Assembly: GCF_014252955.1 (NCBI RefSeq)
Contig: NZ_JACMIA010000001.1
Coordinates: 248,001-312,000 of the forward strand
Direction of reading: 5' to 3'
Source of the DNA: Stappia sp. 28M-7
GTDB lineage: Bacteria > Pseudomonadota > Alphaproteobacteria > Rhizobiales > Stappiaceae
DNA length: 64,000 nucleotides
Part shown: positions 1 through 64,000 of the stretch, piece by piece
How positions within the stretch are numbered: position 1 is the stretch's first letter
How the letters are laid out: each line of letters starts with the position of its first letter
The notes under the pieces: generated by a model
Database searches by the model: none
What the model was told of the DNA's origin: nothing
What the model saw: only the letters and a program-made list of their open reading frames with translations
Position numbers and translations under genes: made by a program

Positions 1-216
1 GACGTCGTGGTCGGCCTCAGCGCAGCGGCGCTCGCCGCAACGCGCCGGGTCTGGCCGACTCATGCACGTCTGCTGGAATGGTATGTGGGGCCGCACACGT
101 CGCGACTGGTCGGGCGGGATGCCTTGCGCGACGCGTTTCACGAGCTGCGGCGACGCATCAACCTCGCCCTTGAGGAGGGGCTGTTTCGGCCGGTTGCCCT
201 GCGCCGTATCGCCTGA
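1..216 (+). CDS. C-terminal fragment of an unrecognised protein (5' end outside window)
   Basis: An open frame runs in from the left edge to a TGA at 214-216, giving about 71 residues rich in Arg, Ala and Leu. The third codon position is almost always G or C, as in the clear genes nearby, so this looks like the tail of a real gene. It ends with an Arg-rich stretch after a probable amphipathic helix. I see no signal peptide, membrane segment or catalytic motif and do not recognise the family. It converges on the acetyltransferase gene at 243-815 with only 26 bases between stops. Confidence 0.5.
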   Translation, partial: DVVVGLSAAALAATRRVWPTHARLLEWYVGPHTSRLVGRDALRDAFHELRRRINLALEEGLFRPVALRRIA

Positions 217-242
217 TCGCCGAGGCCGGCTGTATGCCGGTC

Positions 243-815
243 TCAGCCTCCCAGCGGTTTGCGCGGGCCGTCCGTCAGCGCACCGATCATCCCGAACATG
301 TCCGCAAGCCCTTCGCGCAGGAGACTGAACGCGGAGAAGCTGCGCGGCTCGATCCGGCCGACGATATCGCCCATCTCGAAGGTCAGGTCTGCGGTGAACT
401 TGCGGGCAAGTTGCTGCATGGCCCGGTTGGTCGCCAGGCAATTCATGTAGATGTGCCGGCACCCGCGGTTGCGTGCCGCGATCAGCGTCAGCTCCATCAA
501 CCGCGTGCCGATGCCGGCCTGCTGGCAGTTCTGCTCGACGGAGAATGCTGCCTCGGCATTGACGCCATCTTCGAACGGACGCAGTTCCGCTACCGCGCGC
601 AAGAGACCCTCGGCGAAGTAGCCATGGATGACCGTTCCCAGGGTGAAACTGGTATCCGCATAGCACCGCAGGAAAGCATCGCTCGCGGGCATGGCGAAGC
701 GGGCTCGGCGGGCGATCGGATCGAGACGGAGAAGGTGGTCGCGAAACTGCGCGATATCGTTGTAGGTCAGCTTTCTGTAGTAGCCGGTTGCCGGCTTGTC
801 GGTTCGAAACGACAT
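243..815 (-). CDS. GNAT-family N-acetyltransferase
   Basis: This encodes 190 residues with a GNAT fold pattern: a central strand (AEAAFSVEQNCQQAGIGTRLM) where Q-x-A-G-I-G-T forms the acetyl-CoA pyrophosphate loop, followed by the helix and the 'A-x-x-x-G' region of motif A. The substrate cannot be read from the sequence. The start at 815 is chosen because AGGAG lies six bases upstream; an in-frame ATG further upstream would add about 33 residues without a comparable ribosome site. Members of this group are sometimes fused to acyl-CoA synthetases, but here the domain stands alone. It is convergent with the fragment on its left and divergent from the lipoprotein gene on its right. Confidence 0.8.
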   Translation of the reverse strand: MSFRTDKPATGYYRKLTYNDIAQFRDHLLRLDPIARRARFAMPASDAFLRCYADTSFTLGTVIHGYFAEGLLRAVAELRPFEDGVNAEAAFSVEQNCQQAGIGTRLMELTLIAARNRGCRHIYMNCLATNRAMQQLARKFTADLTFEMGDIVGRIEPRSFSAFSLLREGLADMFGMIGALTDGPRKPLGG

Positions 816-1128
816 GCGATGCTCCTGATGAGGACAGCACCGCTCCTCGGGTCTCCCCAGACCTGTCATTTTTATATAGAGGGTTCGAGGCGAATTCATG
901 ACCGCCACGATCATGTCCGATCACGCTGGTCGGGTCATGATTTGGACCAATTGCCCGCCCATTGAAGGCTCGTCAACCATTTGGTCACCAAAACCGACAA
1001 GAATCGGCCGGGACTGCGATAGTCGGTTGCGTTGCAGGTCGAGCGCGTCGTGGCAGGGCTGCCGACTGCCGCTCTAGGGGCCTGCGAGCCGACCGCCAAG
1101 GCATAGAACGAGCAAGGACAGACACATC

Positions 1129-1701
1129 ATGACCCGTTCCTCCCGGTATAGCGCGCCTCTCGCTGCTGCGCTTTGTCTGACCGTGGCGCTCGCTGGCTGT
1201 CAGCGCCTGGGATACGGAAGCCGGAGCGCGCCGCTGCCGGCCACCCCGACCGCTCCGGTGGCGAGCCAGTCCCTCGAGCCTCTCCAGCCGATGTCGCCGA
1301 CGCTCGGCCCCGACGGCCAGCCGATTCAGGGCGCCCCTCTCGACGGCAGCCAGACAAACGTTGCCGCCGTCGACCCGTCCGCCGGCACCGCCCCGAGCGG
1401 CCCGCCCGCCGGCGCGCGCGAGATCGGCCGCAGCGACATGCTCGGCGGCTGGTCGATTGCCTCCGGCGCGGACAACTGCAAGCTCTTCATGACGCTGACC
1501 ACCTGGAGCGGCGGCTACCGCGCCAACTCCCGCGGCTGTGCCTCGCCGCAGATGCAGACGATCTCGGCCTGGGACCTGCAGGGCAAGCAGGTGCTGCTGA
1601 AGGATGCCAGCGGCGCGACGGTGGCCGAACTCTATGCGACCGGCGCCGAGAACTTCTCCGGCCGCACGACCTCCGGCGCTCCGATCCAGGTCTATCGGTA
1701 A
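1129..1701 (+). CDS. omp19: Omp19-like outer-membrane lipoprotein with AprI/Inh protease-inhibitor domain
   Basis: 190 residues. The N-terminus is a lipoprotein signal peptide: basic start, hydrophobic stretch and lipobox LAGC (Cys24). A Pro/Ser/Ala-rich spacer (about residues 30-95) precedes a C-terminal domain of about 90 residues that begins at the 'MLGGWSI' motif and has a Cys pair (DNC and RGC). This matches the AprI/Inh metalloprotease-inhibitor fold found in Brucella Omp19. In that family the protein sits in the outer membrane and inhibits proteases; that role here is inferred from homology. The next gene starts 72 bases downstream. Confidence 0.82.
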   Translation: MTRSSRYSAPLAAALCLTVALAGCQRLGYGSRSAPLPATPTAPVASQSLEPLQPMSPTLGPDGQPIQGAPLDGSQTNVAAVDPSAGTAPSGPPAGAREIGRSDMLGGWSIASGADNCKLFMTLTTWSGGYRANSRGCASPQMQTISAWDLQGKQVLLKDASGATVAELYATGAENFSGRTTSGAPIQVYR

Positions 1702-1773
1702 GAGCGGCCTGTCGGTCAGCGCCCGTTGTCCGCAATTGCGGCCGGCGGGCAGATAAGCGGAAGGGGCAAGGCA

Positions 1774-2175
1774 ATGTCGGTGTGGCCGGTTCTGGAAGAC
1801 AGCGAGCTCTCGCCCCGCGCTGCCGCGGTGATCGCGGATATCCGCGCCACCCGGAACACGGACTTCATCAACAATTTCTGGCGGGTTCTTGCCAATGATC
1901 CGGCGCTGCTGGAGCGGACCTGGGCCAGCCTGAAGGACGTGATGGCGCCGGGCGCGCTCGATCCGCTGGTCAAGGAAATGCTCTACGTGGCGGTGTCCAT
2001 CGCCAATGGCTGCGAATACTGCATCCGCTCGCACACGACCGCGGCCCGCGCCAAGGGCATGAGCGAGGCCCAGCTCGGCGAACTCCTGGCGGTCGTCGGC
2101 ATGGCCAGCGAGACCAATCGCCTGGCGACCGGCCTGCAGGTGCCGGTCGACGACGCCTTCCTCCCCCAAAAGTAA
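1774..2175 (+). CDS. Carboxymuconolactone decarboxylase / AhpD-like family protein
   Basis: 133 residues with the AhpD-like signature: a helix ending in the redox CxxC pair (CEYC) followed two residues later by Ser-His (CEYCIRSH), the proton-relay arrangement of alkylhydroperoxidase D-type proteins. The family includes peroxidase partners and decarboxylases; the motif favours a thiol peroxidase-type role over aromatic degradation, since no aromatic catabolic gene is nearby. ATG at 1774 is preferred over an in-frame TTG 48 bases upstream because a GAAGGGG sequence precedes it. Confidence 0.78.
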   Translation: MSVWPVLEDSELSPRAAAVIADIRATRNTDFINNFWRVLANDPALLERTWASLKDVMAPGALDPLVKEMLYVAVSIANGCEYCIRSHTTAARAKGMSEAQLGELLAVVGMASETNRLATGLQVPVDDAFLPQK

Positions 2176-2316
2176 CTCTGCGCCGCGGGCGGAATCCTCG
2201 GCGCTTGCTCTTGCCCGCTTGCTCGGGCTATCCAGCGAAGCGGAGGCAACCTGCGGGCAACGGTTGCGTTTTCCGGGACCCGGCCCCGGGATCCCGGTTC
2301 TTTCAAGGACTGGATC

Positions 2317-4586
<2,270 letters not shown>

Positions 4587-4596
4587 GGACAGTTTC

Positions 4597-4619
4597 ACGG
4601 GAGGCCGCTGGCCTCCCGT
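4597..4619 (+). promoter_or_regulatory. Hairpin between mdh and sucC
   Basis: A perfect 10 bp stem (ACGGGAGGCC / GGCCTCCCGT) closes a three-base loop. It is not followed by a T run, so it may be an mRNA stabiliser, processing site or partial terminator that sets mdh apart from sucCDAB. Confidence 0.55.
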
Positions 4620-4663
4620 CTCGCATTGGGCGAGCTCTGTCAAAACCATCCGGGGATAGACAC

Positions 4664-5857
4664 ATGAACATCCACGAATACCAGGCCAAAGAGGTTCTCA
4701 AGGCCTATGGCGCGCCGGTGGCCAAGGGCGTGGCCATCTTCTCGGCCGACGAAGCCGAGGCCGCCGCAAAGCAGCTTCCCGGCCCGCTCTGGGTCGTGAA
4801 GTCCCAGATCCATGCCGGCGGTCGCGGCAAGGGCAAGTTCAAGGAACTCGGCCCCGACGCAAAGGGCGGCGTTCGTCTCGCCTTCTCGCTGGACGAGGTG
4901 AAGTCGCACGCGGCCGAAATGCTCGGCAACACGCTGGTGACCAAGCAGACCGGCGCGGCCGGCAAGGTCGTCAACCGCCTCTATATCGAGGACGGCGCGG
5001 ACATCGAGCGCGAGCTCTACCTCTCCATTCTCGTCGACCGCACCGTCGGCCGTCCGGCCTTTGTCGTTTCGACCGAAGGCGGCATGGACATCGAGGCCGT
5101 GGCCGAGGAGACGCCCGAGAAGATCCACACCCTGCCGATCGATCCGGACACGGGCGTGACCGAGGCCGATGCGGCCAAGCTCTGCGATGCGCTGGAGCTG
5201 ACCGGTGCGGCGCGCGAGGACGGCATGAAGCTGTTCCCGATCCTGCACAAGGCCTTCGTCGAGAAGGACATGAGCCTGCTCGAGGTCAACCCGCTGATCG
5301 TCATGAAGGACGGCCGCCTGCGCGTTCTCGACGCCAAGGTCTCCTTCGACGGCAACGCGTTGTTCCGTCACCCGGAGATCGTCGAGCTTCGCGACGTCAC
5401 CGAGGAGGACGAGAAGGAAATCGAGGCCTCCAAGTACGACCTCGCCTATGTGGCGCTCGATGGCGACATCGGCTGCATGGTCAATGGCGCCGGCCTGGCC
5501 ATGGCGACCATGGACATCATCAAGCTCTACGGCGCCGAGCCGGCGAACTTCCTCGATGTCGGCGGTGGCGCCTCCAAGGAGAAGGTCACGGCCGCGTTCA
5601 AGATCATCACCTCCGATCCGAACGTGAAGGGCATCCTGGTCAACATCTTCGGCGGCATCATGCGCTGCGACGTGATCGCGGAAGGCGTGCTGGCGGCGGT
5701 GAAGGAAGTCGGCCTCCAGGTGCCGCTCGTCGTTCGCCTCGAAGGTACCAATGTCGAACTCGGCAAGAAGATCATTTCCGAAAGCGGTCTCAACGTGATC
5801 GCCGCCGATGATCTCGACGACGCCGCGCAGAAGATCGTCAAGGCCGTTAAAGGTTGA
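4664..5857 (+). CDS. sucC: Succinyl-CoA synthetase (ADP-forming), beta subunit
   Basis: 397 residues, full length. The N-terminus begins [10 protein letters not shown], the ATP-grasp domain follows (the glycine-rich loop GGRGKGK near residues 48-54), and the C-terminal CoA-ligase domain carries 'LDVGGGAS' and '[10 protein letters not shown]', which shape the subunit interface and the phosphohistidine route. With SucD it couples succinyl-CoA cleavage to nucleotide triphosphate formation. Unusually, about 385 bases with a low-GC open frame separate it from sucD; in most relatives the two genes are adjacent. Confidence 0.96.
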
Positions 5858-5948
5858 GCCGCACGCACGCTCGAAACCACGTAGGGCAACGGAAGCTTGG
5901 GAGTCGATAGGAGCTTTGGTTCCAATAAACAGCCCGTTGGGAGGAGTT

Positions 5949-6242
5949 GTGCTGGCATCGTTGGTGCTGAGCATCTTCTCGTTTACAGCGGGTCGCTGCG
6001 CCGGTTGGGTGAGATTTGAGAAATGGGTGTCTCTGGCATCCGTTGCCTTGTCTGGCTTGATCTGCGTCGCGGGTTGGATTTTCGCCAGCTATCTATCGGG
6101 AAGTGCAAATAACGGGCTCCATCCGATGATGGTTGCTTACTTTGCGTTCCTTGCTTCCGTAGTCTTCCTGATCAACGCCCTAGTGGCATTGTTTGGAATG
6201 TGGTTTCGCAGGCGTGCCGTGAAAATGAAGGAAGGCAGCTAG
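5949..6242 (+). CDS. Small integral-membrane protein inserted between sucC and sucD
   Basis: 97 residues if read from GTG 5949, which is preceded by GGGAGGAG; the frame stays open upstream into sucC, so the start is uncertain. It has two to three hydrophobic segments: residues about 2-14, 28-52 and 63-86, then a basic tail (RRRAVKMK). Codon use is unlike the neighbours, with AGA, ATT, CTA, GTA, AAT and GGA, and it has a lower GC content. The stop codon at 6240-6242 abuts the sucD ATG, and its last codons supply the sucD ribosome site (AAGGAAGG). I do not recognise a family. It may be acquired DNA that has become part of the operon. Confidence 0.55.
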
Positions 6243-7151
6243 ATGTCCATTCTCGTCAACAAAGACACCAAGGTCATCGTCCAGGGCCTGACCGGCAAGA
6301 CCGGTACGTTCCACACGGAGCAGGCTCTGGGCTACTACGGCACCCAGATGGTGGCCGGCGTGCACCCCAAGAAGGGCGGTGAGAACTGGACCTCCGGTCT
6401 CGATTCCGCCGCGTCCCTGCCGATCTTCGCCACTGTCGGCGAGGCGCGCGAGGCAACCGGTGCCGATGCGTCCGTGATCTACGTGCCCCCTGCAGGCGCG
6501 GGCGCGGCGATCATCGAGGCGATCGATGCCGAGGTTCCGTTCATCGTCTGCATCACCGAGGGCATCCCGGTCGCCGACATGGTCAAGGTCAAGGCCCGGC
6601 TGGAGAAGTCCAAGTCGCGCCTGCTCGGCCCGAACTGCCCGGGCATCCTGACGCCGGAAGAGTGCAAGATCGGCATCATGCCGGGCTCCATCTTCAAGAA
6701 GGGCTCGGTCGGCGTCGTCTCGCGCTCCGGCACGCTGACCTATGAGGCGGTGTTCCAGACCTCGAACGCCGGTCTCGGCCAGACCACGGCCGTCGGCATC
6801 GGCGGCGACCCGGTCAAGGGCACCGAGTTCATCGACATCCTGGAGATGTTCCTCGCCGACGACGAGACCAAGTCGATCATCATGATCGGCGAGATCGGCG
6901 GCTCGGCCGAGGAAGAGGCCGCGCAGTTCATCAAGGACGAGGCCAAGAAGGGCCGCAAGAAGCCGATGGCCGGCTTCATCGCGGGCCGTACGGCGCCTCC
7001 GGGTCGCACCATGGGCCATGCCGGCGCCGTGATCTCCGGCGGCAAGGGGGGAGCCGAGGACAAGATCGCGGCGATGGAAGAGGCGGGCATCCGCGTTTCT
7101 CCCTCGCCGGCCAAGCTCGGCGAGACCCTCCTTGAGGTCCTGAAGGGCTGA
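6243..7151 (+). CDS. sucD: Succinyl-CoA synthetase (ADP-forming), alpha subunit
   Basis: 302 residues. The N-terminal CoA-binding Rossmann domain starts with '[14 protein letters not shown]', and 'GPNCPGI' marks the CoA site. The active-site His that is phosphorylated lies in 'TMGHAGAV' (His259), near the usual place towards the C-terminus. It pairs with SucC. Its start is directly adjacent to the stop of the inserted membrane gene, so translation is probably coupled to that gene rather than to sucC. A 200-base structured spacer follows before sucA. Confidence 0.95.
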
Positions 7152-7164
7152 TTTTTCGCGATTA

Positions 7165-7299
7165 TCGGTTTTTTTACCGAGTTCGCAGCCACATATGGGG
7201 CACGGGAGCTTCCCTCAAGGAAGTTTCCCGTGTACCGCTTTGAACAGGAGCGGCGCGGGACACGCATCGCGCTGCTTCATCCCACATCCGTTTAAACGG
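7165..7299 (+). promoter_or_regulatory. Hairpin-rich leader between sucD and sucA
   Basis: The spacer holds several inverted repeats: TCGGT/ACCGA around a T7 loop (7165-7180), a long hairpin CACGGGA..CTTCC/GGAAG..TCCCGTG (7201-7232) with a small internal loop, CCGCT/AGCGG just after it, and a perfect 12-base palindrome CCGTTTAAACGG (7288-7299). The first could terminate some transcripts from sucD. The rest looks like a folded 5' leader of sucA. I do not match it to a known riboswitch consensus. Confidence 0.4.
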
Positions 7300-7356
7300 G
7301 GCGCTGCGTGAAAGGGCTCCCCTCAACAGGCGGGCGGGGGTAACCTCGCTATAGTG

Positions 7357-10341
7357 ATGGCTCGGCAGGACGCGAACAATGCCTTCGCGATGACGTCGTT
7401 TCTTTACGGCGGCAACGCAGCGTATATCGAAGATCTTTATGCGCGCTACAAGGAAGACCCCGGCTCTCTCGACGAGACGTGGCGCGACTTCTTCTCCAAC
7501 CTGGCTGACGAAAAGGCCGACGTGCTCAAGGAGGCGCGTGGCGCATCCTGGAAGCGTGCCGACTGGCCGCCGGCGGCGAATGGCGATCTCGTCAACGCCT
7601 TCGATGGCAACTGGGCGCCGGTGGAGAAGGCTCTCGGCGACAAGCTGAAGGCAAAGGCCGAAGAGAAGGGCAAAGCCCTGACCGACGCCGATGTGCAGCA
7701 GCAGACGCGCGATTCCGTTCGCGCGCTGATGATGATCCGCGCCTATCGCATGCGCGGCCATCTGCATGCCGACCTCGATCCGCTGAACCTCAAGGAGCAG
7801 GTCGATCACGAGGAACTGCATCCCTCGTCTTACGGGTTCACCGAGGCCGACTGGGACCGCAAGATCTTCATCGACTACATGCTGGGCCTCGAGTTCGCGA
7901 CGCTCCGCGAGATGCTCGAGATCCTCAAGCGCACCTATTGCTCGACGCTCGGCGTCGAGTTCATGCACATCTCCAATCCGGCGGAGAAGGCATGGATCCA
8001 GGAGCGCATCGAGGGCCCGGACAAGGAGATCGAGTTCACGCCCAAGGGCAAGAAGGCGATCCTCAACAAGCTGATCGAGGCCGAGGGCTTCGAGAAGTTC
8101 CTCGACGTCAAGTATACCGGCACGAAGCGCTTCGGTCTTGACGGCGGCGAGGCCCTGCTGCCCGCGCTCGAGCAGATCATCAAGCGCGGCGGCGCGCTCG
8201 GCGTGCAGGAGATCGTCTTCGGCATGGCCCATCGCGGCCGCCTCAACGTGCTGTCCCAGGTCATGGGCAAGCCGCTGCGCGCGATCTTCCACGAGTTCAA
8301 GGGCGGGTCGTTCACCCCCGACGACGTGGAAGGCTCCGGCGACGTCAAGTACCACCTCGGCGCGTCCTCGGACCGCGAGTTCGACGGCAACAAGGTTCAC
8401 CTGTCGTTGACCGCCAACCCTTCGCACCTGGAGATCGTCGATCCGGTGGTGCTCGGCAAGGCACGCGCCAAGCAGGACCAGCTCTCGGCCGTTAACGGCC
8501 GCTGGGTCGAGACCACCGAGGTCGATCGCTCCAAGGTGCTGCCGCTGCTGCTGCACGGCGATGCGGCCTTCGCCGGCCAGGGCGTGGTCGCCGAGTGCTT
8601 CGGCCTGTCCGCGCTGCGCGGACACCGGACGGGCGGTTCGATCCACTTCATCATCAACAACCAGATCGGCTTCACGACGAACCCGCGCTTCTCGCGCTCC
8701 TCGCCGTACCCGTCCGATGTGGCGAAGATGATCGAGTCGCCGATCTTCCACGTGAACGGCGACGACCCGGAAGCGGTGGTCTACGCGGCGAAGGTGGCCA
8801 CGGAGTTCCGTCAGCTCTTCGGCAAGCCGGTGGTGATCGACATGATCTGCTACCGCCGCTTCGGCCACAACGAGTCCGACGAGCCGGCGTTCACCCAGCC
8901 GATCATGTATCGCAAGATCCGCAGCCATCCGACGACGCTGCAGATCTATGCCGAGAAGCTGATCAAGGAAGGCGTCATCACCTCCGACGAGCTCGAGGGG
9001 ATGCGCGGCGAGATGCGCGCCCGTCTCGACCAGGAGTTCGAGGCAGGGCAGGCCTACAAGCCGAACAAGGCCGACTGGCTGGACGGCAAGTGGTCGGGTC
9101 TGAAGCAGGCGCAGGATCTCGACGATCCCCGCCGCGGCCAGACCGCGATGCCGATGGAAGACCTTAAGCTTGTCGGCAAGGCCCTGACGGGCGTGCCGGA
9201 CGGCTTCAACGTCCACCGCACCATCCGCCGCTTCCTCGACAATCGCGAGAAGATGTTCGAGACCGGCGAGGGGATCGATTGGGCGACCGCGGAAGCGCTC
9301 GCCTTCGGTACGCTGCTGCTGGAGGGCCATGCCGTCCGTCTGTCGGGCCAGGATTGCGAGCGCGGAACGTTCTCGCAGCGCCACTCGGTCCTCTACGATC
9401 AGGAAGACGAGCAGCGCTACATCCCGCTCAACAACCTGCGCAAGGATCAGGCCCGCTACGAGGTCATCAACTCGATGCTCTCGGAAGAGGCGGTGCTTGG
9501 CTTCGAATATGGCTACACGCTGACGGAGCCGAACGCGCTGACCCTTTGGGAAGCGCAGTTCGGCGACTTCGCCAACGGCGCTCAGGTGGTCTTCGACCAG
9601 TTCCTGTCGTCGGGCGAGCGCAAGTGGCTTCGCATGTCGGGCCTCGTCTGCCTTCTGCCGCATGGCTATGAGGGCCAGGGGCCGGAGCACTCCTCCGCCC
9701 GCCTGGAGCGCTTCCTGCAGATGTGCGCGGAAGACAACATGCAGGTCGCCAACTGCACGACGCCGGCGAACTACTTCCACATCCTGCGCCGTCAGCTGAA
9801 GCGCGACTTCCGCAAGCCGCTGATCCTGATGACGCCGAAGTCGCTGCTGCGCCACAAGCGCGTGGTCAGCCGCCTCGACGAGTTCTCGGACGGTTCGGCG
9901 TTCCACCGGCTGTTGTGGGACGACGCGCAGCTCGAGGGCTACAGCGACATCAAGCTGAAGCCGGACGACAAGATCCGGCGCGTGGTGATGTGTTCGGGCA
10001 AGGTCTATTACGACCTGTTCGAGGAGCGCGAGAAGCGCGGCATCGACGACGTCTATCTCCTGCGCGTCGAGCAGCTCTATCCGTTCCCGACCAAGGCGCT
10101 CGTCTCCGAACTGTCGCGCTTCAAGGATGCGGACTTCGTCTGGTGCCAGGAAGAGCCGAAGAACATGGGCTCCTGGTTCTTCGTCCAGTCCTACCTGGAG
10201 TGGGTGCTGAGCCAGATCGACGCCAAGCATCCGCGTCCGCGCTATGTCGGCCGTGCCGCTTCCGCGGCGACGGCGACGGGCCTGATGTCGAAGCACATGG
10301 CGCAGCTGCAGGCCTTCCTCGACGAGGCCTTCGCCGAGTAG
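7357..10341 (+). CDS. sucA: 2-oxoglutarate dehydrogenase E1 component
   Basis: 994 residues, the usual length for E1o. It decarboxylates 2-oxoglutarate with thiamine diphosphate and passes the succinyl group to SucB. Seen motifs: the N-terminal E2-interaction segment ending near 'SLDETWRDFF', 'GMAHRGRLNVL' near residue 290, the thiamine diphosphate region 'GDAAFAGQGVVAE' near 390 with 'NNQIGF', and the C-terminal 'EEPKNMG' motif. A GTG at 7354 directly before the ATG is an alternative start; neither has a strong ribosome site, which fits control by the preceding folded leader. Confidence 0.96.
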   Translation: MARQDANNAFAMTSFLYGGNAAYIEDLYARYKEDPGSLDETWRDFFSNLADEKADVLKEARGASWKRADWPPAANGDLVNAFDGNWAPVEKALGDKLKAKAEEKGKALTDADVQQQTRDSVRALMMIRAYRMRGHLHADLDPLNLKEQVDHEELHPSSYGFTEADWDRKIFIDYMLGLEFATLREMLEILKRTYCSTLGVEFMHISNPAEKAWIQERIEGPDKEIEFTPKGKKAILNKLIEAEGFEKFLDVKYTGTKRFGLDGGEALLPALEQIIKRGGALGVQEIVFGMAHRGRLNVLSQVMGKPLRAIFHEFKGGSFTPDDVEGSGDVKYHLGASSDREFDGNKVHLSLTANPSHLEIVDPVVLGKARAKQDQLSAVNGRWVETTEVDRSKVLPLLLHGDAAFAGQGVVAECFGLSALRGHRTGGSIHFIINNQIGFTTNPRFSRSSPYPSDVAKMIESPIFHVNGDDPEAVVYAAKVATEFRQLFGKPVVIDMICYRRFGHNESDEPAFTQPIMYRKIRSHPTTLQIYAEKLIKEGVITSDELEGMRGEMRARLDQEFEAGQAYKPNKADWLDGKWSGLKQAQDLDDPRRGQTAMPMEDLKLVGKALTGVPDGFNVHRTIRRFLDNREKMFETGEGIDWATAEALAFGTLLLEGHAVRLSGQDCERGTFSQRHSVLYDQEDEQRYIPLNNLRKDQARYEVINSMLSEEAVLGFEYGYTLTEPNALTLWEAQFGDFANGAQVVFDQFLSSGERKWLRMSGLVCLLPHGYEGQGPEHSSARLERFLQMCAEDNMQVANCTTPANYFHILRRQLKRDFRKPLILMTPKSLLRHKRVVSRLDEFSDGSAFHRLLWDDAQLEGYSDIKLKPDDKIRRVVMCSGKVYYDLFEEREKRGIDDVYLLRVEQLYPFPTKALVSELSRFKDADFVWCQEEPKNMGSWFFVQSYLEWVLSQIDAKHPRPRYVGRAASAATATGLMSKHMAQLQAFLDEAFAE

Positions 10342-10347
10342 CCTTTG

Positions 10348-10375
10348 CGGCTCCCGGGCAACGATCCGGGAGCCG
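10348..10375 (+). promoter_or_regulatory. Hairpin between sucA and sucB
   Basis: A perfect 10 bp stem (CGGCTCCCGG / CCGGGAGCCG) with an eight-base loop lies just after the sucA stop. It has no T run, so an mRNA-processing or stabilising role is more likely than full termination. Confidence 0.5.
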
Positions 10376-10478
10376 GCCTATTCCCGGCCCTCTAGGAGCC
10401 GGACACGCAAGACTCCATCGCTAGCGCGCGGAACCGAAGGCGGCTCCGTGCAGCCACCGGATGAAAGAGATTTTGATC

Positions 10479-12005
10479 ATGGCGACCGAAATTCGAGTGC
10501 CCACCCTCGGAGAATCCGTGACCGAGGCGACCATCGCCCAGTGGTTCAAGAAGCCCGGCGACAAGGTGAACGCGGACGAGCCCATCGTCGAGCTGGAGAC
10601 GGACAAGGTGACCGTCGAGGTTCCGGCCCCGGCCTCCGGCACGCTGACCGATATCCTGGTCAAGGAAGGCGACACCGTCGAGGTCGGCGCCCTGCTGGGA
10701 CAGATTTCCGAAGGCGCCGGCGCGGCCGCCGCCTCACCCGCCAAGGCTTCCGCGCCGAAGGCCGAGAGTGCCAAGTCCGCTCCGGCCGCCTCTGCCTCGG
10801 CAGAGACCGTCGACGTGGTGGTGCCGTCCGCTGGTGAGAGCGTCACCGAAGCCGATGTCGGCGAGTGGTTCGTCAAGGTCGGCGACCAGGTCAAGGCCGA
10901 CGATGTGCTCGTCGAGCTGGAGACCGACAAGGCCGCCCAGGAGATCCCGGCGCCGGTTTCCGGCACCGTGGTGGAGATCTCCGCCAAGACCGGCGACACC
11001 GTCACGCCGGGCCAGCTGCTGCTGAAGATCGCAGCCGGTGCTGGCGCTGCCGCTCCGGCCAAGGCGCCTGCTGCCGAGACGCCGGCTCCGGCCGCCAAGG
11101 CCGGCACCGACATGCCGCCGGCTCCGGCCGCCGCCAAGATGATGGCGGAGAAGGGCATTGCCGCTGATCAGGTTGCCGGTTCGGGCAAGCGCGGCCAGGT
11201 GCTCAAGGGCGATGTGATCGCCGCCGTGGCCACCGGCATGGCGCAGCAGTCCTCCGCCTCTTCGGCTCCCGTTGCCGCGCGTGCGCCGTCGGGTGCCGAG
11301 GATGCGGCCCGCGAGGAGCGGGTGCGCATGACCAAGCTGCGCCAGACCATCGCGCGCCGCCTGAAGGATGCGCAGAACACCGCTGCCATGCTGACCACCT
11401 ACAACGAGGTGGACATGGGTCCGGTGATGGAGCTGCGCTCCACCTACAAGGACCTGTTCGAGAAGAAGCATGGCGTGAAGCTCGGCTTCATGGGCTTCTT
11501 CACCAAGGCCGTGTGCCATGCACTGAAGGAGATCCCGGCGGTCAATGCCGAGATCGACGGCACGGACATCATCTACAAGAACTACTGCCACATCGGCGTC
11601 GCCGTCGGCACCGACAAGGGCCTGGTGGTTCCGGTCGTGCGCGATGCCGACCAGATGTCCATCGCCGAGATCGAGAAGAAGATCGCCGAGTTCGGCCGCA
11701 AGGCGCGTGACGGCAAGCTCGGCATGGACGAGATGCAGGGCGGCACCTTCACCATCTCCAACGGTGGTGTCTACGGCTCCCTCATGTCCTCGCCGATCCT
11801 CAACGCCCCGCAGTCGGGCATCCTCGGCATGCACAAGATCCAGGAGCGTCCGATGGTCGTGAACGGCCAGATCGTGGCGCGGCCGATGATGTATCTGGCG
11901 CTGTCCTACGACCACCGGATCGTCGACGGCAAGGAAGCCGTCACCTTCCTGGTGCGCGTCAAGGAGAGCCTCGAGGACATCAAGCGTCTCGTCCTCGATC
12001 TCTGA
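10479..12005 (+). CDS. sucB: Dihydrolipoyl succinyltransferase (E2) with two lipoyl domains
   Basis: 508 residues. Two lipoyl domains are visible: residues about 3-77 and 115-190, each with the modified Lys in an 'ELETDK' loop (TDKVT and TDKAA). An Ala/Pro linker leads to the peripheral E1/E3-binding domain (about 220-255: '[10 protein letters not shown]...[13 protein letters not shown]') and the catalytic acyltransferase domain ending with '[12 protein letters not shown]', whose His and Asp are catalytic. Most E2o proteins carry a single lipoyl domain and are about 400 residues long, so this one is enlarged. The start at 10479 gives the standard [13 protein letters not shown] opening; an upstream ATG at 10461 adds six residues. 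Confidence 0.95.
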
Positions 12006-12097
12006 CGTCGGCGACACGGGTATCGGGCGGACTGCGCCCGGTATCCGCTCCTCGCGAAAGGGCGCAAGGTCACGGGACTGTCCAGCGGAGGCGGGGG

Positions 12098-12664
12098 ATG
12101 AACGACACCGTCCGGCGGTTGCAGGCACACTGGGTCTATGGCGGCGCGCTTTCCGGCGCGGTGCTTCTGGTCCTGAGCCCGCTGCTGACCGCCGGCTGGC
12201 CCCTGGCCGAACGGCTCGTCTACCTCGCCCTGCCCGTCTACATGCTGCACCAGTTGGAGGAGCATGACGGCGACCGTTTTCGCGCCTTCGTCAATGAGGT
12301 GATCGGCAAGGGGCGTGAGGTCCTCAGCGTCCGGACCGTCTTTGTCGTCAACGTCGTTGGCGTGTGGGGCGTGATGGTGCTGACGATCTGGCTGATGCGC
12401 TCGGTCTCGCCCGGCTGGGGCCTGATCGGTGTGTACCTGCTGCTCGTCAACGCCGTGCTGCACGTCGCACAGGCCGTGGCCCTGCGCAGGAGCAATCCCG
12501 GCCTCTGGACTGCGGTTCTGCTCTTCCTGCCGTTGGGGGTGGTGGCTTTCTCGCAAATCGCCACAATGGCGAACAGCACCCAGCACGCCGTGTCGCTGGC
12601 CGTTGTCCTTGCGTTGCATGGCGCCATCGTCGTCGGCGTTCGCCGTCGCCTCGCAGCCAGCTGA
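12098..12664 (+). CDS. HXXEE-domain membrane protein
   Basis: 188 residues with about five to six hydrophobic segments and the motif H-Q-L-E-E-H near residue 50, which defines the HXXEE family of bacterial membrane proteins. Function is unknown; the conserved His and Glu suggest metal binding within the membrane. GGAGG precedes the ATG closely. It begins a set of three genes placed between sucB and lpd that have no evident TCA role. Confidence 0.7.
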   Translation: MNDTVRRLQAHWVYGGALSGAVLLVLSPLLTAGWPLAERLVYLALPVYMLHQLEEHDGDRFRAFVNEVIGKGREVLSVRTVFVVNVVGVWGVMVLTIWLMRSVSPGWGLIGVYLLLVNAVLHVAQAVALRRSNPGLWTAVLLFLPLGVVAFSQIATMANSTQHAVSLAVVLALHGAIVVGVRRRLAAS

Positions 12665-12675
12665 GGGAGACTTCC

Positions 12676-13287
12676 ATGGGACTGGATTTCCTGCTCACCG
12701 CTCTTGTCGTCGTCCTCGTTCCGGGAACGGGCGTGGTCTACACGGTGGCGACCGGCCTGGCGCGCGGGCGCGTTCCCGGTATCGCCGCCGCCTTCGGCTG
12801 CACGCTCGGCATCCTGCCGGCGCTGATCGCGGCGACCTTCGGCCTTGCGGCGCTGCTGCATGCCAGCGCACTGGCCTTCCAGGTGCTGAAATATGCCGGC
12901 GCGGCCTATCTCTTCTATCTGGCCTGGCAGGCCTTCCGCGAGGCCGGACCGCTGGCCTTCGACCGGCAGGCAGCCCCCGCCGATCTCGTTGCGGTGGCGC
13001 GTACGGGTTTCCTCATCAACGTGTTGAATCCCAAGCTGTCGCTGTTCTTCCTTGCCTTCCTTCCGCAGTTCATCGTGCCGGGCGAGGGAGCCGTCTCCCT
13101 GCAGATCCTGTCGATGGGCAGCGTGTTCATGGGGCTGACGCTGGTCGTGTTCATCGGTTACGGGGTCTTCGCCGCCGCGCTCGGTGCCCGCATCCTGCGC
13201 AGCCGGCAGGTCATGACCTGGATGAGCCGGACGGTCGCGCTCGCCTTCGCCGGGTTCGGCGCAAGGCTGGCCCTTGCCGATCGCTGA
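12676..13287 (+). CDS. LysE/RhtB-family amino-acid exporter
   Basis: 203 residues with about six hydrophobic segments. The family signature is the N-terminal 'VPGTGVVYTV' (from the LysE motif VPGP), and 'NVLNPKLSLFFLAF' is the typical second repeat signature. It should export an amino acid or related small molecule across the inner membrane; the substrate is unknown. The start is supported by AGGGAG and lies only 11 bases after the preceding gene. Confidence 0.85.
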   Translation: MGLDFLLTALVVVLVPGTGVVYTVATGLARGRVPGIAAAFGCTLGILPALIAATFGLAALLHASALAFQVLKYAGAAYLFYLAWQAFREAGPLAFDRQAAPADLVAVARTGFLINVLNPKLSLFFLAFLPQFIVPGEGAVSLQILSMGSVFMGLTLVVFIGYGVFAAALGARILRSRQVMTWMSRTVALAFAGFGARLALADR

Positions 13288-13320
13288 CCTGCGCCGCACA
13301 TGTCCTGAACGGAGAAGCCC

Positions 13321-14079
13321 ATGACCGAGAATGTCGTGATCGTCACAGGCGGCAGCCGCGGCATCGGAGCCGCGTCAGCACTGCGCCTTGCAGGCCCCGG
13401 CACCACGATCCTTCTGACCTACGTGTCGAGCCCCGGGCGCGCCGAGGATGTGGTCTCGCAGATCAAGGCCAAGGGCGGGCAGGCGGTGGCGCTGCAGGCG
13501 GATGTGGCGAGCGAGGACGACTGCCTGAAGACCTTTGCCGAGGCCGACAGGCTCGGCCGCTTGACCGGTCTGGTGAACAATGCCGGCGTGGTCGACGTCG
13601 CGGCGCGGCTGACGGACATGTCCTTTGAGCGGCTGCGGCGCATCTTCGACATCAACGTGCTGGGCACGATCCTGTGTTCCCGCGAGGCCGTGCGACGCAT
13701 GTCGACGGCCCATGGCGGCAAGGGTGGGGCCATCGTCAACGTCTCGTCGGCCTCGGCCAAGATCGGCTCGCCGGCGCAATATATCGACTATGCCGCGGCC
13801 AAGGGGGCGGTCGACACGTTCACCGTCGGTCTTGCCAAGGAAGTGGCGGCCGAGGGCGTGCGGGTCAACGCCGTGCGCCCCGGCATCATCGATACCGAAA
13901 TCCACGCCTCGGGCGGCGACCCCGACCGGGCGAGGCGCGTGGCGGGCGATCTGCCGATGCAGCGAGCCGGACGGGCCGAGGAATGCGCCGAGGCGATCGC
14001 CTGGCTTCTGTCGGACGCTGCCAGCTACACGACGGGCGCGATTCTCGACGTGTCCGGCGGGCGGTCGATCCTGCCCTGA
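13321..14079 (+). CDS. Short-chain dehydrogenase/reductase (SDR)
   Basis: 252 residues, classical SDR size. It has the cofactor motif TGGSRGIG near residue 10, NNAG near 88, the catalytic Ser ('NVSSASAKIGS') near 143, and the YxxxK pair (YIDYAAAKGA) near 157-161. The C-terminal 'PG' region after the active site is intact. It reduces or oxidises an unknown substrate with NAD(P)H. An SDR at this place between sucB and lpd is common in rhizobial relatives. GGAGA precedes the ATG. Confidence 0.88.
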   Translation: MTENVVIVTGGSRGIGAASALRLAGPGTTILLTYVSSPGRAEDVVSQIKAKGGQAVALQADVASEDDCLKTFAEADRLGRLTGLVNNAGVVDVAARLTDMSFERLRRIFDINVLGTILCSREAVRRMSTAHGGKGGAIVNVSSASAKIGSPAQYIDYAAAKGAVDTFTVGLAKEVAAEGVRVNAVRPGIIDTEIHASGGDPDRARRVAGDLPMQRAGRAEECAEAIAWLLSDAASYTTGAILDVSGGRSILP

Positions 14080-14133
14080 CACTGGAACATGGCGGCACGT
14101 CCGCCCGAACGAACGAAACAAGAGGCGAATGCT

Positions 14134-15543
14134 ATGTCACAGTTTGATCTCGTCGTCATCGGCACCGGCCCCGGCGGCTATGTCTGCGCCATCAAGGCGG
14201 CCCAGCTCGGCCTCAAGGTTGCCGTTGTCGAAAAGCGCGCCACCCATGGCGGCACCTGCCTGAACATCGGCTGCATCCCCTCCAAGGCGATGCTGCACAC
14301 GTCCGAGCTGTTCGAGGAGGCGGCCGAGCATTTCGAGGACTTCGGCATCAAGGTCGGCAAGCCGAAGCTCGATCTCAAGGCGATGATGGGCCACAAGCAG
14401 AAGACCATCGACGGCAATGTCAGCGGCATCGAGTTCCTGTTCAAGAAGAACAAGGTGACGCCGTTCCACGGCACGGGCCGCATTCTTGCCGCCGGCCGGG
14501 TCGAGGTGACCGCCGAGGATGGCTCCAAGCAGGAGATCGGGGCGAAGTCCATCGTCATCGCCACCGGCTCCGACGTGGCCCCGCTCCCCGGTGTCGAGAT
14601 CGACGAGAAGCAGATCGTCTCCTCCACCGGCGCGCTGGAGCTGGACAAGGTCCCGGGCAAGCTGGTCGTCGTCGGCGCCGGCGTTATCGGCCTCGAGCTC
14701 GGCTCCGTCTGGCGGCGTCTTGGCTCCGAGGTGACGGTCGTCGAGTTCATGGACAAGATCCTCGGCCCGATGGACGCCGACATTTCCCGCAACTTCCAGC
14801 GCATCCTCAAGAAGCAGGGCGTCGAGTTCCACCTGTCCTCCAAGGTCACGGCCGTGGAGAAGACGGGCAAGCAGCTCATCGTCACGGTTGAGCCGGCCGC
14901 CGGCGGCGAAGCGGCTGCCAAGACGCTCGAGGCCGATGTGGTGCTCGTGGCCATCGGTCGCCGTCCCTATACCTCCGGCCTTGGCTTGGAAGAGGCCGGC
15001 GTGGCGCTCGACGAGCGCGGCCGGGTCAAGACCGACAGCCACTACCAGACCAATGTGCCCGGCATCTATGCCATCGGCGATGTGATCGCCGGCCCGATGC
15101 TCGCCCACAAGGCCGAGGACGAGGGCGTTGCCCTTGCGGAGATCCTCGCGGGCCAGGCCGGCCACGTGAACTACGGGGTCATCCCCGGCGTGGTCTATAC
15201 CAGCCCCGAGGTTGCCGAGGTCGGCAAGAGCGAAGAGTCGCTGAAGGCCGAGGGCATCTCCTACAAGGTCGGCAAGTTCGCCTTCATCGCCAATGGCCGC
15301 GCCAAGGCAACCAACCATACCGAAGGCTTCGTCAAGGTGCTGGCCGATGCGGAGACCGACAGGGTCCTCGGCGTTCACATCATCGGCCACGGCGCCGGCG
15401 AGATGATCCACGAGGCGGCGGTCCTGATGGAGTTCGGCGGCTCGGCCGAGGATCTGGCGCGCACCTGCCACGCTCACCCGACCATGAGCGAGGCCGTGAA
15501 GGAGGCCGCGATGGCCGCCTTCGCCAAGCCGATCCACGCCTGA
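14134..15543 (+). CDS. lpd: Dihydrolipoyl dehydrogenase (E3)
   Basis: 469 residues. It has the FAD-binding GTGPGG at the N-terminus, the redox disulfide in '[13 protein letters not shown]' (Cys about 45 and 50), a second Rossmann motif '[11 protein letters not shown]' for NAD, and the C-terminal dimer interface with the catalytic 'HAHPTMSE' His-Glu pair. It reoxidises the lipoyl groups of SucB to close the 2-oxoglutarate dehydrogenase cycle. It is the last gene of the cluster, followed by a clear intrinsic terminator. Confidence 0.96.
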
Positions 15544-15584
15544 CGACGGGCTCTTCCGGCGCGTTTGCGCCGGGCGGCAAGATG

Positions 15585-15622
15585 AAAAGGCCCGCGCCGG
15601 AGTTCCCGGCGCGGGCCTTTTT
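15585..15622 (+). terminator. Intrinsic terminator after lpd
   Basis: AAGGCCCGCGCCGG and CCGGCGCGGGCCTT form a 14 bp perfect stem with a five-base loop, followed by T residues. The A-rich left flank would also make it work for the minus-strand gene that ends at 15658. Confidence 0.92.
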
Positions 15623-15657
15623 CGTGATCGATGCGAGAGGCGTCTCCCGCCGCTGTG

Positions 15658-15876
15658 TCACTCGGCGGTCTGGGTGTTGGTCTCCTCGGCGGTGTTGCCC
15701 GCAACGATGAGGTCGTCGCTGAGATCGTTCGTCGCGACGGAGCCCTGCGGTGCCTCTGCGGTCGTCGTCGGCGTCGTCTTCTGCGACATCTTCGACCAGT
15801 TGCACTGGGCCATCGCCGGTGTGGCGGAGAAGGCGATGAGGGCCGCGACGCTCGTCAGTCCTGCAAGAATGCGCAT
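15658..15876 (-). CDS. Small secreted protein, unknown function
   Basis: 72 residues. A Sec signal peptide (Arg near the start, hydrophobic core, cleavage after A-M-A) leaves a mature peptide that begins Gln-Cys and is rich in Thr, Glu and Asn. It starts at ATG 15876 after GGGAGAG; the longer open frame upstream has no support. Short periplasmic proteins of this style are frequent in Rhizobiales, but I know no function. It sits tail to tail with lpd and shares the bidirectional terminator. Confidence 0.6.
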   Translation of the reverse strand: MRILAGLTSVAALIAFSATPAMAQCNWSKMSQKTTPTTTAEAPQGSVATNDLSDDLIVAGNTAEETNTQTAE

Positions 15877-16040
15877 GCTTCTCTCCCTTGCTGGCGGCAT
15901 GTCGGGGCGACATGCTTCCGGTCTTCCCTCATCAGGGCCGCAACGGATCTTGCGGCCGAAAGTCAAGGAAGACGCTACGTCATAAGGGTAGCGCGCAAGC
16001 ATGCGGGGGACCAGTTCCCCGGCGTTGAAAGTCGGAAGGC

Positions 16041-16454
16041 TTAATCGCGTTCGAGAATGGCTGCGTGGAAGCCGTCCTGCACGCCGGCCGTATGCGACTG
16101 GATCTTCACCAGGGCCTCGATGCGATGGTTCATCGGGATGATCTCGACCTCGCGGGCGCCGAAAAGACCGGGAAACCGGGCCAGCAATCGGCCATTGGTC
16201 AGCCGGATGGCATCGGCCCAGCCCCATTTGCAATCCCGCGGCGAGCAGCGAGTGAAAACGCGCATGCGGGAGACGATCCGGCCGTTGCTGCAGTGGCTTT
16301 CGATCTCGATGATGCGGATCTGCTGTGTCGACGCGCGCGGATTGTACCAGCGGCCGGCTTCGGGGATGCGGCAGCGGTTTTCAGCGAAGACGGGAGTGGG
16401 AGCGGCGACAATCACCGTCAGGGCGACGACGAAGGGAATCAGGAGGCTCCACAT
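16041..16454 (-). CDS. Secreted hypothetical protein
   Basis: 137 residues. A hydrophobic N-terminus (about residues 4-22) ends in a signal-peptidase site near V-F-A-E. The mature part contains four Cys (NRC, SHC, TRC, RDC), suggesting two disulfides in the periplasm. I do not recognise the domain. It lies between xerC and another small secreted protein on the same strand, but the 164-base gap suggests separate transcription from the latter. Confidence 0.6.
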   Translation of the reverse strand: MWSLLIPFVVALTVIVAAPTPVFAENRCRIPEAGRWYNPRASTQQIRIIEIESHCSNGRIVSRMRVFTRCSPRDCKWGWADAIRLTNGRLLARFPGLFGAREVEIIPMNHRIEALVKIQSHTAGVQDGFHAAILERD

Positions 16455-16550
16455 GCCCGATTCTTGTCCGCCGCGCGGAGCGCCGCAAGGGAATTCGATG
16501 TTGCAATGCGTCGCGGGTCGAAAAGACCGCGCAGGCCGCCGCCATTCCGC

Positions 16551-17510
16551 TCATCCGGGCTTGCGGCTGCGCGGATGGGCGCGGTCGTAGGCATCCAGCA
16601 GCCGCGCGGCGTCCACCTCCGTGTAGATCTGCGTGGTGGACAGGCTGGCATGGCCAAGCAGTTCCTGGATGGTCCGCAGGTCGCCGCCGCCCGCCAGAAG
16701 ATGCGTGGCGAAGGAGTGGCGCAGGGCGTGCGGCGTGGCGCTTTCGGGCAGGCCGAGCGCGCGGCGCAGCTTCGCCATCGCCAGCTGGACGATTCGCGGT
16801 CCGAGCGGCCCGCCGCGCACGCCGAGGAACAGCGGTCCATCCGCCTGCGGCACGTAGGGGCAAAGGCGCAGATAATCCTCCACCGCATCGCAGACGATCG
16901 GCAGCACCGGCACGACGCGTTCGCGCCCGCCCTTGCCGATGACGCGCAGGCTTCTCGTGCCGCGGCGCGGCGCCGTGCGGCCGGTCAGCGACAGGGCCTC
17001 GGAGATACGCAGCCCGCAGCCGTAGAGCAGGGTCAGGACCGCGGCGTTGCGTGCCGCGACCCAGGGCTCGGCCTCGTCAGCCGCGTCCGCATCCACCAGG
17101 GTCATCGCGTCGCCGGCCGAAACCGGCTTGGGCAGCGAGCGCTTTTGCCGCGGTGGGCGGATCGCGGCGCTGGCGGCGGCATTCACCTCGCCGAGCGTTT
17201 CCAGGTAGCGCAGGAACGAGCGGATGCCGGCAAGACCGCGCGCCAGCGTCCGGCTTTCCGCGCCCGTCTGCCGGCGCGAGGCGAGAAAGCCGCGAAAATC
17301 GGCCGGCCGCAGCTCTTTCAGAGCTTCCAGCCCCGGCGGCTCGGCAAGATGGTTGGTCAGGAAGCGCAGGAACTGGCGGACGTCGCGCTCGTAGGCGACC
17401 AGCGTCCGGTCGGCGAGCCGCCGCTCCGATCCGAGATGGTCGAGCCAGTCTCCGACGGCGGCATTCACGTCGGCTTTGGCCGACACCAGCAGGGAATCAG
17501 GGGCGCTCAT
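16551..17510 (-). CDS. xerC: Tyrosine recombinase XerC
   Basis: 319 residues. It has the N-terminal SAM-like core-binding domain (about 20-110) and the C-terminal catalytic domain with Arg in 'GCGLRISE', Lys in the following beta hairpin ('GKGGRER'), 'HALRHSFATHL' (His, Arg), 'LLGHASLSTTQIYT' (His and the nucleophilic Tyr). With XerD it resolves chromosome dimers at dif. Start 17510 (MSAPDS) follows AGGA; an ATG six codons earlier is possible. No phage genes adjoin, so this is the housekeeping recombinase. Confidence 0.93.
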   Translation of the reverse strand: MSAPDSLLVSAKADVNAAVGDWLDHLGSERRLADRTLVAYERDVRQFLRFLTNHLAEPPGLEALKELRPADFRGFLASRRQTGAESRTLARGLAGIRSFLRYLETLGEVNAAASAAIRPPRQKRSLPKPVSAGDAMTLVDADAADEAEPWVAARNAAVLTLLYGCGLRISEALSLTGRTAPRRGTRSLRVIGKGGRERVVPVLPIVCDAVEDYLRLCPYVPQADGPLFLGVRGGPLGPRIVQLAMAKLRRALGLPESATPHALRHSFATHLLAGGGDLRTIQELLGHASLSTTQIYTEVDAARLLDAYDRAHPRSRKPG

Positions 17511-17545
17511 GGGCTGCCATCCTATCATGCCTGCAGGCAGATCGA

Positions 17546-17578
17546 GCGGACCGGCCGGGGGGGGGGCGGCCGGTCCGC
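17546..17578 (-). other. Hairpin with a ten-G loop between tal and xerC
   Basis: An 11 bp perfect stem (GCGGACCGGCC / GGCCGGTCCGC) encloses G10-C on the plus strand (C-rich on the transcribed strand of tal-xerC). It has no T tail. It lies 23 bases beyond the transaldolase stop and 35 before xerC. Confidence 0.6.
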
Positions 17579-17601
17579 AGACAAAAGATCAGGACAGAAA
17601 A

Positions 17602-18255
17602 TCAGAGGATGCTCTGTCCGGTCTTGGCCCAGTCGGCCAGGAACTGCTCGAGACCCTTGTCGGTCAGGGGATGCTTGACCAGGCCCTTGAGCACTGCCGG
17701 CGGGACGGTCGCGACATCCGCGCCCACCAGCGCGCATTCGCGCACATGGTTGGCGGTGCGGATCGATGCGGCCAGGATCTCGGTCTCGAAGCCGTAATTG
17801 TCGTAGATGATCCGCATCTCGCGGATCAGGTCCATGCCGTCGATGTTGATGTCGTCCAGCCGGCCGATGAACGGCGAGATGAAGGTCGCGCCGGCCTTGG
17901 CGGCGAGCAGCGCCTGATTGGACGAAAAGCACAGGGTGACGTTCACCATGTGGCCGGCGTCGGTCAGGGTGCGGCAGGCCTTCAGGCCGTCGAGCGTCAG
18001 CGGCAGCTTGACGGCGATGTTGTCGGCGATCTCGGCCAGCGCGCGGCCCTCGGCGATCATCGCGTCGGCATCGGTCGCGGTGACCTCGGCGGAGACGGGA
18101 CCCTCGACGATGTCGCAAATCTCTGCAATGACGTCCTTCATCGGGCGTCCGGACTTGAGGATCAGCGACGGATTGGTGGTGACGCCATCGAGCAGGCCGG
18201 TCGCGGCGAGATCCCGGATCTCCCCGGTGTCTGCGGTGTCGACGAAGAACTTCAT
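17602..18255 (-). CDS. tal: Transaldolase (short type) / fructose-6-phosphate aldolase-like
   Basis: 217 residues, the short single-domain TIM-barrel type. Motifs: MKFFVDTAD at the start, 'GVTTNPSLI', the Schiff-base Lys in 'NIAVKLPLT', and '[11 protein letters not shown]'. It interconverts pentose-phosphate sugars, or cleaves fructose 6-phosphate in close paralogues; the sequence alone does not separate these two activities with certainty. AAGGAG lies about ten bases upstream of the ATG. It is divergent from priA. Confidence 0.88.
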
Positions 18256-18445
18256 GGCGGCTCTGGCTCCTTATCGGAAACGGGCTTTTGCGGAGTTTCG
18301 GGTCGGCGGGGCATCTGCCTCGCCCGGGCCTGACTGCATACCTTAGGATGACGCGCGGCGACAGCCCCGATTCGCCCGCGACCGGGCGGCATGCGGGCGC
18401 CGATCTTGGGCAACCGGCAGCAACCGAGCAGGAACGAGGACGCGG

Positions 18446-20671
18446 GTGAGCGATCTGTTTGGCAATAGCGGCGAGGTGCGGCCGGCGACGGTCGCCAGGG
18501 TTCTGCTGCCGGTCGCCATCGGCATGGCCTACAGCTACCGCGTGCCGCCGGGGATGAGCGTGCGGCCCGGTTCCATCGTCCGTGTGCCGCTCGGCCCGCG
18601 CGAGGTGGTGGGGGCCGTGTGGTCGCTGGAACCGGAGGGCGGTTCTGCCGCAGGGTCCGTTTCGCCGTCCCGGCTGAAGAACATCCTGCATGTCTATGAC
18701 GATGCCCCGCCGCTCGACGAGGAACTGCGGACGCTGGTCGACTGGGTGGCCAACTGGACGCTCGCCGCGCCGGGTATGGTGTTGCGCATGGTCCTGCGCT
18801 CGGAAGAGGCCCTGGAGAGCGAGCCGCCGCTCGCCGGTGTGCGCCTGTCGTCCGCCGGCACGCGGCCCGAACGCATGACCCCGGCGCGCCAGCGGGTGCT
18901 GGAGGTCCTTCAGGACGGCACGGGCTTTACCCGCAGCGGTCTTGCCCACGCGGCCGGGGTGAGTTCGTCCGTGGTCGACGGGCTGCTGACCCATGGCGTT
19001 CTGGAAAGCATCGAGCTTCCGGCCGTCCCGCCTTTGCCCAGACCCGATCCGGACTGGTCGCCGCCCCGGCTCACGCCCGCGCAGGCACGTGCCTCGAAAG
19101 AACTGGTCGCGGCCGTGGGGCAGGGGTTCCGCACCTTCCTCATCGACGGCGTGACGGGATCGGGCAAGACGGAAGTCTATTTCGAGGCGGTGGCCGAGGC
19201 GCTGCGCCAGGGGCGCCAGGCGCTCGTCCTCATTCCCGAGATCGCGCTCACCAGCGCCTTTCTGCAGCGGTTCGAGCGCCGTTTCGCCGTTCTGCCGGCC
19301 GAGTGGCATTCGGAGATCGCCACCCGACAGCGCGCGCGGGTCTGGCGCGGGGTTGCCAGCGGCGATGTGCGCGTGGTGGTCGGCGCCCGTTCGGCGCTGT
19401 TCCTGCCATTCCGCGAACTCGGTCTCGTCGTCGTCGACGAGGAACATGACGGAGCCTACAAGCAGGACGACCGGGTGCCCTACAACGCCCGCGACATGGC
19501 GGTGGTGCGTGGGCATATTTCGCGCTTTCCCGTGGTTCTCGCCTCGGCGACTCCCTCGGTGGAAAGCCGGGTCAATGCCGACCAGGGCCGCTATGTCCGC
19601 CTGGAATTGCCCGAGCGCGCCACCGGTGCGCCCATGCCGGAAATCTCGATCATCGACATGCGCCAGGACGGCCCGGAACGCGGGCAGTGGCTGGCGCCCA
19701 CGTTGCGCCACGCGATCGGCGAGACGCTCTCCGGCGGCGGTCAGGCGCTGCTTTTCCTCAATCGCCGCGGCTATGCGCCGCTCACCCTGTGCCGCTCCTG
19801 CGGCCATCGCTTCCAGTGTCCCAACTGTTCGACATGGCTGGTCGAGCACCGTTTTCGTGGTCGCCTGTCCTGCCATCACTGCGGCCACGAGGAACCGAGC
19901 CCCGATCATTGCCCGGCCTGCGGCGACACCCAGTCGCTGGTCGCTTGCGGTCCCGGCGTCGAGCGGATCGCCGAAGAGGCGGCGGACCTGTTTCCCCAGT
20001 CCCGGGTGCTGGTCCTTTCGTCGGACCTGCAAGGCGGACCCGACCGCCTGCGCCGGGAAATGCGGATCATCGAGGAGGGCGGTGCCGACATCGTCGTCGG
20101 CACGCAGCTCGTCGCCAAGGGGCACAATTTTCCGCTGATGCGTCTGGTCGGGGTGGTGGATGCCGATCTCGGCCTTGCCAACGGCGATCCGCGGGCGGCC
20201 GAGCGGACCTTCCAGCTTCTGGCACAGGTAACGGGCCGTGCGGGGCGTATCGGCGGCGGCGGGCGCGGCCTGCTGCAGACCTATGCGCCGGAGCATCCGG
20301 TCATCCGGGCGCTGGCCTCGGGAGACAGCACGGCTTTCTACGAGGCCGAGATCGCCGCCCGCAAGGCCGCCGGCCTGCCGCCGTTCGGCCGGCTCGCGGC
20401 GCTCATCGTCTCCGCGCCCGACAGGGCGAGGGCACAGGACTACGCCCGGCAGGTGGCGCGGCTGTCGCCGGCGAGCCCCGGCCTCACGGTTCTCGGTCCG
20501 GCGGAGGCCGCGTTGGCGCTGGTGCGGGGGCGCTACCGATTCCGTCTGCTGGCGATGGCGCCGCGCAATATCGACCTGCAGGCCCTCATGCGGTCGTGGA
20601 TCGCCCACCTGCCCAAACCCTCCGGCGGGGTGCGCCTGCAGGTGGATATCGATCCCCAGAGCTTCTTCTGA
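18446..20671 (+). CDS. priA: Primosomal replication protein N' (PriA helicase)
   Basis: 741 residues from GTG 18446. The N-terminal 3' DNA-binding domain leads to the helicase core with Walker A 'TGSGKTEV' near residue 238 and a 'DEEHD' box. The zinc-binding insert has the expected eight Cys in CxxC pairs between about residues 448 and 492. It restarts stalled replication forks. The gene sits between transaldolase (divergent) and atpH, with 258 bases before the latter in which I found no convincing promoter. Confidence 0.95.
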   Translation: MSDLFGNSGEVRPATVARVLLPVAIGMAYSYRVPPGMSVRPGSIVRVPLGPREVVGAVWSLEPEGGSAAGSVSPSRLKNILHVYDDAPPLDEELRTLVDWVANWTLAAPGMVLRMVLRSEEALESEPPLAGVRLSSAGTRPERMTPARQRVLEVLQDGTGFTRSGLAHAAGVSSSVVDGLLTHGVLESIELPAVPPLPRPDPDWSPPRLTPAQARASKELVAAVGQGFRTFLIDGVTGSGKTEVYFEAVAEALRQGRQALVLIPEIALTSAFLQRFERRFAVLPAEWHSEIATRQRARVWRGVASGDVRVVVGARSALFLPFRELGLVVVDEEHDGAYKQDDRVPYNARDMAVVRGHISRFPVVLASATPSVESRVNADQGRYVRLELPERATGAPMPEISIIDMRQDGPERGQWLAPTLRHAIGETLSGGGQALLFLNRRGYAPLTLCRSCGHRFQCPNCSTWLVEHRFRGRLSCHHCGHEEPSPDHCPACGDTQSLVACGPGVERIAEEAADLFPQSRVLVLSSDLQGGPDRLRREMRIIEEGGADIVVGTQLVAKGHNFPLMRLVGVVDADLGLANGDPRAAERTFQLLAQVTGRAGRIGGGGRGLLQTYAPEHPVIRALASGDSTAFYEAEIAARKAAGLPPFGRLAALIVSAPDRARAQDYARQVARLSPASPGLTVLGPAEAALALVRGRYRFRLLAMAPRNIDLQALMRSWIAHLPKPSGGVRLQVDIDPQSFF

Positions 20672-20929
20672 GCAGGGTAAAGGCCCCGTCCGCGGGCATG
20701 TTTGCGGGCCGATGACACCTGCTTCGACCATTTTCGGGCCGAATTGCGGCATTTGGACCCCGTGGCGATGTTGCCCCGCATTGAAGCCTGTGCTAATCGA
20801 AGCGCGGCTTTCCGGGGGATATGCGACCAAGCGCACTCCGGTGCCAAAGAAAGTTCAGATTTTCCAAAGCCTTGCGATCAGCCCAGCTGGGCGCATCGGC
20901 TCAAACCTGCCTAAGAGAGCACGGACCCT

Positions 20930-21490
20930 GTGACCGACAACGTATCTCTCATTTCAGGTGTGGCGCACCGTTACGCGACGGCACTGCTCGACTTGTCAGA
21001 GGAGCAGGGCTCCGTGGCGGACGTCGAGAAGACGCTGGAGGCGTTCGACAAGCTCCTCCAGGACAGCGCAGATCTGCGCCGCCTCGTGGAAAGCCCGGTG
21101 TTTTCCGCCGATGAACAGCTCAAGGCCCTGACGGCAGTCCTGGATAAGGCCGGCGTTACGGGGCTGGCCGCCAACTTCCTGAAGCTCGCCGCGAAGAATC
21201 GGCGTCTCTTCGCCGTCCCGGGCATGATCGGCGCCTTCCGCGCGGATCTGGCTCGTCGCCGCGGCGAAGTGCCGGCGGATGTCGTGTCCGCGGCGCCGCT
21301 CTCGGATGCGCAGCTCTCCGCCCTCGCCGACGCGCTCAATGCGACGACCGGCAAGAAGGTGGTGATTTCTTCGAAGGTCGATCCTTCTCTGATCGGTGGC
21401 CTGGTGGTCAAGGTCGGCAGCCGGATGATCGACACTTCGCTCAAGACAAAACTCAACTCCCTCAAGTTCGCGATGAAAGAGGTCGGCTGA
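20930..21490 (+). CDS. atpH: ATP synthase F1 delta subunit
   Basis: 186 residues starting at GTG 20930 after AAGAGAG. The N-terminal helical domain begins '[15 protein letters not shown]' and the C-terminus contains '[18 protein letters not shown]', both typical of delta (OSCP). It links F1 to the peripheral stalk. Its stop overlaps the atpA start by one base. The F0 genes are not here, which is the normal alphaproteobacterial arrangement. Confidence 0.95.
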
Positions 21491-23019
21491 TGGATATTCG
21501 GGCAGCGGAAATCTCCGCCATCCTCAAGGACCAGATCAAGAATTTCGGCCAGGACGCCGAAGTTACCGAAGTCGGTCAGGTTCTTTCGGTAGGTGACGGT
21601 ATCGCGCGCGTCTATGGCCTCGACAAGGTCCAGGCGGGCGAGATGGTCGAGTTCCCCGGCGGTATCCGGGGTATGGCGCTGAACCTCGAAACCGACAATG
21701 TCGGCGTCGTGCTCTTCGGCTCGGACCGTGACATCAAGGAAGGCGACACGGTCAAGCGGACCGGCGCCATCGTCGAGATTCCGGTCGGCAAGGGCCTGCT
21801 CGGCCGCGTTGTCGACCCGCTCGGCAACCCGCTCGACGGCAAGGGGCCGATCGAGGGTTCCGAGATGCGCCGCGTCGACGTCAAGGCGCCGGGCATCCTG
21901 CCGCGCAAGGGCGTTCACGAGCCGATGTCGACGGGCCTCAAGGCCATCGACGCCCTGATCCCGGTCGGTCGCGGCCAGCGCGAGCTGGTCATCGGCGACC
22001 GTCAGACCGGCAAGACGGCGATCATTCTGGACACGTTCCTGAACCAGAAGCCGATGCATGCGACGGACAATGAGGGCGAGAAGCTCTATTGCATCTATGT
22101 CGCCGTCGGCCAGAAGCGTTCGACCGTTGCCCAGTTCGTCAAGCAGCTCGAGGAATCGGGCGCTCTCGAGTATTCGGTGATCGTCGCCGCGACGGCGTCC
22201 GATCCGGCGCCGCTGCAGTTCCTGGCGCCGTTCTCCGGCACCGCCATCGGCGAGTTCTTCCGCGACAACGGCATGCACGCCGTGATCGGTTATGACGATC
22301 TGACCAAGCAGGCCGTGGCCTATCGCCAGATGTCCCTGCTGCTCCGTCGTCCGCCGGGACGTGAAGCCTTCCCGGGCGACGTGTTCTATCTCCACTCTCG
22401 CCTGCTCGAGCGTTCGGCCAAGCTCAACGAGGCCAACGGCTCCGGTTCGCTGACCGCCCTTCCGGTCATCGAGACCCAGGGCAACGACGTGTCGGCCTTC
22501 ATTCCGACCAACGTGATCTCGATCACCGACGGCCAGATCTTCCTCGAGACGGATCTGTTCTTCCAGGGCATCCGCCCGGCGGTGAACGTCGGTCTGTCGG
22601 TGTCGCGCGTGGGCTCCTCGGCCCAGATCAAGGCGATGAAGCAGGTTGCCGGCAAGATCAAGGGCGAGCTCGCCCAGTATCGCGAGATGGCGGCTTTCGC
22701 CCAGTTCGGTTCGGATCTCGACGCCACGACCCAGCGCCTGCTGAATCGTGGTGCGCGCCTGACCGAGCTTCTGAAGCAGGGCCAGTTCCAGCCGCTGAAG
22801 ACCCAGGAGCAGGTCGCCGTCATCTATGCCGGCGTCAATGGCTACCTGGACAAGCTGCCGGTCAACAAGGTCCGGGACTTTGAAGAGGGCCTGCTTCTGA
22901 ACCTGCGCGGCGAACATGCGGATCTCCTGGACGGTATCTGGGAGAAGAAGGCGCTTGACGCTGACCTTGAGGCCCGTCTCAAGGCGGCCATCGAGGCCTT
23001 CGCCAAGAACTTCGCCTGA
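21490..23019 (+). CDS. atpA: ATP synthase F1 alpha subunit
   Basis: 509 residues. Walker A 'GDRQTGKTA' lies near 169-177, and the arginine finger lies in the '[13 protein letters not shown]' region near 375. The non-catalytic alpha subunit alternates with beta in the F1 hexamer. It overlaps atpH by one base (TGATG), indicating coupled translation. Confidence 0.98.
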
Positions 23020-23052
23020 CGCGACTGACGGCATCCAGGACAAGGGGCGGCC

Positions 23053-23931
23053 ATGCCGAGCCTGAAGGACTTACGAAACCGGATCGCCTCCGTTAAGGCG
23101 ACGCAGAAGATCACCAAGGCCATGCAGATGGTGGCCGCGGCGAAGCTGCGTCGTGCCCAGGAGGCGGCCGAGGCCGCGCGGCCCTATGCGGAACGCATGG
23201 AGGCCGTCCTCGCCAACCTCGCCAGCGCCTTCGAGGGCCGGGACGATGCTCCGCGCCTCCTCGCCGGCACCGGCAAGGATGACGTGCATCTCCTGCTGGT
23301 CGCGACCGCGGAGCGCGGCCTGTGCGGCGGCTTCAACTCGTCGATCGCCAAGCTGGCGCGCGAGCGGGCGAAGTCGCTGATCGCGCAGGGCAAGACGGTG
23401 AAGATCGTCTGCGTCGGCAAGAAGGGCTTCGACGCCCTGAAGCGCGATCTCGGCTCGCACATCGTCAAGACGATCGAGCTGCGGCACGTCAAGCGCGTCG
23501 CGTTCGAGAATGCCGAGGAGATCGGCACTCTGATCCGCGAGATGTTCGACGCGGGCGAGTTCGACGTCTGCACCCTGTTCTATGCGCGGTTCCAGTCGGT
23601 GATCAGCCAGGTCCCGACCGCCCAGCAGCTCATCCCGGCGACCTTCGGCGAGGCGGCGAAGTCCGCCCAGACCGACGCGGTCTACGAGTACGAGCCGGAC
23701 GAGGGCGAGATCCTGGCGGATCTGCTGCCGCGCAACATTTCGGTGCAGATCTTCCGCGGGCTTCTGGAAAATGCAGCGTCCGAGCAGGGTGCGCGCATGT
23801 CCGCGATGGACAACGCCACGCGCAACGCCGGTGACATGATCAACAAGCTGACGCTCAACTACAACCGTCAGCGGCAGGCTCAGATCACCAAGGAGCTGAT
23901 CGAAATCATTTCGGGCGCCGAGGCGCTCTGA
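23053..23931 (+). CDS. atpG: ATP synthase F1 gamma subunit
   Basis: 292 residues. The N-terminal helix of the rotor begins '[18 protein letters not shown]' and the C-terminal helix includes '[19 protein letters not shown]', the two parts of the coiled central shaft. It lies 33 bases after atpA, and the order alpha-gamma-beta-epsilon is standard. Confidence 0.97.
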
Positions 23932-25395
<1,464 letters not shown>

Positions 25396-25419
25396 GCACG
25401 GGAAGGATCGAGGAACGAC

Positions 25420-25827
25420 ATGGCGGGAGCATTCCAGTTCGAGCTCGTTTCCCCGGAGCGGCTTCTTCTCTCGGAAGAAGTCACGATGGTGGTGGTGCCG
25501 GGCTCCGAGGGCGAGTTCGGCGTGATGGCCGGACATGCCCCGATGATGTCGACCCTGCGTCCGGGCCTTCTGCGCGTGTCGCGTGAGGCCGGTGCGGATC
25601 AGGTCTACTTCGTCCGCGGCGGCTTTGCCGAGGCGGGGCCGAAGGGCCTGACGGTGCTGGCCGAGCATGCGACGTCGCTGAACGATCTCAAGGCGGAAGA
25701 CATCGCCCGCCAGATCAAGGATGCGGAAGAAGACCTTTCGGACGCCTCCGACGACGAGACGCGCGCACGGGCGACGGCAACGCTCGCTCACCTGCGCGAG
25801 GTTCAGGCCGCTCTCAAGGCGGCTTGA
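25420..25827 (+). CDS. atpC: ATP synthase F1 epsilon subunit
   Basis: 135 residues. An N-terminal beta-sandwich ('[10 protein letters not shown]', '[16 protein letters not shown]') is followed by a C-terminal helical hairpin, complete in length for this group. It couples rotation and can inhibit ATP hydrolysis. It is the last gene of the operon, ending 46 bases before an intrinsic terminator. Confidence 0.96.
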
Positions 25828-25873
25828 AGCCTGCGTCTGGACCCGGCTCCGGCCGGCATCATCGCGAAGATTG

Positions 25874-25901
25874 AAAAAGGGCGCCTCCGGGCGCCCTTTT
25901 T
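25874..25901 (+). terminator. Intrinsic terminator of the atp operon
   Basis: A5-GGGCGCC, a short TCC-containing loop, then GGCGCCC-T5: a strong, nearly symmetrical hairpin with A and T flanks. Confidence 0.93.
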
Positions 25902-25984
25902 GCGTTTGCCGTTCGGGCGCGGTGAGAGGTAGGACGTCCGCTTCCGGGTGGACAGGACGAGCCAATAGCGGCGAGACTTCCCGC

Positions 25985-26632
25985 ATGCAGGACAGACAGT
26001 CACAGGAAACCGAGAGCAGGCCGGCGGCGGCACCGGCGGGGTTCCGCTTGCTGCCGGGGCGGCTCGACCGCGAGGCCCAGCAGGCGCTGCTAGGCGAGAT
26101 CCGCGCAGTCGTCGCGGCCGCGCCCCTCTTCACGCCGGTCATGCCGCGCACCGGTACGCCGTTCTCGGTGCGCATGACCAATTGCGGCCCGCTCGGTTGG
26201 GTGTCGGACAGGGCCGGCTATCGCTATCAGCCGCTGCACCCGGTGACGGGGCAGCCCTGGCCGGCAATGCCGCAGCCGCTGCTGGATCTCTGGCAAGAGT
26301 TGGTGCCGGATGCGCCGCCGCCGGAAGCGTGTCTCGTGAACTTCTATGGACCGAAGGCGCGCATGGGGCTGCATCAGGACAAGGACGAGGCGACATTCGA
26401 GGCGCCGGTGGTGTCCGTCTCGCTGGGGGCGACGGCGCTGTTTCGCCTCGGCGGCCGGAGCCGCAAGGATCCGACCCGCTCGTTCCGACTGGCCTCGGGC
26501 GATGTGCTGGTTCTGGGCGGCGAGGCGCGCCTTGCCCATCACGGGATCGACCGGCTGTTGCCCGGCACCTCGACGCTCGTGCGCGACGACGGGCGCATCA
26601 ACCTGACCCTGAGGCGGGTGACGCCAGGCTGA
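25985..26632 (+). CDS. alkB: AlkB-family alpha-ketoglutarate-dependent dioxygenase
   Basis: 215 residues, the AlkB size. The iron ligands are visible as H-Q-D (in 'GLHQDKDE') and a distal His ('HHGIDRLLPG'), and the 2-oxoglutarate-binding Arg pair lies in 'RINLTLRR'. The 'NFYGPKARMG' segment precedes the first ligand as in DNA-repair AlkB. It should reverse alkyl damage on bases by oxidative demethylation. It is a single gene between the atp terminator and the convergent ubiB. Confidence 0.87.
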   Translation: MQDRQSQETESRPAAAPAGFRLLPGRLDREAQQALLGEIRAVVAAAPLFTPVMPRTGTPFSVRMTNCGPLGWVSDRAGYRYQPLHPVTGQPWPAMPQPLLDLWQELVPDAPPPEACLVNFYGPKARMGLHQDKDEATFEAPVVSVSLGATALFRLGGRSRKDPTRSFRLASGDVLVLGGEARLAHHGIDRLLPGTSTLVRDDGRINLTLRRVTPG

Positions 26633-26658
26633 GAGTGCGCCGGGCTGCCCCGGCGCGG

Positions 26659-28227
26659 TCAGGTAAAGACGGCGACGGCGATCAGCGCGGCAATGACCCA
26701 CAGCGCGATACGGCCCGAGCGGCTGTGCCGGGCCTCCGCGCGGCCGATAGCCTCGGCGGTCGCCGCGTCGAATCGCAGGCCCTTCTCCGCCATGGTTTCG
26801 ATCTCGCCGGACAGGCGGCCCGCCCGCTCGGCGAGAATCGGCAGATCTGCGGCGAGCCGGCCGAGGGCGGCAAGCCCGCCGGCGGCATCCTGCAGGCGCC
26901 CCGCGGGGCCGAGATTGCGCTCGATCCAGCCGCGCACCACCGGCTCGGCCGTCCGCCACATGTCGAGATGCGGGTCGAGCGTCCGGGCGACGCCCTCGAC
27001 CACGACCATCGTCTTCTGCAGCATGATCAGCTGGGTCTGGGTTCGCATGTTGAACAGCTCGGTCACCTCCAGCAGCTGCGTCAGCAGCCGCGCCATGGAG
27101 ATCTCCGAGGCATCGTGTCCGTGGATCGGCTCGCCGATGGCGCGGATCGCCTGGGCGAACACGTCGACATCCTGGTCCGATGGAACGTAACCGGCCTCGA
27201 AATGCACCTCCGCCACCCGCCGATAGTCGCGGGTGATGAAGCCGAACAGGATCTCGGCCAGAAAACGCCGCTCCGCCTTGCCGAGGCGGCCGGTGATGCC
27301 GAAATCGACCGCGACCAGGTTGCCGTCCTCGTCGAGGAAGAGGTTGCCCTGGTGCATGTCGGCATGGAAGAAGCCGTCGCGCACCGCGTGGCGCAGGAAC
27401 GACTGGATCACCAGCGCGCCGATGGCCGGCAGGTCGTGGCCGTCGGCCTCGATCCCGGCGACGTCGGACAGCTTGCGCCCGGAGATCCACTCCATGGTCA
27501 GCACCGCCTTGGCCGTGCGTGTCCAGTTGACCTCCGGCACCCGGAAGCCGGGATCGTCGCGGGTGTTTTCCGCCATCTCGGACAGGGCGGCCGCTTCCAG
27601 GCGGAAATCCATCTCCAGCTCGACCGAGCGGGCCAGCGTGTCGACCACTGCGACGGGGCGCAGTCGGCGCGAGGGCGGATGGAACCGCTCCATCAACCGC
27701 GCCATCAGATAGTAGCTCTTCAGGTCGCGGCGGAACCGCTCGGCAACGCCGGGACGCAGCACCTTCACCGCCACCTTGCGGCGGGTGCCGTCGGCATCCT
27801 CGATCTCTGCCGGGTGCACCTGCGCGATCGAGGCAGCCGCGACCGGCTCCTCGAAACTGGCGAACAGCTGCTCGACCGGGCGGCCGAAATGGCTCTCGAT
27901 CACCCGCTTGGCCTCTTCCATGCCGAAGGAGGGGATCTGATCCTGCAGCGCGGTCAGGTCGGTGGCGATCTCGCGGCCGACGACATCGGGCCGGGTCGCC
28001 AGGAACTGGCCGAGCTTGACGTAGGACGGGCCGAGCCGGGTGAGGGCGTCGGACAGGCGCTTGTCGGCCGCCTTGTCGCGCACCGCGCGCCGCTCCAGCA
28101 GACGGATCGTGCGCAGGGCCAGCCGCTGTGCCGGCGGCAGGTCGGGCAGATCGACGACGCCGAAGACGCCTTCGCGCGCCATGACGAAGCCGGCGCGGGC
28201 CAGCCGGAAGAGGGATGCTATCGGCAT
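26659..28227 (-). CDS. ubiB: Ubiquinone biosynthesis regulatory kinase-like protein UbiB
   Basis: 522 residues. An ABC1/ADCK-type atypical kinase: the family motif 'KLGQFLATRPD' lies near residue 70, an Ala-rich nucleotide loop follows ('AAASIAQVH'), the catalytic region 'HADMHQGNLF' near 290, and the metal Asp in 'VAVDFGITGRL'. A C-terminal hydrophobic segment anchors it in the inner membrane. It promotes ubiquinone synthesis. The start at 28227 is supported by GAGGAA, only seven bases after the ubiE stop, so the two are one transcription unit. Confidence 0.93.
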   Translation of the reverse strand: MPIASLFRLARAGFVMAREGVFGVVDLPDLPPAQRLALRTIRLLERRAVRDKAADKRLSDALTRLGPSYVKLGQFLATRPDVVGREIATDLTALQDQIPSFGMEEAKRVIESHFGRPVEQLFASFEEPVAAASIAQVHPAEIEDADGTRRKVAVKVLRPGVAERFRRDLKSYYLMARLMERFHPPSRRLRPVAVVDTLARSVELEMDFRLEAAALSEMAENTRDDPGFRVPEVNWTRTAKAVLTMEWISGRKLSDVAGIEADGHDLPAIGALVIQSFLRHAVRDGFFHADMHQGNLFLDEDGNLVAVDFGITGRLGKAERRFLAEILFGFITRDYRRVAEVHFEAGYVPSDQDVDVFAQAIRAIGEPIHGHDASEISMARLLTQLLEVTELFNMRTQTQLIMLQKTMVVVEGVARTLDPHLDMWRTAEPVVRGWIERNLGPAGRLQDAAGGLAALGRLAADLPILAERAGRLSGEIETMAEKGLRFDAATAEAIGRAEARHSRSGRIALWVIAALIAVAVFT

Positions 28228-28234
28228 GGGTTCC

Positions 28235-29032
28235 TCAGATCGCCCAGCCGGAATGCAGGCAGGCAATACCGCCCGAATAGTTCCGATAGCTGACGCGGGA
28301 GAACCCGGCCTCGCGGATCATGTCGGCGAAGCGCTCCTGATTGGGAAACTTGCGGATCGATTCCACCAGATAGCGGTAGGGCTCGCCGTCACCGGTGACC
28401 ATCCGCCCCATGACCGGGATCGCGTTGAAGGAGAAGAAATCATAGACCCTGTCGAGCCCGGCGACGTCCACCTGGCTGAACTCCAGGCACAGGAAGCGCC
28501 CGCCACGCTTGAGCACGCGGCGCGCCTCGCTCAAGGCCCTGTCGATGCGCGGCACGTTGCGGATGCCGAAGGCGATCGTGTAGGCGTCGAACGAACGGTC
28601 GGGGAAGGGCAGGTCCTCGGCATTGCCTTCGACGAAGCTCAGGCGATCGCCAAGCCCGGCCTTGGCGGCGCGCGCCTTGCCCACTCCCAGCATGGAGCCG
28701 TTGATGTCGCAGACCACGGCGCTGGTCGTCTTGCCGCCGCGCTCGACAATGCGCGTGGCGATGTCGCCGGTGCCGCCGGCAACGTCGAGCACCCGGAACG
28801 CACGCCGGTCGGCGCGCGGCGGGGCCAGCGACGACACCATCGCGTCCTTCCACAGCCGGTGCAGGCCGCCGGACATCAGGTCGTTCATCAGGTCGTAGCG
28901 GTCCGCGACCTGATGGAACACCTCGTTGACGAGGGGCTGCTTTTCGCCGCTGGCGACCTTGCGAAAGCCGAAGCTCGTCGCCATTTCCGGGCCGCTCGTC
29001 CGTCCCCGGTCGCTGTCCATGCTGGCCGCCAT
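28235..29032 (-). CDS. ubiE: Ubiquinone/menaquinone C-methyltransferase UbiE
   Basis: 265 residues from ATG 29032, which has GGAG six bases upstream; an ATG four codons earlier is possible. SAM-binding motif I is '[12 protein letters not shown]', and the UbiE signatures '[18 protein letters not shown]' and '[12 protein letters not shown]' are both present. It methylates the benzoquinol ring in ubiquinone synthesis. It forms an operon with ubiB and is divergent from mutM, a layout conserved around dnaA in rhizobia. Confidence 0.95.
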
Positions 29033-29254
29033 GAGGCTCTCCATGCGCCTGTGTTTCCGCTGATCGAGGCTTGGCTTACAGCATTTTCGTCAAGAGGTCA
29101 CGGCTGCTCGCTGCCGCCATCCGCCGCATGTGAAGAGCGCCCGTGCAGGGTCGCTGAACGGCCCCCACTGGAGGATTGACGGGAGCACCGTCTACTTTAT
29201 GCAGAGGGAGCGCGCGGCCCTGTCCTTCGCGCGCCCTGTCTTGCGGAGATGTCC

Positions 29255-30160
29255 ATGCCCGAATTGCCCGAAGTCGAGACGGTCCGCCGCGGCCTTTCCC
29301 CGGTCTTCGACGGGGCGATGATCCTCAAGGTGACGCTCAACCGGGGCGACCTGCGGTTTCCCCTGCCGGCGGACTTTCGCGACCGGCTCGGCGGGCAGCG
29401 GATGGTCGCGCTCGGCCGGCGGGCCAAGTATCTGCTGGGCGATCTGGAGGACGGCACCGTTCTGGTGATGCATCTGGGCATGTCCGGGTCCTTCCGCATC
29501 GAGGAAGTGGGCGAGGACCGGCCGCAGCCGGTCGCGGCCGATGCGTTCCACTACCCGCGTTCGGTCGACCGGGCGCATGATCACGTCATCTTCCATCTTG
29601 AGCATGGCGGCGCGGAGCGGCTGCGCATCGTCTACAACGATCCGCGCAGGTTCGGCTTCATGAGCCTCGTTGCCCGTGCCGAGATCGAGCACCATCCCTG
29701 GTTCGCCGCGCTCGGCCCCGAGCCGACCGGCAATGCGCTGGATGCCGGGCATCTGGCGCGGGTTGCGGCAGGTCGGGCAACCCCGCTCAAGGCGCTGCTG
29801 CTCGACCAGCGCGCCATTGCCGGGCTCGGCAACATCTATGTCTGCGAGGCGCTGCACCGGGCAAAGCTCAGCCCGCTGCGCAGCGCCGGCACGCTGGCCA
29901 CCGCGACCGGAGCGCCGACGGCCGGGGCAAAGCGCCTGGTCGACGCCATTCGCGAGGTCATCGCCGAGGCCATCGTCGCCGGCGGCTCGACCTTGCGCGA
30001 CCATCGCCAGGCCGACGGCGAGCTCGGCTATTTCCAGCATTCCTTCGCCGTTTACGGGCGGGAGGGGGAGCCGTGCCCGCGCCCTGCATGCGGCGGCACG
30101 GTCGAGCGTATCGTGCAGTCGGGTCGTTCGACTTTCCATTGCCCCCGCTGTCAGCGGTAG
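29255..30160 (+). CDS. mutM: Formamidopyrimidine-DNA glycosylase (Fpg/MutM)
   Basis: 301 residues. The start at 29255 gives MPELPEVE, in which Pro2 (the catalytic N-terminus after Met removal) and Glu3 are essential; an ATG two codons upstream would bury this proline, so it is rejected. It has the central '[16 protein letters not shown]' helix-two-turn-helix and the C-terminal four-Cys zinc finger (CPRPAC...CPRC). It removes 8-oxoguanine. It is divergent from ubiE and upstream of an enoyl-CoA hydratase. Confidence 0.96.
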
Positions 30161-30296
30161 AAGTGGCGCCGGCAGGCCTCGTTCGGGGCCCGCTCGCGAG
30201 AAACTGCAAGGTTGCGGCGGCGGGGGCCTTCGGATACCCCTTGAGCCGCGAAGGCGGCGCTGGCTGACGACGCGCCGTCCCATTCCGGGAGGTCCC

Positions 30297-31070
30297 ATGG
30301 GATACGAGAATATTCGGGTCGAGAAGCGCGGGCGGGTCGCCCTCGTCACCTTGAACCGTCCGAAGGCGCTGAACGCCCTCAACTCCGAGCTGATCGCCGA
30401 GCTCAACGCCGCGCTTGCGCTGTTCGAGAGCGACGACAAGATCGGCTGCGTCGTGCTTACCGGCTCGGAAAAGGCCTTCGCGGCCGGCGCCGACATCAAG
30501 GAGATGTCTTCACTCTCCTTCGTCGAGGCCTACAAGACCGACTTCATCACCTCCTGGGATCAGGTGTCGCGGTTCCGCAAGCCGATCGTCGCGGCGGTCG
30601 CGGGCTACGCGCTCGGCGGCGGCTGCGAGCTGGCGATGATGTGCGACTTCATCCTGGCGGCCGACAATGCCAAGTTCGGTCAGCCCGAGATCACGCTCGG
30701 CGTCATGCCCGGTGCCGGCGGTACCCAGCGCCTGACCCGCTTCGTCGGCAAGTCCAAGGCCATGGAAATGTGCCTGACCGGCCGGATGATGGACGCTGCC
30801 GAAGCCGAGCGCTCCGGCCTTGTCAGCCGGGTGGTGCCGCTCGACGAGCTGCTTGAGGAAGCGATGCGGGTCGCCGAGAAGATCGCCGACTTCTCGCTGC
30901 CCATCGCCATGATGACCAAGGAAAGCGTCAACCGTGCCTACGAGACGACCTTGGCCGAGGGCGTGCGGTTCGAGCGCCGGGTCTTCCACTCGATGTTCGC
31001 CACCGACGACCAGACGGAAGGCATGAATGCCTTCGTCGAAAAGCGCGCACCGCAGTTCAAGAACACGTAA
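30297..31070 (+). CDS. Enoyl-CoA hydratase
   Basis: 257 residues, crotonase fold. It has the oxyanion-hole segments 'AAGADIKEM' and '[14 protein letters not shown]', and the two catalytic Glu positions in 'GGCELA' and '[10 protein letters not shown]' expected for a true hydratase. It hydrates 2-enoyl-CoA in fatty acid beta-oxidation. In rhizobia a gene of this type commonly lies between mutM and rpsT, as here. GGGAGG precedes the ATG. Confidence 0.93.
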
Positions 31071-31126
31071 AGAGCCCCCTGCCGGTCGCCAGCGCGGGAG
31101 TTTTGCGAGTTTTCGTGACTTTCGCG

Positions 31127-31155
31127 TTGACGACGGGCAGGTGGCCGCCTATAAC
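31127..31155 (+). promoter_or_regulatory. Promoter of rpsT
   Basis: TTGACG (31127-31132) and TATAAC (31150-31155) with a 17-base spacer, 110 bases upstream of rpsT. A good vegetative sigma-factor promoter by consensus. Confidence 0.75.
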
Positions 31156-31265
31156 GCGGTCGACCGGTGGCGGCCCGTTCCGCCGCCGCTTTCGTTTGAC
31201 ACAGGTGGCTTTGACGCCTTGGTTTGAACGAGTCGGATTGTTCACGTAACGCATCAGGACAGAAC

Positions 31266-31532
31266 ATGGCCAACACCCCTTCGGCCAAGAAGGCGGCGCG
31301 CAAGATCGAGCGTCGCACGGCCATCAACAAGGCCCGCCGCAGCCGGGTGCGCACTCAGCTGCGCAAGGTTGAGGAGGCGATCGCCTCCGGCGACAAGGCG
31401 GCAGCGACGGACGCCCTCAAGGCGGCCCAGCCCGAACTCATGCGGGCGGTCACCAAGGGTGTCTACCACCGCAACACGGCGTCGCGGAAGATCTCCCGCC
31501 TGAGCTCCCGCATCAAGGTGCTGGGCGCCTGA
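31266..31532 (+). CDS. rpsT: 30S ribosomal protein S20
   Basis: 88 residues, highly basic, the usual S20 length, opening [13 protein letters not shown]. It binds 16S rRNA. Placement just upstream of dnaA is conserved in many Rhizobiales. It has its own promoter and a terminator 28 bases after the stop, so it is monocistronic. Confidence 0.96.
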
Positions 31533-31559
31533 GCGTTGCGATCATCGCTAAAGACTTCG

Positions 31560-31589
31560 AACCCGGCCTTTTGGTCGGGTTTTTCTTTT
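31560..31589 (+). terminator. Intrinsic terminator of rpsT
   Basis: CCCGGCC and GGTCGGG pair around TTTT and are followed by T5-C-T4. Confidence 0.9.
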
Positions 31590-32696
31590 GCCGGCGTCGC
31601 GTCGCGGAGCCGCTAACCGCCTAATCAAGACGAGCGATTCGGGTGCTTCCGAGTGCTTCCGACGTGGCATGAAAACTATTTGTTAATCAACAAGTTAGGA
31701 TCATGTTGAGGAATGCGGCGATTGCCTCTCGCCGTTTCAGCTCTGTCAAGATTGAGGGTGAGAATTTTTTTTTAGTGCACAGCAAAATGGGCTCGCGCGG
31801 GGCTTTTGCGTCGGAAACGCATTGAGTCAAAACGCATTCCAAATGACACCTGCCGCCTCGCCCTCCGGGCATCGCCGACCCCCTGCGCACTGCGCTATCG
31901 AAATGGCCGGTGAGTCTGTTGCGGCCCCTGAGGGGGCTGTGTATGGTCTTGTTTATCGGGCGCTCGCCCGGGCAAAATCGCAAAACTAAGAAGACAGAGG
32001 CCTCCAGGAGAGCAATGTTATATTTGTGTGAAAAATATACATTGAGTGGTAGTCGCGCGTTCTCCTGGCGGCGGTCCAGTAGTTTACCGGACCTGCGGCT
32101 CGCGTATCTGAAGTCGTAGACCGGAAGGACTATCTCCCCTCGTAAGAACCGGATGTTTTTGACTTGCCGTGTCCTTCGGCAGGCCGGGATTTCTGTGTCT
32201 TGCGGGCTGCCGTTTGCGGAGACGGCAGGAGATCGGCGCCTGTCGCGGACAGCCAGTGTGGTCTGCCTGCGACGGTTGCGCCCAGGGAAGCCGAAGACTG
32301 GAAAGAGGGGCTTGACGATGACTGCACAATCTACTTTCTGTGCCGCTCCGGCGTGGCTGCCATCTGATGGCATCTCGCCCTGATCCATCCCTGCGAGCCG
32401 TCGAGCGCGCAAGCGCCGTACGGCCCTCTCGCATCTAGCGACCCGCCCGTATCCGGGGCCGATCAATCGCCCACGTGACCCGCAGGAGGTTGAGGCACGG
32501 AAAGCCCCAAGGGGCAGAAGAGATTTCAAGCCGGGCGGGCAGCGCTCACCCGGCGAGGGTTACCTGTCGCTCTTGCGACACCTGGCGGGCCGATGACGGC
32601 CTGCGACAAGACCGCGCCGAAACGGCGAAAAACACAACAAGTGCAACGGGTTCTGCGGCGGCGGAGCATCTCGTTGACCATTTGGAGGCGATCACG
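31590..32696. other. Gene-poor 1.1 kb spacer between rpsT and dnaA
   Basis: I support no conventional gene here. AT-rich stretches stand at 31660-31700, 31764-31775 (a run of ten T) and 31985-32045. A nine-base direct repeat AAACGCATT occurs at 31815 and 31830, exactly 15 bases apart. One weak DnaA-box-like match (TTTTTCACA on the minus strand, near 32027) is seen, but no cluster of boxes. A long hairpin lies at 32004-32068. The last 200 bases should hold the dnaA promoter and leader, but I see no consensus promoter. GGAGG stands just before the dnaA start. Confidence 0.6.
32004..32068 (+). ncRNA. Candidate structured RNA / hairpin with sequestered ribosome site
   Basis: An outer stem CCAGGAGA (32004-32011) pairs perfectly with TCTCCTGG (32061-32068). 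An inner stem CAATGT(T)ATATTT (32013-32025) pairs with AAATATACATTG (32033-32044) with one bulged T. The left side contains AGGAG and, five bases on, an ATG (32015) that opens a 34-codon frame to 32119, so a ribosome site and start codon would both be paired. Whether it is transcribed is unknown. Confidence 0.3.
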
Positions 32697-34175
32697 ATGA
32701 ACTTGCAGGAACTGCCGGCATCCGAGACCGCAGGAATTGATCACTGGACACGCGTCAAAAAGCGCCTGCGCGCCGAGCTCGGCGAGGATGTCTTCACCAG
32801 CTGGTTTGCCCGTGTCGATCTGGAGGACCACTCCGACGGCACCGTGCGGCTCTCCGTGCCGACCCGGTTTCTCAAGCAGTGGATCCAGTCCCACTACCGC
32901 GAGCGGCTGATGGGCCTTTGGAAGCACGAGTGCGACGACGTTCATCGCATCGAGCTGACCGTGCGCGGCGCCGTGCGTGCCCGCCCGGCGGTTGGCGGCG
33001 TGGCGCGCCCCGTGCCGGCGGCCCCGCGGGCGTCCCAGCAGATCAAGCTTGTCGAAAGCCCCGCCTCGGGCAGGGTCGAGACCGTCTCGTCCGGTGTGGC
33101 GCGGCCTGCGGCTGCGACCCCGCGCGAAGGCTCCGACGGTCTGGAGGGCGCTTCGCTCGACCCGAAATATACGTTCGATTCCTTCGTGGAGGGCGAGTCC
33201 AACGCGCTGGCCCTGGCCGCCGCCCGTCAGGTCGCGACCGCCGCGGCCGTGACCTTCAACCCGCTCTACATCCACGCGTCGGTGGGCCTGGGCAAGACGC
33301 ACCTGATGCAGGCCGTCGCCTCGGCGGCGCAGGCCTCGGGCCGCCGCGTGCTCTATCTTACGGCCGAGCATTTCATGTACCGCTTCGTCGCGGCGCTGAA
33401 GGCCCAGTCCGCCCTTGCGTTCAAGGACACGCTGCGCACCATCGACCTGCTGTTGATCGACGACATGCAGTTCCTGCACGGCAAGCAGGTCCAGCAGGAA
33501 TTCTGCCATACGCTCAACGCGCTGATCGACGGTGCCCGCCAGGTGGTGGTCGCTGCCGACCGTCCGCCCGCAGATCTCGAGACGCTCGATGATCGCATGC
33601 GTTCGCGTCTGGCCGGCGGCCTCGTGGTCTCGATCTCCGAGCCCGATTTCGGCCTGCGCCGCGCCATCCTGACCAACCGCATCGATTGCGTGCGCCGTTC
33701 GCATGCCACCTTTGCCGTGCCGGAGGCCGTGCTCGACTACGTCGCGCGCCATGTCGGCAATTCGGGCCGCGACCTGGAGGGCGCGCTCAACCGCCTGATC
33801 GCCCACAACCAGCTCACCAACCAGCCGGTGACGCAGGAAATGGCCGAGGCGACGCTGCGCGATCTGGTGCGCAATGCCGAGCCGCGCCGGGTGAAGATCG
33901 AGGACATCCAGCGCATCGTCTCCAAGCACTACAACGTGTCCAAGGCCGATCTGCTGTCGGCCCGCCGTACCCGCACCATCGTACGCCCGCGGCAGATCGC
34001 CATGTATCTCGCCAAGGTCCTGACCCCGCGCTCGCTGCCGGAGATCGGCCGCCGCTTCGGCAACCGCGACCACACAACCGTGCTGCACGCCGTCCGCAAG
34101 ATCGAGGACCTCGCGCGATCCGACACCGCGCTCGCGCAGGAGCTCGACCTCCTGAAGCGGATGCTGGACGCCTGA
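32697..34175 (+). CDS. dnaA: Chromosomal replication initiator protein DnaA
   Basis: 492 residues from ATG 32697 with GGAGG upstream. Domain I occupies residues about 10-90; a variable Ala/Pro linker runs to about 150; domain III has Walker A '[10 protein letters not shown]' near 195 and Walker B 'LLLIDDMQF' near 255; domain IV ends with the DnaA-box recognition helix '...[11 protein letters not shown]'. It opens oriC. The frame is open for 74 codons upstream, but codon use there is not gene-like. Confidence 0.97.
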
Positions 34176-34353
34176 TCCTTCATCCGGCAGGCATCGCGGG
34201 TGGCATCCCCTTGTCGGGGAGGGCCGCCCGCTTGCGGTTTTCGCAAGGCATTTGCCAAGGATCGCCGGCACTTGCTTTTCGCAGCGCAAAAGGGCAGTGT
34301 CTTCGCCCATTTGACCGTCGCGGTTCCCACGATTTTCGACAATGGACGATGCA

Positions 34354-35472
34354 ATGAAAGTGACCCTCGAGCGGACCGATCTTCTGAAGTCCCTGACCCA
34401 TGTTCATCGTGTCGTCGAGCGCCGCAACACTATCCCGATCCTGTCGAACGTGCTGTTGCGCGCCGACGGCGGACAGCTGTTGCTGAAGGCGACCGATCTC
34501 GATCTGGAAATTTCGGAAAAGGTCGCGGCGCTGGTCGAACAGCCAGGCGCGACCACCGTGCCCGCGCACATGATCTACGACATCGTCCGCAAGCTGCCCG
34601 AGGGCGCGCAGGTGGCGCTGGAGACCTCGTCGGACAATGCGACGCTGGAGATCCGGGCCGGCCGCTCGCGCTTTGCCCTGCAGATGCTGCCCGAGACCGA
34701 CTTCCCGGACATCACCGCCGGCGAGTTCACCCATCGCTTCACGCTGGCGTCTCGCGAGCTGCGCTCGCTGATCGATGCCACCCAGTTCGCGATCTCCACC
34801 GAGGAGACCCGCTACTATCTGAACGGCATCTACATGCATTCGGTGGCGACCGACGGCGGCGACCGGCTGCGCGCGGTGGCAACCGACGGTCACCGGCTGG
34901 CACGCGCCGAGATCCCGGCGCCGAACGGCTCCGTTGGCATGCCGGGCATCATCGTGCCGCGCAAGACGGTCGGCGAGATCCAGAAGCTGCTGGAAGCGCC
35001 GGACGCGGAAGCCGCCATCGAGATCTCCGAGACCAAGATCCGCATCACCACCGGCGATGTGATCCTGACCTCCAAGCTGATCGACGGCACCTTCCCGGAC
35101 TACGGCCGGGTGATCCCGCAGAACAACGACAAGGAAATGCTGGTCGAGCGCGACGAGTTCAAGGCAGCCGTCGACCGCGTGTCCACCATCTCCTCCGAGC
35201 GCGGCCGTGCCGTGAAGCTGGCGATCTCCGAAGGGCGCATGATCCTGACGGTGGTCAACCCGGACAGCGGTTCGGCGACCGAGGAACTGGCCATCGACTA
35301 CGACAGCGATCCGCTGGAGATCGGCTTCAACTCCCGCTACCTGCTGGAGATCACCGGCCAGCTGCGCGGCGACACCGCCTGCTTCCGCCTGGCCGATGCC
35401 GGCGCACCGACGCTGATCCAGGACAAGGGCGTGGAAGACGCGCTGTATGTCCTGATGCCGATGCGCGTCTAG
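34354..35472 (+). CDS. dnaN: DNA polymerase III beta sliding clamp
   Basis: 372 residues from ATG 34354 (MKVTLERTD, the usual opening); an ATG four codons earlier is possible. Three tandem clamp domains are present, with the family strings 'LPETDFPDI' and 'DGTFPDYGRVIP' and the C-terminal 'YVLMPMRV'. It forms the ring that tethers polymerase III to DNA. It follows dnaA by 178 bases and precedes recF by 100. Confidence 0.97.
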   Translation: MKVTLERTDLLKSLTHVHRVVERRNTIPILSNVLLRADGGQLLLKATDLDLEISEKVAALVEQPGATTVPAHMIYDIVRKLPEGAQVALETSSDNATLEIRAGRSRFALQMLPETDFPDITAGEFTHRFTLASRELRSLIDATQFAISTEETRYYLNGIYMHSVATDGGDRLRAVATDGHRLARAEIPAPNGSVGMPGIIVPRKTVGEIQKLLEAPDAEAAIEISETKIRITTGDVILTSKLIDGTFPDYGRVIPQNNDKEMLVERDEFKAAVDRVSTISSERGRAVKLAISEGRMILTVVNPDSGSATEELAIDYDSDPLEIGFNSRYLLEITGQLRGDTACFRLADAGAPTLIQDKGVEDALYVLMPMRV

Positions 35473-35572
35473 CAGCAGCCGGGCTTTTGCCCGCGGCCGA
35501 CATCTGGTGCCGCGTGCGCCTTGAACGGCCCTGCAGGCGAGCCGCAGGCAAGCGACCCGTAATGGAGGCCGG

Positions 35573-36712
35573 ATGGGCGAGCCGGTCCAGGTTGCCCTCA
35601 GCAGCCTGACACTCACCGATTTCAGGAACTATCAGCAGGCGAGCGTCGCATTCGGCGCCCGCCTCGTGGCGCTGGTCGGCGACAACGGCTCGGGCAAGAC
35701 CAACCTTTTGGAAGCGGTCTCGCTGCTGACGGCCGGACGGGGCCTGCGCCGGGCCCAGCTCGACGACATCCGCCGGCAGGGCGCGGCTGCCGGCTGGAGC
35801 GTTGCCGCCCGCGTCGAAGGAGCGGCCGGCGAGACCCGGATCGGCGTCGGCCATGCCCCGGGCGAAACCGGGCGACGGGTGCGCATCGACGGCGCGGATG
35901 CCCGCTCCTCGGAACAATTGCTCGATTACATGCGGGTGCTCTGGCTGCTGCCGGCGATGGACGGGCTGTTCACCGGCCCGGCCGGCGACCGCCGCCGCTT
36001 CCTCGACCGGCTCGTGCTGGCGATCGATCCCGGACACGGCCGCCGCGTCGCCGATCTGGAAAAGACCCTGCGGGCCCGCAACCGCCTGCTGGAAGAGGGC
36101 GGGTCTGCCGCATTTCTCGACGCGGTGGAGGCGCAGCTTGCCCCGCTTGCGGTTGCCGTCGGCTTCGCCCGGCGCGAGACCGTCGCGCTGCTGCAGGCGC
36201 GGATCCGCCAGCAGGGCGATCTCGGCCTTCCCTTCCCGCTGGCCGGGGTGGAGCTCGCCGGCGAGTTCGAGCGCGACTGCGAGGGCGTGCCCGCCTACGA
36301 CATCGAGGACCGCTACCGCGAGCAGCTGGCCGCGACCCGCATGCGCGACCGCGCCGCCGGGCGCACCCTTTACGGCCCCCATCGCAGCGATCTTGCGGTC
36401 CGCCACCTTGCCAAGGACATGCCGGCGGCGCTTGCCTCCACCGGCGAGCAGAAGGCGCTGCTGATCGGTCTTGTGCTGGCCCATGCGGAGGTGACTTCGC
36501 AGACCGCCGGCATGACGCCGGTGCTGCTGCTGGACGAGGTTGCGGCCCATCTCGACCCCGGCCGGCGCAAGGCTCTGTTCTCTCGTCTGTCGGAACTGGG
36601 GCTGCAGGTGCTGATGACCGGCACCGACAGTCAGCTCTTCGTCGATCTTCCCGCAGGCAGCCAGATTCTCCAGGTCGCACAATCGACCATTTCACCCTAT
36701 ATGAAGGACTGA
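35573..36712 (+). CDS. recF: DNA replication and repair protein RecF
   Basis: 379 residues. It has an SMC-like ATPase with Walker A 'GDNGSGKTNLLEA' near residue 40, signature motif 'STGEQKALLIGL' near 290 and Walker B 'VLLLDEVAAHLD' near 320. It loads RecA at gapped DNA. GGAGG precedes the ATG. It is part of the conserved dnaA-dnaN-recF order; gyrB follows after an inserted exporter gene. Confidence 0.95.
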   Translation: MGEPVQVALSSLTLTDFRNYQQASVAFGARLVALVGDNGSGKTNLLEAVSLLTAGRGLRRAQLDDIRRQGAAAGWSVAARVEGAAGETRIGVGHAPGETGRRVRIDGADARSSEQLLDYMRVLWLLPAMDGLFTGPAGDRRRFLDRLVLAIDPGHGRRVADLEKTLRARNRLLEEGGSAAFLDAVEAQLAPLAVAVGFARRETVALLQARIRQQGDLGLPFPLAGVELAGEFERDCEGVPAYDIEDRYREQLAATRMRDRAAGRTLYGPHRSDLAVRHLAKDMPAALASTGEQKALLIGLVLAHAEVTSQTAGMTPVLLLDEVAAHLDPGRRKALFSRLSELGLQVLMTGTDSQLFVDLPAGSQILQVAQSTISPYMKD

Positions 36713-36774
36713 ACGGCCGCTTGCGGCGCCGCTGTCAGGCTCGCTCTCCGGTCTCTTGCAGGATTACGCTTTCC

Positions 36775-37392
36775 ATGGATGTTTCCGCGCTGCTCGTCTT
36801 CGCTGCGGCCCTGTTCGTCGCGGCCGTCATTCCCGGACCCGGCATCGCCGCCATTGTCGCACGGGTGCTCGCGCGCGGCCGCGAGGGGGCTTTTGCCTTC
36901 TGCTTCGGCATCGCGCTCGGCGACGTGATCTGGCTGGGCTTTGCCGTGGCGGGACTGGCCGTGCTGGCCAAGACATTCGGCACCGTATTCCTGATGCTCA
37001 AATATGCCGGTGCGCTCTACCTGGCTTATCTAGCCTGGAAGATGTGGACGGCGCCGGCCGATGGCGGCCTGGCAACGCTCGGCCCGGTGCGCAAGGAAAG
37101 CCCCTTCGCGCTGGCCATGGGTGGCCTCGCCGTCACCATGGGAAACCCCAAGGTGATGGTCTTCTATCTGGCGCTCCTGCCCAACATCATCGCGTTGGAG
37201 ACGGTGACCGTGCTCGGGTATGCCGAGCTGTCGCTGATCACCTTTGCGGTGCTTGCCGTGGTTCTGGGCGGATACTGCGTGCTTGCCGAGCGGGCGCGGA
37301 AGATGCTCGCCAGCCCAAGGGCCGTGCGACTTCTCAACAGGGTCGCGGGCTCGGTCATGGCAGGGGCCGCGGTCGCGGTTGCGACGCGGTGA
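36775..37392 (+). CDS. LysE/RhtB-family transporter
   Basis: 205 residues with about six hydrophobic segments and the family signature 'VIPGPGIAAIVARVLARG' close to the N-terminus, plus 'MGNPKVMVFYLALLP' in the second half. It probably exports an amino acid or similar metabolite. It interrupts the recF-gyrB pair. The start at 36775 is preferred over an upstream TTG because the hydrophobic segment begins directly after it and AGGA precedes it. Confidence 0.83.
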   Translation: MDVSALLVFAAALFVAAVIPGPGIAAIVARVLARGREGAFAFCFGIALGDVIWLGFAVAGLAVLAKTFGTVFLMLKYAGALYLAYLAWKMWTAPADGGLATLGPVRKESPFALAMGGLAVTMGNPKVMVFYLALLPNIIALETVTVLGYAELSLITFAVLAVVLGGYCVLAERARKMLASPRAVRLLNRVAGSVMAGAAVAVATR

Positions 37393-37432
37393 TCGGCAGA
37401 GATCGGAATGCGCCGGTAACGCATTGACTTGA

Positions 37433-40060
<2,628 letters not shown>

Positions 40061-40168
40061 CGCTCTTCGGCCCGCCGGCCGGAATGCTCCAGGCTCGAAA
40101 CCGGACGCCGGAATCGTGCCGCGGGCATTCCGACGCGGCGGAAAACGCCGGGAAGCGGGATTCTCCCT

Positions 40169-40197
40169 TTGACAAAGCGGGCCGCCCCCCCTATACG
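40169..40197 (+). promoter_or_regulatory. Strong promoter of the isolated rpsL
   Basis: TTGACA (40169-40174) matches the -35 consensus perfectly and TATACG (40192-40197) lies exactly 17 bases on. The spacer contains a run of seven C (40185-40191). It is about 43 bases upstream of the ATG. Confidence 0.8.
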
Positions 40198-40239
40198 AAG
40201 CGGCCAAGACATTCCTCAAAAACAAGCTGCAAGCAACCT

Positions 40240-40611
40240 ATGCCGACAATCAACCAGTTGGTTCGCCTGAACCGTAAGCCGACCGTCAAGAAGTCCAAGA
40301 CCCCCGCGCTGGGCGGTAACCCGCAGAAGCGCGCGGTTTGCACCCGCGTCTACACCACGACGCCGCGCAAGCCGAACTCGGCTCTTCGTAAGGTCGCGCG
40401 TGTTCGCATGACCAATGGCAATGAAGTCACCGCCTACATCCCGGGCGAGGGTCACAACCTGCAGGAGCACTCCGTGGTGCTCGTGCGTGGCGGCGGCCCG
40501 AACGACCTTCCGGGTGTGCGCTACCGCGTGATCCGCGGCGTGCTCGACACCCAGGGCGTCAAGGACCGTAAGAAGCGCCGTTCGCTCTACGGCTCCAAGC
40601 GTCCGAAGTAA
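40240..40611 (+). CDS. rpsL: Divergent stand-alone 30S ribosomal protein S12 (probable rpsL paralogue)
   Basis: 123 residues, full S12 length. The core 'CTRVYTTTP', 'KPNSALRK', '[14 protein letters not shown]' and 'DLPGVRY' is intact, and Asp89, the methylthiolation site, is kept. Compared with E. coli S12 the two classical streptomycin positions differ: residue 43 is Arg (codon 40366-40368) instead of Lys, and 86-88 is Gly-Pro-Asn instead of Arg-Val-Lys. Residues 25-27 (Gly-Gly-Asn) and Asn61 are also unusual. It is not followed by rpsG-fusA-tuf as in the str operon, and has its own promoter and terminator. I infer a second rpsL; if it is the only copy, the organism would be expected to resist streptomycin. 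Confidence 0.9.
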
Positions 40612-40652
40612 GCTTCCGGCCGGGTCGCACCCGGCAGGGAATTGTCTTGTCG

Positions 40653-40692
40653 AGGCCTTCCGGACACCCGTCCGGGAGGCCTTGATGTTTTT
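40653..40692 (+). terminator. Terminator of the isolated rpsL
   Basis: AGGCCTTCCGGAC pairs with GTCCGGGAGGCCT (13 bp with one G-T pair) and is followed by TGATGTTTTT. It shows the rpsL unit ends here without rpsG. Confidence 0.85.
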
Positions 40693-40719
40693 GGGCTTCA
40701 GGATTAGCGGGCACGCGAC

Positions 40720-42261
40720 CTAGAGCGTGCCGGCCTCCAGCCGTTTCAGGCTGCGCGCGGCGGCGTTGAGATAGTCCTTGCGGGTCTCCGCCGACATGCG
40801 GTCCCAGGTCCGGTAGGGCTGGGCAAGGCGCGGATTGGCGCCGAGCTTCTCGCGGTTGCGGATCAGGAAGTCCCAATACAGTGCGTTGAACGGACAGGCG
40901 TTTTCGCCGGTGCGGTCCTTCACGTCGTACTGGCAGCCGCGGCAATGGTCCGACATCTTGTTGATGTAGTTGCCGCTCGCCGCATAGGGCTTGGAGGCGA
41001 GCAGCCCGCCATCGGCGAACTGGCTCATGCCGACCGTGTTCGGCAGCTCCACCCATTCGAACGCGTCCGCATAGACCGCGAGATACCACTCGTGCACCTG
41101 GTGCGGGTCGATGCCGGCGATCAGCGCGAAGTTGCCGGTCACCATCAGCCGCTGGATGTGATGCGCGTAGGCCTCGTCCCGGGTCTGGCCGACGACCTCG
41201 CGCAGGCAGGCCATCTTCGTCTCCGCGCTCCAGTAGAAGTCCGGCAGCGGCCGGCTCGCGCCGAAATGGTTGGCGTCCGCATAGTCCGGCATTTTCAGCC
41301 AGTAGATGCCGCGCACATATTCCCGCCAGCCGATGATCTGGCGGATGAACCCTTCGGCCGAGTTGAGCGGCACGGCACCGTCCAGAAACGCTTGCTCCGC
41401 CTCGCGGCAGACGTGCAAGGGGTCGAGCAGGCCGGCATTGATGTAGGGCGACAGGACCGAGTGGTAGAGATACTTCTCCCCGGTCAGCATGGCGTCCTGA
41501 TAGTCGCCGAAACGCGGCAGGGCCTCCTTGATGAAGCGCTCCAGCGCCGCCTCGGCGTCCTCGGCGGTGACGGCGAAGCGGAACGGGGTGAGCGTGCCGA
41601 ACCCGTCCGGAAAGCGCGCCTCGACCAGTTCCAGCACCGCCCGCGTCGTCGCGTCCGGCTCAAAGTCCAGCGGGCGCGGCATGAAGAGGTCGGTGTCCGC
41701 CGGCTTGCGGTTCTCGCTGTCGAAGTTCCAGCGGCCGCCGGCGGGCTCGTCGCCCTCCATCAGCAACCCGGTCTTGCGCCGCATCTCGCGGTAGAAATAC
41801 TCCATCCGCAGCTGCTTGCGGCCGTCCGCCCAGGCGGCGAACTCCTTGGCGCTGCACAGGAAACGGCTGTCGGGCAGGATATCGACCGGCAGATTGTGCT
41901 CGCTCTCAAGCCCGCGCAAGATCTCCAGCACCCGCCATTCGCCGGGCTCGGTCACCCGGATCCGCGAGGGGCCGTGCCGCGCCACGGCGCGGCCGATCTC
42001 GCCCGCAAAGCTGCCGGTATTGTCCGGATCGTCGAGCTCGACATAGTCGACCTGCCAGCCAGCCCGGCGCAAGGCGGCGGCGTGATGGCGCATGGCGGCC
42101 AGGATGAAGGCGATCTTCTTGCGATGATGCGGGACGTAGGTCGTTTCCTCAGCGACCTCCATCATCAGCAGTCGTGCGGCGCTCTTGTCGACGTCCTGCA
42201 GCGCCGAGAGGCCGAAGGAGAGCTGGTCGCCGAGGATCGGGATGAGGACAGGTTGGGTCAT
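40720..42261 (-). CDS. Photolyase-related FeS bacterial cryptochrome/(6-4) photolyase (FeS-BCP class)
   Basis: 513 residues. It matches the photolyase-related family of Agrobacterium PhrB. The N-terminus 'PILGDQLSF' starts the antenna domain; the C-terminal FAD domain carries 'WREYVRGIYW' and four Cys at 352, 440, 443 and 456 (the last three in CRGC...CPF). That spacing is the one that binds the 4Fe-4S cluster in PhrB (350, 438, 441, 454). It probably repairs (6-4) photoproducts in light or acts as a light sensor. Start 42261 gives MTQPVLIPILGDQ, the family opening. Confidence 0.88.
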   Translation of the reverse strand: MTQPVLIPILGDQLSFGLSALQDVDKSAARLLMMEVAEETTYVPHHRKKIAFILAAMRHHAAALRRAGWQVDYVELDDPDNTGSFAGEIGRAVARHGPSRIRVTEPGEWRVLEILRGLESEHNLPVDILPDSRFLCSAKEFAAWADGRKQLRMEYFYREMRRKTGLLMEGDEPAGGRWNFDSENRKPADTDLFMPRPLDFEPDATTRAVLELVEARFPDGFGTLTPFRFAVTAEDAEAALERFIKEALPRFGDYQDAMLTGEKYLYHSVLSPYINAGLLDPLHVCREAEQAFLDGAVPLNSAEGFIRQIIGWREYVRGIYWLKMPDYADANHFGASRPLPDFYWSAETKMACLREVVGQTRDEAYAHHIQRLMVTGNFALIAGIDPHQVHEWYLAVYADAFEWVELPNTVGMSQFADGGLLASKPYAASGNYINKMSDHCRGCQYDVKDRTGENACPFNALYWDFLIRNREKLGANPRLAQPYRTWDRMSAETRKDYLNAAARSLKRLEAGTL

Positions 42262-42389
42262 GGCTCGCGGGAGCTGCGGGGAAAGAAGGGTCTCTTCCCG
42301 GTTACGCATCCCGGCCTTGCGCGGATCTTGCCCCTCTCGCATCGGGGGCGGGCGGGGACAGCCTGCCGTGTCCCCCATCCCGCCCACGG

Positions 42390-42432
42390 GGACAAACGAA
42401 AGACGCCCGGTCGGTGTCCCGCCGGGCGTCTT
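42390..42432 (-). terminator. Terminator-like hairpin upstream of the photolyase gene
   Basis: An 11 bp stem (AAGACGCCCGG / CCGGGCGTCTT) is followed on the minus strand by TTCGTTTGT. It probably ends transcription of the minus-strand gene at 42557-42769. Confidence 0.65.
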
Positions 42433-42456
42433 CATCAAACTGGCTTTGCAAATTTC

Positions 42457-42483
42457 GAGACGGATTTTGCAAAATCCCGTCTC
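42457..42483. terminator. Second hairpin between the photolyase and GcrA-like genes
   Basis: GAGACGG and CCGTCTC enclose ATTTTGCAAAAT plus one C, so the whole element folds into a single long stem. AT-rich flanks (AATTTT then T6 on the plus strand) allow a terminator role. Confidence 0.5.
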
Positions 42484-42556
42484 AATTTTCGTGTTTTTTG
42501 CGACAGCTCGCGCAATCTCGCTCCGCGCGAAGCGGGGACAAGCGCCGGCGTCGGTA

Positions 42557-42769
42557 TCAGGCGGCGATGCGGCGCTGCGCCTTGAAGGCGACCGGGGTGT
42601 TCTCGCGGTTGCGGCGACGCTCCTCGGGGGAGATATACACCAGCGCGTGATGCTCGCTGCAGTAGGAAATCCCCGCCTCGACGCGGTTGCGGCACGGGAA
42701 GGTGTAGTTGCCGCCGGTGCCTTCGGCCCACTTGCACTGGCCGGCGCGCGGCAAACGGAGTTCGGTCAT
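42557..42769 (-). CDS. Small Cys/His protein resembling the GcrA C-terminal zinc motif
   Basis: 70 residues from ATG 42769, which follows AAGGACAGG. The pattern C-K-W ... P-C-R ... Y-C-S-E-H ... V-Y resembles the C-terminal segment of the alphaproteobacterial cell-cycle regulator GcrA (C-[KR]-W-P ... C-G ... Y-C-x-x-H ... A-Y). The DNA-binding N-terminal half of GcrA is absent. The Cys and His probably bind zinc. A basic tail (PEERRRNREN) follows. Function is not known; this is a motif resemblance, not a proven homology. Confidence 0.55.
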   Translation of the reverse strand: MTELRLPRAGQCKWAEGTGGNYTFPCRNRVEAGISYCSEHHALVYISPEERRRNRENTPVAFKAQRRIAA

Positions 42770-43017
42770 CGTCCTGTCCTTCAGTCTGGTGACGCCTTTC
42801 ACTCCGAAGCGCGATCCACGGGGCTTGCCGAGGCATCGGTGTCAGGAGCGCCTGCCAGCGGCCGCGCGTCAAAAAAGCCGGGCCAAGGCCCGGCATCGAT
42901 CCGATGACTGTAATATAGGTGTCACATTGCCAAAGGCCAAACGCATCTCCGGCATGGGAGCCATGCCTATATTGCAGTGCAGCGATGTGGTTAATGCCGA
43001 GCGGTTGCAGTCTTACT

Positions 43018-43569
43018 TCACCGTTCGCGTTCTTCGCGAAGGTTGGTGACCACCCGGCGGTTCTGCGCCTTGCATTCTTCTTCGGCGCAGTCGCGCACCT
43101 TGCGCTCGGTGCCGTAGCCCTTGGCCCAGAGCCGGTTCGGCGAAACGCCCTTGCCGACCAGATAGGCCATGACCGCATTGGCCCGGCGCGTCGACAGGGC
43201 CGTGTTGTCGCCGGCGCTGCCCGGATCGTCCGCAAAGCCCTGGATCTTGGCGAACCAGGTCCGGTTGGTCTTGAGCCACTCGGCCTGCTTGTCGAGCGTC
43301 ATGCGCGCCGTCTCGTCGATGTCGGCCGAGCCGGGCGTGAAATAGGTCCGCCGCCCGACATTGAGCATGAAGGCTTCCTCGCTGCCCGGCTCCATGTTGG
43401 CGAAGCCGAGCACCGGCGCGTTGGTGACGTCCGGTGAGGCGACGTTCTCGACCGTGTTGCAGCCGGCCAACAGGGCCGAGGCGACGAGCCCGGCAAAAAG
43501 CAGGGGCGAGAGCGGGGCGCGCGGCCGCGCGGCGGGGCGGCCGGTTTCGGGCATCGGAAAGACGGTCAC
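43018..43569 (-). CDS. OmpA-family lipoprotein (peptidoglycan-binding)
   Basis: 183 residues from GTG 43569, with CAGGAG six bases upstream and a GTGA overlap with the stop of the preceding gene. A lipobox ends a hydrophobic stretch at 'ALLAGC' (about residue 37). The OmpA C-like domain follows: 'YFTPGSADIDETA', 'IQGFADDPGS', 'LSTRRANAVMAYLVGKGV', 'RLWAKGYGTERKV' and 'QNRRVV', so the diaminopimelate-binding Asp and Arg are present. It should tie the outer membrane to peptidoglycan, like Pal. Coupling to an L,D-transpeptidase supports a cell-wall role. Confidence 0.88.
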   Translation of the reverse strand: MTVFPMPETGRPAARPRAPLSPLLFAGLVASALLAGCNTVENVASPDVTNAPVLGFANMEPGSEEAFMLNVGRRTYFTPGSADIDETARMTLDKQAEWLKTNRTWFAKIQGFADDPGSAGDNTALSTRRANAVMAYLVGKGVSPNRLWAKGYGTERKVRDCAEEECKAQNRRVVTNLREERER

Positions 43570-44228
43570 GTGCGCTCCTGATCCTTCGGGGTGCCGGCGC
43601 CCAGATGCTCCAGAACCGATACGCGGGTTCCCACGGGGCAACGCTGGTAGAGGTCGATGATGTCTTCTGGGAACATGCGGATGCAGCCCGACGAGACGTC
43701 GCTGCCGATGCTCCAGGGCTCCAGCGTGCCGTGCAGCCGGTAGCCGGTATCGGCGCCGCTGTCGTGGTGCAGGTAGAGCGCACGCGGCCCCAGCGGGTTG
43801 TTCGGGGCGCCGCCCTCGACCAGTTTCGGCAGGTCGGGCTGGCGCTTGCGCATCTCCGGAGGCGGCACCCAGCGCGGCCACAGCGACTTGCGGCGGACTT
43901 GCGCACGGCCGAACCACTGGAAGCCCTCGCGCCCGACGCCGACGCCGTAACGCAGCGCGGTGTTGTTTTCCCAGATCCAGTAAAGGAAGTGGTTGCGGGT
44001 ATCGACGACCACCGTTCCGGGCGATTCTTGCGAGAAATACTTGACCATCTGCCGGCGCCAGTGCGGCTTGATCACCGAGAAATTGGTGCGCCGATACTGG
44101 AACCCGTTGTCGGAGGCGGCCCCGTCGAACCATTTCGAGGACGCGAATGCAGGCATGGGCAGCGAAATGTTCGTCGCCATCGCACCGGCGCCGACCAGCA
44201 GCGCACGCCGTGTCATGGATGCCGTCAT
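43566..44228 (-). CDS. L,D-transpeptidase (YkuD/ErfK family), Tat-type signal
   Basis: 220 residues. The N-terminus has a twin Arg (TRRALLVGAG) and a hydrophobic core, suggesting Tat or Sec export. The YkuD domain has 'LHGTLEP' (His) and 'SSGCIRM' (catalytic Cys and Arg). It makes 3-3 peptidoglycan cross-links or attaches proteins to peptidoglycan. A very strong ribosome site (three overlapping GGAG) precedes the ATG. Its stop overlaps the start of the OmpA-like lipoprotein by four bases, so both are made together; the lipoprotein could be a partner or substrate. Confidence 0.9.
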   Translation of the reverse strand: MTASMTRRALLVGAGAMATNISLPMPAFASSKWFDGAASDNGFQYRRTNFSVIKPHWRRQMVKYFSQESPGTVVVDTRNHFLYWIWENNTALRYGVGVGREGFQWFGRAQVRRKSLWPRWVPPPEMRKRQPDLPKLVEGGAPNNPLGPRALYLHHDSGADTGYRLHGTLEPWSIGSDVSSGCIRMFPEDIIDLYQRCPVGTRVSVLEHLGAGTPKDQERT

Positions 44229-44344
44229 GCCGTCTCCTCCTCCTGACGGGCAGCCGCTCCCGCTCCGCCCTCGTCAGTATCTGCGAGCGCGGAACAGTCC
44301 TATTACTGTCCATCGCGGAGAAAACGTCAATCCTTCGAAGTTTT

Positions 44345-46018
44345 TCAGTTTGGTGACGGGCGCGGAGAAGGCGTTTCGCCGAAGTCCGCGCCGGCCGCCG
44401 ACAGCGCCTCGCGCGTGTCGAGATCGAGGCGCGCGGCCTCGCCGATCTCCACCTCTCGCATGGCCGAGGCGTTCTGCCCGATCAGGTGACGGGCGCCCGT
44501 GTCGCCCTCCAGCCGCGCCAGCGCGTCGAAATGGCTGCGGTCCCAAAGGACCGGATTGCCACGTTTGCCGTGGGTGGTGGCAAGCACGAGGGTGACGCCC
44601 TCATCCGGCCGGTAGGCCTCGATCAGCCGGTCGAGAACGGGGCCGTCGATGCCCGGCATGTCGGCGAGCAGGATCATCGCGGCATCGGCATCCGGTCCCA
44701 GGGCCTTGATACCGGTGCGGATCGAGCCTGCCATGCCGTCGGCATAGTCGGGATTGTGCACCAGCGCGACATCGAGCCCGGCAAGCGCGTCGGCGACCTG
44801 CTCGGCCATGTGGCCGGTCACCACGGTGAGGCGGGACAGCCCGCTTGCCAGCGCCGCCCTTGCAGCGATGCGCACCAGGGGGTGGCCGCCGATCCGGGCC
44901 AGAAGCTTGTTGACGCCGCCCGCCCGCCGCGACTGCCCGGCGGCCAGCAGGATGCCCTCGATCCGCCGACCGCGCGGTGCCGCCTGCAGCGGCTCCAGCG
45001 TCGCCTCGCGTGCGGGTTCGCGCGCCACCTCGCGCGGCTGCGGCCGCGTGCCGATCTCCATCAAGAGGCCGCCGACTCCCATGCCGGTGATCTCATGGGG
45101 GGTGACCGGCAGGTCCGCCATCAGCCGGTCGAGCACCCAGTCGAAGCCGTTTTCCTTGGGGCTGCGGGCGCAGCCCGGCGCGCCGAGAACCGGCACTCCG
45201 CCGACCTCGCCGACGAGCAGCAGGTTGCCCGGGTCGACGGGCATGCCGAAATGCGTGACCGTCCCGCCGGCCTGCCGGATCGCGGACGGGATGACGTCCT
45301 CCCGGTCGACGATGGCCGAGGCGCCGAAGACCAGAACCAGCTCCGCCCCGTCCGCGATCAGCGCGGCGATGGCCTTGGCCGTCTCGCCCGCCTCGTGGGC
45401 GACCCGGAGCTCGCGGGTGAGCTGCGATCCATAGACGGCCAGGCGGCTTTCGGTGATCCGCCGGGTCTTGTCGAGGGTGGCGGGCTTGAGATGCGCAAGC
45501 TGGGTTGCGACCAGCCCGACGGGGCGCGCGCGGAACGGGGCGACGCGCACTGCCCCGCGCACCGCCTGGCAGGCGGCCTCCACATCGGCGCGCGGCGCGG
45601 CGAAGGGAATGATCTTGGCCGTCGCCACCATGCGGCCACGGGTGATCCGGGCGTAGGCGGGCAAGGTGGCCAGCGTGATGGCCGGATCGATGCGGTTGGT
45701 CCGGTCGACCGCGTCCCTGTCGACCACCAGCAGGCCGTCGGCATCGGCATGGAAGTTGACGCGGCCAGTAAAGGGCGGCTCCAGCGTCATGCCGCCGCCG
45801 GACGCAGCCTGCGCGATGCGCCGCGCCGCCTCGTCCTCGTGGCAATCGTCCGGGCCGAGCCGGGCGGCAACGACCTCCGCGATGCCCGCATCCGCGATCC
45901 GTGCGATGTCGCTGGCGGTGAGCAGGTGGCCCTTCTTCAGCGCGCCGTCAGCAAGCCGCAGCGTGTGGGCGAGCAGGGCGCCTTCCGCCTCTCGCGTGGC
46001 GAGCGGGCCGAACTTCAC
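44345..46018 (-). CDS. Molybdopterin-binding domain fused to MobA/MocA-like nucleotidyltransferase
   Basis: 557 residues from GTG 46018, with GGGAGAGGGAGG upstream and a GTGA overlap with the preceding xdhC-like gene. The N-terminal about 340 residues resemble the MoeA/MoaB-type molybdopterin-binding fold ('LVLVFGASAIVDREDVIP', 'GMPVDPGNLLLVGEVGGVPVLGAPG'). From about residue 355 a nucleotidyltransferase begins with 'GILLAAGQSRRAGGVNKLL' and has 'MILLADMPGIDG' and 'GNPVLWD', typical of MocA, the molybdopterin cytidylyltransferase. It probably prepares the dinucleotide cofactor for a xanthine-oxidase-type enzyme encoded elsewhere. Confidence 0.87.
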   Translation of the reverse strand: MKFGPLATREAEGALLAHTLRLADGALKKGHLLTASDIARIADAGIAEVVAARLGPDDCHEDEAARRIAQAASGGGMTLEPPFTGRVNFHADADGLLVVDRDAVDRTNRIDPAITLATLPAYARITRGRMVATAKIIPFAAPRADVEAACQAVRGAVRVAPFRARPVGLVATQLAHLKPATLDKTRRITESRLAVYGSQLTRELRVAHEAGETAKAIAALIADGAELVLVFGASAIVDREDVIPSAIRQAGGTVTHFGMPVDPGNLLLVGEVGGVPVLGAPGCARSPKENGFDWVLDRLMADLPVTPHEITGMGVGGLLMEIGTRPQPREVAREPAREATLEPLQAAPRGRRIEGILLAAGQSRRAGGVNKLLARIGGHPLVRIAARAALASGLSRLTVVTGHMAEQVADALAGLDVALVHNPDYADGMAGSIRTGIKALGPDADAAMILLADMPGIDGPVLDRLIEAYRPDEGVTLVLATTHGKRGNPVLWDRSHFDALARLEGDTGARHLIGQNASAMREVEIGEAARLDLDTREALSAAGADFGETPSPRPSPN

Positions 46019-46728
46019 GGCCGGCCTCCCTCTCCCTTGGGTTCGGGGCTCTTGCGAAGGGCGGCGATGATGTTGGCGAGCACGGCTACGGCGATCTCGG
46101 CCGGCGAGGCCGCGCCGATATCGGCGCCGATCGGGGCATCGATGCTGTCGAAAGCGGCCGGTGTCACGCAGGCCTCCAGCAGGCGCTCGCGCCGCTTGCC
46201 ATGGGTCTTGCGGCTGCCGAGCGCACCGACATAGAAGCACCCGGCCGACAGCGCGGCGGCAAGCGGCACGTCGTCGATCTTCGGGTCATGGGTGAGCGCG
46301 GCGAGCGCGGTGTAGGGATCGAGCGCCAGCTGGTCGAGCACGTCGGCCGGCCATTCGGCGAGCAGCGTGCCGTCCGGAAACCGCTCGGGCGTGGCAAAGG
46401 CGGTGCGCGGGTCGACGACGGTCACATCGAAGCCGGCGATCTGCGCCATCGGCACCAAGGCCTGGCTGATATGGACGGCGCCGATCAGCACGATGCGCGG
46501 CGGCGGCACGCTGACGGTCAGGAAGGCCTGGCCGCCGCCTGCAAGCTCGACCAGCCCGGACTTGCCGGACCTCAGCCTGGCGCGCAGCTCCGCCGCCAGC
46601 GGATCGGCGTCCGTGATGTCGCTTGGGGCGACGAGGCGCTGGGCGCCGCTGCCGATCTCGGTGACGAGGATCGCGGGCTTGCGGCCGCTGCGGGCGGCGT
46701 TGAAACGGGCAAGGAGCTGTAGGTCCAT
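46015..46728 (-). CDS. XdhC-family protein (C-terminal Rossmann part)
   Basis: 237 residues. The second half is the XdhC Rossmann domain: 'IVLIGAVHISQALVPMA', 'DPRTAFATPERFP', 'ALTHDPKIDD', 'YVGALGSRKTHGKRRERL' and 'IGADIGAASPAEIAVAVLA'. XdhC proteins hold and sulfurate molybdenum cofactor before insertion in xanthine-dehydrogenase-type enzymes. The CoxI-like N-terminal part is encoded separately, 90 bases upstream. It is coupled to the fused MocA-like gene. Confidence 0.87.
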   Translation of the reverse strand: MDLQLLARFNAARSGRKPAILVTEIGSGAQRLVAPSDITDADPLAAELRARLRSGKSGLVELAGGGQAFLTVSVPPPRIVLIGAVHISQALVPMAQIAGFDVTVVDPRTAFATPERFPDGTLLAEWPADVLDQLALDPYTALAALTHDPKIDDVPLAAALSAGCFYVGALGSRKTHGKRRERLLEACVTPAAFDSIDAPIGADIGAASPAEIAVAVLANIIAALRKSPEPKGEGGRP

Positions 46729-46818
46729 GAAAGCGGTCCTGAAAATGGGGAGGCGCCGGCGAGCAGCACCTTGAGGCAGGCAAGGCGGATGGCGCGGAAG
46801 GGACCTTCCGCGCGCGGG

Positions 46819-47163
46819 TCAGGACGGCCGTGCCACCGGCTCCACATAGACGCGGATGCGCCCGCCACAGGACAGGCCGACGCGCCAGGCGGTCTCGTCG
46901 GCAACGCCGAATTCCAGCATGGCGGGCTTGCCGGTCTCGATCACCTCGGCCGCCTCGGCCACGACCGCGCCCTCGACGCAGCCGCCCGACACCGAGCCCT
47001 CGAAGTTTCCGTCCGCATCGATGACGAGATGCGCGCCGACCGGGCGCGGCGCCGAGCCCCAGGTCTCGACCACGGTGGCAAGGGCGACGCGGCGCCCGTC
47101 GCGGCTCCAGCTTTCCGCCAGAACCAGCGGATCGATGTCCGTCCGGATTGCATCCTGTTGCAT
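46819..47163 (-). CDS. XdhC/CoxI-family protein (N-terminal part)
   Basis: 114 residues from ATG 47163 after GGAGACGG. It matches the XdhC_CoxI domain: 'VALATVVETWGSAPRPVGAHLV', 'GSVSGGCVEGAVV', and the CxG motif in 'GLSCGGRIRVYVEP'. The Cys in the GGC and SCGG motifs are those proposed to handle the cofactor. It is the first gene of the maturation set (CoxI-like, XdhC-like, MocA fusion). No hydroxylase subunit lies in the window. Confidence 0.87.
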   Translation of the reverse strand: MQQDAIRTDIDPLVLAESWSRDGRRVALATVVETWGSAPRPVGAHLVIDADGNFEGSVSGGCVEGAVVAEAAEVIETGKPAMLEFGVADETAWRVGLSCGGRIRVYVEPVARPS

Positions 47164-47342
47164 GTCCGTCTCCTTCGTTGCCTCGAATATAGGCCGAGGC
47201 CGGCGACCTGCACAGGCTTCCCGTCGCTGGCCTTTGGTCGGAAGGGGATGGCCTCTCCTCGTCATCGCGCACAGCGCTCCAGCGCGGGTGCGGGACCCAT
47301 TGGCTCCCTTGGCGGGTGTTTTTGCTGCAACCCCTCCCAACA

Positions 47343-47381
47343 TCTTCCCGGATCTTCGGCCTTCGGCCTCGTCCGGGAAGA
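47343..47381 (+). repeat. Dispersed palindromic repeat, copy 1
   Basis: The 10-base arms TCTTCCCGGA and TCCGGGAAGA are perfect, around a core that repeats TTCGGCC. The same sequence recurs inverted at 47646-47681 and direct at 55844-55880. Confidence 0.85.
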
Positions 47382-47645
47382 CGAAGGAGAGGCGGAGCAA
47401 CGTCGGCGGGTGAGGGAAGGTGGTGCCACTTTCTCAAGGTGTCGTCCCGGTTTCGGCGCAGCCGAAGACCGGGATCCAGTAACCCCGGACGGTTCAGCCT
47501 GAGCTTCGGCGCTGTTGCCGGAACGCAGCTGGCTTCGCGCCACCATTCGCTCCGGCGGATACTGGACGCCTGCCTGCGCAGGCGTGACAGCCGGGGCCTA
47601 TTGGTTGCCAGAGCGGTTGCGGGAGTGCGCGTGTCCCTCCATGCG

Positions 47646-47681
47646 TCTTCCCGGACGAGGCCGAAGGCCGAAGATCCGGGA
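47646..47681 (-). repeat. Dispersed palindromic repeat, copy 2 (inverted)
   Basis: The reverse complement of copy 1, over about 36 bases with virtually no change. It is followed by a second module CCGGGACCGGCGAGCCG that has a near match at 55772-55792. Confidence 0.85.
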
Positions 47682-47834
47682 CCGGCGAGCCGGGGGCGCA
47701 TGAGGTGCGCTCCGAAACCATTCCACCGCCGCCGTGCCTCCCCGGTTCCGGCTCGCGCTTCGCTTGGCCGGAATGACGAACGGGAAGGGTGGTGCAAGGA
47801 GGGCGGCGGTCGCTCCCCGCACACAGCTGCAGCA

Positions 47835-47870
47835 AAGAAAAAGGGCGCCGCAAGCCTGCGGCGCCCTTCG
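47835..47870 (-). terminator. Intrinsic terminator of pckA
   Basis: Read on the minus strand, GGGCGCCGCAGG and the matching arm ending GCGGCGCCC form a strong stem followed by T5-C-T3. Confidence 0.88.
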
Positions 47871-47894
47871 ACGTGTCAGCTGTCCGCTGCGGCG

Positions 47895-49508
<1,614 letters not shown>

Positions 49509-49771
49509 GTTTCCGAGATCCCTGTATCGTATTTGGTTCGACCGGTCCTTCGTGGACCGCTGAGACTGCCGGCTGCCGCGATATGCGTCCTGTCGCGATT
49601 TCGCAATATGAGTCCGGTAGCGTGTGAACTGCCGGCGGCCCTGGTGCCGGCGCACGGAACGGCCGTCGACCCCGTGTCGGGTCCGGCCCTGCTGTCTTTT
49701 TCGCTTTTGGCAGAGCGAACCTAGTGGATGGCCCCCAAATCAACAAGCGCAACGAAGGTGGCCGGTTCGAG

Positions 49772-49787
49772 ATTAAATCGATTTAAT
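49772..49787. promoter_or_regulatory. Perfect 16-base palindrome in the pckA-MATE spacer
   Basis: ATTAAATC/GATTTAAT with a central TCGA, in a short AT-rich island of the 558-base divergent spacer (49509-50066). A second inverted repeat, TTATTTTT...AAAAATAA, lies at 49809-49829. A central CG within an AT palindrome is typical of LacI/GalR-type operators. Nothing else in the spacer is recognised. Confidence 0.5.
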
Positions 49788-50066
49788 TCACCGTTTCTGC
49801 AGTTATAATTATTTTTTAAGGAAAAATAATACGTGTTCCGGCGCCGGTTCCGGTGGAATACTCGTTTCATATCAGATCATTCGCGGATCATCCGTTCGGA
49901 ACCGCGCCAAATGGTCGCGAAACCGGGCCGCGGGACGGGCCGGACCATGGCGGATTCGCATGGCTGACCGGCCCGGCGCTTTCGGCTATGGTCGGAGCCC
50001 GATTGCCCGGCGCAAGACAGCTTCGCGCCCGCTTCCCGCCTTTTCCGTCTCACCCGTCAGGCCAAG

Positions 50067-51470
50067 ATGTCGACACTTCGCAGTCCCGCTCCCGCTTCGG
50101 CGGGGCATCATTTCCGCGCAACCGTGGCGCTGGCGCTGCCGATCATCGTGTCGCGCGCGGCGCTCGTCATCATGTTCACCGTCGACACGGTGATGGTGGG
50201 GCGGGCGAGCGCTGCCGACCTTGCCTATTTCGGCCTCGGCGTCGCGCCGCAGCTGACCTTGATGATGGTCGCCGTCGGCGCACTGCAGGCCACCGCCGTG
50301 CTGGCCTCGCAGGCGCTGGGCGCGGGCGATGCCCCGCGCGCCGGCGCGGTGCTGCGCGCCTCGCTCGCCCATGCGCTGGCGCTCGGCCTCATCTGTCTCT
50401 TCCTGTCGATGCTGGCCGAGCCGTTCTTCCTGGCAACGGGACAGGACGCGGACCTGGCCGCGGGCGCCGCGCGCGTCTCGCACGCCTTCGGCTTCGGCAT
50501 GCCGGGCATCCTGCTTTTCGTCGCCTGCAACCTGTTCATGGAGGCGACCGGCCGGCCCAAGACCGGCATGGTGATCATGCTGGCTGCCAATCTCGTCAAC
50601 GTGCCGCTGAATGCGCTGCTCGGCTACGGCTGGGGCGGCTGGTTCGCCGCCGGCGGGGCGGAAGGCATCATGATGGCGAGCACCATCGCCCGCACGCTCG
50701 CCGGCCTGACCATCCTGACCATCCTGGCGATGCAGGCCCGGCGCGACGACACGTTCCGCATCCTGCCGCGCCGCAGCGCCGGGGCGGCCGCGCTCGGCCT
50801 GTGGGCGGACCCGGATGCGCGCCTGCTGCGCCGGCTCGGCCTGCCGATGGGCCTTGCCCAGGGCGTGGAAAGCGCCGCCTTCGCCACCGTCGTGATGATG
50901 GCCGGCTGGCTCGGTACCGCGCAGCTTGCCGCCTACCAGACGACGATGAGCCTCGTCACGCTGACCTTCATGATGGCCATCGGCACCGGCGGGGCGACGG
51001 CGATCCGGGTGGGCCGGGCCTTCGGCGAGGGCGACATGGCCAATGTCGGGCGCGCCGGCTGGACGGGCATCGCGCTCGGCGGGCTGTGGCCGCTGCCGGT
51101 GGCGCTGCTGTTCCTGCTGTCGCCGGAAACGGCGGCAAGGGCCGTGACCTCCGACCCGCGGACGGTCGAGGCGGCGGCGCAGGCGCTCTTCGTCGCCGGC
51201 TTCATGCTGTCGATCGACGCGGCGATGGCGGTGACCATCGGCGCCCTGCGGGGGCTTGGCGACGTGTGGTGGCCGACCCTGTGGCAGATCGGGGCGTTCT
51301 GGCTGATCGCGATTCCGGTCGCCTATGTGATGGCGATCGTGCTGGCGGTCGGAGCGGGCGGGCTGATCGGCGGGCTGATCGCCGGCATCATCGTCTCCTT
51401 CACCGGCCTGTCGTTGCGCTTCGCGCGCCAGAGCGCGATGCGGCGCCTTTCGCCGGTGGTTCCGCTGTAG
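50067..51470 (+). CDS. MATE-family efflux transporter
   Basis: 467 residues with about twelve hydrophobic segments in two homologous halves. The N-terminal half has 'LALPIIVSRAALVIMFTVDTVMVGR' in spaced form and the second half begins near residue 250 with 'LRRLGLPMGLAQGVES'. It exports cationic or drug-like compounds using a sodium or proton gradient; the substrate is unknown. It is placed between pckA and chvI, divergent from the first, 108 bases before the second. Confidence 0.88.
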   Translation: MSTLRSPAPASAGHHFRATVALALPIIVSRAALVIMFTVDTVMVGRASAADLAYFGLGVAPQLTLMMVAVGALQATAVLASQALGAGDAPRAGAVLRASLAHALALGLICLFLSMLAEPFFLATGQDADLAAGAARVSHAFGFGMPGILLFVACNLFMEATGRPKTGMVIMLAANLVNVPLNALLGYGWGGWFAAGGAEGIMMASTIARTLAGLTILTILAMQARRDDTFRILPRRSAGAAALGLWADPDARLLRRLGLPMGLAQGVESAAFATVVMMAGWLGTAQLAAYQTTMSLVTLTFMMAIGTGGATAIRVGRAFGEGDMANVGRAGWTGIALGGLWPLPVALLFLLSPETAARAVTSDPRTVEAAAQALFVAGFMLSIDAAMAVTIGALRGLGDVWWPTLWQIGAFWLIAIPVAYVMAIVLAVGAGGLIGGLIAGIIVSFTGLSLRFARQSAMRRLSPVVPL

Positions 51471-51578
51471 CGGTCGGCGATTGCTGCCGGGCATCGCCAT
51501 AATTTATGCGCATTTGCACCCGCAAGGCTGATAAACCAAGACGAGCGAACAAGAAGAACGGGTTCAGGGCTTTCGACC

Positions 51579-52277
51579 ATGCCGACGATCGCACTCGTAG
51601 ACGACGACCGCAATATCCTGACCTCGGTCTCCATTGCACTGGAGAGCGAAGGATACAGGGTCCATACCTATACGGACGGCTCCTCGGCCCTCGACCGGCT
51701 GATCACCGATCCGCCGGATCTTGCCATCTTCGATATCAAGATGCCGCGCATGGACGGCATGGAGCTGCTGCGGCGGCTGCGCCAGAAGTCCGACCTGCCG
51801 GTGATCTTCCTGACCAGCAAGGACGACGAGATCGACGAGCTGTTCGGTCTCAAGATGGGCGCCGACGACTTCATCCGCAAACCGTTCTCGCAGCGGCTGC
51901 TGGTGGAGCGCGTCAAGGCGGTGCTGCGCCGCGTGCAGCCGCGCGACCCGGCGACGAGCAAGCAGGAAAGCGACAAGCTGCTGGAGCGCGGCGACCTGAT
52001 CATGGACCAGGAGCGCCACACCTCCATGTGGAAGGGCCAGCCGGTGACGCTGACCGTCACCGAGTTCCTGATCCTTTACGCGCTCGCCCATCGTCCGGGC
52101 GTGGTCAAGAGCCGCAACGCCTTGATGGATGCGGCCTATGACGATCAGGTCTATGTGGACGATCGCACCATCGATAGCCATATCAAGCGGCTGCGGAAGA
52201 AGTTCAAGCTGGTCGACGACAGCTTCGACATGATCGAGACGCTGTACGGCGTCGGCTACCGCTTCCGCGAGGGCTGA
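51579..52277 (+). CDS. chvI: Response regulator ChvI (OmpR type)
   Basis: 232 residues. The receiver domain has the acidic pocket Asp8-Asp10, the phosphoacceptor Asp52 ('[11 protein letters not shown]') and the conserved Thr and Lys. The C-terminal winged helix (about 135-230) ends '[11 protein letters not shown]'. In rhizobia ChvI, with ChvG, controls acid and envelope stress, exopolysaccharide and carbon genes. The neighbour chvG starts 105 bases on. Confidence 0.95.
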
Positions 52278-52382
52278 CGGCAGCGCCGCGCCCGCCCGGT
52301 CGATGCGCGACGCAGGCGGGGCGGCGTGCCTGCAAGGCGTGGCCGGGACGGCCCCGGTCGGGGAAAGTGCCGGGAAAGATGA

Positions 52383-54224
52383 ATGGCGATTGAGGTGGAC
52401 ACGAGCGGGCGTGCCGAGCATGAGGCCGACCGGCGGACGTCTCCTCCGGCCGAGGCCGGGGGCGCGCCGGCTGCTGCCCGCGGTCCCAACAGTCAGCGCC
52501 GCTTCCGCAGGCGCATCCTGTCGCGCATCGCCGGCTCGATCTCGCCCTATCTCACCTCCTCGCTGACCCGCCGCATCCTGGTGCTGAACCTCGCCGGCCT
52601 GTGCGCGCTGGTCGGCGGCATCCTTTATCTCAACCAGTTCCGCGCCGGGCTGATCGATGCCCGCGTCCAGAGCCTCCTGACCCAGGGCGAGATCATCGCC
52701 GGTGCCATCGCCGCCTCGGCGACGGTGGAGACCGACGGGCTGATGGTCGATCCCGAGCAGCTGCTGCAGCTGCAGGCGGGCGAAAGCGTCTCGCCGACCG
52801 ACGGCTCGCGGCTGACCGACTTTCCGATCAATCCCGAGCGCGTCGCCCCGGTGCTGCGCCGGCTGATCTCGCCGACCCGCACCAGGGCGCGGATCTACGA
52901 TCCCGAAGGCATCCTGATCCTCGATTCCCGGCATCTTTACGCGCGCGGCCAGATCCTGCGCTTCGACCTGCCGCCGCCGACCACCGAGGAACCGGGCCTG
53001 TGGGACCAGATCTGGGCCGACGTGAAACTGTGGTTCCGCCGCGGCGACCTGCCGCTCTACGAGGAGATCGGCGCGGGCAACGGGCGGGCCTATCCGGAAG
53101 TGGAGGCAGCGCTCGCCGGCTCGCCCGCCAGCGTGGTGCGCGTGTCCTCGCGCGGCGAGCTGATCGTCTCGGTCGCGGTGCCGGTGCAGCGCTTCCGCGC
53201 GGTGCTGGGCTCGCTGCTGCTGTCGACGCAAGGCGGCGACATCGACGCCATCGTGCGGGCCGAGCGCATCGGCATCGTGCGCGTGTTCCTGGTCGCCGCG
53301 ACGGTGACCATGGTGCTGTCGATCCTGCTGGCCGGCACCATCGCCGGCCCGGTTCGGCGGCTGGCGGCGGCGGCCGAACGGGTGCGCCGGGGCATCAAGT
53401 CGCGCGAGGAGATCCCGCAATTCTCCGAGCGGCGCGACGAGATCGGCCATCTGGCGAGTGCGCTTCGCGACATGACCAACGCGCTCTACAACCGCATGGA
53501 CGCGATCGAGACCTTCGCCGCGGACGTGGCGCACGAGCTGAAGAACCCGCTGACCTCGCTGCGCAGCGCGGTGGAGACGCTGCCGCTGGCCAAGCAGCCG
53601 CAGGCGCGCGAGCGGCTGATGGAGGTCATCCAGCACGACGTGCGCCGGCTCGACCGGCTGATCACCGACATTTCCGATGCCTCGCGGCTGGATGCGGAAC
53701 TGGCCCGCGCCGATGCCGAGCCCATCGACATCTCGACGCTGCTGCTGGGCGTGTGCGATCTGGCCAACGAACGGGCGGCGGCCGGCGAGGCGCGGGTCGA
53801 GGTGCATATCAATTCCTCGCGCCGCGACCATCCCTACCGGGTGCTCGGCCATGACAGCCGTCTCGGCCAGGTGGTCAACAACCTGATCGACAATGCCCGC
53901 TCCTTCTCGCCCCCCGGCGGCACGGTGCGGGTGACGGCGAACCGAACCGCCGACATGGTCGAGATCATGGTGGACGACGACGGGCCGGGCGTGCGCCCGG
54001 AGCTGCGCGAGCGCATCTTCGAGCGCTTCTATACCGACCGCCCGGAATCCGAGGGCTTCGGCAACAATTCCGGCCTCGGCCTGTCGATCTCGCGCCAGAT
54101 CGTCGAGGCTCATCGCGGCACGATCTCGGTCGCCAACCGCGAAACGGTGGACGCCAAGACCGGCGAGACCCGCATCGACGGCGCCCGCTTCACCGTGCGC
54201 CTGCCGGCCGAGAGCCGGGGATGA
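52383..54224 (+). CDS. chvG: Sensor histidine kinase ChvG
   Basis: 613 residues. A variable cytoplasmic N-terminus of about 65 residues precedes a membrane segment ('ILVLNLAGLCALVGGILYL'), a periplasmic domain of about 220 residues, a second membrane segment ('VFLVAATVTMVLSILLAG'), a HAMP domain, the phosphoacceptor 'FAADVAHELKNPL' near 385, and an ATPase domain with N, G1 and G2 boxes ('NNLIDNARSF', 'DDDGPGV', 'GLGLSI'). In Sinorhizobium ExoR holds its homologue in check. Its stop overlaps the hprK start by four bases. Confidence 0.95.
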   Translation: MAIEVDTSGRAEHEADRRTSPPAEAGGAPAAARGPNSQRRFRRRILSRIAGSISPYLTSSLTRRILVLNLAGLCALVGGILYLNQFRAGLIDARVQSLLTQGEIIAGAIAASATVETDGLMVDPEQLLQLQAGESVSPTDGSRLTDFPINPERVAPVLRRLISPTRTRARIYDPEGILILDSRHLYARGQILRFDLPPPTTEEPGLWDQIWADVKLWFRRGDLPLYEEIGAGNGRAYPEVEAALAGSPASVVRVSSRGELIVSVAVPVQRFRAVLGSLLLSTQGGDIDAIVRAERIGIVRVFLVAATVTMVLSILLAGTIAGPVRRLAAAAERVRRGIKSREEIPQFSERRDEIGHLASALRDMTNALYNRMDAIETFAADVAHELKNPLTSLRSAVETLPLAKQPQARERLMEVIQHDVRRLDRLITDISDASRLDAELARADAEPIDISTLLLGVCDLANERAAAGEARVEVHINSSRRDHPYRVLGHDSRLGQVVNNLIDNARSFSPPGGTVRVTANRTADMVEIMVDDDGPGVRPELRERIFERFYTDRPESEGFGNNSGLGLSISRQIVEAHRGTISVANRETVDAKTGETRIDGARFTVRLPAESRG

Positions 54225-54682
54225 GCGGCGGCGACACGGTTCATGCCTCCTGCATCCTGGTCGGCAGTGCCGGCATCCTGATCCGCGGCCGCTCGGGCGC
54301 GGGCAAGTCGCGCCTCGGCGAGCGGATCCTCAGCGAGGCGCGCTTGCGCGGCCTGCTGGCGCTGGCGGTGGCCGACGACCGGGTGGCGCTTGCCGCCCGC
54401 TCGGGCCGGCTGATCGCGAGCTGTCCGCCGCCGCTGGCGGGCCTGTGGGAGCGGCGCGGCGAAGGGATCGTTGAGGTCGCGGCCGAGCCGCGCGCCGTGG
54501 TGCGGCTGGTGGTCGACCTGGTGCCGGAGGGCGAGCTGGAGCGCATGCCGGAGAGCGAGGCGATGCGCGTCACCCTGTGCGGGATCGCGCTTGCGCGCCT
54601 TGCCGTGCCCTGCGGGCACGAGCAGGACACGGCGCTCGACGTGCTGGCCGTACTGACGGGCCGGGCCTCCGACAGGGCCTGA
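54221..54682 (+). CDS. hprK: HPr kinase/phosphorylase, short alphaproteobacterial form
   Basis: 153 residues, about half of the Gram-positive enzyme (about 310), because the N-terminal domain is missing. The Walker A loop 'GRSGAGKSRLG' lies near 23-33, and the short catalytic core continues to 'VRLVVDLVP'. It should phosphorylate HPr on Ser and so link carbon status to the PTS. It overlaps chvG by ATGA, so the sensor kinase and HPr kinase are translated together. Confidence 0.9.
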   Translation: MSGGDTVHASCILVGSAGILIRGRSGAGKSRLGERILSEARLRGLLALAVADDRVALAARSGRLIASCPPPLAGLWERRGEGIVEVAAEPRAVVRLVVDLVPEGELERMPESEAMRVTLCGIALARLAVPCGHEQDTALDVLAVLTGRASDRA

Positions 54683-54992
54683 TCCGGGGGCGCTGCGTCA
54701 GGGTCCCTGTCGCATCCGCGCGGGACCTTGCGAAAAAGCCGGGGGCCGGGTCCGATTTTTCTTGCGCTGCAGCGTTACCTTGCCGACATTGGGCGCCCGG
54801 CATCGAACGACCGGGGGCGGGGAGCGCTCCGTCGCGTGCGGCCCGCGGGTCGCAGCGGCGCAAGACTGCAAGAGGCTAAGGTATTTCTACCGGTCGTTGG
54901 ATCGGCGGGATATCCGGAAAAAGTCCATTGTGGTATGCGCCACGCCGGCCGCTGAAGGCGGACCGGACGGACGGACAAACGACGGACAGGGC
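54683..54992. other. 310-base spacer between hprK and the EIIA gene
   Basis: No gene is supported. There is a short AT-rich stretch (54755-54775) and a GC-rich one after it, and a run of GGAC repeats just before the EIIA start. A promoter for the EIIA-HPr pair may lie here but no clear consensus is visible. Confidence 0.4.
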
Positions 54993-55397
54993 ATGATCGG
55001 TCTCGTACTTGTTACGCACGGACGATTGGCGGAAGAATTCAAGTCTGCGCTGGAGCATGTCGTCGGCCCGCAAGACCGGGTCGAGACGATCTGCATCGGC
55101 CCGGACGACGACATGGAGCAGCGCCGGCAGGACATCCTGACGGCCGTGGAGAGCGTCAATGACGGCTCCGGCGTGGTGCTGCTGACGGACATGTTCGGCG
55201 GAACCCCGTCGAACCTTGCCATCTCCGTCATGGACGGCACCAGCATCGAGGTCATCGCCGGCGTCAACCTGCCCATGCTGATCAAGCTGGCCAGCGTGCG
55301 CGGCGAAAGCGCCATCGCCGAGGCGGTGGACGAGGCCCGCAAGGCCGGCCAGAAATACATTTCCGTTGCCAGCCAGGTTCTGTCGGGCCAGGGGTGA
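54993..55397 (+). CDS. PTS EIIA component, mannose type
   Basis: 134 residues. The phosphorylated His lies at 'LVTHGRLAEEF' (His9), and 'LTDMFGGTPSN' near 70 is the mannose-family signature. No sugar-transport EIIB or EIIC gene is adjacent, which fits the regulatory, transport-free PTS of alphaproteobacteria. It ends four bases before the HPr start and is co-transcribed with it. Confidence 0.92.
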   Translation: MIGLVLVTHGRLAEEFKSALEHVVGPQDRVETICIGPDDDMEQRRQDILTAVESVNDGSGVVLLTDMFGGTPSNLAISVMDGTSIEVIAGVNLPMLIKLASVRGESAIAEAVDEARKAGQKYISVASQVLSGQG

Positions 55398-55401
55398 CGG
55401 G

Positions 55402-55695
55402 ATGATGGACCAGATGCAAGCGGCCGGGCTCACCCGCGACCTGAAGATCGTCAACCGGCGCGGCCTGCATGCCAGGGCCTCGGCCAAGCTGGTGAAGCTG
55501 GTCGAAACCTTCGACGCCGAGGTGGTGGTGATGAAGGACGGCCAGTCGGTCGGCGGCAATTCCATCATGGGCCTGATGATGCTGGCGGCCAGCCCCGGCT
55601 GCTCGATCCGCGTTTCCGCCACCGGCACGGAGGCGGAAAGCGCGCTCGCCGCCATCTCCGAGCTGGTGGAAAGCGGCTTCGGCGAGACCGACTGA
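55402..55695 (+). CDS. ptsH: Phosphocarrier protein HPr
   Basis: 97 residues. The EI-phosphorylated His is in 'RRGLHARASAKL' and the Ser site for HPr kinase in 'VGGNSIMGLMML'. The presence of this Ser agrees with hprK nearby. It relays phosphate from EI (elsewhere) to EIIA and probably reports carbon or nitrogen status. ATG 55402 is preferred over an upstream start because it follows GGGGTGACGGG. Confidence 0.93.
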   Translation: MMDQMQAAGLTRDLKIVNRRGLHARASAKLVKLVETFDAEVVVMKDGQSVGGNSIMGLMMLAASPGCSIRVSATGTEAESALAAISELVESGFGETD

Positions 55696-55843
55696 GGCTT
55701 CGCTGCCTTCTTCCATCTAGCTAAATTGCTCCGGCCTCTCCTTCGTCCTCCCGGACGGCGCGCCAGCGCCGAGCCGGGACCGGTGAGCCGAGGGCCTATG
55801 GCACATGCCCCCGAACGACACCGGAGCCGCCATGCCTCCCCGA

Positions 55844-55880
55844 TCCCGGATCTTCGGCCTTCGGCCTCGTCCGGGAAGAC
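55844..55880 (+). repeat. Dispersed palindromic repeat, copy 3
   Basis: Matches copy 1 (47343-47381) over the 37-base TCCCGGA...TCCGGGAAGAC core and continues into GCCGAGGAGAGG, like the flank GAAGGAGAGG of copy 1. It lies in the 683-base spacer between ptsH and ahcY; the first 150 bases of this spacer also hold the CCGGGACCGGTGAGCCG module (near 55772-55792). Confidence 0.85.
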
Positions 55881-56066
55881 GCCGAGGAGAGGTCTTGGCC
55901 GGAACACCCTATCTCCGGGCTTGCCGAGGGCCCCGCTGGAGTCCGGTTCTGCGTACCTCTGGCCAGAAGGGTGGCCGAGAGGGGGGGCGGAGTGTTGCCG
56001 CATGCTTCCATGATCTGTTGGCGCTTCGTTAACCCAAGGGACAGGCACCGGGCCTTCGACTGAAAA

Positions 56067-56090
56067 GGACATAAAGAAATCTTTATATCC
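56067..56090 (+). promoter_or_regulatory. Palindromic operator at the ahcY promoter (SahR-like)
   Basis: GGACATAAAGA and TCTTTATATCC are inverted over 24 bases with one mismatch. It stops three bases before the -35 of the promoter at 56094. The shape recalls the ATAAAGA-type boxes of methionine-cycle regulators of the SahR/SamR kind in Proteobacteria; the assignment is an inference. Confidence 0.55.
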
Positions 56091-56093
56091 TTA

Positions 56094-56122
56094 TTGCTTT
56101 GTATCGGTTTCCGGCCTATAAA
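56094..56122 (+). promoter_or_regulatory. Promoter of ahcY
   Basis: TTGCTT (56094-56099), a 17-base spacer and TATAAA (56117-56122). The transcript would have a leader of about 250 bases containing GGGCCGAAAGGCCC and other hairpins. I do not see the SAH riboswitch consensus in it. Confidence 0.6.
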
Positions 56123-56378
56123 CCGGGCATCCGCCGGCTGCCTGCATCCGGCGCAAGGCGTTGTCCGCGCCGGACAAGGGGCCGAAAGGCCCGTGTTCCG
56201 GCGCCACACATGATCGTGCAAGACGCGCCAGAAAGACGAATTCCGGGGCAGCCCCAGGGTGCCCCAGGACACGGGCGCTGCCGGCTGCTGCCGGTCGCCC
56301 CTTCGGGAAATTCCTGTCCCGGACCCCGTTCCGGACGGGCAAGTGCTGTTTCAAACGAAAAGCGAGCGGACGATACGC

Positions 56379-57776
<1,398 letters not shown>

Positions 57777-57800
57777 TCGGTCCGGCCGGTCCCCGGCGCA

Positions 57801-57824
57801 TCCGGCAGGCGCAATCCTGCCGGA
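57801..57824 (+). other. Hairpin after ahcY
   Basis: TCCGGCAGG and CCTGCCGGA pair perfectly around CGCAAT, without a T tail. It may protect the 3' end of the ahcY mRNA. Confidence 0.5.
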
Positions 57825-57870
57825 CGCAGGGCGAAATCGGCACCGGAACGAGCTCTGGCCGATCCCTTGA

Positions 57871-57907
57871 CGGGGGCTGTGGATGACACAGCCCCCGTTT
57901 ACTTTTC
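57871..57907 (+). terminator. Intrinsic terminator after ahcY
   Basis: CGGGGGCTGTG and CACAGCCCCCG pair around GATGA and are followed by TTTACTTTT. Confidence 0.9.
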
Positions 57908-57927
57908 GGTAACCGACACTTCTTCGC

Positions 57928-58010
57928 GATTCGCGTTTGCGTTATGGTCTTTGCGAATCAGGCGGGTCGTAAGGCAGAACTGCTTGAGGCCCGTGTTTTG
58001 CGACGGGCCT
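57928..58010 (+). promoter_or_regulatory. Inverted repeats upstream of divL
   Basis: GATTCGC (57928-57934) and GCGAATC (57953-57959) form a split inverted repeat; AGGCCCGT/ACGGGCCT (57987-58010) is a hairpin in the probable leader. No CtrA-type TTAA-N7-TTAA site is visible. Confidence 0.35.
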
Positions 58011-58076
58011 GATGCGGCAGCCTTATGCGGGCGACCCGATGCGGGTGCCCTGACAGGGCGACAGGGGAAAGAGCGG

Positions 58077-60599
58077 ATGCCGGCGGACGGCTGGGAACAT
58101 GGGCGCGACCGCGCCGCATGGCGGAGAGTGAGTCGCAAGGCTCGGCTGGGTCTGTCGACCGCGCCGCTGGCCTGGGTCGCCTCCACCGGCCTGTGCCTTG
58201 CCAACGATGTCCCCGGGGCCACCCATCCGCTGTTTTCGGGCACCTTCACCCCTGAAAAGGTCGTCTGGATGGCCGCCGTCGGCGGTGCCGTGACCTTTGC
58301 CGTGACCGCTGCCGTCACCCTCATCCGCAACATGCGCGCAAGCTCCGGTACGCTGAACACCGCGACCGAGACCAGCGCCCGGCTCGCCGCGCGGCTCGAC
58401 CGGCTGGAAAGCCTCGTCGCCTCCGACGACCAGCGCATCGTCATGTGGCAGCCCGGCGAGGACGAGCCCTTCGTTGCCGGCATGCTGGAGGAAAGCTCCG
58501 GCGTGCCGCGTTCGCCCGCCCGGCTGCTGGCCTTCGGCAGCTGGCTGGAGGCTCGTGCGGCCGGCGCGCTCGAACAGGCCGTCGACCGGCTGCGCCAGCA
58601 CGGCGAGGCCTTCCGCATGACGGTGCCGACCCGCACCGGCGGCATGGTCGAGATCTGCGGCCGGGTGACCGCCAGCGCACCGGTGCTGCGCCTGCGCGAC
58701 CTGACCGGCGAGCGCAAGTCGCAGGCCCTCACCGCCGAGCGCAACAGCGCCATGACCCGCGAGCTGCAGACCCTGCGCGCGCTGCTCGACGGCGTGCCCT
58801 CTCCGGCCTGGTTGCGCGACGAGGAAGGCGCCCTGGTCTGGGTCAATGCCGCCTATGCGCGGGCGGTGGAAACCGACAGCGGCCAGGCGGCCATCGACGC
58901 GCGGGTCGAGTTCCTCGACGCCAAGGGGCGCGGCCAGATGGAGCGCGGCCGCGACGAGAAAGGCCATTCGCGCGCCCGCCTGCCGGCGGTGGCGGCCGGC
59001 GCCCGGCGCATCTTCGACGTCACCCAGATCGCGGTCGACTCCGGCACCGGCGGCATCGCCATCGATGTCAGCGAGCTGGAAAACGTGCGCCAGGAACTCG
59101 GCCGCACCATCGACTTCCACGCCCGTACGCTCGACCAGCTGGCGACCGCCGTGGCGATCTTCGGCGCCGACCGGCGGCTGCAGTTCTACAACGCCGCCTT
59201 CCGCTCCCTGTGGGATCTCGACGCGACCTTCCTGGAGAGCAACCCGAGCGACGGGGCCCTGCTCGATGCGCTGCGCGCCGCGCGCAAGCTGCCCGAGCAG
59301 GCCGACTATCGCGGCTGGCGCAACAAGCTGCTGGAAACCTACACCTCGCTCGACGCGCGCGAATTCTGGTGGCACCTGCCGGACGGGCGCACGCTGCGCG
59401 TCATCGCCAACCCGCATCCGCAGGGCGGCGTCACCTATATCTACGAGAACGTCACCGAGCGGCTGGACCTGGAAAGCCGCTACAACTCGCTGATCCGTGT
59501 CCAGGGCGAGACGCTGGACAACCTGTCCGAGGCGGTGGCGGTGTTCGGGTCCGACGGGCGGCTGCGCCTGTGGAACCCGGCCTTCGAGAACATCTGGGAC
59601 CTGTCCGACGACCGGCTCGGCGACAGCCCGCACATCACCCGCATCGTCGACATGGAGATGCTGGAGCCGGAAGAGACGGCGACCTGGCGCCAGCTGGTGA
59701 CGGCGGTGACCAGCCTTGCCGACAACCGCGAGCCGGTGTCCGGGCGGCTGGACCGGGAGAGCGGCGAGGCGATCGACTACGCCACCGTGCCGCTGCCGGA
59801 CGGCGGCACGCTGGTGACCTTCGTCAATGTGACGGATTCGGTGAATGTCGAGCGCGCGCTGCTCGACAAGAACGAGGCGCTGGAACAGGCCGACCAGCTC
59901 AAGAACGCCTTCATCCAGCACGTCTCCTACGAGCTGCGCTCGCCGCTGACCAACATCATCGGCTTCGCCCAGCTGCTGTCCGACCCGAAATTCGGCCCGC
60001 TGACCGCAAAGCAGGGAGAGTATGTCGACTACATCCTCTCCTCGTCCTCGGCGCTGCTGGCGATCATCAACGACATTCTCGACCTTGCCACCATCGATGC
60101 CGGCATCATGGAGCTCGACATTTCCTCCGTGGATGTGGCGCGGACCGTGCAGGCGGCGGTGGAGGGGTTGAAGGACCGGCTGGCCGACAGCGGCATCGCG
60201 CTGAAGCTGACAGTCGCCGACGATGTCGGCGTGATCCAGGCCGACGAGCGGCGCCTGCGCCAGGTGCTGTTCAACCTGATCTCCAACGCGCTGCGCTTCT
60301 CCGATGTGGGCGGTACCATCGACGTCGGCTGCCTGCGCACGATGGATGCCATCGAGTTCCATGTCCGCGACCATGGCTGCGGCATCCCCGAGGACATGCT
60401 CGACCAGGTCTTCGCCCGCTTCGTCGGCCGCGATGCCGGCCAGCGCCGCCGCGGCGCCGGGCTCGGCCTGTCCATCGTCAAGAGCTTCGTCGAGCTGCAT
60501 GGCGGCACGGTCTCGATCGAATCGGAAGAGGGGGTCGGCACATATGTCGTCTGCCGATTTCCCTTCGCACCCGACGCCCTCCAGCACGCCGCCGAGTGA
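58077..60599 (+). CDS. divL: DivL-like atypical sensor kinase with Tyr in place of the phospho-His
   Basis: 840 residues from ATG 58077. Two hydrophobic stretches lie near the N-terminus (about 22-40 and 60-82); three PAS-like segments follow, near 220-340, 345-455 and 470-590. The dimerisation helix reads 'FIQHVSYELRSPLTN': the phosphoacceptor position is Tyr618, not His, as in Caulobacter DivL (Tyr550). The ATPase domain keeps N ('FNLISNALRFS'), G1 ('DHGCGIPE') and G2 ('GLGLSIVKSF') boxes. DivL binds DivK and steers the CckA-CtrA cell-cycle pathway. It is followed by tsaE 12 bases on. Confidence 0.88.
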   Translation: MPADGWEHGRDRAAWRRVSRKARLGLSTAPLAWVASTGLCLANDVPGATHPLFSGTFTPEKVVWMAAVGGAVTFAVTAAVTLIRNMRASSGTLNTATETSARLAARLDRLESLVASDDQRIVMWQPGEDEPFVAGMLEESSGVPRSPARLLAFGSWLEARAAGALEQAVDRLRQHGEAFRMTVPTRTGGMVEICGRVTASAPVLRLRDLTGERKSQALTAERNSAMTRELQTLRALLDGVPSPAWLRDEEGALVWVNAAYARAVETDSGQAAIDARVEFLDAKGRGQMERGRDEKGHSRARLPAVAAGARRIFDVTQIAVDSGTGGIAIDVSELENVRQELGRTIDFHARTLDQLATAVAIFGADRRLQFYNAAFRSLWDLDATFLESNPSDGALLDALRAARKLPEQADYRGWRNKLLETYTSLDAREFWWHLPDGRTLRVIANPHPQGGVTYIYENVTERLDLESRYNSLIRVQGETLDNLSEAVAVFGSDGRLRLWNPAFENIWDLSDDRLGDSPHITRIVDMEMLEPEETATWRQLVTAVTSLADNREPVSGRLDRESGEAIDYATVPLPDGGTLVTFVNVTDSVNVERALLDKNEALEQADQLKNAFIQHVSYELRSPLTNIIGFAQLLSDPKFGPLTAKQGEYVDYILSSSSALLAIINDILDLATIDAGIMELDISSVDVARTVQAAVEGLKDRLADSGIALKLTVADDVGVIQADERRLRQVLFNLISNALRFSDVGGTIDVGCLRTMDAIEFHVRDHGCGIPEDMLDQVFARFVGRDAGQRRRGAGLGLSIVKSFVELHGGTVSIESEEGVGTYVVCRFPFAPDALQHAAE

Positions 60600-60611
60600 C
60601 CGGCTCCTGCC

Positions 60612-62171
60612 ATGAGCGATACCAGCCCTGCATCGCCGTCCCGGGATGCGGAGCCGTTTCCCGGCGAGATTTCACTATCCTGTCCTGACGAAGCGGCGAC
60701 CGTCCGCCTGGCCGAGGACATCGCCATCATGCTGCAGCCCGGCGACTGCCTGTGCCTCGTCGGGGACCTGGGCGCCGGCAAGTCGACCTTCGCCCGGGCC
60801 TTGCTGCGCGCGCTGGCCGACGATCCCGCGCTCGAGGTGCCGAGCCCGACCTTCACCCTCGTCCAGTCCTATCCGTTCGAGCCGATGCCGGTCGCCCATT
60901 TCGACCTCTACCGGCTGGAGGACGAGGAGGAGCTCGACGAGCTCGGCCTCGACGAGATCCTGGAAAGCGGCGCGGCGCTGATCGAGTGGCCGGAGCGCGG
61001 CGCCTCGCGGCTGCCGGACAACCGGCTCGTCCTGCGCATTGCCGCCGGCGACACGCCGCAGGCGCGCAAGATCGCCCTGCTGCCGCCGGACGAGACCTGG
61101 CGCGCGCGCCTTGAGCGCACGCTGGCGATCCGCCGGCTGATCGAGGGAAACGCGCTTGCAGGCGCTCTGCGCCGCCGCTTCCAGGGCGATGCCTCGGCCC
61201 GCCGCTTCGAGACGGTGCGGGCCTCGGGCGCGGACGCGATCCTGATCGATTCCACCCCGCCGCCGCAGCATCAGCCGGTGCTGCGCGACGGGCTGACCTA
61301 CCGCCAGCTGGTGCATCTGGCCGATGGCGTCGATGCGGTCGTCGCGGTCACCGAGGCCTTGCGGGCGCGCGGCATCTGCGCACCGCGCACATACGGCGCC
61401 GATATCGCGGGCGGTCTGGTGCTGCAGGAGGACCTGGGGCGCGGCAAGGTGCTGGACGGCGGCCGGCCGGTGGCCGAGCGCTATCTCGCCGCAGCCGGCG
61501 TGCTGGCGCGGCTGCACGGCGCCCCCCCGCAGGCGGACCTGCCGATCCCGCAAGGCTGCGGCGGCGGCAGCTACCGGCTGTCGCGCTTCGACCCGCGGGC
61601 GATGCTGGTTGAGGCCGAACTGTTTCTCCACTGGTATCTGCCGCGCATGGGGGGGGAGGTGCCGGACGGACTGGCGGAAACCTTCGCCGGGTGCTGGCAG
61701 CCGCTGTTCGAGCGCGCCGCAAAGGACCGCAACTGGGTACTGCGCGACTACCATTCGCCAAACCTGATCTGGCGCGAGGGCGAGAGCGGCGATGACCGCA
61801 TCGCCGTGGTCGACACCCAGGACGCGATGATCGGCCCGGCCGCCTACGACGTCGCCTCGCTGGCGATGGATGCGCGCGTGGATGTGCCGCAGGAACTGGA
61901 GCGGCAGGTGCTCGAGCACTACATCGCCCGGCGGCATCAGACCACGCCCGGCTTCGACGAGGCGGCGTTCCGCCGCGACTACGCGATCATGGGCGCGCAG
62001 CGGGCGACCAAGATCCTCGGCATCTTTACCCGGCTCGCGGTGCGGGACGAAAAGCCCGGCTACCTTGTGCATCTGCCGCGCGTGCGCGAGTATCTGGCCC
62101 GCTGCCTGCGCCATCCGGAGCTGGCCGAACTGGCCGGCTGGTTCGACGGCCGCCTCGGCGAGACCGGATAG
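60612..62171 (+). CDS. tsaE: TsaE ATPase fused to an AmgK-like aminoglycoside-phosphotransferase-fold kinase
   Basis: 519 residues. Residues about 15-165 are TsaE: Walker A 'GDLGAGKSTFARALL' near 53 and 'PSPTFTLVQSY' near 80; TsaE is needed for threonylcarbamoyl modification of tRNA A37. From about 180 a kinase of the APH fold follows, with 'DYHSPNLIW' (catalytic Asp, Asn) and 'VVDTQDAMIGPAAYDVASL' (metal Asp). The latter half matches the cell-wall sugar kinase AmgK, which phosphorylates N-acetylmuramate. The next gene is MurU-like, the partner of AmgK. No frameshift separates the halves. Confidence 0.9.
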   Translation: MSDTSPASPSRDAEPFPGEISLSCPDEAATVRLAEDIAIMLQPGDCLCLVGDLGAGKSTFARALLRALADDPALEVPSPTFTLVQSYPFEPMPVAHFDLYRLEDEEELDELGLDEILESGAALIEWPERGASRLPDNRLVLRIAAGDTPQARKIALLPPDETWRARLERTLAIRRLIEGNALAGALRRRFQGDASARRFETVRASGADAILIDSTPPPQHQPVLRDGLTYRQLVHLADGVDAVVAVTEALRARGICAPRTYGADIAGGLVLQEDLGRGKVLDGGRPVAERYLAAAGVLARLHGAPPQADLPIPQGCGGGSYRLSRFDPRAMLVEAELFLHWYLPRMGGEVPDGLAETFAGCWQPLFERAAKDRNWVLRDYHSPNLIWREGESGDDRIAVVDTQDAMIGPAAYDVASLAMDARVDVPQELERQVLEHYIARRHQTTPGFDEAAFRRDYAIMGAQRATKILGIFTRLAVRDEKPGYLVHLPRVREYLARCLRHPELAELAGWFDGRLGETG

Positions 62172-62219
62172 ACGGCGCAGGCCCCAAACACCGGCCAAAC
62201 CAACGGAAAAGAGGCGGAC

Positions 62220-62978
62220 TTGCAGGCAGGATCAGACACGGCAAACGGGGCAGGGGCAAAGGGACCGAAGCGGGCCATCGTGCTGTCGGCCGGGATGGGC
62301 AAGCGCATGCGCCCGATCACCGCGACGACGCCCAAGCCGCTGGTCCCCGTCGCCGGGCGGACGCTGCTCGACCGGGCCTTCGACAAGCTGGTGGTCGCCG
62401 GCGTCGAGACCGTCGTCGTCAACGTGCATTACCTCGCCGATCTGGTGGAGGCGCATGCCCTGCGCTGGCCGGCGCCGCCCAGGGTGCTGATTTCCGACGA
62501 GCGTGCCGAGCTGCTGGAAACCGGCGGCGGTGTCGTCAAGGCGCTGCCGCTGCTGGGCGAGGAGCCCTTCTACCTGCTCAACTCCGACAGCACCTGGATC
62601 GAGGGTGTGCGGCCCAATCTGGAGCATCTGGCGAACAGCTTCGACGCTGAGAAGATGGACGGCCTGCTGCTCCTGTCCGGCCTCGTGTCCGCCGTCGGCT
62701 ATGACGGCAAGGGCGACTTCGTGATGGATGCGGACGGACGCCTTGCCCGCCGGGCTGAGCGCGAGGTCTCGCCCTTCGCCTATGTCGGCGGGGCGATCCT
62801 GCATCCCCGGCTGTTCGACGGTGCGCCCGAAGGGGCTTTCTCGCTCAACCGGCTGTTCGACGCGGCGATCGAGCGCGGCACACTGTTCGGGGTGCTGATG
62901 GAAGGCATCTGGCTGCATGTCGGCACGCCCGAGGCGATCGATGCCGCCGAGCGGGCCATCCGCGACAGCGCCGCCTGA
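62220..62978 (+). CDS. murU: MurU-like sugar-1-phosphate nucleotidyltransferase
   Basis: 252 residues from TTG 62220, which has GAGG eight bases upstream; no better start is available before the signature 'AIVLSAGMGKRMRPITATTPKPLVPV' (split here: GMGKRM and PKPLVP are the loop and catalytic Lys). 'LLNSDSTWIEG' holds the metal-binding Asp. The enzyme should form a UDP-linked sugar; the AmgK-type kinase in the preceding gene suggests N-acetylmuramate 1-phosphate as substrate, the peptidoglycan-recycling route. Other NDP-sugar pyrophosphorylases have a similar fold. Confidence 0.85.
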   Translation: MQAGSDTANGAGAKGPKRAIVLSAGMGKRMRPITATTPKPLVPVAGRTLLDRAFDKLVVAGVETVVVNVHYLADLVEAHALRWPAPPRVLISDERAELLETGGGVVKALPLLGEEPFYLLNSDSTWIEGVRPNLEHLANSFDAEKMDGLLLLSGLVSAVGYDGKGDFVMDADGRLARRAEREVSPFAYVGGAILHPRLFDGAPEGAFSLNRLFDAAIERGTLFGVLMEGIWLHVGTPEAIDAAERAIRDSAA

Positions 62979-63017
62979 CCGCGTGCGGTCCGACGGCAAA
63001 AGGGGAGGCGGAGACCG

Positions 63018-64000
63018 ATGACGGGCGAGGCCAGGACGGGCGAGGCCAAGACGAGCCAGGCAAGCCCGCGTGTCTTTAAGATTTCGCCCTCGGCCCCTTT
63101 TCTGAGGACGCTGGTCGATGCCCTGTTCGACGGGCGGCTGGTGCCCGGGCTCGACCCGCGCGCCGATCCGCTGGCGCTGGCTGATCTCACGCTCTACCTG
63201 CCGACCCGCCGTGCCGCCCGCTCCATCGCGCCGCTGATCCGCGAGAAGCTGGGCGGGGCGCCGGTTCTGCTGCCCTCGATCCGTCCGCTCGGCGACGTCG
63301 AGGAAGACCTGCAGCTGTTGCAGGTCGAGGCTTGGGCGGACGGGCTGCCTCCGGCACTGCCGGAGATGGAGCGGCGCTTTGCTATGACCCGGCTTGTGCA
63401 GGCCTGGGAGGGCGCGCTGCGCCGCGAGGTGCTGGGCCTGCCCGCTGGTGCGGTGCTGCGCTCGCCTGCCTCCGCCGCCGATGCCGCGTGGCTGGCCGGA
63501 GACCTGCTGGCCCTGATGGACGAGATGGCGACGGAGGAGATCCCGTGGACGGGCCTTGCCGGTCTCGTGCCGGAGGACCACGCCCGCTACTGGCAGATCA
63601 CGCTGGATTTCCTGAAGATCGCCATGGAGCACTGGCCGGCCTATCTGGCAAGCCGCGAGGCCAGCGACCCGAAGGCCCGGCGCTCGGCGCTGCTGCGGCG
63701 CGAGGCCGAGCGTCTGCGCAAGAGCCCGCCGCGCGGTCCGGTGATCGCGGCCGGCGCGACCGGCTCCATTCCCGCCATTGCCGAATTGCTGGCCGTCATC
63801 GCCGGCCTGGAGCGCGGCGCGGTGGTGCTGCCCGGCTTCGATGCGGGAATGGACGAGCGCAGCTGGCAGGCGATCTTAGGGAGCGAGGGCGTTTCGGGGA
63901 GCCCCAGCCATCCGCAATACGGCATGGCGCGGCTCGCCGGCGCGTTGAAGATCGCCCGCGGCGAGGTGGTGCCGCTGGCGGCGGGCGCGAGCGAGACCCT
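63018..64000 (+). CDS. addB: AddB-type double-strand-break repair nuclease/helicase subunit, 5' part
   Basis: About 327 residues are inside the window; the rest continues beyond the right edge. It opens with a short low-complexity tail (TGEART-GEAKT), then 'VFKISPSAPFLRTLVDALFDG', 'LTLYLPTRRAARSI', 'LPSIRPLGDVEEDL' and 'VIAAGATGSIPAIAELL', which are typical of alphaproteobacterial AddB. With AddA it processes DNA ends for recombination, like RecBCD. In relatives addA follows. GGGGAGGCGGAG precedes the ATG. Confidence 0.9.
   Translation, partial: MTGEARTGEAKTSQASPRVFKISPSAPFLRTLVDALFDGRLVPGLDPRADPLALADLTLYLPTRRAARSIAPLIREKLGGAPVLLPSIRPLGDVEEDLQLLQVEAWADGLPPALPEMERRFAMTRLVQAWEGALRREVLGLPAGAVLRSPASAADAAWLAGDLLALMDEMATEEIPWTGLAGLVPEDHARYWQITLDFLKIAMEHWPAYLASREASDPKARRSALLRREAERLRKSPPRGPVIAAGATGSIPAIAELLAVIAGLERGAVVLPGFDAGMDERSWQAILGSEGVSGSPSHPQYGMARLAGALKIARGEVVPLAAGASET

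Follow-up and report, generated by a model that had tools for sequence, protein, structure and literature searches.

A displaced ribosomal protein S12 gene with altered streptomycin-contact residues is the only rpsL found in Stappia genomes

The window analysed here, a stretch of 64,000 nucleotides from Stappia sp. 28M-7, contains an rpsL gene that stands apart from the str operon (Table 1). Its open reading frame is unbroken, running through 123 codons to a TAA stop, and the translated protein matches the bacterial uS12 model TIGR00981 (rpsL_bact) at 202.6 bits, well above the curated cut-off of 112.95, over model positions 1-123 of 124, i.e., as a full-length member of the family. The first-pass annotation, made from the letters of the window, had described an intact and divergent S12 off the str operon, between gyrB and a photolyase gene, with Arg43 and Gly86-Pro87-Asn88 next to a retained Asp89 and thus with both classical streptomycin sites altered in one protein; the profile search and the translation bear this description out, the downstream neighbour being photolyase-related. 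At 3 of the 14 Stappia loci that neighbour was not found in the 1.5-kb flank.

Table 1. Features at and around the displaced rpsL gene (positions are those of the window)
Feature	Position	Strand	Basis or remark
gyrB, upstream neighbour (context)	37553..40060	+	adjoins rpsL in 14/14 Stappia loci
Promoter TTGACA-17-TATACG	40169..40197	+	read in sequence; genus-wide invariance
rpsL (bacterial uS12, 123 aa; Arg43, Gly86-Pro87-Asn88, Arg96)	40240..40611	+	sole copy found in genome
Codon 43, Arg (ordinary S12: Lys)	40366..40368	+	sequence, translation, Pseudomonadota sample
Codons 86-88, Gly-Pro-Asn (ordinary S12: Arg-Val-Lys)	40495..40503	+	sequence, comparison with ordinary S12
Hairpin and T run, possible terminator	40648..40697	+	scan: 1 found, 1.0 expected by chance
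Photolyase-related gene (PF04244), downstream neighbour (context)	40720..42438	-	Pfam

A promoter belonging to the gene itself had also been claimed, and it is present: the hexamers TTGACA (40169-40174) and TATACG (40192-40197) are separated by a 17-nt spacer, and CTTTGACAA and CCCCTATA are unchanged in all 14 aligned Stappia upstream regions, while the rest of the spacer diverges. The consensus scanner made no call for this promoter. The accompanying claim of a terminator stood in part, in that a hairpin with a T run does follow the gene, but as many are expected by chance (Table 1) and no sequence conservation of the element was found across the genus; a terminator downstream of rpsL is plausible. 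With rpsG and fusA as reference, rpsL has the highest codon adaptation among the seven window ORFs measured (0.68), but gyrB (0.65) and a dnaN-like gene (0.67) come close; of the ORFs compared with it, one or more are doubtful as genes. A Padloc search gave no match.

We compared the protein with 70 ordinary S12 sequences without the CPR insert, which were picked for Lys43, so that the set does not bear on position 43; the locus L176 is left out of this comparison. Ala32, Met57, Gly86 and Pro87 of the Stappia protein are departures at positions invariant in this set; position 88, Asn in Stappia, is Lys (68) or Arg (2) in ordinary S12, and position 96, Arg in Stappia, is His (68) or Lys (2). 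For position 43, a sample of 398 Pseudomonadota genomes gave the Arg43 pattern twice, the Stappia genome itself counted in, a figure from a fair sample that is nevertheless a lower bound because the pattern demands a TCN serine codon after Lys-Pro-Asn.

The first-pass annotation had further proposed a second rpsL and specialised ribosomes, with a search for another copy in a str operon as the check. No second paralogue was found: the genome of the window (99.98% complete) gave one rpsL match at E <= 10, and a single rpsL was likewise found in all 13 additional Stappia genomes searched (three of them single-contig, two only 85-89% complete), with 97-100% identity to the window S12. Since no other rpsL was found, what the proposal leaves in Stappia is only a relocated, possibly resistant gene. 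The contig that carries this rpsL also carries rpsG, some 2.8 Mb onward, and in each of the ten str operons read from Stappia a small ORF is all that stands between rpoC and rpsG, S12 being gone. The spacer before rpsG measures 727 bp in the genome of the window, as compared with 878-968 bp in three sister-genus loci, and about 200 bp of it is 71% identical to the sister-genus rpsL leader, but no rpsL coding remnant was found in the Stappia spacer beyond weak matches (best E 0.04). Because the leader survives and no coding piece was found, the native gene was cleanly lost from the operon. Purifying selection acts on the displaced gene (six species pairs: dN 0-0.015, dS 0.07-0.48), and since it is also the sole rpsL in all 14 Stappia genomes, it must, as far as sequence can tell, be the working S12 of Stappia ribosomes. 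The small ORF between rpoC and rpsG (L002:2672-3055 in the genome of the window) has no Pfam match, and a small ORF of about 100-127 aa after rpoC and before rpsL or rpsG occurs in sister genera as well (47-61% identity).

Across the 23 sister-genus genomes searched, S12 is 73-76% identical to that of Stappia, whereas the S7 proteins read from sister genera are 83-93% identical to Stappia S7. The S12 was read in 14 of the 23, and every one has Lys43 and Arg-Val-Lys and lies in the str operon beside rpsG; a sharing of the residues by close relatives in their str-operon copy, which would have counted against the first-pass proposal, was thus not seen. On these identities, the Stappia S12 is a jump rather than gradual drift within the family. 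S12 loci fetched by similarity were each time the 30 closest to the query and do not form a fair sample.

We scanned 84,980 species for a coding stretch for Arg-Gly-Gly-Gly-Pro-x-Asp-Leu-Pro-Gly-Val, which retrieved 23 matches, namely 18 S12 genes and five other frames. The 18 genes belong to five lineages: Stappia (10), Hellea (5), Lichenibacterium ramalinae, the gammaproteobacterium UBA7310 and a Falkowbacterium. All 18 S12 genes with this GGGPx loop also have Arg43, and His96 is missing in all 11 GGGPx rows of our S12 tree, the other 68 rows having His (65) or Lys (3). With the residue set recurring in unrelated lineages, the link to the drug is stronger than the first-pass annotation had it. 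Arg43 was met without the loop in three str operons (G230 and the CPR genome L195, both with Arg-Val-Lys, and G409, with Arg-Val-Ser), while no Gly-Pro loop without Arg43 was seen among the S12 read; the loop, as the rarer of the two steps, may therefore need Arg43 to be in place first.

The variant gene also tends to lie elsewhere than ordinary rpsL. Within stretches of 2-17 kb, rpsG was present at none of 44 proteobacterial GGGPx loci and at 115 of 116 Lys43 loci, the one exception being an E. coli plasmid stretch; because these loci overlap and some Lys43 loci were retrieved via rpsG, lineages are the fairer unit, and by that count the variant is off the operon in 4/4 proteobacterial lineages, as far as the 2-17 kb flanks show. 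The five Hellea genomes and Lichenibacterium, for which no completeness is given, show one S12 each. Relocation is not obligatory for the loop, since the Falkowbacterium (L120:1414-1827, a CPR genome) has Arg43 and a Gly-Pro-Lys loop inside its native str operon.

The MAG UBA7310 yielded two rpsL genes; one is ordinary and sits in rpoC-rpsL-rpsG, and the other is the variant, carried on a contig of 276 kb. The variant gene has a GC content of 0.52 within a low-GC stretch (L215, L229; G446:C59:18000-53000), in which the genes on the cluster side have 0.43-0.48 and those on the other side 0.36-0.45, as against 0.49-0.61 some 13 kb further off. The approximately 13-15 kb round the extra rpsL contain genes for an amidinotransferase, carbamoyltransferases, an inositol-phosphate-synthase-like protein, a glycosyltransferase, an APH-type kinase, an AlpA-type regulator and a class-III aminotransferase, and the stretch also contains genes for SurE and a PhyH dioxygenase. 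The amidinotransferase, 11 kb from the extra rpsL, matches the AGAT, HsvA, SxtG and StrB1 structures at E 3e-78 to 8e-63 and is closer to the first three than to StrB1. Two of the carbamoyltransferases exceed Pfam cut-offs, and one of these two matches TobZ (E 3e-93), whereas the remaining one was recognised by the NodU model alone, below that model's cut-off; the inositol-3-phosphate-synthase-like protein is over its Pfam cut-off and reaches 363 bits with the mycothiol INO1 model, whose cut-off is 638. Inositol synthesis together with amidino and carbamoyl transfer would fit the making of a streptomycin-, bluensomycin- or myomycin-like cyclitol, and a guanidino-cyclitol cluster in a gammaproteobacterium is possible on these matches. 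An amidinotransferase of this type was found in 1 of 11 genomes, UBA7310 itself, and in none of five Stappia, three Hellea or Lichenibacterium. This search thus gives no sign that Stappia makes such a drug, and its rpsL, flanked by gyrB and the photolyase-related gene, does not appear to lie in or beside a biosynthetic cluster of this kind as a self-resistance gene would. One further genome of the family to which UBA7310 belongs (G1197, L228) also yielded a second rpsL; the neighbours of that copy are in what is presumably a plastid-like order, and it was discounted as contamination.

Most of what is known of drug-resistant S12 comes from point mutants selected in the laboratory or the clinic. 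In the papers cited here, all of which are used in excerpt, Lys43 and Lys88 are presented as key residues at streptomycin, and in Agrobacterium, an alphaproteobacterium, K43R by itself suffices for extremely high resistance to the drug; Arg43 is the major high-level allele there, and a chromosomal strB is also described (PMC10521367). The residue in Stappia is identical, i.e., a known resisting change, and position 88 is altered to Asn besides. The resistant alleles K43R and K88R thus concern the same protein and the same two contact positions, but the Stappia protein differs from them in being changed at 86, 87 and 96 too, in every genome of the genus searched, and in being encoded by a relocated, sole gene with the native locus deleted, so that no recent point mutant is at hand. 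Resistant rpsL is recessive in merodiploids (PMC2373285, excerpt), and K42R S12 functions in trans in E. coli from a high-copy plasmid (PMC6763770, excerpt). Among five drugs tested, an isolate of Stappia stellulata was resistant to nalidixic acid and to streptomycin, the latter at 100 mg/L (PMC4557100, excerpt), and the two S. stellulata records that we found both have the variant S12; the resistance of this isolate is not specific, because every Rhizobium isolate in the same excerpt was likewise streptomycin-resistant.

We lean, with somewhat better than even confidence, towards a history in which resistance of the streptomycin class came from an additional S12 with an altered target site, after which the normal copy, dominant for sensitivity, disappeared; resistance, antibiotic selection, the order of events and the product of the cluster are what we infer here. 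The changes Lys43 to Arg, Arg-Val-Lys at 86-88 to Gly-Pro-Asn and His96 to Arg would remodel the streptomycin-binding face, so that ribosomes with the Stappia S12 should resist streptomycin-class aminocyclitol antibiotics while decoding is maintained. The extra altered rpsL would have arisen or arrived in the ancestor of Stappia and been set behind gyrB with its own promoter, and drug pressure would then have favoured loss of the native gene from rpoC-rpsL-rpsG, since sensitivity dominates where both forms of S12 are made. The recessiveness of resistant rpsL would thus supply the reason for a double event, in which an altered copy was gained and the native copy lost. Hellea and Lichenibacterium ramalinae, which share the residue set and likewise carry the gene off the operon, would fit this course, and UBA7310 is likely an earlier state, the native gene being kept and the extra copy placed as a self-resistance gene might be, beside neighbours whose products could plausibly build a cyclitol with guanidino and carbamoyl groups. 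Because the rebuild recurs in unrelated bacteria, once among antibiotic-like genes, the relocated altered S12 looks like a naturally fixed ribosomal drug resistance. Against this history stand the sensitive-type copy of UBA7310, which would be costly under dominance unless silenced or outcompeted, the 11 kb between the amidinotransferase and the extra rpsL in that MAG, the ordinary str operons with Arg43 but no loop, the native-operon loop of the Falkowbacterium, and the many substitutions of the Stappia S12 that lie outside the drug site.

Those outside substitutions are what would be expected if rpsL had simply moved, lost the control of the operon and drifted under relaxed constraint with compensatory divergence, the changes at the drug site being by-products never selected by an antibiotic, a course that we consider unlikely though the best placed of the alternatives. 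One trigger could be a changed decoding centre after loss of RimO, the S12 methylthiotransferase that modifies Asp89, adjacent to the altered loop. Not one of the 28 Stappia-family genomes searched (f1, G000-G027) gave a RimO match above the curated cut-off, which suits such a course, and RimO is present in 12 of 18 genomes from other families of the order; with no RimO over the cut-off, Asp89 is probably unmodified in the family genomes searched. A placement of Stappia S12 with its own family is also allowed by the tree (p-AU 0.308, not rejected). However, RimO is missing across the family genomes searched and the altered S12 is found only in Stappia among them, while the loop, Arg43 and the loss of His96 recur in Hellea, Lichenibacterium and UBA7310, which keep RimO (the Falkowbacterium gave no match over the cut-off). 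Co-evolution with RimO was therefore rejected as a sole cause, and drift would moreover leave the neighbourhood of UBA7310 unexplained. The two genes are close together in three Hellea genomes, rimO being next to rpsL or separated from it by one ORF; in L095 the variant gene (5263-5652) adjoins rimO (5796-7223), and in L103 (728-1096) it is one ORF away (rimO at 2243-3652).

Less probable still is a horizontal displacement by an ordinary foreign S12, the loop being incidental ancestry from an unsampled donor. Outside the genus no match exceeded 80% identity among the matches listed, and the best S12 tree, with weak support, sets Stappia outside the alphaproteobacterial rows, both as a foreign origin would have it. 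For that tree 81 rows had been selected, and all but L060 and L207 were used (79 rows, only five of the 14 Stappia rows among them), over 118 columns and without columns 43, 86-88 and 96; the tree requires five label changes and puts the UBA7310 variant among gammaproteobacteria (91/88), which speaks against one donor, although its starred branches by themselves are compatible with one origin of the variant. AU tests rejected neither a single origin of the four proteobacterial lineages (p-AU 0.153), a point in favour of displacement, nor Stappia with Lichenibacterium (p-AU 0.341), nor Stappia with Hellea and Lichenibacterium (p-AU 0.088), and an independent-pairs test had one usable pair only; a protein as short as this (118 columns) does not separate transfer from duplication. 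No loop-bearing donor emerged from the scan of 84,980 species. The CPR as direct donor was rejected because the CPR S12 read have an insert of approximately 13-15 residues that is missing from the Stappia S12, and this too argues against a single donor. As to carriers, the loop had 0 matches in viral_contigs, and the variant was found in none of nine parsed plasmids (H12 omitted) out of ten examined, which came from the best 40 of 68 plasmid records with rpsL; five of the ten (H1, H2, H11, H23, H25) have an annotated rpsG beside rpsL, the H18 stretch, from an E. coli Mach1 plasmid, contains just rpsL, and H9, H10, H12 and H32 have no annotated gene there.

A second S12 specialised for drug or stress, which would suit the two rpsL genes of UBA7310, is hardly tenable for Stappia, with one rpsL in each of the 14 genomes and the native site empty in all ten str operons.

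A broader form of the preferred reading, i.e., that of a resistance gained through an extra altered S12 followed by loss of the native gene, is offered tentatively, as a possibility that we rate as rather doubtful: Proteobacteria may hold a recurrent resistance-type S12 (Arg43, Gly86-Pro87, non-His96), first as an off-operon extra rpsL for self-resistance or acquired resistance, sometimes among aminocyclitol-type genes, and then by takeover with deletion of the native rpsL. If so, Stappia, Hellea and Lichenibacterium would be completed takeovers and UBA7310 would have been caught with both genes, and the signature could locate new streptomycin-class clusters in Gram-negative bacteria, the UBA7310 neighbourhood serving as a search key for streptomycin-like clusters beyond actinomycetes. 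The Stappia case would mean that, given evolutionary time, a resistance-type version can take the place of a core ribosomal protein, and the co-occurring residues suggest to what extent the decoding centre tolerates rebuilding.

In actinomycetes, S12 has already been described both as the target in self-resistance and as an indicator of cluster borders (PMC6763770, PMC9290621, excerpts). The dityromycin producer Streptomyces AM-2504 has a natural S12 altered at the drug site and active in trans in E. coli, and the excerpt of PMC6763770 mentions neither relocation nor a second copy. Dityromycin does not explain the Stappia protein, because its dityromycin site (mature residues 30, 32, 55, 76 and 78) is of the sensitive type throughout (Arg31, Val33, Arg56, His77 and Val79 with Met counted). 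Closer to UBA7310 are the "resistance indicator" ribosomal genes of Psi-footprinting and the berninamycin borders, where an extra or odd rpsL lies by a biosynthetic cluster; those strains are mostly actinomycetes, and the excerpt of PMC9290621 describes no Arg43/GGGPx signature in them. No report of this Stappia gene was found in the titles or abstracts of the open-access literature searched, and a genus-wide displaced S12 with a recurrent set of drug-site residues is new as far as these searches go. The alphaproteobacterium G409 (L065:1501-1869), with Arg43 and Arg-Val-Ser at 86-88, has both streptomycin sites naturally changed in an ordinary str operon.
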